A DNA stretch of 64,000 bases from Allobaculum mucilyticum. GTDB taxonomy: Bacteria; Bacillota_I; Bacilli_A; Erysipelotrichales; Erysipelotrichaceae. The DNA lies in the NCBI RefSeq assembly GCF_022701195.1, contig NZ_CP078089.1:1054001-1118000 (forward strand), written 5' to 3'. Position numbers and translations under genes: made by a program. Each line of letters begins with the position of its first letter. Position 1 is the first letter of the stretch. Positions 1 to 64,000 of this stretch are shown here, one piece after another. The notes below the pieces were generated by a model that did no database searches, was not told the origin of the DNA, and saw only the letters and a program-made list of their open reading frames with translations.

Positions 1-1475
1 TAAGGAAGAACCATCTTCAGCAGTTTCGAGTCTTCTTTCAGACCGCCAACAGCGGAGAGCGCGATCGCAACGCTCTGCGGCGATAACATTTTTCCCGCTC
101 CGACACCCAGCGCATTCAGACCGACAACCCAGTACGGATCCATGCCAAGGGTGGTTGCGGCATCAAGCTGCACCTGACCGAACAGAACGCCGCTTGATGT
201 ACCTGAACCCGTTACAAATGTGCCCAGTGCACCAAGCCATGGAGCAATGATCGGATACATCGAACCCATCACCGCGATCGCAAAGGCGGCGATATCGGCG
301 ATCATGCCGGAATAGATCATGATCTTGGCGGCCGCAAGAACGGAAAGCATAACGATAATCGAGCCGCTCATCTGCCTGAGCGTTGCTTTGAATACATCCA
401 GCATCATTTTTCCGCTCGCATGCTCGATGAGACCGCCAAGAATTGCGGAGATGAAAATCCACACACCCGGCGTATTGATCCACGAGAATGTTGTGGCACT
501 TGTGTCATTGACGAAATAAACCGTCGAAGAGAACTGTGCCAGGAAACTGCTGACTGGAGGTACCAGACGCGATGTTCCAAGCAGGAAAACAAAGATAAAG
601 AGGAAAGGCGCGACGGCAACAAGAGCCTGCTTTACCGTAATCTTCTCTTTCTTATCCTTTTCCTTTGCTCCTTCAAATGCGTATTTTGGATCCGGTTTGA
701 CGAAGCGGCTTAAGAAGACTGTTACAGCAAGAGAAAGAACGGACGCAATGATCATAACCAGCTCTGCTCCGACAAAATACGAAACCATAAGCATAGGAAT
801 GACATAGGATAAGCCGCTTGCCAGAGTCAGCCAGAACACGCCGCGAATAGCTTTAGGCGACTTGCCGGTCAGACTGACCAGAACAAACGGAATGAGAATC
901 ATGAAGAAGGCAACCTGAATCGACTGCATGAAAGACAGTCCCGTCGTCGAAGAAAAGCCAACCAGGTTGGCGACTGTTACAGTCGGAATGCCGATCGAGC
1001 CCCAGGGGGTCGGGAAGCTGTTGGCAATCAGACAGATCAGGCAGGAGAAAAGCGGCGGAAAGCCAAGGGCAGTCATCAGACCAGCCGGGATCGCAATCGC
1101 TGTTCCAAAACCGGCCATGCCCTCCATAAAGCCGCCAAAGCACCAGGCAACCAGCAGCACCAGTACGCGCCTGTCTGCAGAAACCGATGTCAGCAGTGAC
1201 TGGATGACCTGCATGCCGCCGGTTTTGACAACCAGGTTATAGGTGAAGACAGCCGCAACAATGACAAGAACAATCGGCCAGAGCGCCATGCAGATGCCCT
1301 CAAGTGCGGAAAGTCCGACTGTTGCAGCCGGCGTTTTCCAGACAAGCAGCGCTTCAACTGCTGCAGCCACAGCCGCACCGATTGCTGCTTTCCATGCGGG
1401 CTGCTTAAAGCCCATCAGTGCAATGATCAGATAAATGATCGGAGCAAGGGCCAGAATAAAATTCAGAAAATTCAT
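1..1475 (-). CDS. lctP: L-lactate permease (LctP family), 3' end cut by window
   Basis: Reading the minus strand from ATG 1475-1473 gives an uninterrupted, very hydrophobic frame of 491 codons to the window edge. It starts MNFLNFILALAPIIYLIIAL and contains the stretches FGGFMEGMAGFGTAIAIPAG and NSFPTPWGSIGIPT, which I recognise as typical of the LctP lactate permease family (12-14 TM segments, roughly 500-550 aa). Such proteins import or export L-lactate, and glycolate, with protons across the cytoplasmic membrane. The start is supported by an AAAGGA ribosome site 5 bases upstream. Only the last part of the gene is missing. No lactate dehydrogenase gene is visible nearby, so the direction of lactate flow cannot be inferred. 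A cre-like sequence lies about 250 bp upstream. Confidence 0.9.
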   Translation of the reverse strand, partial: MNFLNFILALAPIIYLIIALMGFKQPAWKAAIGAAVAAAVEALLVWKTPAATVGLSALEGICMALWPIVLVIVAAVFTYNLVVKTGGMQVIQSLLTSVSADRRVLVLLVAWCFGGFMEGMAGFGTAIAIPAGLMTALGFPPLFSCLICLIANSFPTPWGSIGIPTVTVANLVGFSSTTGLSFMQSIQVAFFMILIPFVLVSLTGKSPKAIRGVFWLTLASGLSYVIPMLMVSYFVGAELVMIIASVLSLAVTVFLSRFVKPDPKYAFEGAKEKDKKEKITVKQALVAVAPFLFIFVFLLGTSRLVPPVSSFLAQFSSTVYFVNDTSATTFSWINTPGVWIFISAILGGLIEHASGKMMLDVFKATLRQMSGSIIVMLSVLAAAKIMIYSGMIADIAAFAIAVMGSMYPIIAPWLGALGTFVTGSGTSSGVLFGQVQLDAATTLGMDPYWVVGLNALGVGAGKMLSPQSVAIALSAVGGLKEDSKLLKMVLP

Positions 1476-1722
1476 ACGTTCCTTTCTATCCGCTCAGATC
1501 GTCCCTCGTCTCTGAGCTTTTTCTTTTTATGGATCGGTCCAGGATGCCCATCCTGAACGCTTCCTCTTCTTTCAGCTTATGGGCCGTTCAAACCTTAAGC
1601 AATGAAAAGCGGCTTTCAGAAGGATCTGGCCAGTCAAACCGGTTTCAAACCGCCTGTTTCCTCTTAGCGTGCTCTTTCCATCTCTAAACAGACCTCTGTT
1701 TTCCCCTTACATCCGGGCAAAA

Positions 1723-1736
1723 TGAAAGCGGTTTTC
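1723..1736. promoter_or_regulatory. cre-like (CcpA) sequence upstream of lctP
   Basis: TGAAAGCGGTTTTC matches the CcpA consensus TGNAARCGNWWWCA except at the last two positions. It lies about 250 bp upstream of the lctP start. Carbon control of a lactate permease is plausible, but the distance and imperfect match make this tentative. Confidence 0.3.
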
Positions 1737-2071
1737 CATTCACCATCTGCGGTATTTTATGTGAATTTTCCCTCAGCTTTCGGGAAGAATTCCTTCGCTT
1801 TTTGGGCAGATTATGGTCTGGCTTATTGCTGTCTGGCTGGGCAGAGAGCGGGCGTGTTTTCTGGCTGCATTCTTCTTCTCCTTATCTTCTGGATGAAGCT
1901 CTCTGAAGAGGTGCTCTTCCCTTTATCCGCTCTTAATCAGCCGGGATTTTTTCTTTATAAAAGATCGGGATCGCGGTACAGGACAGCCGCTATCTGACTT
2001 TCTTTCCTGTTATTTCTTCTGCTCTTTCCTCCTGATCTTTCTTCCCTGTATTTTCCATTCTTCAGACCGTT

Positions 2072-2103
2072 AAAAACCGGCCGGATGCTTCTTCCGGCCG
2101 GTT
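2072..2103 (-). terminator. Intrinsic terminator-like hairpin, minus strand, no obvious gene
   Basis: A perfect 10-bp stem (AACCGGCCGG / CCGGCCGGTT) with a 9-base loop. Read on the minus strand it is followed by a short T run, the usual intrinsic terminator layout. No convincing minus-strand gene lies upstream of it, so it may end an unannotated RNA or act in a long lctP leader. Confidence 0.5.
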
Positions 2104-2669
2104 CTGCTCTTCTATATTTCATTGCATTTGCATTCTGTTTCATTGCGGATGGACTGCTGCCTTTGATTTTTGCGGCACTGGCCTGCTTTGTCCCCAGTTC
2201 TGGTCTCTGTTTTCCGTCTGTCAGGGGGAGCGACTGCTCCTGGCAGCATGTTTTCGACATGAAATCTGTCCTCCTGAGAGGGGAAACAGACCATCACAGT
2301 AAGGATCAGCCGGAATGTCCCCAGGAGTGAACCGGGATAAAGAGGAGGACGTCGCTTTCTTGAAAGCGCTGTCCTGTGGATCAGATCAGTACCCTCAGGC
2401 AGGAAATTACTGCCTGTCTGCGGTGTGAAAATCCGGCTGTTTTCTGGCTTGTGAATCCCCGGAAAAGTGGGGATTCTGGGCGCGAATCTGCTTTTTTCCC
2501 CACTTCCGGTCAGAATGGAGCGTTTTTTCTGGGAAAAGGCCCCCCTTTTCGCCCCCAGCGGGAGCGCCCCGATTTTTCGATCTTATTTTTTCCTTTAAAT
2601 AAGGCGTTTTTTTAAAACTGTTTATTTTTTGATACAGACACTGTTTCTGAATTCGTTTTGGGATTTCAA

Positions 2670-2698
2670 TTGAGAAAAGGGGGTTCAGGGCGTATACT
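2670..2698 (+). promoter_or_regulatory. SigA-type promoter of the mraZ operon
   Basis: TTGAGA (2670-2675) and TATACT (2693-2698) are separated by 17 bp, close to the vegetative consensus. The expected transcription start is about 2705, 40 bases before the mraZ start. Confidence 0.8.
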
Positions 2699-2706
2699 AC
2701 ACCTAC

Positions 2707-2734
2707 AAAGTAGGAAGTTGTGTCAGAAGGTGGG
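2707..2734 (+). promoter_or_regulatory. Possible MraZ-box direct repeats
   Basis: Three related 8-mers follow the promoter: AAAGTAGG (2707), AAGTTGTG (2715) and AAGGTGGG (2727). MraZ proteins are known to bind short purine-rich direct repeats ahead of their own gene, so these may be its autoregulatory site. The repeats are degenerate and the last one overlaps the ribosome site. Confidence 0.4.
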
Positions 2735-2745
2735 GGTGATGGCAC

Positions 2746-3177
2746 ATGTTCATGGGCGAGTACACGCACAATATCGACCGTAAGGGGCGGTTGATCATGC
2801 CAGCCAGATTCCGTGAAGAACTTGGCGAGCGTGTATATGTCACCCGCGGCATGGACGGCTGTCTTAATGTCTACACCTTGGAAGAATGGACCAGTGTTTA
2901 CAAAAAATATTCTTCCCTTCCCTCAACGAACCCGGACGCACGCATGTTCATGCGTTTTTTCATGGCTAAAGCCACGGAAGTGGAACCGGATGCGCAGGGA
3001 AGAATCCTGATTCCTTCCTCTTTGATCGCCGAAGCCGGACTGGTCAAGGAATGTTATATTATCGGAGTTGCTGATCACGTCGAAATCTGGGCCAAAGAAA
3101 AATGGCTCGCCCTGCAGGAAGAAATGCTTCCTTCTTACGAGAAGTTTGCAGAGAACCTGACTGGTTTCCTCGACTAG
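2746..3177 (+). CDS. mraZ: Transcriptional regulator MraZ
   Basis: 143 aa, the usual MraZ length. It begins MFMGEYTHNIDRKGRLIMPA, the standard N-terminus of this family, and shows two SpoVT/AbrB-like halves (about residues 5-50 and 80-125, the second containing DAQGRILIPSSL). MraZ forms ring-shaped oligomers that bind repeats ahead of the dcw cluster and modulate its expression. The start is backed by a GGTGGGGGTG purine tract just upstream and by the conserved first residues. It is the first gene of a plus-strand operon with rsmH 22 bp downstream. Confidence 0.95.
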   Translation: MFMGEYTHNIDRKGRLIMPARFREELGERVYVTRGMDGCLNVYTLEEWTSVYKKYSSLPSTNPDARMFMRFFMAKATEVEPDAQGRILIPSSLIAEAGLVKECYIIGVADHVEIWAKEKWLALQEEMLPSYEKFAENLTGFLD

Positions 3178-3199
3178 GCAACAGGAAGAGGTTTGCGCA

Positions 3200-4141
3200 A
3201 TGGAGCACATCAGCGTTCTGCTCAATGAATCGATCGACATGCTTGAGATTAAAGAAGACGGAATCTACGTCGACTGCACCCTCGGGCGCGGCGGCCATTC
3301 CAGCGAGATTCTCAAACGAATCCCGCATGGCCATCTCTATGCTTTTGATCTCGATCAGGAAGCAATCAATGAGAGCCGTCCTCGACTTGAAGCCATTTCA
3401 GGCAACTTCACGCTGATTCATGCCCCGTTCGAAGACCTGAACAAAGAACTCGACCGGCTGCATGTCGGCCAGGTCGACGGCATTCTGATGGACCTTGGCG
3501 TCTCTTCACCGCAGTTTGACGATCCAAAACGCGGATTTTCCTACCGCTTCGACGCCAGACTTGATATGCGGATGGACCAGAGCCAGGACCTTGACGCAGC
3601 TGCTGTTGTAAACACGTACTCAAGGGAAGAACTCCTTCGGGTACTGCGAGAATACGGCGAAGAACCGAATGCCTCACGCATCGTCAATGCGATCGTGAGC
3701 GCACGGCAGGAAAAACCGATCGAAACGACGTTTGAACTTGCCGATCTGATCAAGCAGGCGCTGCCTGCTGCTGTTTTAAAAAAGAAAGGCCATCCCGCCA
3801 AGCAGACGTTTCAGGCGCTGCGTATGGAAGTCAACCGTGAGCTGCCTCAGCTGAGAAGCGCACTTGAACAGGGGCTGGACCGTTTAAAACCTGGCGGCCG
3901 CATGGCTGTCATTACCTTTCATTCTCTTGAAGACCGCATTGTAAAGCAGGCGTTCGCAAACCGGGCTCTGCCTAAAAAAGTGAATCGGCGCGTTCCAATC
4001 GCAGGGGAAGAAAAACTGGACTATCGCTTAATCAATAGAAAACCGATTCAGTCAGGCGATGCTGAACTTGAAGAGAACAACAGAGCGCACAGCGCAAAAT
4101 TAAGGGGAGTTGAACGAATTGAAGACAAAGAGAACAGCTAG
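3200..4141 (+). CDS. rsmH: 16S rRNA (cytosine(1402)-N(4))-methyltransferase RsmH
   Basis: 313 aa, normal length for RsmH (MraW). The protein starts MEHISVLLNESIDML and shows the SAM-binding stretch YVDCTLGRGGHSSEIL (about residues 24-39), the motif DGILMDLGVSSPQFD (about 94-108) and FHSLEDRIVKQAF near the C-terminus, all characteristic. It N4-methylates C1402 in the ribosomal P site. The gene follows mraZ directly, as in most Firmicutes. Its 3' end overlaps the next gene, ftsL, by 23 bases, which suggests translational coupling. Confidence 0.97.
   Translation: MEHISVLLNESIDMLEIKEDGIYVDCTLGRGGHSSEILKRIPHGHLYAFDLDQEAINESRPRLEAISGNFTLIHAPFEDLNKELDRLHVGQVDGILMDLGVSSPQFDDPKRGFSYRFDARLDMRMDQSQDLDAAAVVNTYSREELLRVLREYGEEPNASRIVNAIVSARQEKPIETTFELADLIKQALPAAVLKKKGHPAKQTFQALRMEVNRELPQLRSALEQGLDRLKPGGRMAVITFHSLEDRIVKQAFANRALPKKVNRRVPIAGEEKLDYRLINRKPIQSGDAELEENNRAHSAKLRGVERIEDKENS
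4103..4109 (+). promoter_or_regulatory. Ribosome binding site that fixes the ftsL start
   Basis: AGGGGAG inside the end of rsmH, 9 bases before TTG 4119. It favours this TTG over the in-frame TTG at 4110, which would have no spacer. Confidence 0.6.
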
Positions 4142-4430
4142 GGGCCGTTCGCGCAAAAAGAACCGCCTCAACCGGGTCACCATGATTTCCGGCCTGATTT
4201 TTACCCTTTGCCTGGGTTACTTTCTCGTCGCGAAACTCGTGCTTCAGTCTTATTCCAACTCTCTGGCTGTACAGAATCAGACCCTTACCAATGAAATTGA
4301 ACAGCGCAGCACAGCAATCGACGCTCTGAAGAGCGAAATCACTGAGCTGCAGGAAAAAGGCCGTGTCCTTGGCATGCTTGAAGGACAGGTCTATGACAAT
4401 AAAAACAACGTATATTACTACGGAGACTGA
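4119..4430 (+). CDS. ftsL: Cell division protein FtsL-like
   Basis: About 103 aa: a basic N-terminus (residues 1-22, rich in K/R), one transmembrane helix (about 28-48, ISGLIFTLCLGYFLVAKLVL), then a short extracytoplasmic coiled-coil-like part. This is the typical FtsL bitopic layout, and its place between rsmH and a class B PBP supports the call; sequence in this family is poorly conserved. FtsL would join DivIC/FtsB and the division PBP in the divisome. I chose TTG 4119 because AGGGGAG (4103-4109) sits 9 bases upstream. The alternative TTG at 4110 directly abuts that ribosome site. Confidence 0.8.
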   Translation: MKTKRTARGRSRKKNRLNRVTMISGLIFTLCLGYFLVAKLVLQSYSNSLAVQNQTLTNEIEQRSTAIDALKSEITELQEKGRVLGMLEGQVYDNKNNVYYYGD

Positions 4431-4597
4431 TTTTCCATTTCCGCCCGTCTTGCAGAGCAGTCAGCGCCCCTTTTCTGATCCACAGATTCGAAAAGGCGTA
4501 ACTGCTCTTTCTTCATGTAAAGGACCTGGCCATCCTGACCGGATCCTGCGGGTGAATGGCAGCCGGGAAGCAGAATACGAAGAAACTTAGAGACCCG

Positions 4598-4625
4598 CAG
4601 CTTTTCCCGATGGAAAAGCTGTTTT
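4598..4625 (+). terminator. Terminator-like hairpin between ftsL and the PBP gene
   Basis: Perfect 10-bp stem CAGCTTTTCC / GGAAAAGCTG with a 4-base loop, followed by TTTT. The stem has modest GC content, so termination may be partial or regulated. Confidence 0.55.
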
Positions 4626-4815
4626 GCCATTACGCAGACAGAAGGATGAATTCAGTTGCAGTCCCAGCAGACTGGCCGCATTGTTGCCACGGCAGAATTC
4701 CACATTCCTGCCGTTCTCATCCTGCATTAATCTGCTTTAATCCCATTTTGGAGTTTCCGGTCTTATATAGAGGAACCGGAAACGACTCATCCAGATTCCA
4801 TAAAAACGAAAAAAA

Positions 4816-4831
4816 CCGCAGAACTCTGCGG
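4816..4831. promoter_or_regulatory. Perfect palindrome ahead of the PBP gene
   Basis: CCGCAGA-AC-TCTGCGG, 7-bp arms, located 30 bases before the PBP start codon. It could be an operator or an mRNA hairpin next to the ribosome site; no regulator is known to me for it. Confidence 0.35.
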
Positions 4832-4862
4832 ATGCATACAGAATACGAAAGGAGGAAAAGCG

Positions 4863-7334
4863 ATGAGCACAAAAGACACAAAGAAAAGCACATCTTCCAG
4901 AAAATCCGGAAAGCCAAAGCGCTGTGCGCTTTCCTTTAACTCAAGAATTTTCCAGATCACTGTTGTTTTTGGCCTGTGCATGGCCATGTCCATCGGCGCA
5001 GTCGGATACACAATGTTTCAGAAGAAGCATCTGTGGACCGGATCGAGCGCCCTCAATCCGCTGATCCGCAATTCCGTCGTCACCCGGACAATCAAAGGCA
5101 GCCGCGGCATGATCACTGACCGCAACGGCACGCCGATCGCCTCGACGTCCCCGGCCTATACCATTGCCGCAAACTTCGATACGCGAACAGAAGAACAGAA
5201 AGCACAGGACGATGCGGTAATCGCCGCACAGCGCAAAACCGTTCAGGATCAGGCGCTTCTCGACAACCGCAGCGAACAGGTTGAAGCCGCTCTTGAAGCA
5301 GCTGATGCCAAGATCGTCGGCAGCTATGTTGAAGATCCAAAAGCCTTCGCCAAAGCCCTCAAAACCGTTCTGGGCGATGTCATTGATGAAAATGCCATTG
5401 TCAAAATGCTTGAAAACGGCCAGAAACAGGGCAAGTCGCAGATCGAACTTGGCGTCGGAACCAAACGAATTACCACAGAAGATAAAGAAAAGCTGGAATC
5501 CATGCAGATTCCAGGCATGACCTTCATTGAAGATATCCGCCGCGACTATCCGGTTACGCCATACTCTTCAAACATGATCGGTTTTGCGGACTACGACGAA
5601 TCCACCGAAAACATCGCCGGCAAGCTGGGCCTTGAGCAGTCGCTCGACTCCTACCTTTCCGCCAAGAACGGCATTATCCAGTACAACGCCACCAACGTTG
5701 ACCAGGTTCTTCCCGGCAGCGAAGTCGTCCTTCAGGAAACCGAAGACGGCGACAACGTCAAACTGACCCTCGACAGCACCCTTCAGGAAACGGTCGAATC
5801 GGTCCTGGCACAGACAATGGACACCGGAAAAGCCGAACAGGCCTGGGCCATTGTCATGAACCCGAAAACCGGTGAAATTCTCGCCTGGGGTTCCTACCCG
5901 ACGTTTGACCAGAACACCCACCTGACGATCCCGTCTCCAATCGACAACATCTCCACACGCGTTGTCGAGCCGGGTTCGGTTGTTAAGCCGCTCGTCTATG
6001 CAGCGGCCATCGATTCAGGTGTCTATCCTTCCGATGACACGGTCTACCGTGCAGGCGAATTCTGCTACACCGTCGATCCGATGACCGGCAAAATCCGCCG
6101 TCTCGAAAACGGTTCAGAGACGGATTACCCGATCATCTATGACGCCCTGCAGACCGACTACGGAACGCTGACGTTTGCGGACGGTCTGGCCCATTCATCC
6201 AACATCGCCATCTGCGAACTGCTGACCAACTACCTCGATCAGCAGACCTTTGAAAAATACCTGAAGGCGTTCGGCCTGTATGAAAAAGTTGATACGCCCT
6301 TTATCCTCGAATCCGTAGGTAAAGGCAACTATACGCAGGCAACCGACTACCTGTCTACAGGATTTGGTCAGGCGTCTTCCTTAACCATGCTTGAGCTCTG
6401 CCAGGCATACACCGCCGTATTTAATGACGGAAAAATGATGAAGCCTTACGTTGTCGATTCCATCACGGATTCCGAAACCGGCGAAGTCATCCAGCAGTTC
6501 AAGCCGGAAGTTACCGGTCACCCGATCAGCGCTGAAACCGCCCAGAAAGTCCGCCAGCTGATGGTGGGCGTCGGTGCGGAAGGCATGACCGGTGAACGTT
6601 TTACGATCGATGGCATCGACATTGCTCTCAAAACCGGTACCGGTGAAATTTATGACACGAATATCCACGGCTATTCGCGTGTCAACTATACGTCTACAGT
6701 TATGGGTGCTGCTCCTGCTGATGATCCGCAGGTCATGGTTCTCTGGGGCATGCAGGGCCCGAACTACTTAGGCTATTCGGGCGACTACTTCAAAAACATC
6801 ATGAATGCTGCGATTAAATCCGTCGGCATCAACATGAGCGACGGATCGGATGCGACAGAACCGGAGGATACCTGGTCTGCCTATGAAATGCCGTCTCTGG
6901 TTAACCATTCCGTTTCCTGGGCACAGGAGAAAATGAGCGGCAAAGACGTTACGTCCGTTGTCCTTGGCAACGGTGATACCGTCACCAGTCAGTATCCGTT
7001 AGCCGGATCGTCCATCAACACTAACGATACGATTCTGCTGCTGACCAACGGCTCCGAAATCACCATGCCGGATATGACCGGATGGACCCGCAAGGATCTG
7101 ACCGCCTTCTGGCAGCTGACCGGACTGGCCGTGCAGATGAGCGGCTATGGAACCGTAAGTTACCAGTCGATCCCTGCCGGCGAGGTTATACCGCCAGGCA
7201 CGACCATTGAAGTCACACTCTGGCAGCAGGAAAACAGCCTTGCGCAGGATCCGAATCACACGACCTCATCGGACGAAGCAGACACGCAAAGCGAAGACAC
7301 CTCGCCAGATGTCGTTCGCCAGACAACAGGCTAA
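4863..7334 (+). CDS. pbpB: Class B penicillin-binding protein (division transpeptidase, PBP2x-like) with two PASTA domains
   Basis: 823 aa. A basic cytoplasmic N-terminus (1-30) is followed by one TM anchor (about 33-55), a PBP dimerisation region (about 78-240) and a transpeptidase domain. Catalytic motifs visible: S372-V-V-K375 (in EPGSVVKP), S445-S-N447 and K590-T-G592. Two C-terminal PASTA domains follow (about 677-730, PSLVNHSVSWAQ; and 735-785, MPDMTGWTRKDL), then an acidic Ser/Thr tail. This is the layout of the septal cross-linking enzyme encoded after ftsL in Gram-positives. A good GGAGG site precedes ATG 4863. Transcription ends at the hairpin at 7359-7391. mraY and murD, which often follow, are absent. 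Confidence 0.93.
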   Translation: MSTKDTKKSTSSRKSGKPKRCALSFNSRIFQITVVFGLCMAMSIGAVGYTMFQKKHLWTGSSALNPLIRNSVVTRTIKGSRGMITDRNGTPIASTSPAYTIAANFDTRTEEQKAQDDAVIAAQRKTVQDQALLDNRSEQVEAALEAADAKIVGSYVEDPKAFAKALKTVLGDVIDENAIVKMLENGQKQGKSQIELGVGTKRITTEDKEKLESMQIPGMTFIEDIRRDYPVTPYSSNMIGFADYDESTENIAGKLGLEQSLDSYLSAKNGIIQYNATNVDQVLPGSEVVLQETEDGDNVKLTLDSTLQETVESVLAQTMDTGKAEQAWAIVMNPKTGEILAWGSYPTFDQNTHLTIPSPIDNISTRVVEPGSVVKPLVYAAAIDSGVYPSDDTVYRAGEFCYTVDPMTGKIRRLENGSETDYPIIYDALQTDYGTLTFADGLAHSSNIAICELLTNYLDQQTFEKYLKAFGLYEKVDTPFILESVGKGNYTQATDYLSTGFGQASSLTMLELCQAYTAVFNDGKMMKPYVVDSITDSETGEVIQQFKPEVTGHPISAETAQKVRQLMVGVGAEGMTGERFTIDGIDIALKTGTGEIYDTNIHGYSRVNYTSTVMGAAPADDPQVMVLWGMQGPNYLGYSGDYFKNIMNAAIKSVGINMSDGSDATEPEDTWSAYEMPSLVNHSVSWAQEKMSGKDVTSVVLGNGDTVTSQYPLAGSSINTNDTILLLTNGSEITMPDMTGWTRKDLTAFWQLTGLAVQMSGYGTVSYQSIPAGEVIPPGTTIEVTLWQQENSLAQDPNHTTSSDEADTQSEDTSPDVVRQTTG

Positions 7335-7358
7335 CCCTTCAATCTGATTTCAGTATTT

Positions 7359-7391
7359 ACGGACTTCTCATTCCAGAGAGGTCCGTTTTTT
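7359..7391 (+). terminator. Intrinsic terminator of the division cluster
   Basis: ACGGAC...GTCCGT stem with extra pairing CTC/GAG inside, followed by TTTTTTG, 25 bases after the PBP stop codon. Confidence 0.85.
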
Positions 7392-7983
7392 GTATTCTCT
7401 CGTCATCCGGGAGGTGGAATTCTTTGCGTTTTTCGTACAGTTTCTCTGCTTTTTTGCGGCAGAAACATGTCCGGGCGAAGGAAGAATGTCCGATTCCAGG
7501 CACCGCCACGCGGAGCCAAATCTTCCCTTTTTGCACAGATCCAGCCGTTGCAGGATTGCCCTTCTGTCCTCAGAGCAAGAAGAAAACGGAAGCAGATTAT
7601 TTGAAGAAATCAGAAAAAGCCGGACAGAGCCGACAGACAGAGGCCATGCGGAAATTCTGCGCGATCTGTCTGTCCAGGGTCCGTCCGGACTGCGGAAGAA
7701 TATTGCTGAGCTTATTCTCTGAAACGGGTGAATATTTGTCCTTCAGACAGTCGATTTGCGTCGATTCAGGTTTAAGAAAATCTTCAGATCTTCGCGGATT
7801 TTTTGCCTGTACAGAGTAAAAATCTCGTCTGGTCTGCAAAAAAAGTCCGGCTTATACTCAGCTTGCCTGCTGGCCTCAGGCAGTTTTACCGCGAAGATCT
7901 TCATGGTTTGTTTTTCCTGTTTCAGCCAGAACGGGCTGAAACCGCCGCTGCCGCATTCAATTAAGCGGCAGAAAGGACGATCC
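7392..7983. other. 592-bp upstream region of the first BspA-like gene
   Basis: Open frames here lack ribosome sites and family features. Near the 3' end the sequence can fold into a hairpin TTTCAGCC/GGGCTGAAA (about 7919-7941) and GCCGCT/AGCGGC, probably in the 5' untranslated region of the next gene. Confidence 0.4.
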
Positions 7984-10900
7984 ATGAACAGAAAACATAC
8001 AAATTACCGATCCTGTGCTTTTGGCTGCGCACTGTCTGTCATGCTGGCGCTGCCGACTCCTTCATCTGCCATGCAGCCAGACAGTGTTCAGCCAGTCCAG
8101 GATTCAGATACTGATACATCACTCACATTTCCCGTTCCACAGAACAGCCCGCTGACCCGTGCCACTGCACAGGAAGATGATACGGGCCTGATCTTTGGGA
8201 CCCTTGGCACTGCCGTATGGCGCATTGAGAACGATACGCTGTCGATTTATGGCGGCGAATTCTACGGAATCGGATGGCAGGCCGATCAGTGGCCCTGGCA
8301 TCCTTACCGGGATCAGATCAAAAGCATCCGCTGTACGTCCTCCTTCAAAGCATACGGAGACTTTTCCTGGGCCTTCTGTGCTGACACCAGTCAGTCTGAC
8401 AAGCAGACCTTATATGCGGGCACTTTGAAAAGTGCTGACTTTTCCGGCTGGGATGTTTCCAAAGTCACGAACATGCATGCCATGTTTGCCGGGAATGCAG
8501 AGCTGCAGACACTTGAAATCAGCGGATGGAACACCTTGAACACAACCGACATGTCAGACATGTTCAAAGACTGCTATAAGCTTTCCGAAGTAGATTTTTC
8601 GAAATGGAATACGCAGAAGGTCACAAATTTTTCTGGTATGTTTGAAAACTGCGCCAGATTTGATGGCAAAAGCACCCAGAACTGGCCGATGTGGAGTGCA
8701 CGAAATACCTCGCACATGTTTGCCGGATGTCTTGGTCTAAAAAGCCTGGATCTCAATGCCTGGGATACCCGGTCTCTGACGGACGCTTCTTACATGTTTT
8801 ATGGATGCGGATTCCTGGAGTCTCTTTCTCTGAATCGCTGGAATGTCACGAGACTGACTTCCATCAACTACATGTTTAACGGCTGTTCCCAGCTTGCCTC
8901 TCTGGATCTTTCTGCCTGGAAGACGCCTTCACTCGTCTCGGCTCATGATCTTTTCAACGGCTGCAGGCTTATGAGCTCTGTTTTCCTGCGCGATCTGGAT
9001 ATCAGCCATGTCGACAACCTGTCGTTCTTTTTCAAAGACTGTCAGTCTTTACAGACAATCGATCTGTCCGGCTGGAACGTTGCCAATCCAAAGAGCCTGC
9101 GCTCAATGTTCCAGGGATGCAGTTCATTGCAGAGTCTTGATCTTTCTGGCTGGACAACCAGCACGGTCGACGACTTTGCCCGTATCTTTTCGGGATGCAC
9201 CGCACTTGAATCCCTGTCGCTTGCCGGCTGGTCCATTTCCGGTACAGACAATGCGAACGATATGCTCAAGGCTTTCGAAAACTGCACAAATCTGAAACTC
9301 GTCGCCTGCTCTTCACCGCTTATGCCGTTTCTGCGTCTGCTGCCTTCAGCCTCTTCATCCATCTGGTATCAGAACGAAAACGGCCCTGCTCCAATCAGCG
9401 AACTGCCCGTTGCTTCAAAGACCTGGCTGCTGATCCGGGAAAGCTGCGATCTGAGCAAATCCGGAAAAATCTCCGGGATTGCCCACAGCTATATCGAAGA
9501 AGACGGCCTGACGGTTCACCCTGTTCCGAAAGTCAGCGTTCTGGGTGTCGAACTGAATTCTTCTTTGCATTACCAGAACAGCTGGCGCGATGCCGGTGAG
9601 CAGAGCTCAGTGACAGCTTCTGGCAAAGCTCCCTTTACCGGCTCACTGACTGCGCACTATGCCAAAGTGAAACAGAACGCATATACTTCTGATCTTTCCT
9701 TAGCCGTCCTGGAATACGCGCCGGCTGTTGTCGACTGGACTGGCGAGGCTATCGAGCTGAATCCGACTGTCCGCCTGGGCGATCAGACGCTCAGCAAGGG
9801 CACTGACTACAAAATCACGTATGAAAACAACACGGAGCCGGGCTATGCCACGATGATTCTGACGGGAGTAGGCAGATACAGCGGAACCCTGAGACACTCC
9901 TTTACCATTCAGAAAAGCAGTTCCGATCCGATGAGTCTGAGCAAAGCGACAATTAAACTTGCTGCGACCCAGTACGAATGGGAAGAAGGACAGACCATTC
10001 ATCCTGAAGCGGAAGTCTGTGTCGGTGACGATGTGCTCCAGGAAGGAAAAGATTATACGGTTTCCTATGTGAACTGCTCTGCGCCCGGCAAGGGAACAGT
10101 GACCTTCTTTGGCCGCGGAGTGTACACCGGTTCAAACTCTGTCTCGTTTGAAATTGTCTGCAAAGCCATCACGCCTTCTCCGATCAGCCTTTGTACTCTC
10201 GAAGACATCGAAGATCAGATCTGGACAGGCGAAGCACTTGAACCGGATCCCGTTCTCAAAGGACCGGATGGAACACTGCTGAAAAAGAACAGAGACTATA
10301 CCGTTGCCTATGAAAACAGCACCGAACCTGGCGCAGCAACAATGACCATCACCGGTTTAACCCGCTGGGAAGGCACACTTACCGGTTTCTTTACCATCCT
10401 TCCCGCACCAATCGATACAGCCGAGTTCACGACGCTTAAAGAGAGCTATCCATGGACCGGAAAGGCCGTCTGTCCAAATATCACAGTCATGATCGGTTCA
10501 AAAACACTGGTTGAAAATACGGACTATACGCTTTCGTACCGGGATAACGTTGATCCGGGCGTTGCTTCTGTTGTCATCAGCGGAACCGGTCACTATACCG
10601 GAACGCTCTCACGCGGCTACCGGATCATCAAAGACGATTCCAGTTCTTCTGAAAGCAGCAGCTCAGAAAGCAAAGACGATTCGCAAAGTTCCAGCCAGAA
10701 TCCAGATCAGCCAGAAACCCGCTCTTTATCTGAAGTCGTCGTCACCAACATCAATCCGTCCTACATCTGGACCGGCCATCCCATTACCCCGACACCGATT
10801 CTGCGCGATCAGGGTACACTGCTCATCAAAGACCGGGACTATGCGGTAACGTATGCCAGTAACGTCAATCCAGGTCTTGCCAGCCTCTATATCCGCGGTC

Positions 10901-11628
10901 TTGGAAACTACAGCGGAAGCCGTCATTTCACCTTTACGATTCAGAAAGAGACTCCGCCGATTGTCATCAGCGCTGCTGCATCAAAGATCGACGGACTGGA
11001 CGCCTCCTATCCATGGACCGGCCAGCCGGTCTGCCCGAAGGTCACCGTTACGGTAGAGGACAAAGTCCTGAAACTCGATGAAGACTACACGCTGACATAC
11101 GAGCACAACACTGAACCGGGTCTTGCCAGCATTGGCATTCAGGGCAAAGGTGCCTATACAGGAAGCGTCTGGAAAACCTTCCGCATTGAAAAGCAGGATA
11201 CAGATCCGGAAGATGCAAAGCGCATCGAAATGTTCCGTCTGTACAATCCGAATTCCGGTGAACACTTCTATACAAAAGACAGCCGGGAAAAAAGCTATCT
11301 GGTCGGCATCGGATGGAAAAATGAGGGCACAGGATGGATTGCCCCGTCAAAGTCGGATGCACCGGTCTATCGTCTTTACAATCCAAACGCAGGCGATCAT
11401 CACTACACGCTCGATGTTCATGAGCGCAGTACGCTGATCACGCTTGGCTGGAAGGATGAAGGTACGGGCTGGTACAGCGCCGACGCGGATGGCGTACCGC
11501 TGTATCGTCAGTACAACCCGAACGCAAAAAGCGGTGCACACAACTATACGACCGACAAAAGGGAGAACGACTACCTGGCTTCTGTTGGATGGAAAGCTGA
11601 AGGAATCGGCTGGTACGGTCTGAAGTAG
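7984..11628 (+). CDS. Secreted BspA-like (DUF285) protein with six Ig-like repeats and three DUF5648 repeats
   Basis: 1214 aa from ATG 7984, which has an AAAGGA site 8 bases upstream; the frame extends further up but without signals. Signal peptide about 1-29 (ending PTPSSA). Residues about 140-460 are tandem BspA/DUF285 leucine-rich-like repeats with the recurring pattern L-S-W-x-T/V-x-x-x-x-x-M-x-x-MF-x-x-C. Then come six repeats of about 80 aa, each with a WTG-x-x-x-x-P core, a K/E-x-x-DY-x-x-x-Y segment and a G-x-Y/W-x-G-x end (bacterial Ig-like). A Ser-rich linker separates repeats four and five. The C-terminus has three copies of a YNPN-x-x-HxYT...LGWKxEGxGWY motif (DUF5648-like). It is predicted to be an adhesin or glycan-binding surface protein. 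I see no LPXTG motif, so the mode of attachment is unknown. Confidence 0.85.
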   Translation: MNRKHTNYRSCAFGCALSVMLALPTPSSAMQPDSVQPVQDSDTDTSLTFPVPQNSPLTRATAQEDDTGLIFGTLGTAVWRIENDTLSIYGGEFYGIGWQADQWPWHPYRDQIKSIRCTSSFKAYGDFSWAFCADTSQSDKQTLYAGTLKSADFSGWDVSKVTNMHAMFAGNAELQTLEISGWNTLNTTDMSDMFKDCYKLSEVDFSKWNTQKVTNFSGMFENCARFDGKSTQNWPMWSARNTSHMFAGCLGLKSLDLNAWDTRSLTDASYMFYGCGFLESLSLNRWNVTRLTSINYMFNGCSQLASLDLSAWKTPSLVSAHDLFNGCRLMSSVFLRDLDISHVDNLSFFFKDCQSLQTIDLSGWNVANPKSLRSMFQGCSSLQSLDLSGWTTSTVDDFARIFSGCTALESLSLAGWSISGTDNANDMLKAFENCTNLKLVACSSPLMPFLRLLPSASSSIWYQNENGPAPISELPVASKTWLLIRESCDLSKSGKISGIAHSYIEEDGLTVHPVPKVSVLGVELNSSLHYQNSWRDAGEQSSVTASGKAPFTGSLTAHYAKVKQNAYTSDLSLAVLEYAPAVVDWTGEAIELNPTVRLGDQTLSKGTDYKITYENNTEPGYATMILTGVGRYSGTLRHSFTIQKSSSDPMSLSKATIKLAATQYEWEEGQTIHPEAEVCVGDDVLQEGKDYTVSYVNCSAPGKGTVTFFGRGVYTGSNSVSFEIVCKAITPSPISLCTLEDIEDQIWTGEALEPDPVLKGPDGTLLKKNRDYTVAYENSTEPGAATMTITGLTRWEGTLTGFFTILPAPIDTAEFTTLKESYPWTGKAVCPNITVMIGSKTLVENTDYTLSYRDNVDPGVASVVISGTGHYTGTLSRGYRIIKDDSSSSESSSSESKDDSQSSSQNPDQPETRSLSEVVVTNINPSYIWTGHPITPTPILRDQGTLLIKDRDYAVTYASNVNPGLASLYIRGLGNYSGSRHFTFTIQKETPPIVISAAASKIDGLDASYPWTGQPVCPKVTVTVEDKVLKLDEDYTLTYEHNTEPGLASIGIQGKGAYTGSVWKTFRIEKQDTDPEDAKRIEMFRLYNPNSGEHFYTKDSREKSYLVGIGWKNEGTGWIAPSKSDAPVYRLYNPNAGDHHYTLDVHERSTLITLGWKDEGTGWYSADADGVPLYRQYNPNAKSGAHNYTTDKRENDYLASVGWKAEGIGWYGLK

Positions 11629-11666
11629 ACCCGCTTCCCTTTCCGGTATTTTCACTTAAGACATGC

Positions 11667-11723
11667 AAAAAGCTCAGCATTCTTCTGCCCTCTGACTTTG
11701 AGGACAGGGCGTGCTGAGCTTTT
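11667..11723. terminator. Bidirectional terminator shared by the BspA-like gene and proC
   Basis: Long stem AAAAGCTCAGCA / TGCTGAGCTTTT with an inner CTGCCCTC/GAGGACAGG-type pairing. T-rich arms on both strands suit termination from either side of these convergent genes. Confidence 0.8.
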
Positions 11724-11751
11724 CGTTTTGAATAACAGCGAAATGTCTTCG

Positions 11752-12534
11752 CTATTTCTTTTCCTGAATAGCTTCGATGGCTTCAATGACTGCTTTGCGG
11801 AAACCGTCTTTTTCAAGCGTGACAATGCCGCGGATCGTTGTTCCGCCCGGCGAGCAGATTTCGTTTTTGAAGACTGCCGGTTCGACTCCATCCTGCAGAA
11901 GCATGGCACCGGCTCCATAGACCGCACCAGCTGCAAGCTTGGCAGCAGAAGCGCGGGGCAGACCGTATTTCACGCCGGCATCCGCAAGAGCTTCCGCAAA
12001 CAGACCAAGGAATGCAGGACCGCATCCGGAAATCGTTCCGGCAATGCCAAACAGGCTGTCCGGAACAGAAACGATTGAAGAAATCGGCGAGAACAGCTCT
12101 TCAAGAAGCTTTTCATCCGCCGCACTCATCGTATTGGGCGTTTCGACAACAAGCGTTCCGGCATGAACAGCCATAGCGGTGTTTGGCATGATGGAAACAT
12201 GCGCTACATCTTCTAATGCTCCATCAAGAATCTGATGGGTAATGCCTGCGGCAAGGCAGATCACAAAGCGGCCTTCCAGAGCGTCCCGGCATTCTTCAAG
12301 AACGGAAGAAACCTGAGCGGGCTTGCAGGCCAGAATTACGGTTTCGCTCTTTGAGCAGAGTTCTGCGGCACTTGCGCAGGGTACAACATCAAATTTTTCA
12401 CAGTTCGCTTTCAGCTTGTCCTGATGCGGTGCATAGGCGAAAACCTGCAGATCCGCATGGAGAGATGAACTGTTCCAGCCCGCGACAATCGCCTGGGCCA
12501 TTTTTCCAAATCCGATAAAACCGACACTGATCAT
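11752..12534 (-). CDS. proC: Pyrroline-5-carboxylate reductase
   Basis: 260 aa, normal for ProC. The N-terminal Rossmann motif VGFIGFGKMAQAIVAGW binds NAD(P)H. The C-terminal half carries the family signature region around GSGPAF-like SGCGPAFLGLFAEALADAG and the conserved SPGGTTI (here CSPGGTTIRG). It catalyses the last step of proline synthesis in the cytosol. Its ATG overlaps the stop of the upstream hydrolase gene by 4 bases (ATGA at 12531-12534), so the two are co-translated. No proA or proB is present in the window. Confidence 0.95.
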   Translation of the reverse strand: MISVGFIGFGKMAQAIVAGWNSSSLHADLQVFAYAPHQDKLKANCEKFDVVPCASAAELCSKSETVILACKPAQVSSVLEECRDALEGRFVICLAAGITHQILDGALEDVAHVSIMPNTAMAVHAGTLVVETPNTMSAADEKLLEELFSPISSIVSVPDSLFGIAGTISGCGPAFLGLFAEALADAGVKYGLPRASAAKLAAGAVYGAGAMLLQDGVEPAVFKNEICSPGGTTIRGIVTLEKDGFRKAVIEAIEAIQEKK

Positions 12535-13448
12535 ACTGTATGCTCCTGTATAAAATTGTAGAAATCTTCGTAAACATGCGTGCGCTGCACTTCATTGAGA
12601 ATCTCATGACGCATATGCGGATAGAGCTTCTTTGCGACGTAGGCATAGCCTTTCTGTTTCAGACTGTCTGCCTGCTTTGCAAATTCGTCAGGCGATCCGA
12701 TGACCGGGTCTTCCTCGCCAGCCGCAAACAGAATCGGAAGGCGGGGATTTTTTATCTGCCAGCCTTCATCAGAATACACGTCTTCAATGAGCAGCAGAAG
12801 GTTGCGGTAGCCGTTGAGCGTAAAAGGATTGCCGCACAGCGGATCGCTGTTGAATTCATCGACGATTTTCTCGTCGGTACTCAGCCAGCGGTTTTTCTGC
12901 GTGCCTTCAATATTTTTATCAAAAGAACCTTCAATCATTTTCGCGATCGAGGGCGAAATGCAGCGGTCTCCGCGAATGCGGATCAGCAGATCCACCAGGC
13001 GCCGACCCGGTTTTGCGGCCGGATTTTCCCAGACTGGTCCGGAAAGAATCAGACCGGCAAGTCCCGTATCCCGGGTTTTGATATATTTTCTGGCCACAAG
13101 CGTTCCCATCGAATGCGCAATCATAAAAAACGGCAGATGCGGATATTCCAGACGCAGGTGTGCGGCCACCGCATCCAGATCATCAACGATCATTTCCGCA
13201 TTTCCATCATAAAAATAGCCAAGATCTTCCGGCTGGTGAACCGATTTTCCATGGCCGCGATGATCAGCGGCCACGCAAGCATAGCCCCTCTGGGAAAGAA
13301 ACTGCATGAACCGCAGGTAACGTTCCTTGTGTTCCTGCATGCCATGAACAATCTGAATGACGCCTTTCACCTCGCCATCCGGAATCACTTCCAGAACATC
13401 AAGGGGCAGCTGATCCGAAGGAGATCGAACCGTTCTGTACCGTTCCAT
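12531..13448 (-). CDS. Alpha/beta hydrolase, monoacylglycerol lipase/lysophospholipase type
   Basis: 305 aa of the serine-hydrolase 'Hydrolase_4' type. Visible features: oxyanion/HG motif IVHGMQEHKERY (about 34-45), AADHRGHGKS (about 59-68) and the nucleophile elbow AHSMGTL (about 110-116, Ser in H-S-M-G). A late Asp (FAAGEEDPVIG) and His (YPHMRHE) complete the triad. No signal peptide, so it is cytosolic. Likely substrates are monoacylglycerols or lysophospholipids, but specificity cannot be read from sequence. First gene of an operon with proC; a GAAAGGA site and an extended -10 promoter (13503-13511) precede it. Confidence 0.85.
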   Translation of the reverse strand: MERYRTVRSPSDQLPLDVLEVIPDGEVKGVIQIVHGMQEHKERYLRFMQFLSQRGYACVAADHRGHGKSVHQPEDLGYFYDGNAEMIVDDLDAVAAHLRLEYPHLPFFMIAHSMGTLVARKYIKTRDTGLAGLILSGPVWENPAAKPGRRLVDLLIRIRGDRCISPSIAKMIEGSFDKNIEGTQKNRWLSTDEKIVDEFNSDPLCGNPFTLNGYRNLLLLIEDVYSDEGWQIKNPRLPILFAAGEEDPVIGSPDEFAKQADSLKQKGYAYVAKKLYPHMRHEILNEVQRTHVYEDFYNFIQEHTV

Positions 13449-13502
13449 ACCCGTAGCTTCACATCCTTTCAGACCGGATTTTTATCAGGTCTTCTTCGTT
13501 TC

Positions 13503-13511
13503 ATTGTACCA
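13503..13511 (-). promoter_or_regulatory. Extended -10 promoter of the hydrolase-proC operon
   Basis: On the minus strand TGGTACAAT fits the extended -10 form TGnTATAAT with one change, about 55 bases before the hydrolase start. No good -35 is present, as expected for extended -10 promoters. Confidence 0.55.
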
Positions 13512-13787
13512 TTGCCTAATCCCGCCGTGAGATTACGCCCGGACTCTCAGCGACAGTCACTGCCGGTCAGATTTTGCAGAATGCAGGGTCGGATCGTTAT
13601 ACGTACAATAGAATCTGTCTCTTTCAGCGTATAAATGTACTGTCTTTTGCATTAGAGACAAACTGCCCATTTTATTGCCGCACTGTTCGGCTATAGTCTT
13701 CTTTATCCTCTCTGCTTCTCTTTGCATTGAGAAGCAATCTGTATGAATCATGAACTGTCATCCGACAGGAAAGGACGACAACAGCAT

Positions 13788-14231
13788 ATGAGCGAACACA
13801 GCCCTTATTCGATGCCGATTCTCAGCCTGAACCGTCTGAGAAAAAGCTATTTTCAGGCGTTTGGCAATCTGATGCATCACTACTCTCTGACCCAGACCGA
13901 ACTGCGCATTCTTCTGTTTCTTGAAGCCATGCCCGAACAGAACCGTGCCGCCGACATTTCCAGTGAACTTGGCATTTCCAAATCCAATGTTTCTTCCGCC
14001 CTGCATGCCCTTGAAGAACGGGGCATGATCACCCGGCAGATCGATCCGAAAAGCCGCCGCAATCTTCGCCTCTCCTTTACAGAGAAAGGCAAAGAAGCCG
14101 CCGTGCAGGCCGCAAAAGTCCAGACCCGGATCTTTGAAAAAGCACTCCGGGATGTCGACTTTGGCCGGGTTGACCAGACAATTGCCAAAATTGCTTCCAA
14201 CCTGGAAACAAATGATCTTGGCAGCGAATAG
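13788..14231 (+). CDS. MarR-family transcriptional regulator
   Basis: About 147 aa. A winged helix is evident: LTQTELRILLFLEAMPEQN, then ADISSELGISKSNVSSALHALEERGMI (recognition region) and a wing at RQIDPKSRRNLRLSFTEKG. MarR proteins are dimeric repressors that respond to small phenolic or lipid-like ligands. I chose ATG 13788 because AGGAAAGGA lies 12 bases upstream; an in-frame ATG at 13743 adds 15 residues but has a weaker site. It diverges from the hydrolase-proC operon, which it may control; this is inference from position. A terminator follows at 14337-14371. Confidence 0.85.
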   Translation: MSEHSPYSMPILSLNRLRKSYFQAFGNLMHHYSLTQTELRILLFLEAMPEQNRAADISSELGISKSNVSSALHALEERGMITRQIDPKSRRNLRLSFTEKGKEAAVQAAKVQTRIFEKALRDVDFGRVDQTIAKIASNLETNDLGSE

Positions 14232-14336
14232 CAAGCAGACCAGGACAATCCCGAAGTCTGATTTTTACTGTTTCTGCATGAATTCTTCCGGCTGGATGAA
14301 CAGCCGGACAGCGCACACAATTCACAGAATTTTCTT

Positions 14337-14371
14337 AATGCAGCAGGTGAAATCATCTGCTGCATTTTTTT
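14337..14371 (+). terminator. Intrinsic terminator after the MarR gene
   Basis: AATGCAGCAG / CTGCTGCATT stem with a 10-base loop, followed by seven T residues. Confidence 0.85.
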
Positions 14372-14529
14372 CTGTTTTGTCAGCATCCGGCCATTCATTT
14401 TCCCCATTCATAGATTCAGATAATCAATAAGGTAAATCAGCATTTTATGAATTCCGCTTTCTCTTTTTCATGCGCTTTTGTCATTTAACCGTAAAATGTG
14501 CATTTTTTGAGCAGAACGTCAATCAGATA

Positions 14530-14543
14530 TGGAAGCGATTTCA
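14530..14543. promoter_or_regulatory. cre site (CcpA) upstream of the second BspA-like gene
   Basis: TGGAAGCGATTTCA matches the CcpA consensus TGNAARCGNWWWCA at every position. It lies 127 bp before the start of the BspA-like gene at 14670 and suggests carbon catabolite control of that surface protein. The intervening sequence up to the start holds no gene. Confidence 0.55.
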
Positions 14544-14669
14544 GCCGTGTTTAAACTGTAACTATGACTATACAGAACAGGATCTGGCTTTTGCGCAATT
14601 CGGGCATTGCGCACTCAGGATGCCGGCGCTGTTCTGATTTCCAGCACGCTTCACGCTGAAAGGAACTGT

Positions 14670-17102
14670 ATGAGAAAAAAGAAGACAATGAACCGGCTGC
14701 TCTCGCTTGCACTGTGTCTGAGTGCTCCGGTTTCCTCCATGCTGCTTTGCACGGAACCGCTCCTTGCGCAGGAAACCGCTCCTGCTGAAGTTGAACTCCC
14801 TGATGTATCCGATAAAAAGCCAAACGGTCAGTGGGGAACCGCAAACTACTATCTTCTTGAAGACGGTACCCTGTATTTTGGACCAGGCAAAACCACCGCA
14901 ACACCGAAAAAATTCTATCTGGCCAGCTCTGTTACACGGATTGTGAGTCATCCGGATTTTGATACATCCGCTCTGACTTCGATGTATGAGATGTTTAACA
15001 ACTATGAAAAACTCGAAGACATCTCCGGTCTTGCCACATGGGATATTTCCAACGTAACAACCATGTATGGCGCATTCAGCAACTCAAAAATCAGGAATGT
15101 CGATGCGCTGAGCAGCTGGTACTCTGAAAAGCTGTGGGGCATCAACTCCATGTTCTACAACTGTACAGAGCTGACGGATATCAGCGGTCTGGCTAAGTTA
15201 GGACAGGGCGGACTGCTGCGCGATATGAACGGCACGTTCAACGGCTGTTCTTCTTTAACTTCGCTGGATGGACTGCAGAACTGGACTGGCCATCTGGATT
15301 CTCTGGATTCGATGTCATCCACTTTTGACGGATGCACATCGCTGAAAGATGTATCAGCTCTTGCCGAATGGAAAACACCGAATCTGACCAATCTCTGTCA
15401 GACCTTCAACAGCTGTCCGATCTCAGACCTGAGTGCTTTTACGGACTGGGATGTATCCAAAGTTTCCGGCTTTTCCGGCACATTCACAAACAATGAAATG
15501 CTGATCAGTCTGCACGGACTGGAAAACTGGAACACGCAGTCTGCAACGGGCTATTCACAGATGTTTGAAAACTGTACAAAACTGGTTGATGTGAACGCCA
15601 TGAAAAACTGGACAACCACAAAATGGTTCACCGCCGACAATATTCTCAATAACACGGCAGTTTCCCGTCTCGATCTTTCCGGCTGGAACACTGCGCAGAT
15701 GTTTTTCAGCGACCAGTCATCCAGCCTGTTTTCTAAACCGCTGACTTCGATCAAGCTCTCTTCTTCCTATATGGCGATGATCCGTCCCAATAAGCAGGCA
15801 CTGATCAGATCAAAAGACAGCGACAGCTATGGCGACTCATGGGTCAGCGCAAAGCTTCACGGTCCTTATACTTCGGCCGAGCTGACCGATGGTACGGTAA
15901 CCTGGGATGAAGAAATGGACGGCTGGTGGGGCCGGGCCAAACCGGCTGTTCTTCAGGATGATGAACACGGGATGAAAGCTGACATTTACCTGCCTGCCGG
16001 CGTTGAAACTGCACTTCCGCTGAATGTAGAAGGCTTTGACGGCTCCCCCTTCCACAGCAAGCTCATCGGCTGGAAAAAAGACGGAAGCGACGAGATGATT
16101 ACCTCCTATTCGGCCGCACTGGATGAAGAAAACATCGTTCTTCACCCGGTCTGGGAAATTGAAGATGCCACAACTGTCTGGTCGTTTGATGCCAATGGCG
16201 GTACAGGTTCGATAGACGACATTTCTATCAACAGCAAAGAGACTGAAACAAAAACTATTCCGGACTGTGCATTTACCCGGGAAGACTACCGGTTTACCGG
16301 CTGGAATACTGCAGCGGACGGTTCCGGTGAAACCATGCAGGCGGGCGATGCTCTGCAGGTCGACTTTGACCAGGAGGCACGGACTCTCTATGCACAATGG
16401 GAAAAGATTCCTTCCCATACCGTTACGTTTGATTCTAACGGCGGTACAGGTTCTATGGAAGCGCTGAACTGGAAAGGCGAAGAGGCGAAGACTCTGACGA
16501 AAAACGTCTTTATCCGTACAGATTATGAATTCACCGGCTGGAATACCGCTGCAGACGGTTCCGGCACAGCCTATGCAGATGAAGCTGTAATTGAGGGCAG
16601 CGATTCAGATCAGACCATCACTCTGTATGCACAGTGGAAGAAAATTCCTTCCCATACCGTTACCTTCAATGCCAACGGCGGTACAGGTTCCATGGAAACG
16701 CTCAGCTGGAAAGGCGAAGCATCCAATTCCCTTCCTGAAAATGCGTTCAGCCGCAAATGGTACATCTTTACCGGCTGGAACACTGCTGCAGATGGTTCTG
16801 GTACAGCGTATGCCAATCTTGCGGAAGTTCCAGGCGGAAACGAGGACAGCTCACTTACTCTTTATGCACAATGGGAGCTTCACCTCAATTACGATCTGCT
16901 CAATACGGCGATTGCTAAAGGCAAATCTCTCAAAGGCAAGACCTTCAGCGGTACTGGAAACGAAGATCTGCAGAGCGCTCTTTCAACAGCAGCAGCTGTA
17001 CGTGAAAGTGCCCTTTCGCAGGATGCGGTTGATGATGCAGCTCTTGCGCTGAATCAGGCACTGCTGAATCTGCGGCTGACTGTCGATAATCCTCTTCCAT
17101 AG
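14670..17102 (+). CDS. Secreted BspA-like (DUF285) protein with InlB-type B-repeats
   Basis: 810 aa from ATG 14670 (AAAGGA 7 bases upstream). Signal peptide about 1-32 (basic MRKKK start, hydrophobic core, ending LLAQ). Residues about 90-360 carry DUF285/BspA leucine-rich-like repeats (W-x-x-x-x-x-x-x-x-MF-x-N/C pattern). Three Listeria-Bacteroides (Flg_new, InlB B) repeats follow, each running from about V-x-F-x-x-NGGTGS to TGWNTAADGSG and ending LYAQW. The last 65 residues are a helical FIVAR-like module (A-x-x-K-x-LKGKTF...AL-x-x-A). Predicted surface adhesin or glycan binder; no sortase signal seen. Related in design to the protein at 7984-11628 but with different C-terminal modules. Confidence 0.85.
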   Translation: MRKKKTMNRLLSLALCLSAPVSSMLLCTEPLLAQETAPAEVELPDVSDKKPNGQWGTANYYLLEDGTLYFGPGKTTATPKKFYLASSVTRIVSHPDFDTSALTSMYEMFNNYEKLEDISGLATWDISNVTTMYGAFSNSKIRNVDALSSWYSEKLWGINSMFYNCTELTDISGLAKLGQGGLLRDMNGTFNGCSSLTSLDGLQNWTGHLDSLDSMSSTFDGCTSLKDVSALAEWKTPNLTNLCQTFNSCPISDLSAFTDWDVSKVSGFSGTFTNNEMLISLHGLENWNTQSATGYSQMFENCTKLVDVNAMKNWTTTKWFTADNILNNTAVSRLDLSGWNTAQMFFSDQSSSLFSKPLTSIKLSSSYMAMIRPNKQALIRSKDSDSYGDSWVSAKLHGPYTSAELTDGTVTWDEEMDGWWGRAKPAVLQDDEHGMKADIYLPAGVETALPLNVEGFDGSPFHSKLIGWKKDGSDEMITSYSAALDEENIVLHPVWEIEDATTVWSFDANGGTGSIDDISINSKETETKTIPDCAFTREDYRFTGWNTAADGSGETMQAGDALQVDFDQEARTLYAQWEKIPSHTVTFDSNGGTGSMEALNWKGEEAKTLTKNVFIRTDYEFTGWNTAADGSGTAYADEAVIEGSDSDQTITLYAQWKKIPSHTVTFNANGGTGSMETLSWKGEASNSLPENAFSRKWYIFTGWNTAADGSGTAYANLAEVPGGNEDSSLTLYAQWELHLNYDLLNTAIAKGKSLKGKTFSGTGNEDLQSALSTAAAVRESALSQDAVDDAALALNQALLNLRLTVDNPLP

Positions 17103-17164
17103 GACTTACTCTGATCATCTGGACGAGCGGTTTCGCGTATCCCTGTTCATTCCACAACGGATTG

Positions 17165-17200
17165 CAGGCTCCCAGTACTGGGAGCCTGTTCTCTTTTTCG
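17165..17200 (+). terminator. Intrinsic terminator of the second BspA-like gene
   Basis: Perfect 12-bp inverted repeat centred on AGTACT (CAGGCTCCCAGT / ACTGGGAGCCTG), followed by TTCTCTTTTT. Confidence 0.85.
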
Positions 17201-17252
17201 AAATCAGACCTTCAGACCGTTCTTCGTTTTCTATCCACAGATGCCTGCATAC

Positions 17253-17282
17253 AAAAACGGACGCCGAATTGTTCGGCGTCCG
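17253..17282 (-). terminator. Intrinsic terminator of the gene at 17314-17691
   Basis: On the minus strand CGGACGCCGAA / TTCGGCGTCCG forms an 11-bp stem followed by TTTTTG, 31 bases after the stop codon. Confidence 0.85.
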
Positions 17283-17313
17283 CGTCCTGGCTGGATAAAT
17301 TGTAATGTGCGCT

Positions 17314-17691
17314 CTAAAGCTGACTGTCTGCCTGTGCATCAAATACCTGCATCAGGCGCACACAGTCTTTGCTTTCAAGTACTGAAGTCTCAACTGGTTC
17401 AATTTCACGGGCGATGCGGGCCGCATTGGCCCAGTGCCTTTCTTCGCTTTCCGGATCGTTTTCCGGGTAGCGCGTGTTAAAGCTCCACTCCGGGGAAAAT
17501 TTCTGTCCCCCGCGTGCAGGCAGTCGATTCTCGATCTGACTGATGTAGTTGAGGCGGCTCTGGTCGGTCAGCAGCGGGTCGGTGATGATCGTCAGGATCA
17601 GACCGTCATCCTGCGCCTGTTCATCTGCACAGGCTTTAATCAGGATCACCAGCCGCTCCTCTAGATGCCTCTGAAGGTTGCCGGAATTCAT
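17314..17691 (-). CDS. Hypothetical protein, 125 aa
   Basis: I do not recognise the family. The predicted protein begins MNSGNLQRHLEERLVILIKA, is acidic, has no TM segment or signal peptide, and looks like a small soluble alpha/beta protein. The frame opens 15 codons further upstream, but ATG 17691 is preceded by AGGAAAGGA with good spacing, so I use it. It has its own terminator at 17253-17282 and no same-strand neighbour, so it is a single-gene unit. The clear ribosome site and terminator argue that it is real. Confidence 0.65.
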   Translation of the reverse strand: MNSGNLQRHLEERLVILIKACADEQAQDDGLILTIITDPLLTDQSRLNYISQIENRLPARGGQKFSPEWSFNTRYPENDPESEERHWANAARIAREIEPVETSVLESKDCVRLMQVFDAQADSQL

Positions 17692-17920
17692 AACATTTTC
17701 CTTTCCTATGAAGTTAAGAGTCACTTCATTTGACATCCGGGAAATACCGCAGGGTATGACTTGGATAAGACCATCATTGCAGAAGATTATGTACTGACAA
17801 TCGAAATGCCCGAAAAAAATTTATTTTTATGAAACGGCTTTCGAAAGGAGCATTGGGCGCTCCCGAAGAGTTTGTGTAAGTGTGTGATACGATTAATGAA
17901 AGAACAGGCAGGTGATGCAT

Positions 17921-18505
17921 ATGCGAATCATTGCGGGAGACGCGAGAGGCAAAGTAATCGAAGCCCCCGAAGGCATGGATACCCGCCCGGTAACCGACAA
18001 GATCCGCCAGGCTCTCTTTAATATCTGGCAGTTTGACATCCGGGATACCTCATTCCTGGATCTGTTTTCCGGATCCGGTTCAATGGGACTTGAGGCTCTG
18101 TCACGAAAAGCTGACCGGGTCGTCATGGCGGAAAAAAGCAGAAAAGCAGCGGATGTCATCCGCCGCAATCTGAAAGCCTGCCGCTTTGAAAACAGAAATG
18201 TCCGGGTGCTCGAGGAAGATGTCTTCCAGGCCATCGCGGATCTTAAGAAGAGACATGAAACGTTCGACCGGATTTACCTTGATCCGCCTTATACAGTGGA
18301 GTCGATTTTCGATCCGGTCATGGAAGCGCTTGGCGACGGCGAGCTCCTGAATCCGGATGGAGAAATCGTCATCCGTTCCCTGAATACCAAGCCGATGAAA
18401 GAACGCTACGGAAAACTGAGGAAATACAGAGAAAAAACCTGGGGAATTTCAACCGCCCATTTTTATAAAATTCAGCAGGAAGAAGATACCGAAAAAGACA
18501 ACTGA
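17921..18505 (+). CDS. rsmD: 16S rRNA (guanine(966)-N(2))-methyltransferase RsmD
   Basis: 194 aa, the usual RsmD size. It starts MRIIAGDARGK, shows the SAM motif FLDLFSGSGSMGLEALSR (about 48-65) and the catalytic DPPY (in IYLDPPYTVE, about 125), which is diagnostic of N2-guanine/N6-adenine-type methyltransferases. It methylates G966 of 16S rRNA. Three candidate starts lie close together (GTG 17912, ATG 17915, ATG 17921). I prefer 17921 from the AGGCAGGTG site and the conserved MRIIAG beginning. coaD, a common partner downstream, is absent here. Confidence 0.93.
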   Translation: MRIIAGDARGKVIEAPEGMDTRPVTDKIRQALFNIWQFDIRDTSFLDLFSGSGSMGLEALSRKADRVVMAEKSRKAADVIRRNLKACRFENRNVRVLEEDVFQAIADLKKRHETFDRIYLDPPYTVESIFDPVMEALGDGELLNPDGEIVIRSLNTKPMKERYGKLRKYREKTWGISTAHFYKIQQEEDTEKDN

Positions 18506-18673
18506 AATGTATGAAATCGGGCCTGTTTTCACTTGAATGTGTCCGATTAAAGGTTTACGGTATTGTGCGCAAGGAAAATGACCGTTCCACACTGACGATC
18601 CGACCGGCCTGATGCCGTCCGTTTTCCCTGCCTGCTGCAGGTTGATTCCTGCTTAGAAGCTGAGGTGCACGTA

Positions 18674-19114
18674 ATGCGCAGATACATCCGTAACGAACAG
18701 CTGCTGTTTACGCTTCGCCAGATTCTGGGATCCAGAAATCCGGAACTTACTGATATTTATCGTGAAATCGTTCTTCTGCGGTCGACCGGCGATACCCGTG
18801 CTCATGCAAAAGCTGCGGCTATGCTTCTCAAGCCCCGCTTTCTTGCTCTGAGCATTCTGAACCTCTTCGCTCTGGTCTTCTGCGGAATGCTTTTCCAGTT
18901 TCAGCTAGCCCCATCCATGCCCGGTTTGCAGGGCGGACTTGCTCTGACGTCGATTACCGCATTTGCGGTCTGGGAATCCTTCCGTCTGATGACGCTTCTG
19001 ATGAGCCTTCGGCAATGCATGCCTTACGTCCTGGTAGACGAACTGTTTGCCAGACGGATTCTGGTCCTTCAGAAACCTTCCCATTCATCCCGTCAAATGA
19101 AAGCTGCTGAATAG
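18674..19114 (+). CDS. Small membrane protein of unknown function
   Basis: 146 aa from ATG 18674, which has GAGGTG 7 bases upstream (a GTG nine bases earlier is inside that site). The first 55 residues are soluble and basic, followed by two likely TM helices (about 56-77, ALSILNLFALVFCGMLF; and about 88-115, GLALTSITAFAVWESFRLMT) and a short basic C-terminal tail. I do not recognise the family. The stop codon lies within its terminator hairpin (19101-19124). It follows rsmD after 168 bp and may be transcribed separately. Confidence 0.65.
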   Translation: MRRYIRNEQLLFTLRQILGSRNPELTDIYREIVLLRSTGDTRAHAKAAAMLLKPRFLALSILNLFALVFCGMLFQFQLAPSMPGLQGGLALTSITAFAVWESFRLMTLLMSLRQCMPYVLVDELFARRILVLQKPSHSSRQMKAAE

Positions 19115-19124
19115 CAGCTTTTTT
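19101..19124 (+). terminator. Intrinsic terminator overlapping the stop of the 146-aa membrane protein
   Basis: AAGCTGCT-gaat-AGCAGCTT followed by TTTTT. The stem includes the final codons of the gene. Confidence 0.8.
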
Positions 19125-19436
19125 GTTTGTTCATCCTGATTTTTCACGGACTGCCTGTCTTCGGCAATCCGTTTTCTTTCGAACTTTCAGACCTTTTTCT
19201 TATACTTATGTGTTATAAGTTTTAGAAGTATCACAAACGGAACATATATAAAGCAGAAAATCGAGATATTTTCTTGGCTCTTTATGCGAAATCCATACCG
19301 CCTCACATTGCTTAATGCTTCCTTAACATAAGATTGCTTATACTGAAATCAGGTATTCAAATATTCATTTTTAGATGTTCAATTTAATACTCAAGTCAAT
19401 TTTTTGCTTCCTTACGCTTTTGAATACGTTTCTGCA
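19125..19436. other. AT-rich upstream region of the sensor kinase gene
   Basis: No gene. It contains a weaker hairpin (CGGACTGCC/GGCAATCCG, about 19147-19172), an inverted repeat CTTATA/TATAAG (about 19199-19220) and a possible -10 TATACT at 19339-19344. It probably holds the promoter of the kinase gene. Confidence 0.4.
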
Positions 19437-19447
19437 GAGGAGGTGAT
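19437..19447 (+). promoter_or_regulatory. Near-perfect Shine-Dalgarno that implies a non-AUG start
   Basis: GAGGAGGTGAT is complementary to the 3' end of 16S rRNA over its full length. No ATG, GTG or TTG in the kinase frame lies at a usable distance; ATT at 19452 and CTG at 19455 do. Confidence 0.7.
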
Positions 19448-19451
19448 CTGT

Positions 19452-21464
19452 ATTCTGAAGTATCATGTATCGTCAACGACCAATGAGAACGATGTCTACA
19501 CGCATGTATGCGTCTATCTCTGCTCGGACCCGCTGACCAGTCAGGCTGTTGACACAGCTGCCCGTCTGGCCAGGGAACAGAATGCACTGTTTACTGCGAT
19601 TTATATCGAAACGCCATATTACCGCTCCCGGAGCGAAGAAGAACTCGCCGGTCTGCATGACTCGATCCTGTACGCCATTCGTGCCGGTGCCAAAGTCGAG
19701 ATTCTCTCCGGTACAGATCCCCTGTACCTGGTCAGCGAATACTGCCAGTCGCACCGCGTCAATCAGCTCGTTCTGACCCGCCCGTATCACAAAACCTCGC
19801 TGCCCTTCCGGCGCAAGCCGCTTTCGGTTGAGCTGATGGACAGACTGCCTGAGGTTCATCTCGTTACAATCCCTTCCGCTCATACGCCGGCCACCCCGCA
19901 TACCTATGCAGGAAAATTCTCAGCTTCTGATTTTATGAAGCAGTGCGTCATTCTCTTTCTCTGCCTGGCTGCTGCGACAGTCGTTGCATCGGTCGTCGAT
20001 GCAATGGGCGTCGATGAAACCGTCCTGGCTCCGATTTACATGCTTGCGGCAATGGTCTGCTCTGCGTCTTCGGACCAGCTGATCTGGCCGGTGATCTCGA
20101 GTATTATGGCGATCGCGGTGTTCAACTTTCTGTTTGCATCGCCCCGTCTGTCTTTTGCCTACTATCAGTCTGACCTGACAATCGTCTTTATCCTGACTTT
20201 CGTTACTTGCTTCATCGCCTCGCTGCTGGCTATGCGTCTGCACACCGAATCTTTGCAGGCAAAACATTCCTCGTGGCGTACACAGATCCTGCTCGATACC
20301 AATCACATCCTGCAGGAAACGAAAGAAGTCAGTGAAATCATCCCTGCAATTTCCACGCAGATTGCCTCAACGCTCCGCCGCGACATCGTGTTCTATCCGG
20401 TTGCCAACGACAAGTTTGGCGATCCGCTTCTCTTTCCAGTCAACCAGATGAAGACATTTGCGCCTCCATCCAGTGAAACCGAACAGAAGGCGCTCAGCTA
20501 TGCCAGACAGATCAATGATTCAACCGGTTCACATACCATGTATTTTCCGGAATGCGAATATCTGTACATACCGGTTTCTACAGAGCAGACAATGCTTGGC
20601 ATTCTTGCCCTGTCTGCTAAAGAGCACAGCGTAGGCAGCTACAAGTATATGATCCTGAATTCCATCCTTCAGGAAACTGCTCTGGCCGTCGAAAACCGTC
20701 TCAAGGATATTGAAATCGAAAAAGTAAAACGTGAAGCCGAGTCCAACCAGCTCCGTTCGCATATTCTTAAAGGCATTTCTCATGACCTGCGCACGCCGCT
20801 GACCTCGATCATTGGCAACGTCAGCGTGGTTCATGAAGGAAAAGACTATCTGAACAAAGAGGATCTGGTTGCGATCATCTCTTCGATCGAAAGCGATTCG
20901 CAGCTTCTTTACAGCATGGTTGAAAACCTGCTGACTGCAGCCCGTCTGGATAACAACACCATGCCGATTCAGCCGCAGCTCGATGTACTTTCCGATCTGA
21001 TTGAAGCCGGCATGAAGTTCCCCGGATTCTCCAGTTCCGACCATCCGCTCGATATCGACATCGATGACGATCTGCTTCTGGTCAGCGTCGATCATGCACT
21101 GATCAGCCAGGTCATCACCAATATGCTTCTCAATGCCATGCATCACACGCCATCCGGTACGCCGATTCATGTGCGCGCGTTCTCGGAAGGCGGCAATGCG
21201 GTCATTGAAGTCGCTGATGAAGGCGGCGGGATTCCCGATGAAGAAAAGCCGCGCATCTTCGATCTGTTCTACACCGGATCGCAGCAGACAGATTCAGACC
21301 ACTACCTTGGTCTTGGACTGTTCCTGTGCCGGATGATTATAGAAGCGCACCACGGAACCATTTCGGTCCGTGACAATACGCCAAAAGGTTCGATCTTCTC
21401 CTTCACGCTGCCTTTGCAGAATCTCCCTGAAGATAACGGCCTGCTTATGCAGCCTGCCGATTAA
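19452..21464 (+). CDS. KdpD-like sensor histidine kinase lacking the N-terminal KdpD domain
   Basis: About 670 aa if started at ATT 19452 (or CTG 19455). The frame can be traced to TTG 19404 but that codon has no ribosome site. Domains: universal-stress-protein-like part (about 15-140), four TM helices of the DUF4118 type (163-183, 191-204, 210-229, 241-261), a GAF-like part (about 290-410), HisKA with phospho-acceptor His444 in GISHDLRTPLTS, and a HATPase with the N box NMLLNAMHHT and G boxes EGGGIP and GLGLFLC. Full KdpD has an extra roughly 370-aa N-terminal Walker-type domain, absent here. It likely phosphorylates the KdpE-like regulator 438 bp downstream. No kdpFABC is in the window, so the target genes are unknown. 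Confidence 0.85.
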   Translation: MLKYHVSSTTNENDVYTHVCVYLCSDPLTSQAVDTAARLAREQNALFTAIYIETPYYRSRSEEELAGLHDSILYAIRAGAKVEILSGTDPLYLVSEYCQSHRVNQLVLTRPYHKTSLPFRRKPLSVELMDRLPEVHLVTIPSAHTPATPHTYAGKFSASDFMKQCVILFLCLAAATVVASVVDAMGVDETVLAPIYMLAAMVCSASSDQLIWPVISSIMAIAVFNFLFASPRLSFAYYQSDLTIVFILTFVTCFIASLLAMRLHTESLQAKHSSWRTQILLDTNHILQETKEVSEIIPAISTQIASTLRRDIVFYPVANDKFGDPLLFPVNQMKTFAPPSSETEQKALSYARQINDSTGSHTMYFPECEYLYIPVSTEQTMLGILALSAKEHSVGSYKYMILNSILQETALAVENRLKDIEIEKVKREAESNQLRSHILKGISHDLRTPLTSIIGNVSVVHEGKDYLNKEDLVAIISSIESDSQLLYSMVENLLTAARLDNNTMPIQPQLDVLSDLIEAGMKFPGFSSSDHPLDIDIDDDLLLVSVDHALISQVITNMLLNAMHHTPSGTPIHVRAFSEGGNAVIEVADEGGGIPDEEKPRIFDLFYTGSQQTDSDHYLGLGLFLCRMIIEAHHGTISVRDNTPKGSIFSFTLPLQNLPEDNGLLMQPAD

Positions 21465-21902
21465 CCCTGTCAAAAAAAAGCCGCCAGGATCAGGCAGCTT
21501 TCCGCTCATGGCAGAGCTGCCGGTTCCGTATTTGCGACAGACCGCGGACAGATCACGCGTCCATTCCGGCAGTCATACTGTCTGTCGCTTACAAAGCTTA
21601 TTCAGATCTGATTGTGCGGTTGTCCATCCAGGATAACCGCCTTTATTTTGTTCGAATTGCACGCGTTATGCCCGTTTCAAACCTTTTTTGGTTTCTCAAC
21701 TATGGGGAACTTCTGTATAATATGTGAAGACCATTCCAAAAACGCATAAGCAGATGCCCGAACCGGATTCTCATTCTGAATTATTTGATCGAAACCGTGC
21801 CGTCCACCTGTACCCTGCTTCAGTTTTGCTGAAATTTCATTCCGGTTTTCTGGCGGACGGCTGTATTTCCGGGATGTTCTCCCTTAGAAAGAGTGAAAAG
21901 GC
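21465..21902. other. 438-bp gap between kinase and response regulator genes
   Basis: Holds a hairpin with imperfect stem AAGCCGCC/GGCAGCTT just after the kinase stop codon and a likely promoter near 21693-21721 for the regulator gene. Short open frames here look accidental. The gap indicates that the two partners are transcribed, at least partly, as separate units. Confidence 0.45.
21693..21721 (+). promoter_or_regulatory. Probable promoter of the KdpE-like gene
   Basis: Consensus -10 TATAAT at 21716-21721, with a weak -35 (TTCTCA, 21693-21698) at 17-bp spacing. It implies a leader of about 175 bases before ATG 21903. Confidence 0.5.
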
Positions 21903-22598
21903 ATGAATACAACGACTGTTCTGGTTGTCGAAGACGACAATTCCATTCGAAATCTGATCGGCACGACACTTAAGTCCCACAACTATAAGTTTCTCGTGGC
22001 ACCAGACGGAAAAAGCGCCATTCTGGAAGCCTCAACCCATAATCCGGATGTCATCTTTCTTGATCTTGGTCTTCCGGATATGGACGGCGTGGATATTATC
22101 CGCAAAGTCCGTACCTGGTCAAATGTTCCCATTATCGTCATCTCCGCACGCACGGATGACGAAGACAAGATTAAGGCACTTGATGCCGGTGCTGATGACT
22201 ATCTGACCAAGCCGTTCTCCATTGTTGAACTGCTTGCCAGACTTCGCGTAGTCGAACGTCATCTGTCCTCACAGCCGCAGTCAGCCGTTTCTACATCCGT
22301 TTTTGTAAACGGGCCGCTCCGGATTGACTATGCCTCCAACTCCGTGACCCTTGATGACAAAGAGCTGCATCTGACGCCGATCGAATTCCGGCTTCTGACG
22401 CTCCTGTCCAAGAACATCGGCCGCGTTCTGACGCACAATTACATTACCCAGCAGATCTGGGGATCCAACATGGATAACGATATCGCTTCCCTTCGCGTCT
22501 TCATGGCAACCCTGCGCAAGAAGCTCGAAAAAGGCAGCAACGTTCAGTTCATCCAGACGCATATCGGTGTCGGCTACCGCATGCTCAAGGTCGACTAA
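21903..22598 (+). CDS. kdpE: OmpR-family response regulator, KdpE-like
   Basis: 231 aa: receiver domain (1-120) with acidic pair VVEDD, phospho-acceptor Asp54 (FLDLGLPDMDG), Thr/Ser at VISA and Lys in YLTKPF; then a winged-helix DNA-binding domain (about 135-230; LTPIEFRLLTLLSKNIGRVL and YRMLKVD end). Length and layout match KdpE. It is the natural partner of the upstream KdpD-like kinase. AAAG-type ribosome site (AGAAAGAGTGAAAAGG) precedes ATG 21903. A strong terminator follows at 22663-22687. In related bacteria such pairs control potassium uptake; here that is inference only. Confidence 0.9.
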   Translation: MNTTTVLVVEDDNSIRNLIGTTLKSHNYKFLVAPDGKSAILEASTHNPDVIFLDLGLPDMDGVDIIRKVRTWSNVPIIVISARTDDEDKIKALDAGADDYLTKPFSIVELLARLRVVERHLSSQPQSAVSTSVFVNGPLRIDYASNSVTLDDKELHLTPIEFRLLTLLSKNIGRVLTHNYITQQIWGSNMDNDIASLRVFMATLRKKLEKGSNVQFIQTHIGVGYRMLKVD

Positions 22599-22662
22599 CC
22601 TTTACCAAAACAATCTAAAAAAGACGCAAAAACCATCAGATTTTCGTTATTTCTACAGTGCG

Positions 22663-22687
22663 GACCGCCAATTGGCGGTCTTTTTTC
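22663..22687 (+). terminator. Intrinsic terminator after the response regulator
   Basis: GACCGCCAATTGGCGGTC, a perfect 9-bp inverted repeat, followed by TTTTTT. Confidence 0.9.
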
Positions 22688-22787
22688 TGTAGTGCGCCTC
22701 TCTGAATGCTATCCTTTTCCCATACTTGACTGTACATTCAGCTTTCTTCTGGACGCTTGCCTGCCGACGCTGCCAGCCGAAAAGAGC

Positions 22788-22820
22788 AAAAAAAAAAAAA
22801 AAATGGAGCCCGAAGGCTCC
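22788..22820 (-). terminator. Minus-strand terminator with a 16-base T tract
   Basis: On the minus strand GGAGCC-ttcg-GGCTCC is followed by one A and 16 T residues. It is a very strong intrinsic terminator with a UUCG tetraloop. It lies about 360 bp past the hypothetical gene at 23178-23678, so it ends either that transcript or an unrecognised RNA. Confidence 0.8.
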
Positions 22821-23177
22821 GCGCCGACTTTTTAAGGGAAAGGCGGCAAAATTCATTTCTTTATAAGGACGGTATATTAGAAAATGAGTTTGAACTTATC
22901 AGAAGGTATTAGAGTTGAAATTATAGAACACATCGATCGAACAAAAAAAAAGCAATTATGATCACGTCTCGTCCTCATAAACACCCGTACCTTGATTCAC
23001 GTCCCCCAACGCAAACCCAAAGTACACTAGAAGTATAAGAAATCATAATGATCAAGTCAATCGTTTTATTATATTACAACAAGCCAATTTCTATTCTGAT
23101 TTGCCCTTTCTGTATCTGAAAGGGTTTTTATTTGTACAGAAACCCTCTAATTACTCTTAATTCTCTATACAGATTTC
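22821..23177. other. AT-rich island without a convincing gene
   Basis: Markedly more AT-rich than its surroundings. A 25-codon frame from ATG 22884 (starting MSLNLSEGIRVEIIEH) has only a distant purine stretch in front and may be a remnant of a lost gene. A plus-strand terminator-like hairpin lies at 23104-23129. The composition suggests acquired DNA or a deletion scar. Confidence 0.4.
23104..23129 (+). terminator. Orphan plus-strand terminator in the AT-rich island
   Basis: CCCTTTC / GAAAGGG stem, 7-base loop, then TTTTT. No plus-strand gene that it could serve is recognisable between 22688 and 23103. Confidence 0.6.
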
Positions 23178-23678
23178 CTAAAATGTCTCAACCGTCCGGA
23201 TAATCTGGGCACCAGTTTCATATTCCGTGAGAACTGGCGGGATTTTTTCGTAAATTTCGAGCGACGGTGTCCGGTAGGTTTCACGCGTAATGGTGACTTC
23301 CCTCGCGCCGGAAAATTCGATGTGGACCGCTTTAGTGTAGCTGGCGTTTTCGGTCGCCGTCAGAATGCTCTCATTTGTGACTTCAATCGAAGCGATGATC
23401 TCGCCTCCAAATTCATTCAGATCAATTGCCTGTCCGTTGGGATACTCTGGAATTGTATTAATCATTCTCACCCTCATCTGTGGATAACTCACTGGCGTCT
23501 CTACCGAATTCTGACTTCTGTAGCAGGAATCAATCAGAATGCCTTTGTCCGGTGCGAGGACCAGAACGGTCTCAACCGGCTTGCTCAGCGAAGAGCTTGG
23601 TATCGGGTAGATCACGCGTTCGGCTTTAGATCCGATTAAGTCGCTAAGGAGCCTCATCTCCTCCTGCGATAGTTTCAT
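23178..23678 (-). CDS. Hypothetical protein, 166 aa
   Basis: I do not recognise the family. The protein begins MKLSQEEMRLLSDLIGSKAE, has no signal peptide or TM helix and is rich in beta-prone stretches (VETVLVLAPDKGILIDS; AVHIEFSGAREVTITRE). A strong GGAAGGAGAGGG site stands a few bases before ATG 23678, which supports both the gene and the start. No same-strand neighbour is close, so it is a single-gene unit. Downstream is the AT-rich island with a strong minus-strand terminator at 22788-22820. Confidence 0.65.
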   Translation of the reverse strand: MKLSQEEMRLLSDLIGSKAERVIYPIPSSSLSKPVETVLVLAPDKGILIDSCYRSQNSVETPVSYPQMRVRMINTIPEYPNGQAIDLNEFGGEIIASIEVTNESILTATENASYTKAVHIEFSGAREVTITRETYRTPSLEIYEKIPPVLTEYETGAQIIRTVETF

Positions 23679-24528
23679 TGCAACCCTCTCCTTCCTTGCA
23701 GTTCAGCCAGGCGTTCCATAACAGCCAGATGCCTGGTTCAGGAAGTCTTTCTGTCATTCGTGCTGCGGGCCGCTGTCTGTCCGGGACGCTTTCCGGCATC
23801 TGAAATCTGCAGCAGAAAATACCGGTTTGCATAGTCTCGATCAGCCGATCCAGCAGGCAGACCGGGGCTTTTTTATGCCTCTTTGTCTGATGGATCTTTC
23901 AGCTTTCATTGTATTGGGCAGTCTGAAAAACAGATGAAAAAGCGCTTCCATTCTTCTTTGTATAATCGTCTGTCAGGGGTGCCCTTTTCCTGACGGGAAT
24001 AGTCAATGATTGATATAGGGCGGCACTTATGGTGCCTTTGTATTTCAGCGTAATTTTTTAAAGTGTTGTTTCAGCTCTTTCATTGTAGTCTTTTTCAAAC
24101 ACTTCAAAGCCGTTCCGTCCTGTCCGGTCCTTAAAAAGGCTTAGCCGGTATTTTATCCAATACGTCCTAACAATAATCTGATTTGGAAAATTAATTTAAC
24201 GCTGAATTCAATTCGATTGATTTGTGATCTGATTTGTTCCTTGAGCAGAATGAAACGGAACAGCAACGCAGAAAGGAGTTCGGTCTGAACCAGATATTCA
24301 AACGGAAAACCGTTTTTTTCAGACAGCTGTCCTTCGCCTGCACTTTATCATCCTTATCGGCTAATAACAACGTCCTTTTTAACACACATTCTTTCTATTA
24401 GCCCTTTGTGTTTATTGACGCACAGCACAACTGGAAAGCGCTGACGTTTTTTCTGTCTTCTGCTGCTTTCAGTCACACCGGGCACGTCTGTGTTTTCTGA
24501 TTGCTAGACTGAATACGAGGTGATTTTT
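23679..24528. other. 850-bp region without a convincing gene
   Basis: Contains the 5' region of the hypothetical gene (minus), a possible small structured RNA near 23961-24045, and AT-rich sequence up to the BMP-like gene. A 64-codon minus frame at 24191-24385 has no supporting signal. No tRNA-like cloverleaf was recognised. Confidence 0.4.
23961..24045 (+). ncRNA. Candidate small structured RNA
   Basis: A consensus -10 TATAAT (23961-23966) is followed within about 7 bases by GTCAGG...CCTGAC (one stem), TCAAT/ATTGA (second) and GGCAC-ttatg-GTGCC with TTT (terminator-like, 24022-24039). The unit would be about 70 nt with no ORF. The -35 region is poor and partly overlaps a cre-like sequence. 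I could not assign it to a known RNA family, so it is only a candidate. Confidence 0.3.
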
Positions 24529-26646
24529 ATGGTATCGGCACCCAATGCGTACAGCGCTGCCCGCAAATCTGCTCTGGCTGATGTCGCTCTGCGCAAGAAA
24601 GAAAAACTGAACCCTTATCTTCCTGTTCTCGATACATATCTTGAACACCTGCATATCACCGGCACCCGCCGCTGCGGAACGTCGGAAATTCTGATCCGCC
24701 GCATCGTCGGCACCTGCCATGCAGGTCGCACCGAAGCATTCGCCGCAAACTTTATGCCTCTGCTTGAAGAAAACAGTGAATTTGCGGCTAAATGGATGCG
24801 TCTGTATGCCTCTGCAAGCGAAGAAGGCTTGCGGGATTCGATCCGGGTCTATGAACTGTACGGCAGCTATTTCGTTGAAGAAGGAAATAAGCGCGTATCG
24901 GTCATGAAAGTGATGCAAAACCCGCTGATCAGTGCAGAAGTCATCGAGCTGACAGTTGATCCGGCTGATCTTACCGACGGCGATCTGTATGAATCCTATC
25001 TGCGCTTCCGGGCACTGACTGGCATTTCCACCATCCTGATGTCCCGCAAGCGCAACTATCATAAGCTTCTGAATATCCTTGGCGTGACTGAAGAAGATCC
25101 GCTCAGCTCTCAGGCAAGAACCCATCTAATGAGCCTGTACGACCGCTTCGAACTTCTGTTCCGCAAAAAAGTCACTGAACCAATTCCTGCGTCCGCTGGC
25201 GATGCGTTTCTGATTCTTCTGGAAACCTTCGGCTGGGATCCGGACCGCATTTACCCCGACAGTGAAATCGAAAATGAATTCGATTCAATCCGGCCGGCGA
25301 TTCTTGCCTGGCCTGGAAGCATCCGCGCCTCTCTGGTTACCGACACAAGGACATCGGACCGCAAACCAAATTCCCTGCTTTCCTTCCTGTCTGAACCAGT
25401 GCGCGCAGCTCTGATTGAGCCAGGACAGCCCGAACAGTCCACATGGACGCGTGATCACGACGAAGCGTTCCGGGCGATGGCCGAAAAGCTCAAAGGCGAT
25501 GTGGATATCCGCATCTGGAACGGCATCGATACACCTGCCGCTCTGGAAGATGCTCTTCAGGCTGCTGTAGACTGGAAAGCCGATGTCGTATTTACCGGAC
25601 ATCCGCTCATGCTCCAGGCAACCAACCAGTTTGCGGCACGTTATCCGAAAGTCCGCTTTCTCAACTGCTCCCTCAATCCGGAATCAACCGCCGTACGTTC
25701 ATATTACACGCGCGGCTATGAGTTGCAGTTTCTTCAGGGCATGGCAGCCGGTGCTCTTTCTTCTACCGGAAAGCTTGGCTACATTGCCGACTACCCGATT
25801 TACGGAGCCATCGCAGATATCAATGCCTTTGCGATCGGCGCAATGGCAGTCCGCCCGGATGTACGCGTCTATCTGGACTGGTCGACATCCAAAGCTGCTA
25901 CCAACGATGACTTCCCGACAGACATCGACATGATCTATATTTCCGGACAGGATTTTGACACGGAAGTGCGGACAAGGCGCCGCTATGGTCTGTTTGATGT
26001 ACGGACCGGTCAGTTTGCCCAGCTCTCAACAGTCCGCCAGAAATGGGATGTCTTCTATACACGAATTATTACGTCCATCCTGAACCGCACCTATAAAGCG
26101 GATGAAACAAGCGAAAACACACACTCCATCAATTACTGGCTTGGTCTGTCCAACGGACTGATGGATGTGGCATTCTCAGACCGTCTGCCGATGCAAACCA
26201 GAAGGCTTATTGCACAGATCAAAGACGATATTGCTTCAGAAAGCTTCCTGATCTTTGACGGTCTTGGCAGCTATGGTCAGCGCAAGCTCACCATGGAGCA
26301 GATTGCACGCATGGACTGGCTTGTCCGTTCGGTTGTCGGCTATCTGCCGGACATGAACGATCTGATTGAAACTGCACAGCCGCTTGTCAGAGTGCACGGC
26401 ATTGACCCGGAAGATGATCCATCGATTCCGGATGATGAAATTGCCAGACGCAAAGCCGCCTGCCGCCTGAAAAACTCCCAGAGCGCCAGCACTTCGGCTT
26501 CTTCTGTCTCTTCATCCGCAGCTGACGCTTCTGCTCCAGCTTCAGTCTCCACTTCTGATTCTTCAACTCCAGACTCAGCTTCTTCTGCTTCTACTTCCAC
26601 TTCCTCTTTCCCTTCCAGCAATCCGGAAAAGAGCTCACAGTCATGA
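24529..26646 (+). CDS. Cytosolic BMP/PnrA-fold protein with ParB-like N-terminal segment and Ser-rich tail
   Basis: 705 aa from ATG 24529 (ACGAGGTGA seven bases upstream). No signal peptide or lipobox, unlike true BMP-family lipoproteins. The N-terminal 250 residues are mostly helical and include YFVEEGNKRVSVMKVMQ (about 119-135), similar to the ParB/sulfiredoxin-like 'E-G-N-x-R' motif. Residues about 265-600 resemble a periplasmic-binding-protein fold of the BMP type (DVVFTGHPLMLQATNQFAA; KVRFLNCS; GMAAGALSSTGKLGYIADYPI). The last 55 residues are Ser/Ala/Thr-rich and disordered. It could be an intracellular sensor of nucleosides or a similar ligand; this is inference. It overlaps the next gene by 4 bases, so the two probably work together. 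Confidence 0.65.
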   Translation: MVSAPNAYSAARKSALADVALRKKEKLNPYLPVLDTYLEHLHITGTRRCGTSEILIRRIVGTCHAGRTEAFAANFMPLLEENSEFAAKWMRLYASASEEGLRDSIRVYELYGSYFVEEGNKRVSVMKVMQNPLISAEVIELTVDPADLTDGDLYESYLRFRALTGISTILMSRKRNYHKLLNILGVTEEDPLSSQARTHLMSLYDRFELLFRKKVTEPIPASAGDAFLILLETFGWDPDRIYPDSEIENEFDSIRPAILAWPGSIRASLVTDTRTSDRKPNSLLSFLSEPVRAALIEPGQPEQSTWTRDHDEAFRAMAEKLKGDVDIRIWNGIDTPAALEDALQAAVDWKADVVFTGHPLMLQATNQFAARYPKVRFLNCSLNPESTAVRSYYTRGYELQFLQGMAAGALSSTGKLGYIADYPIYGAIADINAFAIGAMAVRPDVRVYLDWSTSKAATNDDFPTDIDMIYISGQDFDTEVRTRRRYGLFDVRTGQFAQLSTVRQKWDVFYTRIITSILNRTYKADETSENTHSINYWLGLSNGLMDVAFSDRLPMQTRRLIAQIKDDIASESFLIFDGLGSYGQRKLTMEQIARMDWLVRSVVGYLPDMNDLIETAQPLVRVHGIDPEDDPSIPDDEIARRKAACRLKNSQSASTSASSVSSSAADASAPASVSTSDSSTPDSASSASTSTSSFPSSNPEKSSQS

Positions 26647-27332
26647 AAACCGCCAGGATTCTGCTCCTGTCGGATGAAGAGTATCCTCTGTATTCAAAAA
26701 GCTGGACACCCGCTTCCTTTCAGGGCATTGATCTGATCATCTCGTGCGGGGATCTGCCCACCCGGTATCTGGAATTCATCGCCGACCGTTTCGATGGCTA
26801 TGTTCTCTATGTTCCTGGAAACCATGATCGCAATTATGTCACGCATCCGCCGCTTGGCTGCGTGAACATCGATGAAAAAATCTTCACCTGGAAAGGTCTG
26901 CGCTTTTTAGGCCTTGGCGGAACGATGTGGTATAACGACGGTCCCTGGCAGTACTCCGAAAAAGAGATGAAAAAGCGGATTCGCAAGCTGTGGTTTCCCC
27001 TCCTCAAGAGCAGCGGCTTCGACATTCTGGTCACCCACGCTCCTGCATTCGGTCACTACGATGGCAAAGACCGGTGTCACACCGGCTTTCAGAGCTTCAA
27101 CGAACTGATCGAACGCTACCGTCCACTGTTTTTCTTTCACGGTCACATTCATCTCAACTACGGCGAGTTTCCCCGCCGCTATACGATCGATGAAACAGTT
27201 GCCATCAACGGCTATAAGCGCTGCATTGTCACTGTTCCTCTGCCAGACGAAGAAGACACCCATGTATTTGATGCCGATGCAAGAGAACTGATTGAAGAGC
27301 AGTCCAGACCCAGACCGGAAGACAGAATCTGA
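26643..27332 (+). CDS. Metallophosphoesterase (calcineurin-like)
   Basis: 229 aa. The dinuclear metal motifs are visible: LLSDEE (variant of the usual D-x-H), CGDLPTRYL (G-D), VPGNHDRNY (G-N-H-D), VTHAPAFG (H) and FFHGHIHLN (G-H-x-H). The first motif has Asp followed by Glu where most members have D-x-H, so one metal ligand may differ. Cytosolic. Start ATG 26643 overlaps the stop of the BMP-like gene (ATGA), a sign of translational coupling and of a shared process. The substrate (nucleotide, phosphodiester or protein) cannot be read from sequence. A strong bidirectional terminator follows. Confidence 0.85.
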   Translation: MKTARILLLSDEEYPLYSKSWTPASFQGIDLIISCGDLPTRYLEFIADRFDGYVLYVPGNHDRNYVTHPPLGCVNIDEKIFTWKGLRFLGLGGTMWYNDGPWQYSEKEMKKRIRKLWFPLLKSSGFDILVTHAPAFGHYDGKDRCHTGFQSFNELIERYRPLFFFHGHIHLNYGEFPRRYTIDETVAINGYKRCIVTVPLPDEEDTHVFDADARELIEEQSRPRPEDRI

Positions 27333-27349
27333 TCCGCTGATCGACATAC

Positions 27350-27391
27350 AAAAGCGTCCGGAATTTTCTCTGTGAAATTCCGGACGCTTTT
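27350..27391. terminator. Bidirectional terminator between the phosphoesterase and the first zinc-ribbon gene
   Basis: 17-bp stem beginning AAAAGCGTCCGG and ending CCGGACGCTTTT with an 8-base loop. A/T ends on both sides let it serve both convergent genes. Confidence 0.9.
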
Positions 27392-27432
27392 AATTTGTGT
27401 GGTTATTCAGAGTGCAGACCAGGCGCTTCTGA

Positions 27433-28617
27433 CTATGGCAGGTCAAAAGAGACACTTCGCGGATGAGACGTATAGCGGTCTGCATTCTCTTCACAAAACA
27501 GGAAATCCAGATCGCACTCAACCTGACTTGCTTCTTCTGGATTGATGCCAAGTTCTTTGAGGGTATCGCCATAGAAAATCAGTTCAATCAGTCCTGATCC
27601 AGACCGGACTCCCACCTCATATTCACTGTCAGGCAGTTCTTTGCCGTCAATTTTTACTTTATCTACATGGACAAAACGCGTTTCATTCAGATCACTGTTC
27701 AATCCAAGACGGATCATGTAATCCCCATCGCCAAAGTCGAGCAGGCTGCTTCGACCGAGCAGAATGCCAAACTCTTCACCCAGCAGTTCCGAATAATCGT
27801 CTTCCCCAAATTCTATCCGGTAGGCCTCTTCTTCGCCTTCCGGTGCATACGCCACTTCAGTAAAGTCGTAGAGTGTATTTCCATCCTGTGATTCTGCGAT
27901 GAATCCGACTTCAATCAGCAGAGGTCTGCCAAACACATCATCGTTGAAATCATGTAAAGGCAAAGTATAGCTGACCGAAAAGTCATCCCCTGGCTGAAAA
28001 TCTTCGCAGTACATCCATCCGTCGATATACAGTCCGTTCACCCGAACTGTCTGGATTTCAATCGACATCGGTTCATCCGCTGTTTCGTTCGTCAGACAGA
28101 ACTCGATTTTGGGATTGCTGTTTTCCGAATATTCAAAGCCAGTAAACGCTGCACTGACTTTTCCGTCATACGCTGAAATTTTCGTGTTGAGCTGATCCGT
28201 AATCTCAGGATCTCCATCAGAAACATCTCCTGAAGGTGCGGGTTTTATAAACGCAAACATAACCCCCACAAAGACACAAAGAGCCAGCACACCCAGACCG
28301 CCAAAAATCATTCCTTTACGCGACTTTCGTTTTTTCTGGACGGGAACAGCCGGACTCTGCGGCAGTACAGGGAACTGAGAAGATGCTGGTCGATTTGGCG
28401 GCGTCTGTTTACGGGCCGGTCTGGCAGGAGCCACACGGGATGGCTGGTCCTGAAATACAGGGACTGTATCACTCTGAAATCCTCTGTTTTCATCTCCTGG
28501 CTGGATGATATTGGTCAGATTGTCATCATCAAGATCATGTCCATGACCTGTAGGCATTCCGCAGTAGCGGCAGTATTCATCATTGCCGGTTTCTTCATTA
28601 CAGTATGGACAGCGCAT
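27433..28617 (-). CDS. Zinc-ribbon single-TM protein, paralogue 1
   Basis: 394 aa from ATG 28617, 8 bases after AAAGGAG (a GTG three codons earlier abuts that site). Layout: zinc ribbon CPYC...CRYCG (Cys3, 6, 16, 19), Pro/Arg-rich linker (about 45-100), a KKRKSRK stop-transfer cluster, one TM helix (about 103-124) and a 270-aa domain on the far side of the membrane. The ectodomain shares with its two neighbours the patterns DGKVSAAFT, LTNET...Q-T-x-R-V-N-G-L-Y, F-N-D-D-V-F-G-R-P and DFGDGDYMIRL. I do not recognise a named function. The linker is shorter and less Ser-rich than in paralogues 2 and 3. Confidence 0.75.
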   Translation of the reverse strand: MRCPYCNEETGNDEYCRYCGMPTGHGHDLDDDNLTNIIQPGDENRGFQSDTVPVFQDQPSRVAPARPARKQTPPNRPASSQFPVLPQSPAVPVQKKRKSRKGMIFGGLGVLALCVFVGVMFAFIKPAPSGDVSDGDPEITDQLNTKISAYDGKVSAAFTGFEYSENSNPKIEFCLTNETADEPMSIEIQTVRVNGLYIDGWMYCEDFQPGDDFSVSYTLPLHDFNDDVFGRPLLIEVGFIAESQDGNTLYDFTEVAYAPEGEEEAYRIEFGEDDYSELLGEEFGILLGRSSLLDFGDGDYMIRLGLNSDLNETRFVHVDKVKIDGKELPDSEYEVGVRSGSGLIELIFYGDTLKELGINPEEASQVECDLDFLFCEENADRYTSHPRSVSFDLP

Positions 28618-28918
28618 TCTCTGCACTCCTTTCAGACAGATCCATCAGTCTCTGTGCTTTCTCTCTGATCGGTATTCAGACAGAAAATCTTTTGCTGGAT
28701 CGATCGTTCATTTCATAAAACAGGCGTCCAGAACAGACTGTGCTGATGGTAGCTTAGCATTGAAAGCGCTTTTTCCAGCTCATAGTTTCATTTTGCTTAC
28801 TGATTCATAGATAAAGAGGAAAAACATATGCAGAAAACAGAAAAGTCCGGAAAATTCCGTACAGATTTTCAGACTTTTTTCTGTTCAGGCAATTCTTTCC
28901 AAAGCAGCTGCACTTCTG
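28618..28918. other. Intergenic region between zinc-ribbon paralogues 1 and 2
   Basis: Contains a cre-like sequence TGAAAGCGCTTTTT at 28761-28774, about 145 bp ahead of paralogue 1, and an A/T-rich imperfect hairpin (AAAGTC...GACTTTTTT, about 28840-28880) that probably ends paralogue 2 transcription on the minus strand. Confidence 0.45.
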
Positions 28919-30268
28919 TCATTTCAGATCTATAGAGATAGTTTCGGATTCAAGACTGTCGAGGTTTCCATTTGAATCATATAAATCATAATTCAGTTCG
29001 ATTTCCATCTGACTGGCTGTCTTCAGGACGATGCCATCATCGGCCAGTAACTCATCTAAAAAGTGCAGGTCAAGTACACCGGTCCCTTTCTGAAGTGTCA
29101 GGAAACCCATGGTGGCGTACGTATGCTTCCCGTCAATGTTGCCGTCCCCGGTCATCAAACCAACCATTCTGTCAGTATCATTGGTCACGACCAGGCGAAG
29201 AAAATATTCTCCGTTACCACGATCGACCAGATTGCCTCGTCGGACTGTGAGGCCATATTCAGACGAACCGATCTCTTTGTAATCATCCTTGTTGATCGAG
29301 GCAGTTACAACCTTGTCTTCTCTCTGGGGACAGTAACTGATGCTTTCAATTCCGAAGCCTATGTAGTCATCTGACGGTTGTGCCATCAAGCCTGCTTCAA
29401 TCAGGCTTGGCTTTCCCCAGGCTTTATCATTGAAATCTTCACTTTCAATCCTAAAGGTAAGAGCTCGTGTCTCTCCGGGAGCAATATTCGCCTGGTAATC
29501 CATGCACGGAACATACACTCCATTGACCCGAAGGGTCTGCATCACGACATCTATCGATACAGAATCTGTCTCATTGGTCACCGAGATCTCGCCCCGGTAA
29601 ACACCACTTCTATCAACCCTGTAGTCTGTGAAAGCTGCACTGACTTTCCCGTCCAGAATGGAAAATTTCTCACCTAGAGGCTCACTTACAGAGGCATCAT
29701 CCGTCATACTCACAGCAGGAGTAAGAGTCGAATCCTTTACCATCTTTGCATTATCGGCAACAGGCGGATCGTACTCGGTATGGCTGCCGGATCCTGCTAA
29801 CGCTCTGCCAAGCAGCGGGCCCCCTCCTCCGACAATCAGAGCGAGAACAAGACCAATAATTATGCGCTTTGTCTGGCCCGGCTTTTTTTGCTTTGGCTGT
29901 CTATTCTGTTTTCTTTTCTGTTTTTTCTTTGCCTGCATGGAGGATCCTGAAGGATAAGGTGAGCCTCCGCCTGATGGATACAGCGATCCAGTGTACGAAG
30001 CAGAAGAGCCGGCATTATATGAAGAGCGAGCGGATGATCCAGATGATCCGCCTGGATAGCCGGACGAATATCCCGTAGAACCAAAATATCCATACGATCC
30101 GGCAGACGTTGAAGCATTCGACCAGCTTCCCGCAGCTTCATCTTCCTGTCCAAGAATATTGGTATCATCACTTTCCAGACCGTAATCCCTGCCTGCCTTC
30201 AAGGGCATTCCGCAATGTATGCAATACGAATTGTCTCCAGCTTCTTCATGACAGTATGGGCAGCACAT
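28919..30268 (-). CDS. Zinc-ribbon single-TM protein, paralogue 2
   Basis: 449 aa. N-terminal zinc ribbon CCPYCHEE...CIHCGMPL (Cys3, 6, 16, 19), then a Ser/Gly/Tyr-rich linker (about 46-112), a very basic stretch (about 113-135) and one TM helix (about 135-157, RIIIGLVLALIVGGGG). The extracytoplasmic domain is homologous to paralogues 1 and 3 (ILDGKVSAAFTDY; ISVTNETDS; QTLRVNGVYVPC; FNDKAWGKPSLIEAGL; LVDRGNGEYFLRL). The AGGAGG site before ATG 30268 is clear. A sequence block around the -10 (30378-30432) is conserved with paralogue 3, so gene and promoter were duplicated together. Role unknown; a cytosolic metal-binding head linked to an outside sensing or binding domain is plausible. Confidence 0.75.
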   Translation of the reverse strand: MCCPYCHEEAGDNSYCIHCGMPLKAGRDYGLESDDTNILGQEDEAAGSWSNASTSAGSYGYFGSTGYSSGYPGGSSGSSARSSYNAGSSASYTGSLYPSGGGSPYPSGSSMQAKKKQKRKQNRQPKQKKPGQTKRIIIGLVLALIVGGGGPLLGRALAGSGSHTEYDPPVADNAKMVKDSTLTPAVSMTDDASVSEPLGEKFSILDGKVSAAFTDYRVDRSGVYRGEISVTNETDSVSIDVVMQTLRVNGVYVPCMDYQANIAPGETRALTFRIESEDFNDKAWGKPSLIEAGLMAQPSDDYIGFGIESISYCPQREDKVVTASINKDDYKEIGSSEYGLTVRRGNLVDRGNGEYFLRLVVTNDTDRMVGLMTGDGNIDGKHTYATMGFLTLQKGTGVLDLHFLDELLADDGIVLKTASQMEIELNYDLYDSNGNLDSLESETISIDLK

Positions 30269-30377
30269 AAATCATTTCCTCCTGAACAGGACATTCTGTT
30301 CCCATCTCCTTGAACCTGACTTCTTTTCTTCCAGAAAAGTGCTCGCAAGGTCTTTTTCGAACAGTTTAGCATTGAAG

Positions 30378-30432
30378 ATATATTTTTTTATTTGCGGTGT
30401 TATATTTTATCTAATTTCAGCCGAATTGGTTT
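30378..30432 (-). promoter_or_regulatory. Promoter block of paralogue 2, conserved with paralogue 3
   Basis: On the minus strand ATTAGATAAAATATAAC precedes the transcription start with -10 TATAAC at 30399-30404, 131 bp before the gene. The same ordered motifs (AAAC-AAT-CGG, ATTAGAT, A-TATAA, GCAAATAAA) occur upstream of paralogue 3. Confidence 0.5.
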
Positions 30433-30580
30433 GTCTTTTTCTGCCGAGCATCTCATCCTCTTCTGCTCTTCTGTCCAATACGAAACCAGACAGGGAATTT
30501 GCTGCCTGATCCAGTCGTATATTTCACAGAACAGGCATCCGGTATGCACCTGTTACAGACAGCACAGAACCGAAGGGAAA

Positions 30581-30629
30581 AAGAACAGAGTCCGGAAATC
30601 TCTGTGCAGAATTTCCGGACTCTGTTCTT
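30581..30629 (-). terminator. Terminator after zinc-ribbon paralogue 3
   Basis: Long stem AAGAACAGAGTCCGGAAAT / ATTTCCGGACTCTGTTCTT with an 11-base loop, followed by T residues on the minus strand, about 45 bases past the stop codon. Confidence 0.85.
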
Positions 30630-30672
30630 TCAATTTAATGCAATCTTTTCCAAAACCGTATCAGTGTTCTTC

Positions 30673-32148
30673 TTATTGCAGGTCGATCGTGAAGGATCCC
30701 TCGTCAAAATCAACACCGTTCAACGATGGATTATATATATAATATTCCAGCTTAAAATCCATCTCGCTCGCTGTCTGCAGATCAACACCTGCCTGGGCCA
30801 GATCATTTTTTAAGAAAAAGAATTCCATCATGCCGGTTCCCTCCTTGAGCTTAGTCATGCTTGAGCTGTTGGTCAGCGTTTTTCCATCAATTGAGATTTC
30901 TCTGAACAGTAAAACTTTTAGTTTGTCCTCACCATTCATTGGAAACAGGCGAATCATATAATTTCCGTCGCCGAGATCGATCAAGTTGGTTCGCCCTATC
31001 GCAATACCCTGATTGCGGGATACAATCTCATCGAAATAACTCTCTTTGAACTTGAGAGCAACAGCATTGTCTTCTCCTTCCGGCATGTAACCGATTCTGT
31101 CGAATCCATAGCCGACATTCCCGTCTGCCGATTCCGCAGAAATACCTGCTTCGATCATAGTCGGCTTTCCGAAAATGTCATCGGTAAAAAGGGACCCGTT
31201 GGCTGTATAGGTAATTGACAGCTCCTGACCCGGCTGAAAGTTTTTCTGAGTCTTCCAGCAGGGAAAATACAGTCCATCGATCTGCAGCGTCTGATATTGC
31301 ACAGTCATCGTTTCAGACGCGGTCTTGTTGGTCAGAGAGACCGTTATCACATAATTTCCAATTTCATCGGTACGATATTCGGTGAATGCGGCACCGATCT
31401 TACCTTCCAGAATCGTGAATTCTGTATTCAGCTGATCACTCCTGTTAGCAAGATCTGTCTGAATCCTGCCAGATTTCAAACTATTCATTGCCTGTTCCAT
31501 ATAGTCGATAGACGTGGTGGACGGGGAGGAGGTATGAGGAGTGGATACATATGGAGAAGATGTATGGAACATAGCATTTGCACATGATCTGCCTATAGCT
31601 CCGGCTATCGCTATGGTGACCACTGTGAAGATTGACCAGAGGATTGAGCGCTTCTTCTTGCCTTCTTTCCCCCGCTCTGCCTGCCTCTTCTTCTCTCTTT
31701 CCTGATTTTTCTTTTCCTGCATGGATGGAATATCCGACTGCGGATTCATCGATCCTCCGTATGAGGAGCGGCTTGATGATCCATCTGACGGACCTGAAGA
31801 ATAAGCCGGCCCGCCAGAGTGTGAATTCTGTGATCCGCTGTACGAAGAAGAACCGGAACTGTACGACGAATGGGATGAACCTGTTGAGTGCGTGGATGAC
31901 CAGGAAGAACGGCCTGATGATCCGGATGAACCTCCAGAAGATCCGGAGTATCCGAAATATCCAGAAGATTTCGAAGATCCGGCTTGAGACGAAGAACTCG
32001 ACCAGTTTCCCCGATTCCTGTTTTCTGGTTCAAGAATATTTGTTTCATTGCTTTTCATATCAGAATCTCCGCCTGCGTTCAAAGGCATTCCGCAGTACTG
32101 GCAGAATGAAGTGTTTCCGCCTTCTTCATGACAGTATGGACAGCGCAT
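30673..32148 (-). CDS. Zinc-ribbon single-TM protein, paralogue 3
   Basis: 491 aa, the longest of the three. Zinc ribbon CPYCHEE...CQYCGMPL (Cys3, 6, 16, 19), a 100-residue Ser/Gly/Tyr low-complexity linker (about 48-142), a Lys/Arg/Glu segment (about 143-167), one TM helix (about 168-187) and an ectodomain of about 300 aa with the shared motifs ILEGKIGAAFTEY, LTNKTASE, QTLQIDGLYFPCW, DDIFGKPTMIEAGI and DLGDGNYMIRL. AGGAGGAAAA-type ribosome site before ATG 32148. Start and head sequence are nearly the same as in paralogue 2, so these two are the more recent duplicates. Confidence 0.75.
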   Translation of the reverse strand: MRCPYCHEEGGNTSFCQYCGMPLNAGGDSDMKSNETNILEPENRNRGNWSSSSSQAGSSKSSGYFGYSGSSGGSSGSSGRSSWSSTHSTGSSHSSYSSGSSSYSGSQNSHSGGPAYSSGPSDGSSSRSSYGGSMNPQSDIPSMQEKKNQEREKKRQAERGKEGKKKRSILWSIFTVVTIAIAGAIGRSCANAMFHTSSPYVSTPHTSSPSTTSIDYMEQAMNSLKSGRIQTDLANRSDQLNTEFTILEGKIGAAFTEYRTDEIGNYVITVSLTNKTASETMTVQYQTLQIDGLYFPCWKTQKNFQPGQELSITYTANGSLFTDDIFGKPTMIEAGISAESADGNVGYGFDRIGYMPEGEDNAVALKFKESYFDEIVSRNQGIAIGRTNLIDLGDGNYMIRLFPMNGEDKLKVLLFREISIDGKTLTNSSSMTKLKEGTGMMEFFFLKNDLAQAGVDLQTASEMDFKLEYYIYNPSLNGVDFDEGSFTIDLQ

Positions 32149-32264
32149 AAATCGTTTTCCTCCTGAACAGAATATTCTGTTCGTATTCCTCTGAGCCGGA
32201 TTTCTGTACTTTCAGAAAACGTGCGCAGAAGGTTCTCATTCGGACCGTATATCACTGGAGAAAT

Positions 32265-32318
32265 ATTATTTTATTTGCATCATTATATCTCATCTAATTT
32301 TATACGGATTAGTTTATC
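32265..32318 (-). promoter_or_regulatory. Promoter block of paralogue 3, conserved with paralogue 2
   Basis: On the minus strand ATTAGATGAGATATAAT carries a consensus -10 (TATAAT, 32282-32287) about 134 bp before the gene. The surrounding order of motifs matches the region ahead of paralogue 2. Confidence 0.55.
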
Positions 32319-32384
32319 TTTTCTGCAGATGAATTCTCATTCTGTACCAATGCTGGCAGGCAATCCGTAAACCAGATATTAGAA

Positions 32385-32421
32385 AACCGCCAGAATCTGC
32401 ATGACGCAGTTTCTGGCGGTT
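32385..32421 (-). terminator. Intrinsic terminator of the MFS transporter gene
   Basis: AACCGCCAGAA / TTCTGGCGGTT arms with inner CTGC/GCAG pairing, followed by TTTTC on the minus strand. Confidence 0.85.
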
Positions 32422-32474
32422 GCTTTCTATTAAATGTTTGTCTGTATGAATCCTGAAGATTTATCTGGCAGAAG

Positions 32475-34031
32475 TTACTTGGCAGAGTCTTCTACACTGC
32501 CGTCTTTACCCAGATTGACTGAGACGGAAGTCCGATCACGTTCCTGATCTGGCGCTGCGTGCAGATGCTCTTCCTCGTTTTCTTTTTCGAGTTCTTCCAT
32601 TTCGCCAGGTGCAGGAACAACGACCTGATGATGGATTGCCTCTTCGGAAACAATGTCATTGGCCTTTTCCATGTTATGTACGGTTTCTTCCTGTTTCTGA
32701 CGTTCAGCTTCGCGTGTACGTTCCTGTTCTTCTTTACGTTTTGCGTCTTTGAGTGCGCGCTCCTGACGGCGGTGAACCTCAAACTCACGGACTCTGGTAA
32801 TCATCGAACGTGTTGCATCGCTGGTCACGAGTGCATCGGCTTTCTGGTTGTGAATCAGCATCCACATCAGCAAAGCGATAACAACCTCAGCCGCAATGGC
32901 GATAACGTACATCCAGACATAGGACTGCAGAGCATCATACATGTAGCCGACGATCATGATCGAGAAAGCTGTCATCAGTGTAGAGATGCAGTTGAGTACG
33001 GAATAGAGAATCGAGAAATGACGGCGTGCGGTGCGGCCCGAAAGCAGCAGAGGCAGGGAGAGTTCGCCAACGGAATAGACACTGCCAAAGAAGAACGCCA
33101 GGGTAATCATCGGTGCACTTGCACCGGTGAGGATGCAGATCAGAATGCCGATGGTTGCAGCCAGAGCAATCAGATCCAGAATACCGGTTGAAAGAACCGG
33201 TTTAATTTTTGTGGAAATCCAGCCGGCCAGCAGCTTGAAAACCAGGTTGCCAATCATGGCTGCCGAAAGCATCGATGCGCCAAGAATCGCATTCGAGCCA
33301 ATCGAAGTCGCCAGCGTGGAGTAATGCATTGGAAGTGCAATCAGAATCGCGCCAAAAACTGCGATCAGAGCAAAAATCCAGAGAATGAAATCCGGGATTG
33401 TCCGGGAATCCGGTTCCGGTTCGCGGGAATGACCGTAAGGAACGGTTCCCGCCTGTGCCGGGGAAAGCTGAATATTAAACAGCAGAGCCGGAAGCATCAT
33501 GACAACAACTAGCACGGCCTGAATGACAAAGCCCATACGCCAGCCAAGCGCGCCGATTCCCGCAGAAAACAGCGGAGAAAACAGAGCGGCACTCAGTGCT
33601 GAACCAGCAAGAACAACAGAAGTTGTCCAGGAGCGGCGCTTTTCAAACCAGTTGTTGATCAGGGTTGTAGCCGGAACCATGCCGATCAGCGAAGCTCCGA
33701 TACCCATCAGAGAACTGAACAGATAGACCCAGACGGTATTAAACGAAAAAGCAATGCCCAGAACCGATGCTGCGGTCAGTGCAGTTCCACATAACAGAAG
33801 AACCTGGAAGCGGATTTTCCGCATGAGAAACGGAACCGCAAGAGCGGAAAGAGCCATGAAAACAAGCATGAATGTCGTTGCAGCCGATGCCTGACCGATT
33901 GTAATGCCAAGTCCTGCGGCAAGCGGCTCATAGAAGGATCCGGCGCAGTAAAAGCACAGACCGATACTGGCACCGACCATCAGACATGCACTGATGATGA
34001 CCTTCAGATAGTCAAAGTGGTCTTTTTTCAT
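32475..34031 (-). CDS. MFS transporter with long charged C-terminal tail
   Basis: 518 aa. About 12 TM helices occupy residues 8-395 (for example VIISACLMVGASIGLCFYCAG and GFVIQAVLVVVMMLPALLF), with the MFS-like layout resembling oxalate/formate-antiporter-type or monocarboxylate MFS carriers. The last 115 residues are hydrophilic, rich in Lys, Arg, Glu and Gln (RRQERALKDAKRKEEQERTR), predicted helical or coiled coil and cytosolic. Such a tail is not part of the core fold and suggests a partner or regulatory role. AAGGAG site before ATG 34031. Substrate unknown. Ends at the terminator 32385-32421. Confidence 0.8.
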   Translation of the reverse strand: MKKDHFDYLKVIISACLMVGASIGLCFYCAGSFYEPLAAGLGITIGQASAATTFMLVFMALSALAVPFLMRKIRFQVLLLCGTALTAASVLGIAFSFNTVWVYLFSSLMGIGASLIGMVPATTLINNWFEKRRSWTTSVVLAGSALSAALFSPLFSAGIGALGWRMGFVIQAVLVVVMMLPALLFNIQLSPAQAGTVPYGHSREPEPDSRTIPDFILWIFALIAVFGAILIALPMHYSTLATSIGSNAILGASMLSAAMIGNLVFKLLAGWISTKIKPVLSTGILDLIALAATIGILICILTGASAPMITLAFFFGSVYSVGELSLPLLLSGRTARRHFSILYSVLNCISTLMTAFSIMIVGYMYDALQSYVWMYVIAIAAEVVIALLMWMLIHNQKADALVTSDATRSMITRVREFEVHRRQERALKDAKRKEEQERTREAERQKQEETVHNMEKANDIVSEEAIHHQVVVPAPGEMEELEKENEEEHLHAAPDQERDRTSVSVNLGKDGSVEDSAK

Positions 34032-34366
34032 ATGGTGAACTCCTTAAAAAGTGATTATTGCTGATTTCATTATAATCAGACTCCCTATGATTCCGTACGC
34101 CAAGCCCGGAATGAATGACGGCCTATTTCTGAATGGCTTGCGATGCATTGCCTTTATCTTTCGTATATTTCGTACCTTTTGTTTTTTTTGCCTTTTCGGG
34201 CAGACAGACTGACTAGCAATCACGAAAGAACAGAAAACGCCCTCTGCCTTTCATCCCTGTACTGGGGGCTTAGGCAGAGGGCGTATCTGATCACTGGGAG
34301 TCCAATTCAGTTCGTTCTTCCCAGTCGCATTCTCTGTTTGTTACAGATCAGAGAATGCGGATCGTT
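34032..34366. other. 335-bp intergenic region
   Basis: Upstream region of the MFS gene (minus) plus the terminator of the beta-galactosidase gene at 34238-34283. A small imperfect repeat of AGAGAATGCGGA-like sequence lies next to the galactosidase stop. No gene. Confidence 0.4.
34238..34283 (-). terminator. Intrinsic terminator of the beta-galactosidase gene
   Basis: CGCCCTCTGCCT / AGGCAGAGGGCG, a perfect 12-bp stem, followed by TTTTCTGTTCTTT on the minus strand. Confidence 0.85.
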
Positions 34367-34943
34367 TTAATTTTTGAGATTTTCAAGTGCGGAGGCATCT
34401 GGGGTCAGACGAATTGCCATCCAGGCTTTGTTCAGATTTCTTGCAGCTGCATCGATTTCAATCTGCGAAGTCGAACTCAGCATATCTTTCGCTTCCTTGA
34501 GCGCATTCTGCAGTTCATCCTGGCCAGCCGGACCGAATTTTTTCAGGTCTGCAGATTCGACGGCATGGATCACGAGTTCAAGCAGATCAGTCGAAACAGG
34601 ATCCGGACGTTTTGCAAGATTGCCAAACGCCTGATCATAGGCAGCTTTCTTCTCTGCAATTGCGGTTGTGGTTGCAGTCGATGGATCTTCAAGAGCAGTT
34701 TCAAGTGCCTGTTTGGCTGCTGTATAAGCTGCAGCACTCTGGTCTGTATAGCCGCTAAGATCCAGTTTCTTATTGGCATCGATGGCTTTGAAGGCATCCG
34801 AGGCAGCCTTCACGATTTCAAGATTTGCCTGAAGTTCTGCAGCTGTTTCATCAACTTCATTCTGATTCTCGAAATCATCCGATGTCAGCTCACTGGCCAG
34901 CTCGGCGATCATTGCTGCACTGCTCTTCCAGACTTCGCTCAGT

Positions 34944-35090
34944 TTGTTTTCAGCATTGGATGCAAAGTCATTCAGTGCTTTTGCGTTGGCTTTGAGCGTT
35001 TCAAGATTGAAGACTTTCTTCAGGACAAGAGCCGTTTTTGCATCGTTATACGCTTTGAGCTTGCTTTCAATCTGTGTCTTCTGTGCAGCT
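34944..35090. repeat. Direct repeat copy A in the galactosidase tail
   Basis: Near-identical to 35355-35501, at an offset of exactly 411 bp (137 codons). It encodes the repeated segment around VFNLETLKANAKALNDFA and LKAYNDAKTALVLKK. Confidence 0.75.
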
Positions 35091-35354
35091 GATGGACTAG
35101 CAAGTTCGGCTTCAAGTGCCTGTTTAGCGGCTGTATAAGCACCGCTCGTTTCAGTTGTATACAGGCTCAGGTCAAGAGCTTTATTGGCATCGAGGGCTTT
35201 GAAGGCATCCGATGCGGCTTTAACTGTTTCAAGAACTGCAGTGAGTTCTGCTGCTGCAGAATCTGCATCATTCTGACTGTCGAAGTCATCGGATGTTTTA
35301 GCGGCTGCTGCAGCTGCGGTATCTACCGCACTGGTCTTCCAGGCTTCGCTCAGC

Positions 35355-35501
35355 TTGTTATCTGCATCTGCTGCAAAGTCATTCAATGCTTTTGCGTTGG
35401 CTTTGAGCGTCTCCAGATTGAAGACTTTCTTCAGGACAAGAGCCGTTTTTGCATCGTTATACGCTTTGAGCTTGCTTTCGATCTGCGCTTTCTGTGCAGA
35501 T
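35355..35501. repeat. Direct repeat copy B in the galactosidase tail
   Basis: Partner of 34944-35090. The high nucleotide identity points to recent duplication or gene conversion, and copy number may vary between strains. Confidence 0.75.
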
Positions 35502-38500
35502 GCCGGAGTTGCAAGTTCGGCTTCAAGTGCCTCTTTTGCGGCTGTGTAAGCAGCGCTGGTTTCATCGGTATACAGGCCCAGGTTAAGGTCTTTATTTGCA
35601 TCAATTGCTTTGAAGGCATCTGATGCAGCTTTCGCTGTATCAAGAACAGTCTGAAGCGCTGCAGCTGCTGCATTGACTTCATCCTGAGATTTATACACAT
35701 TCGAATCGATTGCGGTCTGCGCATCCTCTTTTGCTTTGGTTACAGCAGAAATCCAGGCTGCACTGAGTTTTGCGGTTTCGTCTTTCGCAAGTTCGTTCAA
35801 AGCGGAATTTGCTGTGTTGAGTGCAGTCAGATCCAGTACCGGCGCTTCGACATGCTCTGTAACGATTTTTGCATTGCACCAGTCAACGCAGTCATCATTC
35901 TGGTTTCCAAGCTTGTCGGCATAAAGAATCAGCTTGCTTACGCCAGTAACATCGAACGATACATATTTGCCTTCCTGTCCCTGTACGACAGTTCCGGCAT
36001 CATAGAGCAGATTCTCATCGCTGATGGAATCTGTATAGAACGTGAACTTCGCTCCGTCGCGACCGGTTTTTCCATCTTTCAGGAAGTCGATGCCAACCCA
36101 TGCACTGAAGGTCAGCGTTTTTTCGTTCTGCGGCAGACTGCTCAGATCATAGACAAGTGTTGCATTCGCATTGGCGGACAGGCCCTGATCGAACGCAACC
36201 TGTTCACCGGCAATCCGCATGGACAGACCTGTTTTTGATGCAGCGGTACCCGAATCAGCTTTGTTGATATGAATGCCGCCCCATGCGCTTTGCGATGCAG
36301 AAGCATCAAAGAGAAGAACATCGAAGTCTTCGCCTTTTTCCATTGCGCCTTCGACACCTTCGCCCGTCAGGTACCAGGTGTCATATTTCGTATCAGCATT
36401 GGCTGTTTTGCGGGTAACAGAAGCCGTTACGCCAGATTCGTCAGCCGCAGCTGCTGTAACTGATGCGCTTCCTTCTTTCAGGAAGGCAGCTTTTCCGTCT
36501 GCAGAGATATGGAGAACATCTGTATTTACAGTTGAGAACTTCACATCTTTATTCGTTGCATTAGCCGGTTCAATCTCTGCACCAAGGGTGTAGACAGTTC
36601 CGACAGCCGGAGTTTCCGGCAGGCCGGTAATTGTAATTGCGGTTACAGGAACTTCCGGATCTTTCAGACCGCCAAGCTCTTTCATCAAAGCCAGGTCTTC
36701 ATCGTCGAGTTCGCCGTTGAAGTTCAGATCGGCAGCCCGGACGTAGAGAATATCGGGATTTTCTTCTGCACGGAGGGTGGCAAAGCGGATAATGTCCGCT
36801 TCGGTAATGGCCGAATCAGCAGAACCGTCGATATCGCCCTTCACCGCAATCTTCAGCTCATCCAGCTTGTTGCCATCCTTGAACAGGCGCAGCCAGTATC
36901 CCGTACCAGCCGGAGCATCTTCGCTCTGCTCGCCGCCCATGGCTTCAGCCATTTCCAGCGTGCAGCCTTCCGGAACATCGATCATGTCCTTAATCTGTGC
37001 AAATGTTGTTTTCGGAGCAATGCTGTAAAGAATCTTATTTGCGGAATCAAGTTTTGCACTTGCTCCGGCTTTGAGTCTGATGGATTCCGTTTCCGGCTCT
37101 TCAGCACTCGGGCGGGTCAGTTTCATATCGCCCCAGGAAAGCATGTCATGACCATTCTTGATGTTCTTATCAACGTACAGAACGATTTCTTTTGCGTTGC
37201 GTACATCGACATCGAAGTAGAAGGCATTCTCATTGTTCTTGAGCAGGTTGCTTCGGGCGACTTCAGTGCCGTCTACGATGATGGCTGCATAACATCCATC
37301 CTGTGTTCTGTTTTTCTCCAGGTCGATGCCGGCATAGCCCTGCAGACGGTCAATTTCCAGATTGGAAACATCAAAGTAAAGCCAGGAATCCGAGTTGACG
37401 CCAAATCCTTTTTCAAACTTCTGCTCGGCTCCGTCTACTTTCAGACGGATTGGATTGCCGTTGTTATTTTTATCAACATGAATGCCATTGTATCCGGAAG
37501 AAGAACGGCTGGCATCATAGCCGATATCGGAAAGATAGTATTCGCTCGAACAGCTCAGTTCGATGGTGTACGTCTTGTCGTAGCCATTGGCTTTGACGGC
37601 TTTGATTTTCAGTGTGCCAGGAACGCTGTCCGGTTTGATGACTTCAACGGTTACATCATCTGCATGATCGACAGTGACTTCCGGAACTTCCGTGGTTCCC
37701 GCATTGAGTTCGAATGTATACGAGCCAATGGATGAATTCCAGTTTGCGACGCTCTTGTCACCGATCGTCACGCCAGAAATCAGTTCTGTATCATCTGGAA
37801 TATCGACTCCAGTGATCTCTTCAATATCATCTGTCGAAGAAACCGGACGCAGGTGATAGCTCCAGGTATAAGAGTGATCCGTTCCCAGGCGGTATTTGCT
37901 CAGTGTAGCCGGACCGCAGCTTGCGGTACCCAGACCCATCTGTGCATAGTCGATCGTCAGAACGGTCGAATCTTTCTTTGTCAGTTCATATGGATGAGCC
38001 GCAGCATCCAGATCTTCCTGCGTATAGTGCAGTGCAGACATCGAGAGCAGATGATCATCTGCATCAATCAGAAGACCTTTTCCGGAATCGTCCGTCAGAG
38101 ACATCCACCGGACATCTGTCTTGTTTCCGGTCTCCTGCGGATAAACGAAATTCACAAACTGGTTATCTACGGTATCACTCCAGATTCCCGCATCGTAACC
38201 GGTTTTCCGGTCTGCGTAGGAGTCTTCTTTTCCGTTGCCGTACCAGGTCATGTTTTCCAGTGTACTGTCGAGTTCAAGACGGTTGCCGACACGCAGCAGC
38301 TCGCCCATCTGTCCAGACGGTGCAAGCGTGCTCTTGACGAATACGTCGCCGCTTGTGGTTACCGAATAGGTGATGGAATCTTTCGAGTTTTTGGCTTCCG
38401 GCAGTATTCGCTCAACAGTTACATAGACCGTCTTATCGCTCTTCGATACAGAAGTCGTGACGACCGGATTGTTATTGGCGTTTTTCCAGGCTCCGTCAAC

Positions 38501-39688
38501 GCCTTCTTTTTTGTCGTTGTCGGTATAAGCACGCCAGTAGTTCGGTTCAAGAGGAGAAGCGATCATTTCTTTACCATCGGATACAAGCGAGCTGAGGGTA
38601 CCGTTTTCCAGATCAAATCCGACGGACCAGTTTCCTTTGGATACCTTCAGCGCTTTATCGCTCTGTTCAATATCAGCTTCAGTAAATGCATCATCCTTGC
38701 TCTGGTCAAAGGCATGATCACCGGTACTGACACCATCCGGGCTGACATCAAACTGAGCAGCTGCATAAACATCGCCTGCTTTTGCCCATGCTTTATCTTC
38801 CTTATAGGTAAAGGAAACATTCAGCAGAAGTTCGTCTTTATCGTCCAGATCTTCCGGAAGTGACCAGTTCACGCGGAAATTGCCCTGCGTCTGCGGAGCA
38901 ATCGAAACATCGTTAATGTTTCCCTGTTCAATCTGTTTGCCGTTTTTAAGCAGCTGCCAGGAACAGTTATATTCATCTGTATTTGTATCGATCAGCTCAT
39001 TATCCAGAATAATGAGCTGCGGATCATTTTCATCCAGACTCATCTGGAAGCCCTGATAAATCCGTTTGACTTCCATAGCTTCCGGCTGAAGTGTCCGGTC
39101 TGCTGAAATGATGCCGTTGACGCAGAAATCGGTGTTTCCGGATTTCCAGGACGTGTAGTCTCCTGTATTCCAGTCGCCGTCATAACCCCAGTAGGTCGTC
39201 TTTCCGTCCCACTTGCCGTCTTTAATAAGCGGCGTGTTGAAGCTCTGGTCAACCCAGTCCCAGATAAAGCCGCCCTGCAGGTTGCCGGTTGAACGGATCT
39301 TCTCCCAGTAGTCGATCATGCCGCCGCCGGAGTTGCCCATGGTATGCAGGTATTCGCACATGATGTACGGACGGTCGCTGCTTCGCATTTTGCTGATCTC
39401 TGGGTACATGTTGGATTCGACCTGCACCAGTTCATTGGCATTCCATCCCTGGTAATGAATGACACGGGACGGGTCTGCATCATGGAAGTATTCGAGCTCT
39501 TTCTGCAGAGACTGACCGGCACCCGTTTCGTTTCCAGGAGACCACATGATGGCGGAAGCATGGTTTTTATCGCGTTCAACCATGCTGATCGCACGGTCTT
39601 CTGCCGCTTCAATGTAGCCTGGCAAATCGCCTGGACAGCTGTACTGGCTTCGGCCGTTGTGACTTTCTACGTTGGCTTCATCCATGAC

Positions 39689-41236
<1,548 letters not shown>

Positions 41237-41468
41237 TTAAATTGTGATTTAATTCGTATGCTAATTTTATCTCAACCTAGGCTAAAACATTCTCAATCCG
41301 CCAACCCGCTCGTCTGGATTTTCGAACGTGCGCCGATACGTTTCAATCCCTGCCGGAAGCTGAACACGGAACTGCAGACTGCATGAAAAAAGCGGACAGC
41401 TGCCGGAATGGTCCGGTACTGTCCACTGAAATTCATTTTTGTTCAGAAATTCGATGAGCAGATTCTCT

Positions 41469-41774
41469 CTAAAACAGACCCGCAATCCACGCACCTGCTG
41501 CTGCCGCAATTGCGACCTGCAGAAGACTGCCCCCAAACCAGGCACACAAAACGGCACAGATGACGCCAACTGAGCAGACCGCCAGAGACAGATCGCCCAT
41601 GAATACGCCGGGGATTGTCATGGCCGCAAGGACCGCATAGGGAACGTAGTACAGAAACGACTTGAAGAAGCGGGAATGAATCGGCTTGGAAAAGAAAGCC
41701 ATCGGGATGACACGGATCACATACGTTACAAGCGCCATGACAAAGATCAGAAAGTAAACATCAGATTCACGCAT
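41469..41774 (-). CDS. azlD: Branched-chain amino acid transport protein AzlD
   Basis: 101 aa from ATG 41774; the frame is open further upstream, but the GGGAGGACGAAG site and 8-base overlap with azlC fix this start. Four hydrophobic helices (for example VYFLIFVMALVTYVIRVIPMAF and VLAAMTIPGVFMGDL) match the small AzlD subunit. Together with AzlC it forms an exporter of branched-chain or other amino acids. Located directly after azlC, as in most genomes. Confidence 0.88.
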   Translation of the reverse strand: MRESDVYFLIFVMALVTYVIRVIPMAFFSKPIHSRFFKSFLYYVPYAVLAAMTIPGVFMGDLSLAVCSVGVICAVLCAWFGGSLLQVAIAAAAGAWIAGLF

Positions 41775-42486
41775 CGTCTTCGTCCTCCCTTGGAAACTTC
41801 CACGCACAGAAAGCAGCCGCGACAATCGTGACAAGAACGATCACATAGCCGCTTGAAAGATTCTTCAAAACAGGCGTAAAGGCAAACAGGCAGCTTAACG
41901 CAATTGCGATCAGAACGCAGACTGCAACTGACTTCTCTTTGCGGGCTGCCGGTACAAAGATCGCAATGAACATGCCATACATCGCAAGACCTAATGCATT
42001 GACCAGATCCGCCGGCAGAAAACTGCTCGCCAGCGCGCCGCCAAGCGTACCCATCGTCCAGCCGACAACCGGCGGAATGACGAGACCCATAAACCAGGAA
42101 AAGCGCAGATTTCCCTTGCTCGATATCGCGACCGCATAGATTTCATCCGTAATTCCATACGCCATGAGCATGCGCTGCCAGAGCGGAAGCTTTCCTCCCG
42201 TTTTCTGCGCAAGAGAAATCGACATCAAGAAGTAACGGGCATTGATAATCAGCTCCGTCATGATCAGCTCAATCAGACTCGCGCCTGCACAGATCAGCGT
42301 CGTTCCCGCAAACTGACCAGCACTTGTAAGATTCGTCAGCGAAATGATCACCGATTCAGTCACGGTCAGCCCCTGAATGATTGCCGCCATGCCGTAAGCC
42401 ATGCTGACCGCAAAGTAGCCAAGGGCAATCGGAATCGAAGCCTTCATGCCCTCTATAAACAACTGTGAATTCTTCTGTTCATTCAT
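41767..42486 (-). CDS. azlC: Branched-chain amino acid permease AzlC
   Basis: 239 aa with the AzlC start region GMKASIPIALGYFAVSMAYGMAA and about 7-8 TM helices, normal for the family. It is the large subunit of the AzlCD amino acid exporter. The ATG at 42486 has no Shine-Dalgarno sequence. Instead an extended -10 element TGCTATACT ends only 7 bases before it (42494-42502), so the transcript would begin at or next to the start codon. The stop overlaps azlD by 8 bases. Confidence 0.9.
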   Translation of the reverse strand: MNEQKNSQLFIEGMKASIPIALGYFAVSMAYGMAAIIQGLTVTESVIISLTNLTSAGQFAGTTLICAGASLIELIMTELIINARYFLMSISLAQKTGGKLPLWQRMLMAYGITDEIYAVAISSKGNLRFSWFMGLVIPPVVGWTMGTLGGALASSFLPADLVNALGLAMYGMFIAIFVPAARKEKSVAVCVLIAIALSCLFAFTPVLKNLSSGYVIVLVTIVAAAFCAWKFPREDEDDA

Positions 42487-42493
42487 GATTTGA

Positions 42494-42502
42494 AGTATAG
42501 CA
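42494..42502 (-). promoter_or_regulatory. Extended -10 promoter of azlCD, implying a leaderless transcript
   Basis: TGCTATACT fits TGnTATAAT with one change. The distance to ATG 42486 is 7 bases, which places the transcription start on the start codon. Confidence 0.55.
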
Positions 42503-42752
42503 TTCTCAGGTTTAGCCGGTTCAGCTTCTTAAAAACTTCATGCTAAATCATGCCTACTCCATATCACAAAGAACCGAAACTGCGATACATAAGCGATAGC
42601 CGGCTGCCACAAACAGCCTGTTTTCATTTTTTAGTCATAAGTAAAGGCTTTCGATCAGCTTCCTTTTGCGCTGGAAAATTCAAAGAAAAGCTGCCGATTC
42701 CACAGGATCTATTCCATTTTCATTGAAAGATCCGGATTGTGAAGCACAGCTC

Positions 42753-42783
42753 TTGACCTGGAGTTCACTCCAGGAAGTATAAG
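42753..42783 (+). promoter_or_regulatory. MerR-type promoter with operator palindrome
   Basis: TTGACC (42753-42758) and TATAAG (42778-42783) are separated by 19 bp, the overlong spacer typical of MerR-controlled promoters. The perfect palindrome CCTGGAGT-TC-ACTCCAGG (42757-42774) fills the spacer. The -10 ends 6 bases before the merR start codon. Confidence 0.85.
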
Positions 42784-42789
42784 AAGGCC

Positions 42790-43179
42790 ATGAATATCAA
42801 AGAAGTCAGCGAACGCTATAACATCAGCCAGGACACTCTGCGTTACTACGAACGGGTCGGCATGATTCCGCCCGTTACCCGCACCCCCGGCGGCAAACGG
42901 GACTATCAGGAAGAAGATCTTCGATGGGTCCAGCTTGCCATCTGCATGCGTGCAGCCGGTCTGCCCGTTGAATCCATGATCGAATATGTTTCTCTCTTTC
43001 TTCAAGGAGATGAAACCATTCCTGCAAGACTTGATCTGCTCAATGAACAGCTTGAACAGCTGCGCACACAGAAAAAACAGATCGAAGAAACGATGGACCG
43101 TCTGCTTTACAAAATCGAACGGTATGAAAACGCAATAGAAACCGACATTCTGGACTGGTCAGACAAGGAGGACGTATGA
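42790..43179 (+). CDS. MerR-family transcriptional regulator
   Basis: 129 aa. Winged helix with MNIKEVSERYNISQDTLRYYERVGMIPPVTRTPGGKRDY, the standard MerR head, then a dimerising coiled coil (about 80-118, LLNEQLEQLRTQKKQIEETM). There are no conserved metal-binding Cys in the coiled-coil end; this suggests the AdhR/YraB-like aldehyde or electrophile-stress branch. It is autoregulated through the operator at 42753-42783. The -10 lies so close that the mRNA probably starts at the ATG. It overlaps the flavodoxin gene by 4 bases. Confidence 0.88.
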   Translation: MNIKEVSERYNISQDTLRYYERVGMIPPVTRTPGGKRDYQEEDLRWVQLAICMRAAGLPVESMIEYVSLFLQGDETIPARLDLLNEQLEQLRTQKKQIEETMDRLLYKIERYENAIETDILDWSDKEDV

Positions 43180-43691
43180 AAAAACTGATTGCTTACTATT
43201 CACGGACCGGTGAAAACTATTTTGGCGGAAAGCTCAGAACTATCACAGAAGGAAACACTGCCAAAGTCGCAAAAATGATTGCAGAAATAACAGGTGGAGA
43301 TCTTTTTGAAATCCGTCAGAAACATCCCTATTCCGACAGTTATATGACCTGCATCAAAGAGGCGCAGAAAGATCTCAAAGACAACGCAAGACCCGAACTT
43401 GTCGCTCTTCCGGAAAACATGGATCAGTACGATGAAGTCTGGATCGGTTCGCCTGTCTACTGGGGAACGATGCCTATGGCTGTTTTCACATTCCTCGACG
43501 CCATCGACTGGAGTGGAAAAACCATCCATCCCTTCTGCGCCCATGAAGGCAGCGGTCTTGGACGCATTCCATCCGGTCTTGCCAGAGAAGCAAAAGAGGC
43601 AAAAATTGCTTCCGGTCTTGCAGTCCATGGCAGCGAAGTCGATCAGGCGAAAAGTCTAGTCGAGCGCTGGATCAGCGAAGATGGAGAATAA
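43176..43691 (+). CDS. Flavodoxin
   Basis: 171 aa. N-terminal FMN-phosphate loop region KKLIAYYSRTGENYFGG (S/T-rich variant of the flavodoxin loop), then EVWIGSPVYWGTMPMAVFTFLD, the aromatic FMN-stacking region, and FCAHEGSGLG. Belongs to the Flavodoxin_4-like group of stress-linked flavodoxins. It carries electrons in the cytosol. Its ATG overlaps the merR stop (ATGA), so it is co-translated with the regulator, and an AAGGAGG site lies just ahead. Likely responds to the same electrophile or redox signal as MerR. Confidence 0.87.
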   Translation: MKKLIAYYSRTGENYFGGKLRTITEGNTAKVAKMIAEITGGDLFEIRQKHPYSDSYMTCIKEAQKDLKDNARPELVALPENMDQYDEVWIGSPVYWGTMPMAVFTFLDAIDWSGKTIHPFCAHEGSGLGRIPSGLAREAKEAKIASGLAVHGSEVDQAKSLVERWISEDGE

Positions 43692-43706
43692 AAGGAAAGA
43701 CCATAT

Positions 43707-44297
43707 ATGACTGAACATAAATACAGCGAATCTGTTTACGCTCTGATGGACCAGGGCGGTCCGACCGATAACCGGAAGCCCTATTTCAGAGAAGCAGTGG
43801 ATGAAATGATGCGTTCCCGCACCCTGTGGGCGAAAGCCAATGCGTGCATGCCGGATGATGCGCATTATATGGATCCTCTGAAAGAACTGTTTCACTCGGA
43901 CCTGTCTTTGGTTCGCATCCTGACCCCGTTCCAGTGCGACTTTGGAAATCGGGTCACTTTTGGCAAAAACGTCTTTATCAACCACTCGGCGATTCTTTCC
44001 GCTTCCGGCGGAATCGAATTTGAAGACGGGTGCATGGTTGCACCGGGTGTCAGAATTGCAACGATCAACCATGATATGAATCAGCGGCATTCCATCTATA
44101 CCTACGGGAAAGTCACAATCCGCAAAAATGCATGGATCGGCATGAATGTCACGATCTGTCCGGGTGTAACTATCGGCCGCTATGCGGTAATCGGTGCCGG
44201 TTCTGTCGTTACGCACGACATTCCCGACTATGCGGTTGCGGTCGGCGTTCCAGCCAAAGTGATCCGCATGCTCGATCCAGCCGAGCAGAAGGAATAA
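43707..44297 (+). CDS. Sugar O-acetyltransferase (maltose/galactoside acetyltransferase type)
   Basis: 196 aa. An N-terminal helical Mac domain region is followed by left-handed beta-helix hexapeptide repeats (GNRVTFGKNVFINHSAILSA; GVRIATINHDM; AWIGMNVTICPGVTIGRYAVIGAGSVV), with the active-site His in NHDMNQRHS. Trimeric cytosolic enzyme using acetyl-CoA to acetylate sugars. AAAGGAAAG site before ATG 43707, only 15 bp after the flavodoxin stop, so it is the third gene of the merR operon. The acceptor substrate is unknown. Confidence 0.88.
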   Translation: MTEHKYSESVYALMDQGGPTDNRKPYFREAVDEMMRSRTLWAKANACMPDDAHYMDPLKELFHSDLSLVRILTPFQCDFGNRVTFGKNVFINHSAILSASGGIEFEDGCMVAPGVRIATINHDMNQRHSIYTYGKVTIRKNAWIGMNVTICPGVTIGRYAVIGAGSVVTHDIPDYAVAVGVPAKVIRMLDPAEQKE

Positions 44298-44398
44298 CCG
44301 TAAGCATAACCTGGATAAATAATATGGAGAAGGAAACGGACGAAAAAATCCGCAATCGACCCATGTCGAACAGGCAGACATACAGATAAACAAAATAA

Positions 44399-44458
44399 GG
44401 TTCAGCAAGCACGAAACCGGAGCTGTATTCTGACATCGTTCTGCTGAACCCTTTTCTT
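44399..44458 (+). terminator. Terminator of the merR-flavodoxin-acetyltransferase operon
   Basis: GGTTCAGCA / TGCTGAACC arms with a long internal loop that can fold further, followed by CTTTTCTT. Confidence 0.65.
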
Positions 44459-44500
44459 CCAAACGTTGTTCTGCCATCTGATGTATCGTTCCGGGCAGAA

Positions 44501-44526
44501 GAAAAGAGCCGGCATTTTACCGGCTC
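44501..44526 (-). terminator. Terminator of the Sel1-repeat gene, overlapping its stop
   Basis: On the minus strand GAGCCGG-taaaatg-CCGGCTC then TTTTC. The first arm includes part of the stop codon region of the gene. Confidence 0.75.
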
Positions 44527-45055
44527 AGTTGAGTCCGTTATGAACCAGATCGATCTGGTCAAGAAGCAGCTGCGCCTGACGGCTGTTCTGCCTGACGGCT
44601 GTCTCCAGCCAGTATCTGGCCAAGAACTGACTATGCCCAACCCATTTGCCGCTGCAGTACATCTTTCCTAACAGGATCTGCGCATCCACATATCCGCCCT
44701 GCGCGGCTTCGAACAGATATTCAAGTCCCTGCTCAGTGTCCAGTTCATCCGGCGGGCAGATGCTTCGGACGTTTCCCAGATAATACTGACTCAGAACGTA
44801 TTTTGCTTCATTGCTTCGGTTTTCCGCTGCAAGCTTGAGGAACTGGATGCCGCAGCGGGTGTCCCCGTCGATGAGCGATTTAACGCCCTCGATAAACTGC
44901 GCATGCGGTTCATCGCAGGCCAGCGCCCGGTCAAGCCAGCGTCTGGCATAATCCTGTTCCGGACGGTTGTTATACTCTTCATACAGAGCAAGACATGCTT
45001 TTCCATCACCGGTTGAGGCCTGCGCTTCAAGCTGTCTGAGAACTGCCATTTTCAT
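44525..45055 (-). CDS. Sel1-like repeat protein
   Basis: 176 aa of alpha-helical Sel1/TPR-like repeats: the pattern A-x-x-x-L-x-x-x-Y-x-x-G...A-x-x-W-L-x-x-A-A is seen at about 18-50 (ACLALYEEYNN...ARRWLDRAL), 52-80, 87-125 (YVLSQYYLGN...GLEYLFEAAQGG) and 126-160 (AQILLGKMYCSG...ARYWLETAV). Such proteins act as scaffolds for protein-protein contacts. Cytosolic, no signal peptide. AGGAGGG site before ATG 45055. Single-gene unit; the IS4-type element is inserted about 85 bp upstream of its start. Confidence 0.8.
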   Translation of the reverse strand: MKMAVLRQLEAQASTGDGKACLALYEEYNNRPEQDYARRWLDRALACDEPHAQFIEGVKSLIDGDTRCGIQFLKLAAENRSNEAKYVLSQYYLGNVRSICPPDELDTEQGLEYLFEAAQGGYVDAQILLGKMYCSGKWVGHSQFLARYWLETAVRQNSRQAQLLLDQIDLVHNGLN

Positions 45056-45140
45056 ATCCAGCCCTCCTCTCTGATTTAAGTGTAGACCATCCAGAGAGAC
45101 AAGCCACAGAAAGTGCTTAATTTCAGCCGTTTTTTCTCAT

Positions 45141-45147
45141 TTTTTTG
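45141..45147. repeat. Left target-site duplication of the IS4-type element
   Basis: TTTTTTG directly before the left inverted repeat; the same 7 bases occur at 46823-46829 directly after the right one. It is low complexity, so the match is less telling than a mixed sequence. Confidence 0.6.
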
Positions 45148-45171
45148 ACAATGTCATTAAGTTTAGTTGAT

Positions 45172-45218
45172 TGAGGCCTTTCCTCCTTGATTGGAGGAGA
45201 GGTCTCTTTTCTTTTGTC
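45172..45218 (+). terminator. Hairpin at the left end of the IS4-type element
   Basis: Stem AGGCCT-TT-CCTCC / GGAGG-AG-AGGTC followed by TCTTTTCTTTT. It blocks outside transcription from entering the transposase gene, as seen in many insertion sequences. Confidence 0.65.
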
Positions 45219-45346
45219 TTTTTTCTTAGCAGAACATATCGGTTATTTGTTTGTAATATTCGGTTTTTCGGGAATATCAGGTTGTTTTATAACTCAAATC
45301 GTGCGGCCGCTTCGCGGCCCGTTAAGTGACGGAAAGGAAAAATCTT

Positions 45347-46666
45347 ATGCCCTCACTTAACACATTCTGCAACCTGCAGTCGGCTGCTCTCAAGCGCTTC
45401 ATCAAAGAAGAAGCATCCAATTCTGACAATCTGCTCCACCCGGATTCTGACTTCTCTCGCTCCCGCAGGCTTTCCGCTGTCGATCTGGCAGCCGTGGCCT
45501 ACCAGACGGAAGATCGCTCGATCAACCGATCTCTTCCCATTCTTCCTGATTCTCTGTCCGACGTTTCTTTATCTGCCATTTCCCAGGGCAGACAGAAAAT
45601 CAGGTTCTTGCTTTACTCTCACGTCTTCTATCGCATGAACGATTTGTTCTCTTCGGAGGATGACAAAACGTTTCATGGATGGCGACTATTGAGCGTCGAC
45701 GGTTCTGAACTATCAGTCAGCCCCGATGGGAATGACATGTCTACCTATGGCGGATCGAAAAAGGGATCCAAGCACCATTTTTACCTTGCGAATCCGCTGT
45801 ATGACGTGCTCAACCATGTTTATCTCGATCTGGTGATGCAGCCAGGTTCTCAGAAGAACGAGGACTCAGCTTTTCTGGAGCTGGCTCAGCGATACGAAGG
45901 AGAAAAGGCGATCTTCATTTGCGACAGAGGCTATGAAGCGCTTATGACTTTCTATCGTCTGAATCAGACCGATAAGCATTTCGTCATCCGAATCAAGGAC
46001 GAATCTTCCTCTACCAGTATTCTGAAGCACTATCCAACACCAGATACTGAAGAATATGACATTCCATTCGATGTGACTTTGACGTGTAAAAACAACTCCC
46101 ATGTCAAGGCAAACTGGGAAACCTACAAATACATCTCGTCCTATTCAAAACATCCGGAATTCCAGAATGGAGTGACTGAACTGCCGCTCCACGGCAGAGT
46201 CGTACGCTATAAAACGGTCTGCGAAGGGATTGAGTCTTTCATCACACTTTTTACCAACCTGCCGTTTGATGAATTCACCACCGAGGATCTCTGTGAAATC
46301 TACCGACTCCGCTGGCAAATTGAGCTCTCGTATCGAGATATCAAAGAGCGGATTGGACTGAAGGATGTGCATGGACGCAAGAAGGAACTGGTCATTGGAG
46401 AAGTCTTCGCGAAAATGACGCTCTACAACCTGTATTCCCGGATCAGAAACAAGGTTGAAAACAGTCAGGAATTCGCTGAACGCTGCCGAAATGCCATGAA
46501 GAGGAAGTGGGAACAGAAGGCAGATTACGCATTTCTGATCACTGCGGTTCACGCGTTTCTATGGGACAGCGGAGTTTATACCGCAGACAAGCTGATCAAT
46601 TTGATCCTTCATAAGACGCAGTCCGTTCGTCCAGGGCGAGCGGATAAGCGCAAAAAGAAGCGCTGA
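45347..46666 (+). CDS. IS4-family transposase
   Basis: 439 aa from ATG 45347, preceded by GGAAAGGA; an in-frame GTG at 45326 lies upstream of that site. DDE features: LLSVDGSELSVSP (first Asp), FICDRGYEALMTF (second Asp) and the Y-x2-R-W-x-I-E-x-S-Y/F-R-D-x-K block seen here as YRLRWQIELSYRDIKERIG (Glu), the Y(2)R(3)E(6)K signature of IS4. Full length with a basic C-terminus (RPGRADKRKKKR). It catalyses cut-and-paste movement of the element. Confidence 0.92.
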   Translation: MPSLNTFCNLQSAALKRFIKEEASNSDNLLHPDSDFSRSRRLSAVDLAAVAYQTEDRSINRSLPILPDSLSDVSLSAISQGRQKIRFLLYSHVFYRMNDLFSSEDDKTFHGWRLLSVDGSELSVSPDGNDMSTYGGSKKGSKHHFYLANPLYDVLNHVYLDLVMQPGSQKNEDSAFLELAQRYEGEKAIFICDRGYEALMTFYRLNQTDKHFVIRIKDESSSTSILKHYPTPDTEEYDIPFDVTLTCKNNSHVKANWETYKYISSYSKHPEFQNGVTELPLHGRVVRYKTVCEGIESFITLFTNLPFDEFTTEDLCEIYRLRWQIELSYRDIKERIGLKDVHGRKKELVIGEVFAKMTLYNLYSRIRNKVENSQEFAERCRNAMKRKWEQKADYAFLITAVHAFLWDSGVYTADKLINLILHKTQSVRPGRADKRKKKR

Positions 46667-46822
46667 CCAAAAGTTCTGAGAATCGAGAAAGCCACCAGGT
46701 GATTTTTTTAAACAGGTAAATAATCACCCTTTTCGTCGTGCTCGACAGAAATCTGGACGCCAAAAATCACATGTAAGCTTAACGTTTGAGTGGACCTACC
46801 TTATCTAACTTAATGACATTGT

Positions 46823-46829
46823 TTTTTTG
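46823..46829. repeat. Right target-site duplication of the IS4-type element
   Basis: TTTTTTG, matching 45141-45147. Confidence 0.6.
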
Positions 46830-47104
46830 ATTTGAATTACTAGACAAAAAATATTTCAATGGTATAAAATTTACAATTTTCTTATTCCAAAGTACCATTG
46901 AAACAGTGTTTTCCTCAAGCAAATCTGGCACCAAACCATCCGGAAAAGACGGGTTTTCTTTCTTTTTGGGCGGTCCAATTTTCAGATTCTTTCGATGGAT
47001 TGAGCTGAGTGTTCTTTTACGGAAGATCCTGCTTCTTTACAAAGCGACAAATGTTCGTTTTTCAGAATTTCTTCTACAATAGAACCAGAAGGAGATGTTA
47101 TTAC
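46830..47104. other. Region between the IS element and the HesB-like gene
   Basis: AT-rich 275 bp. It includes the ribosome site AGAAGGAGATG of the next gene and presumably its promoter. A longer frame runs in from 47009 but lacks signals. Confidence 0.35.
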
Positions 47105-47542
47105 ATGCTTACAATTACTGAACCCGCAGTGGCGGAACTGAAAAAAATTATGGCTGAGAACGGAGCTGACGGTCTTCAGGCAGTACTTGCCCAGACCTGC
47201 TGCAGCGTATCCCCTGTTTTCCAGATGGTTCGTTTTGATGAAGGCGATGAGCCTGTTGAAATTTCCGGCATTAAAATTCTGATGGATGACGACACAAAAG
47301 CTGTTGTTGATGAAGCCATCATCGATGTCCAGGACGGCGAACTGATGGTTTTCATGCCTGCACAGGGCGGCGGATGCTGCGGAGGTCATGGCGGTCATGA
47401 CCACGATGGCGGATGCTGCGGAGGTCACGGCGATCACGACCATGATGGCGGATGCTGTGGAGGCCATGGCGACCACGATCACGACGGCGGATGCTGCGGC
47501 GGTCATGGCGATCATGAAGGCGGATGCTGCCACAACGAATAA
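47105..47542 (+). CDS. HesB/IscA-like protein with a tandem Cys/His metal-binding tail
   Basis: 145 aa from ATG 47105 (AGAAGGAGATG upstream). Residues 1-86 resemble the HesB/IscA fold (MLTITEPAVAELKKIM...; VEISGIKILMDDDTKAVVDEAIIDVQDGEL) but the cluster-binding Cys of true A-type carriers are not in place; a TCCS pair sits at about 34-37. Residues 89-145 are four tandem 13-aa units of the form GGCCGGHGDHDHD plus a last partial unit ending GGCCHNE: about 10 Cys and over 10 His in 57 residues. The tail should bind several thiophilic or borderline metals (Zn, Ni, Cu or Co). Likely a metal store, chaperone or Fe-S related protein; the exact role is not known to me. Terminator at 47619-47655. Confidence 0.75.
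   Translation: MLTITEPAVAELKKIMAENGADGLQAVLAQTCCSVSPVFQMVRFDEGDEPVEISGIKILMDDDTKAVVDEAIIDVQDGELMVFMPAQGGGCCGGHGGHDHDGGCCGGHGDHDHDGGCCGGHGDHDHDGGCCGGHGDHEGGCCHNE
47369..47542 (+). repeat. 39-bp tandem repeats coding for the metal-binding tail
   Basis: Units start at 47369, 47408, 47447 and 47486, each beginning GGCGGATGCTG, with a shorter last unit from 47519. The copies differ slightly at third positions, so they are not brand new. Confidence 0.85.
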
Positions 47543-47618
47543 GCCGTTTTCCCGCTTTTTCTTCCCTGTCTGTGCGTCTTAGTCTGACAGACAGACCTAC
47601 ATTTCGAACAGAAAACAG

Positions 47619-47655
47619 ATCCCCGCGCGGTTTGGTCCGTGCGGGGATTTTTTAA
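47619..47655 (+). terminator. Terminator of the HesB-like gene
   Basis: GATCCCCGCGCGG / CCGTGCGGGGAT stem followed by TTTTTT. Also positioned to act on the convergent GNAT gene. Confidence 0.85.
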
Positions 47656-47697
47656 GTTCGGTTTAATTATTTCTATATCTTCCTGGATCGGTGCTGC

Positions 47698-48561
47698 TTA
47701 TTTCAGTTTCAGCACGTTCTTGTAAACGCCATCGACAGCTTTGAAGCCTTCTTTTTCAAGAAGCTCTCCTGGCAGTCCGGCTGCATAGACCTGCGGCAGT
47801 TTGCGGCGTTTTGCTTCTTCAAGCAGACGGGTAAGGATTTCTTTTTCGTATCCATTGCCTTTGAGCTCTTCGTCACACCAGAAATCGCACAGATAGCCGA
47901 TTCGGCCGTCGGTCTGTTCCGGTGTTGGAGGCGTGAAAATCCAGGCGATGCCGCCAGTAGCGACAATGCGGTTTTTCCACCAGGCAAAGATCTGGTGCAG
48001 AGCACCGCTGCGCATCTGGGCTGCAAAGTAGCGCTCGAGTTCAAAATCGAGGCTGTCATCTTCAACGCCGAGTTCTTTTTTGCGCAGTTCAACGAGTTTG
48101 GGGATATCGTTGCGAACCGCACGGCGGTAAACGATCTTCGGCACTTCTTCAAAAGCAACCTCATTTGCCTGGCACCAGTCTTTAGCAAACTGCATGTAGC
48201 GGTCGTCTTCGTACTCATACCACTCATTGAGCAGACCATACTGGCTGACTGCGTTTTTAAAACGCTTGAAGATGCCTTTTCCTCCGCTAAGAGCAGTAGT
48301 CAGTGCATCTTTGGCTGCGCCATCGGGCAGCGTCCATGAGTATTCACGCATCATGTGGATATCTCCGGCATCCCGGCTGTCTGGGATCAGAATCAGATCC
48401 TCATACTGCTTATCAATTTCGTCATCAATTTCCATCAGTTCACGTGTCGACAGGTGTTCGTCACGCATGATGATTTCTCCCGAACGGGTATTGAGATAGT
48501 ACTCAACTGAATTGCTTCCGCCCTGAATCGCATCAACAATATCGTCAAGATCGATTACCAT
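47698..48561 (-). CDS. UPF0158-GNAT acetyltransferase fusion
   Basis: 287 aa. Residues 1-135 look like UPF0158 (MVIDLDDIVDAIQGG; VEYYLNTRSGEII; FKNAVSQYGLLNEWYEYEDDRYMQFAKDWC). Residues 140-287 form a GNAT domain (YRRAVRNDIPKLVELRKKELG; RIVATGGIAWI; CDFWCDEELKGNGYEKEILTRLLEEAKRR; a variant of the acetyl-CoA loop where Q/R-x-x-G-x-G/A is ELKGNGYEKE). The fusion suggests that the UPF0158 part recognises the acetylation substrate. Ribosome site GGAGGAAATT before ATG 48561 and an extended -10 promoter at 48630-48638. Confidence 0.75.
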   Translation of the reverse strand: MVIDLDDIVDAIQGGSNSVEYYLNTRSGEIIMRDEHLSTRELMEIDDEIDKQYEDLILIPDSRDAGDIHMMREYSWTLPDGAAKDALTTALSGGKGIFKRFKNAVSQYGLLNEWYEYEDDRYMQFAKDWCQANEVAFEEVPKIVYRRAVRNDIPKLVELRKKELGVEDDSLDFELERYFAAQMRSGALHQIFAWWKNRIVATGGIAWIFTPPTPEQTDGRIGYLCDFWCDEELKGNGYEKEILTRLLEEAKRRKLPQVYAAGLPGELLEKEGFKAVDGVYKNVLKLK

Positions 48562-48629
48562 AATTTCCTCCTCCGGCAGATCGAATGCCGGTCATTGCGG
48601 TGCCGGTTTTCTTACCGGCAAGTGCTTCT

Positions 48630-48638
48630 ATTATATCA
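48630..48638 (-). promoter_or_regulatory. Extended -10 promoter of the UPF0158-GNAT gene
   Basis: TGATATAAT on the minus strand, a perfect extended -10. A hairpin TGCCGGT/ACCGGCA lies between it and the gene (about 48600-48620). Confidence 0.6.
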
Positions 48639-48679
48639 GTCCTGCTCAAACAGACTCTACATGCCTGGAATTCTCTGCT

Positions 48680-51600
48680 TCAGCGTCCTGTTTTTTCTTT
48701 CTGCTTCTGAAGCTGAATCAGGCGCAGTTCCTCACGGCGTCGGACATCAAGCAGCTCGTCTGCATCGCGTCTGGAGACCAGCCGCAGCAGACCGCCGCTC
48801 ATGGACGCTGCTGTAAAGAGCGTGCCATACCAGATAATCTCCTGATCAATGATCAGACAGGGAGCCGTCACTCTGGGATGCAGGTGCAGATGAAGTCCGG
48901 CTTGCCAGAAGGCCTGACGAAGAACTTCGGATGCTTCTTCCAGAAACAGATCGACGCGTACGCCCCGGTTAGCCGCTTTAGACAGAAGAGGAACAAGGAT
49001 GCGTGCCTGGTTGCCGTCAAGATAGCGGGCACAGAGTGCAATGCGTGTTTTTGCCTTGCGTAGATCCGTCAGCAGAGGATCTTTCCACGTCTCTTCCAGA
49101 TAATACTGACCGTTTCGATCCGTGTTCTGACTCGATTCCGGCGTACCGATCTGGTAGCCCTGCTTGATGTATTCTTGAAGCCGGTCGCGGTACATCCGCT
49201 CAAACATTGGCGTCTGTACATCCGCATAGTCATAGACAATGGCAGTATCCTTGCCTTCTGTCTGCCGGTGAATTCGGCCGATGGACTGAGATACGGATGT
49301 TTTGGAATGAATCGGCAGGGCAAGCATCAGCGTATCGAGATCCGGAAAGTCGAATCCCTCACTCACACTCGCATACGTGCCAATCAGAACCGTCTTCCGT
49401 GCCGGGCCACCGGCTTTTTTTGCGGCTGTGATGGCCTTCAGTTTTGCGGCATTGGCCTGCTTTTCTTTCGGATCGCCGGCATAGATGAGCAGATCCGTCT
49501 TTTCATCCGGTTCAAGAAGTCTGGCCAGCAGTCTGGCATGTTCAACAAAGCGGGTCAGCACAAGAACCGTCCGGCCATTATTCAGCGCTTCTTTTACATC
49601 ATCAATGATCTGCGCGTTTCGCAGCGGATGGAGCGAAGCTTCCTGACACAGACGCAGGAAGTCATTTTCCTGAACGTCATCGCTCATAAACGAAGTAAAG
49701 CGCGGGCACACCAGACGGAAGAACGACTGGCCGGCCATCTGATCTTTCGAACTGAATGACGCCGCAATTTCGCCAAGCTGCCAGTACATCGACGGGCTCT
49801 TGCGGTCCGTTCGCTCCGGCGTTGCACTGAAGCCGTATACATAGCGGCTTGGAACATGGTCGAGCACCTGCTGATAGGTTGTCGCTGAGGCGTGGTGGCA
49901 CTCATCCACCAGGACCATTCCGTAGTTTGAAAGAATCGAATCCAGATCTTTTCTTCCAGATAAAGAGGGCACCATCGCCAGATCCACCCGGCCATTCAGC
50001 GTATTGGTTGCACCCTGCAGTACGCCGATTTTTCCCGGATAGTTTTTCGACGGCGCTTTCCAGGATTCAAAAGCCGGATCGTCAAAGCGCAGGAAGCGGT
50101 TGAGTGCGCCCACCCAGCCCTGCAGAATTTCCTTGGAATTGACCAGAACCAGCGTCGGCGTCTTCTTCTTTGCGATCAGCGATGCGCCGATAACCGTTTT
50201 ACCCGTTCCAGTTGCCGCCTGCAGAATGCCGTTCTCTTTTTGAAGCAGAGCAGCCTGCAGCGGAACCTGTTCGGATCGGAGCTTCTCGGTAAAGGAAAGA
50301 CCAAGTTCAGGCGGATCGGATCGCAGATCCTCAACTGTATAATCGATATTTCTTGACTGGAAATAGGATTCAAGCGTATCAAGCAGTGCCCGGGGCAGCG
50401 AAAGCCATCTTGAGCCATCCGTATCGGTTTCCACCCGGCCAAGGGCGATCACCCGGCTTCCATTTGTATACTTGGCTTTCTTTTTTGTGTATTCCGGATT
50501 CCAGTAGCAGGCAAGCGAGCGGATTTCGGCCTGCATGGGTGCTGAAAACTGATCGGCCCGCACGCGCAGACGTTCACGCTGTTCAATGCACACAGGTCCC
50601 GCCAGTTTATTCTCACTTTTCTGTGAACTTTCTGCCTGTTCTGCCATCGAGGAAAAGAGATCCAGCACTGGCTGCGGCATGGCCGTTGGCTGAAGAATTG
50701 CCTTTGGATCTTCTTCAAACAGTCTCTCGCACCGGTTATCCCGGGTCTGGCGGATCTGCAGATCTGCTGTTTTAAGCGAAACTCTGTGAACCAAACTAAG
50801 GCGTTCAAACGGATTCTGCGCAAGACTTCCATCTTCATTCAAAAACGCACTGTCCTGCCAGTCGGCATCCGGATTTCCTGCCCGACCGGTAAACAGACCG
50901 CGCAGCGGCAGCTCAAGCGTTCCGCCAAAACTGTTCTTTTCCAGCATGGCGCCTGCCGGGAAAATACCGTCAAACGCTTCGGTACTCTGCAGAATGCCTT
51001 CGGCATAGGCGTTGAGAAGCAGCGAGAGCACAAACCGGCTTGCTCGGTTGGCATCAATGGGGATTTCAAAGAAAAACCACAGCCGCAGACTGTCCCGGTC
51101 GACACTGACATGGCTGATCCGCAGTTCACACAGTGTATCGATGCCCTGCATGGAGGCATAGCAGACAATCTGTTCCATCTGCTCATAGCGGTCTTCACCT
51201 TTGAGCGTAATCGAGGCAAACGCAATCGTTCCATCATCCAGAATCGGTGTAATGGCTACATCTTCCCGGTTGGCAAAATGGTCGCGCAGCGTCTTGGGCG
51301 AAAGCGGGGCAAGCGGTCGTTTGGCACACTGCATACAGTCGATCCGGCGTGCTCCGGCTTCATTTTTGGGGCAGTCCGGCTCAAAACGACGATTGCAGGG
51401 TACATAGAAGTAGCCGTTGCGGCTGCGCAGGCGCCATCCGCCATCTCTTCCTTTGAAATACGACAGGAACAGGTTCGCGTATTCCAGCGTCAGCGCCGGT
51501 TCGCTCATGCGTTTCCAGGTGGAAACAGCCTGTCTGGAAAGTTCGGCTTCTGTCGGCTTTTCAATCTCAATCGCCGCTTCTTCATTCTGTCTGGAAGAAC

Positions 51601-51904
51601 CGGTATCCGACGAACGGACGTCAGCGTGTTCAGGTGCGTTTTCTGCCTGCTTCGTTTCCTTTGGAGAAGCTGCTTCCAAAGAAGGAATCTCTTCTTTTGA
51701 TATCTTCTCTTTCTGTGCTTTTTCCGGCTGTGTCTCTGCTTTTGGTTCTGTCCTGACCGCAGATTTTTCAGCAGGAGAAGCCATCCAGGCAGCCCGTTCA
51801 TACGGGATATGACTGGCATCGAGCAGTGCATACAGGCGCTCAATTTCTGCGGCGAGCTCCTCCTTTTTTGGCAGGGCTGGCCGTTTTTTCTTTGGTTCTG
51901 CCAT
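48680..51904 (-). CDS. TOTE-like protein: AEP-primase-like domain, SF2 helicase, PLD-like domain
   Basis: 1074 aa. N-terminal coiled and acidic/Ala-rich linker (1-135). Residues about 150-390 resemble the TOTE-type archaeo-eukaryotic primase domain: SYFKGRDGGWRLRSRNG, four Cys in C-x(7)-C...CMQC, GIFPAGAMLEKNSFGGTLELP. However, where family members have the catalytic DxD there is I232-T-L234, and the H of the later S-G-x-G-x-H motif is replaced (VDRDSLRLWFFFE, Arg274). Residues about 530-930 are an SF2 helicase with intact motifs: ATGTGKT (Lys569), DECHH (667-671), GFSATPERTD, SIGRIHRQTEGKD. The C-terminal PLD-like region has T-A-P-x4-D1020 in place of H-x-K-x4-D. Likely DNA-acting, possibly defence-related. 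It lies 48 bp after DUF1848 on the same strand. Confidence 0.75.
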   Translation of the reverse strand: MAEPKKKRPALPKKEELAAEIERLYALLDASHIPYERAAWMASPAEKSAVRTEPKAETQPEKAQKEKISKEEIPSLEAASPKETKQAENAPEHADVRSSDTGSSRQNEEAAIEIEKPTEAELSRQAVSTWKRMSEPALTLEYANLFLSYFKGRDGGWRLRSRNGYFYVPCNRRFEPDCPKNEAGARRIDCMQCAKRPLAPLSPKTLRDHFANREDVAITPILDDGTIAFASITLKGEDRYEQMEQIVCYASMQGIDTLCELRISHVSVDRDSLRLWFFFEIPIDANRASRFVLSLLLNAYAEGILQSTEAFDGIFPAGAMLEKNSFGGTLELPLRGLFTGRAGNPDADWQDSAFLNEDGSLAQNPFERLSLVHRVSLKTADLQIRQTRDNRCERLFEEDPKAILQPTAMPQPVLDLFSSMAEQAESSQKSENKLAGPVCIEQRERLRVRADQFSAPMQAEIRSLACYWNPEYTKKKAKYTNGSRVIALGRVETDTDGSRWLSLPRALLDTLESYFQSRNIDYTVEDLRSDPPELGLSFTEKLRSEQVPLQAALLQKENGILQAATGTGKTVIGASLIAKKKTPTLVLVNSKEILQGWVGALNRFLRFDDPAFESWKAPSKNYPGKIGVLQGATNTLNGRVDLAMVPSLSGRKDLDSILSNYGMVLVDECHHASATTYQQVLDHVPSRYVYGFSATPERTDRKSPSMYWQLGEIAASFSSKDQMAGQSFFRLVCPRFTSFMSDDVQENDFLRLCQEASLHPLRNAQIIDDVKEALNNGRTVLVLTRFVEHARLLARLLEPDEKTDLLIYAGDPKEKQANAAKLKAITAAKKAGGPARKTVLIGTYASVSEGFDFPDLDTLMLALPIHSKTSVSQSIGRIHRQTEGKDTAIVYDYADVQTPMFERMYRDRLQEYIKQGYQIGTPESSQNTDRNGQYYLEETWKDPLLTDLRKAKTRIALCARYLDGNQARILVPLLSKAANRGVRVDLFLEEASEVLRQAFWQAGLHLHLHPRVTAPCLIIDQEIIWYGTLFTAASMSGGLLRLVSRRDADELLDVRRREELRLIQLQKQKEKTGR

Positions 51905-51952
51905 AGATGGCCTCCTTTCTTTTCTTATTCTGTTTGGTTCTCTGCATCCGGT

Positions 51953-52831
51953 TTACTTCTTACGGACTTTGATGGTATCGGAATCCGAAAGATGTCCTAT
52001 TAACAGAGATGAATCTGGATCATGCATATGAACTCTGCTGCGGATCTGCGCTTCATCATAATTGGCATAGCAGTAGCGGCAAAGATGCATGCAGGTGTTG
52101 TATGCGCCGACATCAGCCATTTCCACACAGCCGCAGTCGCGCGCTTTCCATTTTCCAAACGATTTTCCTGTCCACTGTCTGGCCTTTTCTGCAGAGAAGC
52201 AGGCACCGCCCGGAATTCCATAGGGTTCGAGGATGTTTCCTTCATTGCAGGTAAAAACCTCCAGACCATGGGCTTTTGCGCTTTTCGAAAAGCCTTCGCC
52301 GATTGCTTTCAGATCCGCTTCAATCGGTTTTCTTGCGCCGATCTGAGCTGCATTGCGTCTCGTGTTTTTATAGTCATCCAGAAAAGAGATCGTCACGGAC
52401 TCAACCAGACCTTCCAGCAGAGTGCAGAGCTTTTCAAATGCACGCAGATGATAGTCAAGCGTGTAGCGGGCATTGAGGATGATCGGATCATAGCGCACAG
52501 TCAGATGATCCGGACCGAGAATCTTCGACATCTGCCGTATGCCTTCGATGATCTTCGTTTTGTCGATGACATTCGGTTCAAGATCTTCATGATAAGCCGT
52601 CACAGTAACATCCATCAAAACCGGCTGCTTAAAGCGGTCAAGATACGGAATGAGCGGCAGCGGATTTTTTGTGCAGAACATCCAGGCATCGATATCCTTT
52701 GTATAAATCCGTGAAACGCTTTTTGGATAGAACGGATTTCGGACGTCAAAATAGCCGGCTTCGAGCCGGTTAAGCAGCCACGGCGTATAGAACGCCGGGA
52801 TATCGGTCCGGCAGCTTGCACTTAAAATCAT
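51953..52831 (-). CDS. DUF1848 protein with C-terminal CX3CX2C motif
   Basis: 292 aa. Begins MILSASCRTDIPAFYTPWLLNRLEAGY and has WMFCTKNPLPLIPYLD and DHLTVRYDPIILNARY, which I recognise as DUF1848. Near the C-terminus, CGCVEMADVGAYNTC precedes C247-x3-C251-x2-C254, which has the spacing of the radical-SAM 4Fe-4S motif, although those usually sit N-terminally. This suggests an Fe-S, possibly radical-SAM-like, TIM-barrel enzyme of unknown substrate. AAGGGGTGAG ribosome site before ATG 52831. The TOTE-like helicase gene follows 48 bp later on the same strand, so the two probably form an operon. Confidence 0.8.
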   Translation of the reverse strand: MILSASCRTDIPAFYTPWLLNRLEAGYFDVRNPFYPKSVSRIYTKDIDAWMFCTKNPLPLIPYLDRFKQPVLMDVTVTAYHEDLEPNVIDKTKIIEGIRQMSKILGPDHLTVRYDPIILNARYTLDYHLRAFEKLCTLLEGLVESVTISFLDDYKNTRRNAAQIGARKPIEADLKAIGEGFSKSAKAHGLEVFTCNEGNILEPYGIPGGACFSAEKARQWTGKSFGKWKARDCGCVEMADVGAYNTCMHLCRYCYANYDEAQIRSRVHMHDPDSSLLIGHLSDSDTIKVRKK

Positions 52832-53319
52832 GTTCTCACCCCTTTTATCTGTTCTGATTATACCGGTCCGCCTGTCCGCCTGAGCAGCGATCGCTATTTC
52901 AGACGCTCTTTCCGGCTGTGCCGATATGCGAAAGCAGTGCCGGTCTGGATGTCAGAGAGAGGCAATGAACCATACGTTTCGGAAAAAATGGACAGAAATA
53001 GAAAAGCATTGTCTGGTACAGGCTGAAAAGAGATGAGTAAACTGCTTAAGGATGAAAGAAGAGCAGAACGAAAAGCGCGAAAAAGGACAGTTGCGTTCCA
53101 TTTGGGACAGATACCTGATGCAATCTGTCGATTTTTCCGGTTTTTCTTCTGCGCTATAGTAAGCAAAGATTCGCCAGGCAAAGCAATGAGAAGAAAAAGA
53201 ATCCCCTTTCTGTCTTTTAAGGGCAGTGCGCCGGATTTTTTCTAAATCAGCGTGTATAAAAGAGTGACTGCTCTGTCTGTCGTACAGATCTGCCCTGCAG
53301 ATCAAGGAGGAGAGATAAT
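52832..53319. other. 488-bp divergent intergenic region
   Basis: Between DUF1848 (minus) and the HAD gene (plus), so it must hold both promoters. Minus-strand frames here look accidental. A TATAAA lies near 53250-53256 ahead of the HAD gene, and AAGGAGGAGAG sets its start. Confidence 0.4.
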
Positions 53320-54000
53320 ATGCTGACAACCCTGCTGTTTGATCTGGACGGAACGCTTCTTGACATGGATGAAGAGGCGTTTGTCCCTCTGTATATGAAA
53401 TCCGTGGCAAAAGCCATGGCCAAATACGGACTCGATCCCCAGAAAATGATTCAGGCTCTGAAAGCCGGATCCGAAGCCATGTTTAATAACAACGGACCCG
53501 AGCTGAACCGTGACGTTCTGTTTAAAATCATGAGCGATACCTTTGGTCGCGATATCCGGGAATACGAAGACCGCTTTGATGACTACTACCGCACGACTTT
53601 TGATGAAGCCGCTGTAACAACTCATCCAAAAGAAGGCATGGAAGAGCTGCTGAAGCACTGGAAAGATCTTGGCTACCGCCTGGTTCTGGCTTCCAATCCG
53701 GTCTTCCCGGTTGCTGCCATGGAAGAGCGCCTGAAATGGGCCGGCATCGACCCGAAGCTGTTTGATGACATCAGCAGCTACAGTACTTCAACCTGCTCCA
53801 AGCGAAGCCCGAATTTCTTCATGGAAACCGCAAAACGTTTTGGCGTGACACCCGAAGAGTGCATGATGATCGGCAACTCCGTGGATGAAGACGGTCAGGC
53901 CGAAAATGCCTGCATGCAGTTCTGGCTGCAGGAAGGCACTGACTTCTCAAAGCTTAACGAATATCTGGAGAAAAACGCTCCCGCAAACCACGCTGCATAG
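53320..54000 (+). CDS. HAD-superfamily hydrolase
   Basis: 226 aa. Motif I LLFDLDGTLLDMD (nucleophile Asp8 and Asp10), motif II VLASNP (Ser), motif III Lys in CSKRSPNFF and motif IV MIGNSVDEDG (acidic pair replaced by Asn-Ser-x-Asp). An alpha-helical cap (about 17-85) places it among phosphoglycolate phosphatase-like, subclass I HADs. Probably dephosphorylates a small metabolite in the cytosol; substrate unknown. Strong AAGGAGGAGAG site before ATG 53320. Ends at a bidirectional terminator (54049-54087). Confidence 0.88.
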   Translation: MLTTLLFDLDGTLLDMDEEAFVPLYMKSVAKAMAKYGLDPQKMIQALKAGSEAMFNNNGPELNRDVLFKIMSDTFGRDIREYEDRFDDYYRTTFDEAAVTTHPKEGMEELLKHWKDLGYRLVLASNPVFPVAAMEERLKWAGIDPKLFDDISSYSTSTCSKRSPNFFMETAKRFGVTPEECMMIGNSVDEDGQAENACMQFWLQEGTDFSKLNEYLEKNAPANHAA

Positions 54001-54048
54001 CGTTTGCGCATTCGATTAAAAATCATTTTCGATCCGGCAAGGATCAGA

Positions 54049-54087
54049 AAAGCAGGCGGACAGAAAAGCTGTTCACCTGCTTTATTT
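54049..54087. terminator. Bidirectional terminator between HAD and SemiSWEET genes
   Basis: AAAGCAGG / CCTGCTTT arms with inner pairing ACAG/CTGT, A and T tracts on both sides. Confidence 0.7.
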
Positions 54088-54091
54088 ATAG

Positions 54092-54349
54092 CTAAAACGA
54101 TGTGATGACCGTCGTCAGAGCCAGGAAAACACCCGGCACATTGGCGATAATCAGCGGCCATTCTTTCGGCTTTTTGACAAAGCCGTAAAGACTCCATACA
54201 GAACAGTTAAAGAATGCAGCTAATGGCTGCAGAAAGTTTCCTTTCATTCCATGCAGATTGCTGTAGATCTGGGCAATATAGGACACATACATCACAATCG
54301 ACATTGCACTCGCAATATAGCCGATGATTTTTACTTGTTTCTCAGACAT
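54092..54349 (-). CDS. SemiSWEET sugar transporter (PQ-loop)
   Basis: 85 aa from ATG 54349, the exact size of bacterial SemiSWEETs; the open frame extends 29 codons upstream without family features. Three TM helices: IIGYIASAMSIVMYVSYIAQI (with the Y-x-x-Q version of the PQ motif), FLQPLAAFFNCSVWSLYGFV (conserved N and W-x-x-YG) and WPLIIANVPGVFLALTTVI (N-x-P-G). It dimerises to pass sugars down a gradient. The start has GGAAAG very close to it, so an upstream start is possible. Single-gene unit. Confidence 0.87.
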   Translation of the reverse strand: MSEKQVKIIGYIASAMSIVMYVSYIAQIYSNLHGMKGNFLQPLAAFFNCSVWSLYGFVKKPKEWPLIIANVPGVFLALTTVITSF

Positions 54350-54551
54350 GCTTTCCGGACACAGACTCTTTCCGTGACCGCCTCCCTTCCGACTCAAACC
54401 GGACAAAGAATACTCCATTCTCTGATACCGCTTCAAATCGTAAACCGTAAAGGCTTACAACCTAACTCTTATGCACAGAGATGTACAAAAGCACACAAGC
54501 CACTCCGCTCCCGGCTTGTTGAGAACGGTCCACAAAGTGCGAACAGAAGAA

Positions 54552-54609
54552 ACAATAATCCGCTGAGGACAGATCCGGAATATGGAATTTCCGGTGTCAT
54601 CAGCGGATT
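54552..54609 (-). terminator. Terminator of the P1 peptidase gene
   Basis: AATCCGCTGA / TCAGCGGATT arms with an inner TCCGGAA/TTCCGG stem, T-rich on the minus strand. Confidence 0.65.
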
Positions 54610-54640
54610 AAAATCAGTCTTTCGTTTTCTGTTTCCTGTT

Positions 54641-55624
54641 TTACTCTCTGTTCTGGGAAATGCCTGCAGCTTCAAGCGAAGAGAAGCTTTCCAGACCAAA
54701 CATCGGTTCTGCACTGCGAACCGCATCGTTGATTGCGCCCATCAGTGCCTGAATGGCGATGACGGAAACAGCCGTCAGGTCGCATGGAACCTCATTGGTT
54801 GTCATGGCAAAAACCGTATCGCCATCATTTGGGGTATGAACCGGACGGATTGTACGGGCCAGCGCGTTCTGGCTCATGCCGGCAAGCTTCGTCAGCTGAG
54901 CCTGATCGAGATCCGCATTGGTGATGATGCAGCAAATCGTCGTATTCATGCGCTCCATCGCCTGATTCATCATTGAAAGAACAACTTCTTCTGTATCGAG
55001 CGCCTGACCGGTCTCTTTCATAAAGATTCCGGCAAGGCGTTTTTTCGAATCCGGTTCATAGATATCGCCGCATGCATTGACTGCCGCAATCGCACCGACC
55101 TGAAGCTGACCGATTTCATAAGCACATGCGCCGATTCCGGATTTCATCGCCTTTTCAAATCCCATCAGCTTGCCGACACTTGCACCCGTTCCGGCTCCAT
55201 AGCATCCGCTTTTGAACTCATTATTTTCACTGTTTTTTGCAGCCTGATAGCCCATTTCCTTATCCGGGAATGCCTCCGGATCACCGCAGGGCAGATCGAA
55301 CAGCGAAGCCTGGCAGACAATTGGAACCACAAGTCCCTTCATGCCAAAACCGGCTCCTTTTTCTTTCAGATAGCGCATTACGCCAGAAGAGCTTTCCAGA
55401 CCAAACGCACTTCCGCCGGAGAGCGTAACGCCATTGATCTTCTGCACCATGTTTTTCGGATCAAGCAGATCTGTTTCGCGTGTAGCCGGTCCGCCGCCGC
55501 GAACATCGACCGCACCCGTTGCACCTTCCATCGACAGAATGCAGGTTACGCCAGTTCCTCTTTCTCTGTCCTGTGCCTGGCCGATCTGAAAGCCGCGCAC
55601 TTCTGTAATCGGAATTTTTTTCAT
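54641..55624 (-). CDS. P1-family peptidase (DmpA-like, S58)
   Basis: 327 aa from ATG 55624, 8 bases after GGAGG (a TTG two codons earlier is too close to that site). Family features: TGVTCILSMEGATGAVDVRGGGPATRETDLL, NGVTLSGGSAFGLE, GCYGAGTGASVGK and MERMNTTICCIITNADL, where the Thr of N-T-T is the predicted nucleophile released by self-cleavage. These Ntn-like aminopeptidases cut short peptides or beta-peptides. No signal peptide, so cytosolic. Single-gene unit ending at the terminator 54552-54609. Confidence 0.88.
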   Translation of the reverse strand: MKKIPITEVRGFQIGQAQDRERGTGVTCILSMEGATGAVDVRGGGPATRETDLLDPKNMVQKINGVTLSGGSAFGLESSSGVMRYLKEKGAGFGMKGLVVPIVCQASLFDLPCGDPEAFPDKEMGYQAAKNSENNEFKSGCYGAGTGASVGKLMGFEKAMKSGIGACAYEIGQLQVGAIAAVNACGDIYEPDSKKRLAGIFMKETGQALDTEEVVLSMMNQAMERMNTTICCIITNADLDQAQLTKLAGMSQNALARTIRPVHTPNDGDTVFAMTTNEVPCDLTAVSVIAIQALMGAINDAVRSAEPMFGLESFSSLEAAGISQNRE

Positions 55625-55678
55625 TCTCAATTCCTCCCGTTTTCACTTTTCTCTTTTTGAGTTCACTCTATGTTTTCT

Positions 55679-55704
55679 CCCCGCCCAGGTATACCTGAGC
55701 GGGG
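55679..55704. other. Near-perfect palindrome between two genes
   Basis: CCCCGC-CAGGTATACCTG-GCGGGG type inverted repeat with one mismatch pair, between the acetyltransferase stop and the P1 peptidase start. It could be an operator of the peptidase gene or a weak terminator; it lacks a T run on the minus strand. Confidence 0.4.
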
Positions 55705-55796
55705 TATTTCTTCTATTGTGGTCTATCTGCAGAAATATGCCGGTAATTTCCGTGAATTCTTTTCTCTTCGCGTTAAATAGAAGAGTTTTTGCGGTT

Positions 55797-56270
55797 CTAT
55801 TCTGCTTCTTTCTTTTTTGGAAGAATCTTTGCGGGCTGGCTGACTACCGTACTGTCGGAAGGTACATCCTGGCAGACCAGCGCACCGGCGCCGATTTTTA
55901 CCCGGTCGCCAATCGTAATATCGCCTACAAGTACAGCACCTGCACCGATCAGACAGTCATCGCCGATCGTGGGTGCTTTGCCGTTCACTTCGCCAATGGT
56001 TACGTTCTGGTACACCCAGCAGTCTTTGCCGATTTTTGCGTAACGTGAAATATAGATGCCATGCAGACCATGGGGCAGTCTCAGTCTGGATGCGAGGTAT
56101 GCATCCTTGCCGATATAGCCGCCATGCTTTCTGGCTGAGCGGTTCAGAAAAACCGTGTACAGATCCCGCTTCCATCCGGAAGTCGTGTTCTGCCGTTTAA
56201 AAAAGACCTTCCAGTAGGTCTCCATCAGATCCCCTTTGGACCAGGTCAGAATATCCGTTCGAAAAGCCAT
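55797..56270 (-). CDS. Serine acetyltransferase-like hexapeptide transferase
   Basis: 157 aa from ATG 56270 (AAGGGGGAAC upstream; the open frame begins 13 codons earlier). Left-handed beta-helix repeats with RLPHGLHGIYISRYAKIGKDCWVYQNVTIG (catalytic His region), GDDCLIGAGAVLVGDITIGDRVKIGAGALV. It matches the CysE/LbH serine acetyltransferase group but is shorter than CysE (lacks the long helical N-terminus), like members found in polysaccharide gene sets. Acetyl donor would be acetyl-CoA; the acceptor may be serine or a sugar. No cysK is nearby, so cysteine synthesis is not assured. Confidence 0.8.
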   Translation of the reverse strand: MAFRTDILTWSKGDLMETYWKVFFKRQNTTSGWKRDLYTVFLNRSARKHGGYIGKDAYLASRLRLPHGLHGIYISRYAKIGKDCWVYQNVTIGEVNGKAPTIGDDCLIGAGAVLVGDITIGDRVKIGAGALVCQDVPSDSTVVSQPAKILPKKKEAE

Positions 56271-56396
56271 GTGTTCCCCCTTATTGAACCGCAGAAACAG
56301 ACTGCTCAATCACAGTTTTCCTGTCTCTGCTTTTTGCAGAAAGATCGTACCATCCGTCCGGTTTTGCGCCAACCATGCTGTTTTAAACAGGCGCGC

Positions 56397-56430
56397 AAAA
56401 AAGCCTTCTCTGCACGGATGCAGAAAAGGC
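56397..56430 (-). terminator. Terminator of the aldo/keto reductase gene
   Basis: GCCTT-TTCTGCA / TGCAGA-GAAGGC stem followed by TTTTTTG on the minus strand. Confidence 0.8.
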
Positions 56431-56472
56431 AGTTTGATTTCATTTTCTGATGACTGATTTCAGACGTAAAAA

Positions 56473-57492
56473 TCAGGCGTTCTGCTCTTCGATTTTATGA
56501 ATCTCTGCAGCGATTTCATCGATCTTTTTCATCTCTTCATCGCTGAGCGGTTTTACATCGAGAGCTTTGAGGTTGCGCAGGATCTGTTCCGGTTTGGAAG
56601 CACCAATCAGAACAGAAGTAACGCCTTCCTTATCAAGCAGCCAGCGCAGGGCAAGGGCGGACAGTTCAGAGCCATGTTCTTTGGCAAGATCGTTGAGCTC
56701 ACGGAGCTTTTCGATTTTTGCCTGCGGAAGATCCGATTCATGCAGGAAGCGTCCATCTGTACGGATGCGGGAATCTGCCGGAATACCGTTGAGGTAACGG
56801 TCTGTCAGCTGACCTTTAGCTAGCGGCGAGAAGGTAATCATGCCTTTGCCAAGTCTGTTGTTAGCTTCAAGTGCACCGTTCTTTTCAACCGTACGGTCAA
56901 GGATCGAGTAGCAGTTCTGGTTGATGATATAAGGAACCTTCAGCTCATCAAGAATTGCGCAGGCTTTTTCCAGAGTTGGACCATCGTAGTTGGAGAGACC
57001 AGCGTAGAGCGCTTTGCCCGAACGGACAGCCTGAGCCAGAGCACCCATTGTCTCTTCAAGAGGCGTATTGGGGTCCATGCGGTGATGGTAGAAGATATCC
57101 ACATAGTCCAGACCCATGCGCTCAAGCGACTGATCCAGACTGGCAAGCAGATACTTGCGGGATCCCCAGTTTCCATAAGGACCGTCCCACATTTCATAGC
57201 CGGCTTTTGTCGAGATGATCAGCTCATCACGGTATGGAGCGAGATCCTCTTTGAGGATCCGGCCGAAGTTCTTTTCAGCTGCTCCTGGTTCTGGTCCGTA
57301 GTTGTTGGCCAGGTCAAAGTGCGTGATGCCATGACCAAAGGCAGTCAGCACCATATTTCTCATATTTGCATAGTTGGAAATGTCGCCGAAGTTCTGCCAG
57401 AGTCCCAGCGAAAGAGCTGGAAGCAGCAGACCAGATTTACCGACGCGGCGGTATTCCATCTTTTTATAGCGATCAGGGTTTGCGATGTACAT
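56473..57492 (-). CDS. Aldo/keto reductase (YghZ/AKR14-like)
   Basis: 339 aa. NADPH-dependent TIM-barrel reductase: MEYRRVGKSGLLLPALSLGLW, THFDLANNYGPEPGAAE (catalytic Asp and Tyr), ISTKAGYEMWDGPYG (Lys), DIFYHHRMDP (His), and the cofactor loop SVLIGASKPEQILRNLKAL. The GPYGNWGSRKYL motif is typical of the glyceraldehyde-3-phosphate reductase/YghZ group. Reduces aldehydes such as methylglyoxal or L-glyceraldehyde 3-phosphate. GAAAGGA site before ATG 57492. An IS1182-type element lies 280 bp upstream. Confidence 0.93.
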   Translation of the reverse strand: MYIANPDRYKKMEYRRVGKSGLLLPALSLGLWQNFGDISNYANMRNMVLTAFGHGITHFDLANNYGPEPGAAEKNFGRILKEDLAPYRDELIISTKAGYEMWDGPYGNWGSRKYLLASLDQSLERMGLDYVDIFYHHRMDPNTPLEETMGALAQAVRSGKALYAGLSNYDGPTLEKACAILDELKVPYIINQNCYSILDRTVEKNGALEANNRLGKGMITFSPLAKGQLTDRYLNGIPADSRIRTDGRFLHESDLPQAKIEKLRELNDLAKEHGSELSALALRWLLDKEGVTSVLIGASKPEQILRNLKALDVKPLSDEEMKKIDEIAAEIHKIEEQNA

Positions 57493-57764
57493 AGAAAATC
57501 CTTTCTTTTCTTATCGTCCGAAGACGTACAGACTTCTGTTGAAATCCGCTTCATTCCTATATTAGTACATCCATGGACAAACCATCGGATTGATCTTTCT
57601 GCGCTCGAATATTCGAAGCCTGAGAAAATTGGAGCCGCGCAGGAACTGCCGTTTAAACAGAAAAGCGGGACTGAAAGAACGCATCATCCTCAAAGTCTCG
57701 CTTTAATATATTCAATCTAAACAATTTTAACTCGGACCAATCGACTCCCGTGTGCGTTTTTATA
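57493..57764. other. Upstream region of the aldo/keto reductase gene
   Basis: About 270 bp with the reductase promoter, ending at the target duplication of the IS1182-type element. No gene seen. Confidence 0.4.
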
Positions 57765-57771
57765 TTAGGAG
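57765..57771. repeat. Left target-site duplication of the IS1182-type element
   Basis: TTAGGAG, identical to 59675-59681 on the other side of the element. Confidence 0.8.
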
Positions 57772-59674
57772 GATGCGCCCGACAAAAGTAACAAATAGCT
57801 GAAGTGTGTTCATAGATCTTGGACTGATCCGAATTTTTCAAAATAATGCTACAATTAATTGAAATTAATCTCGATTAAATTAATATTAGTAGTATAATAT
57901 AATTGAATATTTCGGGGGTGTTTCTTATGTCGCAGTCCAAGTTCAAACCCATTCAGATGAATCTCTTCGATCTAACCTACTCACTTTCTGATCGAAAGCT
58001 CAGAATGCTTGAATCCGGCTGGCCGGGCTATTTCAACCGTGTCATTATTCCTGAGCTGGTTAAACTTGAATCGATTTTTGAGCCTCTTTACTCAAAGAAC
58101 ACCAACACCAGACCTTCAACTCCTACATACCTCGTTTTAGCTATGCTTGTTTTGAAAGATCTGTTTACTCTGACAGACGAAGAACTGGAGAGAAGCGTTA
58201 CCTTTTCTCTGGAGTATCAGTTCGCTCTTGGAACAACGTCCTTTGAACATCAGCCGGTAAACCAGAGAACGCTTAACCGCTTTCGTGCTGCCAATGCCTT
58301 TTATATGCAGCAGACTGGCATCGATCTTCTCCATGAATTTGCCGAAAAACTGGCCAAGTCTCTTAAAGACGCCTATCTTGGCACCAATCTCAAGCGGAGA
58401 ATGGACTCCATCATGGTCGATAACGGCGCCAGAAAGCTTTCAAGACTGCAGCTGGCGCATGTGGTCATTAAAAACATGCTCATGGTTTTGGATGAAAACA
58501 AAATCGCAATCCCCGAGAATCTTCAACACTATATCGAGGACTTCGATGAGAATAAGGTTACTTATCACTCCCATACTCCGGCTGCGGCTAAACTGCAGAC
58601 CGCTTTTCAGGATGCCTGTGCCGTTCGTGATCTGATTCCAGGCACGCTGAATGACTGTGAAGAAGCACAGATGCTCATCCGCTTTGTTTCCGAGCAGGTC
58701 AACACAAACACCGATGGCTCTTTTCATTCCGTTCGTGACGGAAAAGAGCTGAACTCGACTGTCCTGAACAATCCAGTTGAGCCGGAATCGACTTTCCGTA
58801 AGAAGGCCGGTGAAAATCACCAGGGATACGTTGGCAATTTCGCTGAAACAGTCGACCTCGATACCAACCGAAAGATCATCGACTCATTTGATTTCCAGCC
58901 CAATATCTACAGCGATTCCAAGTTCGCCAAAGATGAAATTCAGAAGATGGCTGAAGAAGGAGACGAAACAACTTTGGTTGCCGACGGAGCCTACATCAGC
59001 GTGGATAACATCAATGAAGCAGCTGAACACGGAATTCAACTTGTAGGAACTGCTATGACGGGTAAAGAAACACCCGATTTGACTGCTGATTTCGAAATCG
59101 ATGAAGAAACAAAAACGGTAACCTGCCCAAACGGAAAGACTGCAGATCGAGTAACCTACTACGAGAAAACCGATTCCTGGAATATCTCATTCCACAAAGA
59201 AACAACCTGTAAAGATTGCCCATTCGCTGCAACTGGCCGATGCCCGATGAAAAATCACAAAAGAGTCAGATCTGGAACCATTTCCCAGAAGAAGATCCAA
59301 AGAGCACACCTTCAGCGGACCATGAAAAGTGAAGAGGCAATTGCCAATTACCGGTTCAGAAACGGTGTTGAAGCTATCCCAAACCAGCTAAGAAGGAATC
59401 AAAAAATTGATACCCTTCCGTTCAGGGGGTTAGTGCGCAAAAAATTCGGATATACGTTAGCTATTACGGCAATAAACGTAAGACGAGTGCTGAAATACGC
59501 ACAAGAAGATGCCAAACAGGCATTGGATCTTCTTGTATCTTCGCTGATTCAAGCTATGTATGTGAAATATGCCCCAATTTCACATATTGAACTCAATTTA
59601 GCTTTTGTTTGTGTTCACTATTGATGAACACCAAATCTGCCGTCAGCAAAATTGGGTATTTTGTCTGACGCATC
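57772..59674 (+). mobile_element. Complete IS1182-type insertion sequence, 1903 bp
   Basis: The ends form an imperfect inverted repeat of about 30 bp: GATGCGCCCGACAAAA at the left and GATGCGTCAGACAAAA (complement) at the right, with a shared GCTGA further in. Both ends are flanked by the same 7 bases, TTAGGAG. One full-length transposase gene fills the element. Its AT-rich leader (57840-57926) differs from the host genes. Insertion was 18 bp downstream of the lipoprotein stop, so no gene was broken. Confidence 0.85.
57927..59624 (+). CDS. IS1182-family transposase
   Basis: 565 aa from ATG 57927, after a GGGGGTG site. DDE catalytic residues: MDSIMVDNGARK (Asp), LVADGAYISVDN (Asp) and FRNGVEAIPNQLRR (Glu). 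The N-terminal TRPSTPTYLVLAMLVLKDLFTLTDEELERSV region and the Cys-rich zinc-knuckle insertion CKDCPFAATGRCPMKN before the Glu are typical of IS1182. Full length with no frameshift, so likely functional. Confidence 0.92.
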   Translation: MSQSKFKPIQMNLFDLTYSLSDRKLRMLESGWPGYFNRVIIPELVKLESIFEPLYSKNTNTRPSTPTYLVLAMLVLKDLFTLTDEELERSVTFSLEYQFALGTTSFEHQPVNQRTLNRFRAANAFYMQQTGIDLLHEFAEKLAKSLKDAYLGTNLKRRMDSIMVDNGARKLSRLQLAHVVIKNMLMVLDENKIAIPENLQHYIEDFDENKVTYHSHTPAAAKLQTAFQDACAVRDLIPGTLNDCEEAQMLIRFVSEQVNTNTDGSFHSVRDGKELNSTVLNNPVEPESTFRKKAGENHQGYVGNFAETVDLDTNRKIIDSFDFQPNIYSDSKFAKDEIQKMAEEGDETTLVADGAYISVDNINEAAEHGIQLVGTAMTGKETPDLTADFEIDEETKTVTCPNGKTADRVTYYEKTDSWNISFHKETTCKDCPFAATGRCPMKNHKRVRSGTISQKKIQRAHLQRTMKSEEAIANYRFRNGVEAIPNQLRRNQKIDTLPFRGLVRKKFGYTLAITAINVRRVLKYAQEDAKQALDLLVSSLIQAMYVKYAPISHIELNLAFVCVHY

Positions 59675-59681
59675 TTAGGAG
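59675..59681. repeat. Right target-site duplication of the IS1182-type element
   Basis: TTAGGAG, matching 57765-57771. Confidence 0.8.
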
Positions 59682-59699
59682 CTGGCTTACAAGGTTTGG

Positions 59700-60974
59700 T
59701 TAATAAAGAATTTCATCGTCAACAGACGAGAAGTAGCGGCCTCCATACGGATTCACTTCGATATCTGCCTTTGTATGAACGATTCTTCCGAGAGCACCAT
59801 AATCCACGGTAACCCTATCCCATAAAGCATCATATTCTTCCGGTTCAAGAACCACTTCGCCGATACTCTCTGCTTTAACAATGAGGAAGTCTTTCAAAGG
59901 GCCCCGAAAATTATGATTCGTAATATCCATCTCAACAATCAGATTTCTGCCTTCTAACCTGACATCCTGAACGAGTTCAGTTTCTTTGACAGATAAGACG
60001 TCTGGCAAGCCATTTTTGATATCTGCAATGAAACTGTCCGGATCAGCTTTTTTACCAGATTCACTTCTTCTGCTGGTGGATTCTGTGCTGCTCTGTACAG
60101 ATTTCTGGCTGCTGATGGATTTTTCGCTTGCTGAATCTGGAATAAGATTTAATTTCCGATCAACCACATCCCAGAGTCCAGCCGTCTCGCCATCCGTATG
60201 CACAGTTGGAAAATTCGGATCAATCCGAATTTCAGCTGGATAAAGTAAAGAGCCATCAGACGCCAGACCATATTGCAGTGCCTGTGGGGAAGACAGGAAA
60301 TCCCTGTCGTCTTTGAAATCCGATTCACTGAGCTCTGACATGAAATAGTACTGCTCTGGCATTTGCGTGAAGGCACAAGTGAATAGCAGTCCATCCTCTG
60401 AACCTGCACCATAGGCATACATGACGCCGGACTGATCCGCTTTTTTAAGATATGCATAGTATCTGTCTAAAGCCGTCTGGGCTAACTGGTTTATATTGGA
60501 GTATCCACCGTAATTACCCATAAGAATACCCATGGCGCTTCCAGCCAGCTGAGCATCTGCAGTTTTACGTTCTTCATCACCAGTGTTTTTGCTTCTCTGA
60601 TAAGTCGATAAGACCGGTCCCTTTTCATTGTGATGATGTTCGACTACGACATTTTCGTTAAGAATGTAGAAATCAGAGTGCCGGTCTTCATCCTCAATCT
60701 TATGAAGCTTTTTATTCTCATCAACAATCTGTCCTGCAAATTCAGCGTTCAATAGTACTTCCAGATCTACACTGGAGTACTGAAATCTGTATAAATGATC
60801 CTCATTGTAGCCGCCAAACTTAATCTGTGCTTCAGCCGCTTTTTCCGATGCTTTTTCTGATTCTGCTGTCTCCTGCTTTCCAGCTTTCGGGGTACTGGAA
60901 CATCCCGTGAGTACAAATGTGCCAATTCCAATCAGGATAGCCATGCGGTTCAGTCGCTGCTTATATCGTTTCAT
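59700..60974 (-). CDS. Lipoprotein of unknown function
   Basis: 424 aa. Lipoprotein signal with basic start MKRYKQRLNR, hydrophobic core and lipobox LTGC with Cys25, then a Lys/Glu-rich linker (26-50). The body has no family that I recognise; it includes a second Ser-rich low-complexity linker (about 285-315) that splits it into an N-terminal domain of about 230 aa and a C-terminal domain of about 105 aa (ITNHNFRGPLKDFLIVKAE; immunoglobulin-like strand pattern). Anchored on the outer face of the membrane. The neighbouring decayed gene (61260-62539) was also exported, so both may belong to one surface function. Confidence 0.75.
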   Translation of the reverse strand: MKRYKQRLNRMAILIGIGTFVLTGCSSTPKAGKQETAESEKASEKAAEAQIKFGGYNEDHLYRFQYSSVDLEVLLNAEFAGQIVDENKKLHKIEDEDRHSDFYILNENVVVEHHHNEKGPVLSTYQRSKNTGDEERKTADAQLAGSAMGILMGNYGGYSNINQLAQTALDRYYAYLKKADQSGVMYAYGAGSEDGLLFTCAFTQMPEQYYFMSELSESDFKDDRDFLSSPQALQYGLASDGSLLYPAEIRIDPNFPTVHTDGETAGLWDVVDRKLNLIPDSASEKSISSQKSVQSSTESTSRRSESGKKADPDSFIADIKNGLPDVLSVKETELVQDVRLEGRNLIVEMDITNHNFRGPLKDFLIVKAESIGEVVLEPEEYDALWDRVTVDYGALGRIVHTKADIEVNPYGGRYFSSVDDEILY

Positions 60975-61259
60975 TCCATCCCTTTCACAACACCAGCATT
61001 TCTCAAGAGCAGCCCACTCTGCATACTGATGTTTCCACAGCGAATGAGTGACCAGACCTCATGATGCCGGGCTTTCTGTCATTCTTTTCTGTGGATTTCT
61101 ATTTATCTGAATTATTTTTATCCATAAAATACATATAAATATAGATATGTTCAATCATATGCCGTAAAACCGAATGACTTGAAAGCACAATGTTCTCTAT
61201 TTAAGATTCATACACTCTTAAGAACAAAGCCGTTACTCGCCTGGTTTGCCTGGATCAGA
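60975..61259. other. 285-bp intergenic region
   Basis: AT-rich upstream region of the lipoprotein gene; includes an AT-rich stretch near 61090-61170 suited to a promoter. No gene. Confidence 0.35.
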
Positions 61260-62539
61260 CTAGTCGTTCTGCACAACGCCCTGAGTTTTATATGGAAAAT
61301 CCGGATACCACTGACCGATCGTAATGTCTTCAAGCGGCTTGAGCCCGGCATAATCTTTTGATGACATGTAGACAACTGGCTTCAGCTGCTCTGGCTGAAT
61401 GTCTTTCAGTTCATCTTCCTCCAGCTTTTTCTCAATGAGATGTTCATCTTCAATGGTGATCTGCGTCACGCTCTTTTCTCCCTGTATGTTCTCAAATCGC
61501 AGGAGTCCGCCGCCTTCGATCTGATATAACAAGCTGTAGGATGCACTGAACATTCCAGTTCTCTGCTCTTCACAGACTGCCGGTGATCCGCCATACACTG
61601 AGGCAGTCTGATTTTTATTCAACGCACCGGAAAGTGTCAGCAGTTCCATCTGATCATCACTGTTCAGTCTGACCAGAGCATAGCTCCAGTTGTATCCCAG
61701 TTTCTCTGTCTCCTGCTGCTGCGAATTAATAAAAATGATGTGTCTGTACAACGAATCGATCGTTTCCTCACGATAGACTGGACCACGCACAATACATATA
61801 ATCCCCTGAAGCATTGTCGGACCATTACTGTTGTAGAGAGGAATTCACAGATCCTTTTCCGATTGCGGAATGTTCACTTTTCCCCATACTGTACCGTCTT
61901 TGCCAGTATCCAGTTTTTTAAGCAGGCATTGCTGGCGGCCATCCGAAATGCTGATCCCCTCAGCCGTCGTTCCATCGATCGCATCATAAAACGACAGGCC
62001 AGCTTTGAGGGTGAACGGATCTTCCATCGGCCATGCCGGTACCCGAATCAGAGTGGCACAGACCGGATTTTCCAGATTTCTGCGGTACAGAACCGCTATT
62101 ACGCTATCATCCGCAAGCCGCCCGGCGATAATATCTGAGCTGCTGTATCCACACTCTTTATCTGTGGTATATACGCCAAGACCAATAATTCGAAATTCTT
62201 CGCCGGCAGGAATCGTTTTTGCGACGATGCCAAGACCATTGGTGTGGCCGTCTTTTACATAAACGTCAACATCCTGATCCGCTTTCCAAAGACTGCTGCT
62301 CCGTTTCATCCCTTCACAATATCCATCCGGATCGACTGCTTCTGGAAACAGATAATCCAGCTTTGCAAGCGCATTGGCCGACGACTCTTCGGATGAGTGC
62401 GTCTCAGAAGCCTCCGCCGATGAAGCGGCTGACCGGAATCTGAATGACTGGCCCACCCCGCAAAGACTGTTCCACAGAGAATCAGGATCCAGGCGGCTCG
62501 TATATTCTGTTTTCGTTTTCCTTCTTTCCAGACTGACAT
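61260..62539 (-). pseudogene. Decayed exported/membrane-anchored protein gene (frameshift plus in-frame TGA)
   Basis: ATG 62539 has GAGGGAGG in front and starts MSVWKEGKRKQNIRAAWILILCGTVFAG, a signal or anchor helix. After that helix the coding frame shifts by one base near a G4 run (62457-62460): the protein then continues as VGQSFRFRSAASSAEASET with a Ser/Glu linker. That second frame reads about 200 codons to TGA at 61847-61845. Past the TGA the same frame continues, without a gap, through IPLYNSNGPTMLQG... to TAG 61262-61260. One lost base and one nonsense change thus explain three open frames as one former gene of about 425 codons. Family not recognised. Confidence 0.65.
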
Positions 62540-62725
62540 GATGTATCCTCCCTCATACGCATCAAATCTGAACTATTTCTGAATATCATCACAAAAAATA
62601 GTTTTATTAATCAAAAGGGAAACGCCCGTTTTGGCTCCATTAAATCTTCAGCAAGATTCAGTTCTTCAGAGAACGGCTTTTTGGTCTGTCAGCAAGGCAG
62701 TTTAGCTGAATTTTTCTCATCTAGC
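62540..62725. other. Divergent region between the decayed gene and the ABC-F leader
   Basis: About 185 bp without a gene; holds the 5' region of the decayed gene on the minus strand. The ABC-F promoter begins directly after it. Confidence 0.35.
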
Positions 62726-62754
62726 TTGTCTTTGTACTGTTCTTATGGTTTACT
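62726..62754 (+). promoter_or_regulatory. Promoter of the ABC-F gene leader
   Basis: TTGTCT (62726-62731), 17-bp spacer, TTTACT (62749-62754) preceded by TGG as an extended -10. Predicted start near 62761, giving a leader of about 350 nt. Confidence 0.6.
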
Positions 62755-62783
62755 TTGCCCGAACAGAAAGGCCAGGTGAAAGG

Positions 62784-62813
62784 ATGATTTCTATTTCCTG
62801 CACAACTCTTTAA
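62784..62813 (+). CDS. Putative leader peptide MISISCTTL
   Basis: A 9-codon frame with AGGTG five bases upstream, located 23 bases after the predicted transcription start and 180 bases ahead of the terminator. Its place fits the short uORFs that sense stalled ribosomes ahead of ABC-F resistance genes. Too short for family evidence. Confidence 0.4.
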   Translation: MISISCTTL

Positions 62814-62850
62814 TCCTTGCGTAATCCAGATTCACCTTCTTTTTATCGTG

Positions 62851-62875
62851 CCGTCTTTTTCATTGAAACAGACGG
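62851..62875 (+). promoter_or_regulatory. Leader hairpin between uORF and terminator
   Basis: CCGTCT / AGACGG stem with a 13-base loop. It could take part in switching between terminated and open forms of the ABC-F leader. Confidence 0.4.
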
Positions 62876-62991
62876 ACAGCTGATTTTGGACTGTGCATGG
62901 AAGCAGGAAACCATCCATCGTCCGGTCGCTTACATATCTTGCTTTTGCCTGTTTTTCTTGCAGGCTCAAGCCAGTTCATTCTTCTGATTTT

Positions 62992-63023
62992 GCAGACCGC
63001 GGGAGATTTCCTGCGGTCTTTTT
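62992..63023 (+). terminator. Intrinsic terminator inside the ABC-F leader (attenuator)
   Basis: GACCGCGGGA / TCCTGCGGTC-type stem followed by TTTTTTGG, 90 bases upstream of the ABC-F start codon. A terminator between promoter and gene indicates attenuation. Confidence 0.75.
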
Positions 63024-63112
63024 TGGCAGATTGCTTTCCAGTTCTTCACTGGATTCTAAGAAAAATATGTTCTGTCCTGGAGCGCAGACTCCAATACAAA
63101 GGAGGAATGACT

Positions 63113-64000
63113 ATGTCCATGATCCAGATTCATGATCTGACTTTTACATACGAAAACAGCGCTGAGCCTGTCTTTGAACAGTTCAGCGCAGATATTGATC
63201 CGCAATGGAATCTTGCCCTGTGCGCCCGCAATGGCCGGGGCAAAACTACCCTGCTTCGACTGCTGCAGGGTGAACTCGATTATTCCGGAACCATTACTTC
63301 ACCCGTAGATTTTGTCTATTTTCCCTGCCCCGTTTCCGATGAAAACCAGCTGGTCATCAATGTTCTGGAAGAAATTGCTCCGAATGCTCAGCAATGGGAG
63401 TTTGTCCGGGAACTGGCCAGACTGCAGGTTGAAGAAGATATCCTCTGGCGTATTTTCTCTACCCTTTCTTCCGGGGAGAAAACCAAAGTTCTGCTGGCAG
63501 CCCTGTTTCTTGATGACGGCAAGTTTCCGCTGATCGACGAACCCGCAAACCATCTTGATACCCAGGGACGTCAGGTTCTCAGCCATTATCTGCACAACAA
63601 GCACGGCTTCATTCTCGTCAGCCATGACCGTGCTCTGCTCGATGGCTGTACCGATCATGTTCTGGCCATCAACCGCTCAAGCGTTGAGCTGGTCAAAGGC
63701 AGCTACTCCAGCTGGAAAGCTGACTTTATGAATAACCAGGCCGCTCAGGCAGCCAGAAATGACAGACTGAAAAAGGAAATTTCCACCATGCAGGAAAGCA
63801 GCCGCAGAGCTGCCGACTGGTCCGGTCGCATTGAAGCCACTAAATACGGCAATGGACCGGTTGACCGCGGCTTTATCGGACACCGTGCGGCCAAAATGAT
63901 GAAACGTTCAAAATCTATCGAACGCCGCAGACAGAAAGCAATCGAAGAAAAAGCCTCGCTTCTTCAGGATTACGAAGAAAACGAAGCATTATCCCTTCAT
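63113..64000 (+). CDS. ABC-F family ATPase (Lsa/Vga-like), 3' end cut by window
   Basis: 296 codons to the window edge from ATG 63113, which follows AAAGGAGGAATG. It has Walker A ARNGRGKTTLL (about 38-48), the ABC signature LSSGEKTKVLLAALFL, Walker B FPLIDEPANHLD and the H-loop LVSHDRALLDG. The first ABC domain (1-195) is followed by the charged helical linker of ABC-F proteins (from about 215, SSWKADFMNNQ...). No TM segments. ABC-F proteins of this type bind the ribosome and displace lincosamide, streptogramin A or pleuromutilin drugs; that role is inferred from resemblance and from the attenuator in front. The second ATPase domain lies beyond the window. Confidence 0.88.
   Translation, partial: MSMIQIHDLTFTYENSAEPVFEQFSADIDPQWNLALCARNGRGKTTLLRLLQGELDYSGTITSPVDFVYFPCPVSDENQLVINVLEEIAPNAQQWEFVRELARLQVEEDILWRIFSTLSSGEKTKVLLAALFLDDGKFPLIDEPANHLDTQGRQVLSHYLHNKHGFILVSHDRALLDGCTDHVLAINRSSVELVKGSYSSWKADFMNNQAAQAARNDRLKKEISTMQESSRRAADWSGRIEATKYGNGPVDRGFIGHRAAKMMKRSKSIERRRQKAIEEKASLLQDYEENEALSLH

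Follow-up and report, generated by a model that had tools for sequence, protein, structure and literature searches.

The window, by which we mean the whole stretch of 64,000 nucleotides analysed, carries a gene whose product has lost the catalytic residues of its AEP primase domain and has kept its helicase motifs intact. We interpret this protein as a primase pseudoenzyme specific to its genus and borne on a selected SF2 helicase of the XPB/RadD type, a reading to which we assign a probability of about 0.62 and which is drawn from the sequences of four genomes, two of them incomplete. The AEP domain would have lost the residues that hold the catalytic metal and the nucleotide, this loss having arisen once, in the ancestor of the genus or early in the genus, while the activity under selection would be ATP-driven engagement of DNA by a helicase that presumably remains an active ATPase. 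Because the helicase was kept and the primase site lost at one point of the tree, comparison with an AEP-intact relative would allow one to ask which functions need primer synthesis. The literature that we found does not settle the role of AEP in AEP-helicase conflict proteins, and the AEP-TOTE label is no guarantee of an active primase.

The gene is a single open frame without internal stop (Table 1), and its product shows the order AEP, SF2 helicase and PLD that had been proposed in the first-pass annotation. Pfam recognised AEP-TOTE (PF22548) at residues 144-378 with E 1.2e-24 (87.7 bits against a cut-off of 27), this being the only AEP-TOTE gene in its own genome. ResIII and DEAD were above their cut-offs and Helicase_C was just below (22.9 against 23.5 bits), the three together spanning residues 550-880, and a sub-threshold PLDc_2 match covered residues 945-990 (17.2 against 27 bits; E 0.0048). 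A profile built from 14 family members matched the AEP crystal chains 7nqd/7nqf (E 1e-24), XPBII (E 3.9e-31) and, at the C-terminus, the cardiolipin hydrolase PLD6 (E 2.3e-4). In a profile of the PLD part alone, the match to PLD6 (PDB 4ggj) improved to E 1.6e-5 and its alignment includes the H-x-K column. L088, a relative in which AEP is intact, retains H-x-K and matches PLDc_2 strongly (8.2e-14). Taking these profile matches together, the domain order is correct and the N-terminal domain is indeed related to AEP. The structure modelled by AlphaFold from 13 sequences has a mean pLDDT of 70.3 and a pTM of 0.49. Its block means of pLDDT ranged between 72 and 89 over residues 201-310, with 56 at 261-270, between 42 and 62 over residues 311-350, and between 85 and 92 over residues 941-1050, with 69 at 1031-1040; values fell below 50 at residues 160-197, which hold most of the zinc region, and in most of the N-terminus. 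The model places the DxD position on the strand 226-235 and the histidine position on the strand 272-284.

Table 1. Features of the AEP-helicase-PLD-like gene and its two flanking genes, in positions of the window.
Feature	Position	Strand	Basis
DUF1848 gene, co-oriented, 48 nt upstream; upstream in G001 too, not in G002	51953..52831	-	Pfam, neighbourhood comparison
AAGGAGG ribosome-binding site, six bases 5' of ATG	51911..51917	-	sequence reading
AEP-helicase-PLD-like protein, 1074 aa	48680..51904	-	open frame and Pfam
N-terminal extension, aa 1-139, pLDDT mostly <50 in model	51488..51904	-	AlphaFold model
AEP-TOTE domain, aa 144-378, catalytic residues lost	50771..51475	-	Pfam, alignments, PDB profile
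Cys knuckle C170, C178, C190, C193, kept	51326..51397	-	alignments
DxD metal motif position, T233-L234-K235	51200..51208	-	alignments, PDB profile
SGxGxH motif position, aa 269-274; His is R274	51083..51100	-	alignments
SF2 helicase domain, XPB/RadD-like, aa 541-925 (own bounds; Pfam 550-698, 769-880)	49130..50284	-	Pfam, NCBIfam, profile search
Walker A region, aa 563-571, intact	50192..50218	-	alignments
DECHH Walker B motif, aa 667-671, intact	49892..49906	-	alignments
Helicase motif VI, aa 873-880 (Q..GR..R), intact	49265..49288	-	alignment
PLD-like domain, aa 941-1056	48737..49084	-	Pfam (weak), relatives, model, PLD profile
H-x-K position, T1013-A-P1015	48860..48868	-	alignment, PLD profile
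UPF0158+GNAT fusion, downstream neighbour; adjoins in G001 and G002 too	47698..48561	-	Pfam

The fate of the primase site was read from an alignment of 99 rows, made up of four proteins of the genus and 95 others, in which split genes entered as separate rows. The 95 came from the family, the order, the class, Lachnospiraceae, the order of a Coriobacteriia genome, viral contigs and five plasmids. Matches in the genome searches were kept at E <= 1e-50, and identical, contained and weak ones were removed from the alignment; the sample comprises the 7 of 80 viral loci whose match reached AEP and five plasmid records (173 match the protein and 84 the AEP part), and leaves out the matching order genomes G171, G176, G223, G228 and G259 and a second copy in G636. 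DxD was intact in all 81 rows from outside the genus that cover it and the catalytic histidine in all 84 that cover that position, and neither was intact in any of the four genus proteins, in which DxD reads TxK, TxE, DxA and QxG and the histidine is replaced by R, R, T and Q. The loss that had been read in the window protein alone is hence fixed among its close homologues. Arg274 had been rightly read at the histidine position of that protein, and the aspartates had been placed one residue off, at I232-T-L234, where the family alignment gives T233-L-K235. A shifted alignment concealing an intact DxD was considered and rejected, two MAFFT alignments and the PDB profile being in agreement: the profile including the window protein was aligned over AEP to 7nqd with its d-x-d opposite the DID of the chain. 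We infer that this DID corresponds to D177/D179 of MpCAPP; according to PMC8211822, mutation of the two DxD aspartates (D177/D179 in MpCAPP, D86/D88 in DbCAPP) abolished activity. The AEP domain of the genus is thus very probably catalytically dead, with the helicase under selection, and would be expected to lack polymerase activity.

Not all of the domain has been lost. All four genus proteins still match AEP-TOTE (Pfam E between 2e-16 and 9.8e-25), and the four cysteines of the knuckle, rightly annotated as kept, are present in each of them and in 77 of the 78 other rows that cover them. A set of 42 AEP columns shows conservation in 90% or more of 81 relatives. All four proteins keep 11 of these (the four Cys, F150, W276, D312, P316, G327, L332 and P333), and another 11 are found in none of the four, D235, S269, G272, H274, R289, R313 and Q318 being among the latter; a shuffle test on these columns takes no account of common descent, and its outcome should not be read as a probability. 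This pattern looks like a catalytic pocket lost from a retained scaffold and, the zinc knuckle and the fold core being kept, the domain is likely to function still in scaffolding or in nucleic-acid docking. Outside the genus we observed an altered G270 position in two rows and an altered Gly before AH in one (L206). A clade of dead AEP-TOTE proteins was not described in the literature searched, most subscription papers lying outside that search. Archaeal PriX was examined as a possible earlier example of an inactive AEP and set aside, PMC5862659 tying it to PriL/PriCT.

Five genomes of the genus were examined and the gene was found in four, the window protein being 45% identical to its orthologue in G001, 41% to that in G002 and 37% to that in G003 (completeness is 58% for G001, 66% for G003 and 67% for G004). 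A tree of residues 430-925, from which the AEP columns are absent, placed the four proteins in one clade (100/100) on a long stem, with a possible tree artefact in that the amino-acid composition of P0001 and L003 is unlike that of the alignment. On a fixed helicase topology, with 71 rows left after thinning from 76, the ratio of AEP to helicase branch length was 2.91 in the clade (5.62/1.93) versus 0.84 elsewhere (29.81/35.67), and three genus tips ranked first, second and third of 52 by this ratio, with L005 ninth. The stem of the clade showed little AEP excess (0.94/0.73) and L004 retains D233, so the decay may have gone stepwise. In AEP the six genus pairs share between 23 and 31% identity, against 48-66% expected from helicase identity, and the shortfall of any of them was matched by none of the 2529 pairs among 72 intact rows, pairs that are not independent of one another.

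The C-terminal domain has a different history. The family alignment and the PLD profile agree with the first-pass annotation in placing T1013-A-P1015 at H-x-K, so the feature expected of an active PLD nuclease is absent; that annotation had also joined this loss to that of the primase, and here it fails. H-x-K is kept in only 4 of the 72 rows that cover the position, and among the 62 of these that also cover AEP the primase site is intact in every one and H-x-K in three, from which the loss in PLD is seen to be family-wide and separate from the event in the genus. We accordingly rejected the death of PLD as part of the AEP loss. For two genus proteins, PLD is affected by a contig end (L005) or lies in another frame of the 58% complete assembly (L003).

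Placing the protein among known systems requires separating the domain from the system. TOTE stands for TPR, OB, TBP and Effector (PMC12458937), and the window protein has the AEP-TOTE domain of the effector and the domain order of a TOTE-type protein. A search for TBP, however, gave no match in the genome that carries the gene, even with E values as high as 1 allowed; as a control it matched in 9 of 14 genomes, bacteria included, and exceeded the cut-off in 4. By Pfam, the two flanking genes are a DUF1848 gene and the UPF0158+GNAT fusion rather than TPR or OB proteins, with a Sel1-like gene (44525-45055) farther along. For these reasons the earlier assignment survives as a domain label, and we do not file the gene as a TOTE system. 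Proteins with AEP-TOTE and an SF2 helicase, with or without PLD, share with it the domain order, homology in both parts and the zinc cysteines, and differ in that those outside the genus keep DxD in every row that covers it. The AEP of CAPP (PDB 7nqd, 7nqf) is homologous as well; as reported in PMC8211822, one CAPP type has Prim-Pol followed by a helicase, as the window protein does, and the two CAPPs tested are active polymerases with DxD, where the window protein has T-L-K and, at the histidine, R274. The helicase core matches RadD too (E 1.5e-12, NCBIfam), but the NCBIfam scores are far below the cut-offs (46.6 against 720 bits for RadD, 25.2 against 610 for XPB), and the AEP and PLD parts are extra to XPB and RadD. 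The domain homologous to PLD6 differs from it in the T-A-P at H-x-K, a motif lost in 68 of 72 rows of relatives.

The protein probably derives from a defence effector, and it may still be a defence protein, the AEP activity having been taken over by a partner or become unneeded and the helicase alone attacking or remodelling invading DNA. Relatives have a patchy distribution (22 of 145 genomes in the family, four of them of the genus, 41 of 294 in the order and 23 of 392 in the phylum, all counts including the genus) and occur also on plasmids; one AEP-intact relative (L174:7133-16684) immediately follows a complete JetABCD set of type I Wadjet on the same strand, at one of the four loci whose neighbours were scanned with PADLOC; the DUF1848 gene upstream matches PADLOC RTasDUF1848, the model of a reverse-transcriptase defence system, at E 1.4e-31; and fast evolution suits conflict. 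This explanation has nevertheless to contend with a chromosomal neighbourhood common to three species, the UPF0158+GNAT, HesB-like, Sel1-like and AzlC genes lying downstream in G000, G001 and G002, and with the fact that UPF0158+GNAT, one of the two flanking neighbours scanned, had no PADLOC match; we regard it as a doubtful but serious possibility. In G003 the gene lies near P1-peptidase and CysE genes, which are a few kb off in the window. These comparisons covered 10 neighbours at 4 loci with PADLOC and 10 neighbours at 7 loci with Pfam. Phage records gave 1208 matches, none over more than 80% of the protein, and the 15 matches listed span the helicase part alone. Several AEP-intact relatives (L012, L013, L037, L041 and L219) are split or have in-frame stops, so that a number of genomes from beyond the genus carry a broken copy.

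Returning to the pseudoenzyme interpretation, a more specific version, for which we would offer somewhat less than even odds, is that one genus domesticated a primase-helicase of the defence type and turned its primase into a zinc-knuckle platform that docks on DNA and aims the XPB/RadD-like motor. If this is true, the protein is a natural case of separation of function, its helicase half being useful without primer synthesis. The protein could act as a docking scaffold or, as suggested at first, possibly as a sensor, translocase or regulator; its service might be in defence or in housekeeping.

It is apparently the motor that selection still preserves, and here the evidence bears on another explanation, namely that the whole gene is decaying, with constraint lost first in AEP and next in the helicase. 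Protein identity between genus species is low (34-42%) against most neighbours (about 61-79% for UPF0158, DUF1848, AzlC, HesB, P1-peptidase and CysE), although the Sel1-like neighbour is equally poorly conserved (41-51%); the mid region, residues 430-540, is also unusually divergent in four of the six genus pairs; and a different gene occupies the syntenic site in G004. The helicase domain alone, with 46-66% identity, is nearer most neighbours, and the low value for the whole protein fits partial relaxation. Against general decay, the frame is open over AEP and helicase to at least residue 921 in all four species, and Walker A (K569-T570), D667-E668 and Q873, G876, R877 and R880 of motif VI are intact in all four proteins, as the first-pass annotation held for the Walker A, DECHH and ATP-coupling motifs of the window protein, so that every SF2 motif sought is present. 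Compared with 49 relatives, 181 of 192 conserved cells are kept in the helicase against 74 of 148 in AEP, and a rough dN/dS between P0001 and L003 was about 0.24 in the helicase and 0.45 in AEP, synonymous sites being saturated in most pairs. Newly invariant positions in the four proteins (24 in the helicase, 2 in AEP) add little weight because any long stem would yield some. Decay of the whole gene is in our judgement unlikely.

Continued AEP activity by way of a displaced, non-canonical site is highly improbable, for in spite of D312 being kept in all four proteins and an AEP dN/dS below 1 for P0001 and L003, the four have no new acidic or His position in common and the metal, triphosphate-loop and Arg positions were lost together.

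Some minor observations concern the surrounding DNA. The UPF0158+GNAT fusion was found in all five genus genomes, and in G004 a short UPF0158 coding remnant (L186:4177-4263) lies beside the unrelated gene at the site expected for the helicase gene. The HesB-like protein (47009-47542, + strand; named by eye), with orthologues in G001, G002 and G004, ends in a Gly/Cys/His/Asp repeat with a DNA unit of 39 bp (47369-47514), possibly a metal-binding tail. Tandem repeats of 237 bp and 411 bp lie at 16383-16813 and 34770-35668, and DDE transposase genes flank the region at 45326-46666 and 57903-59624.
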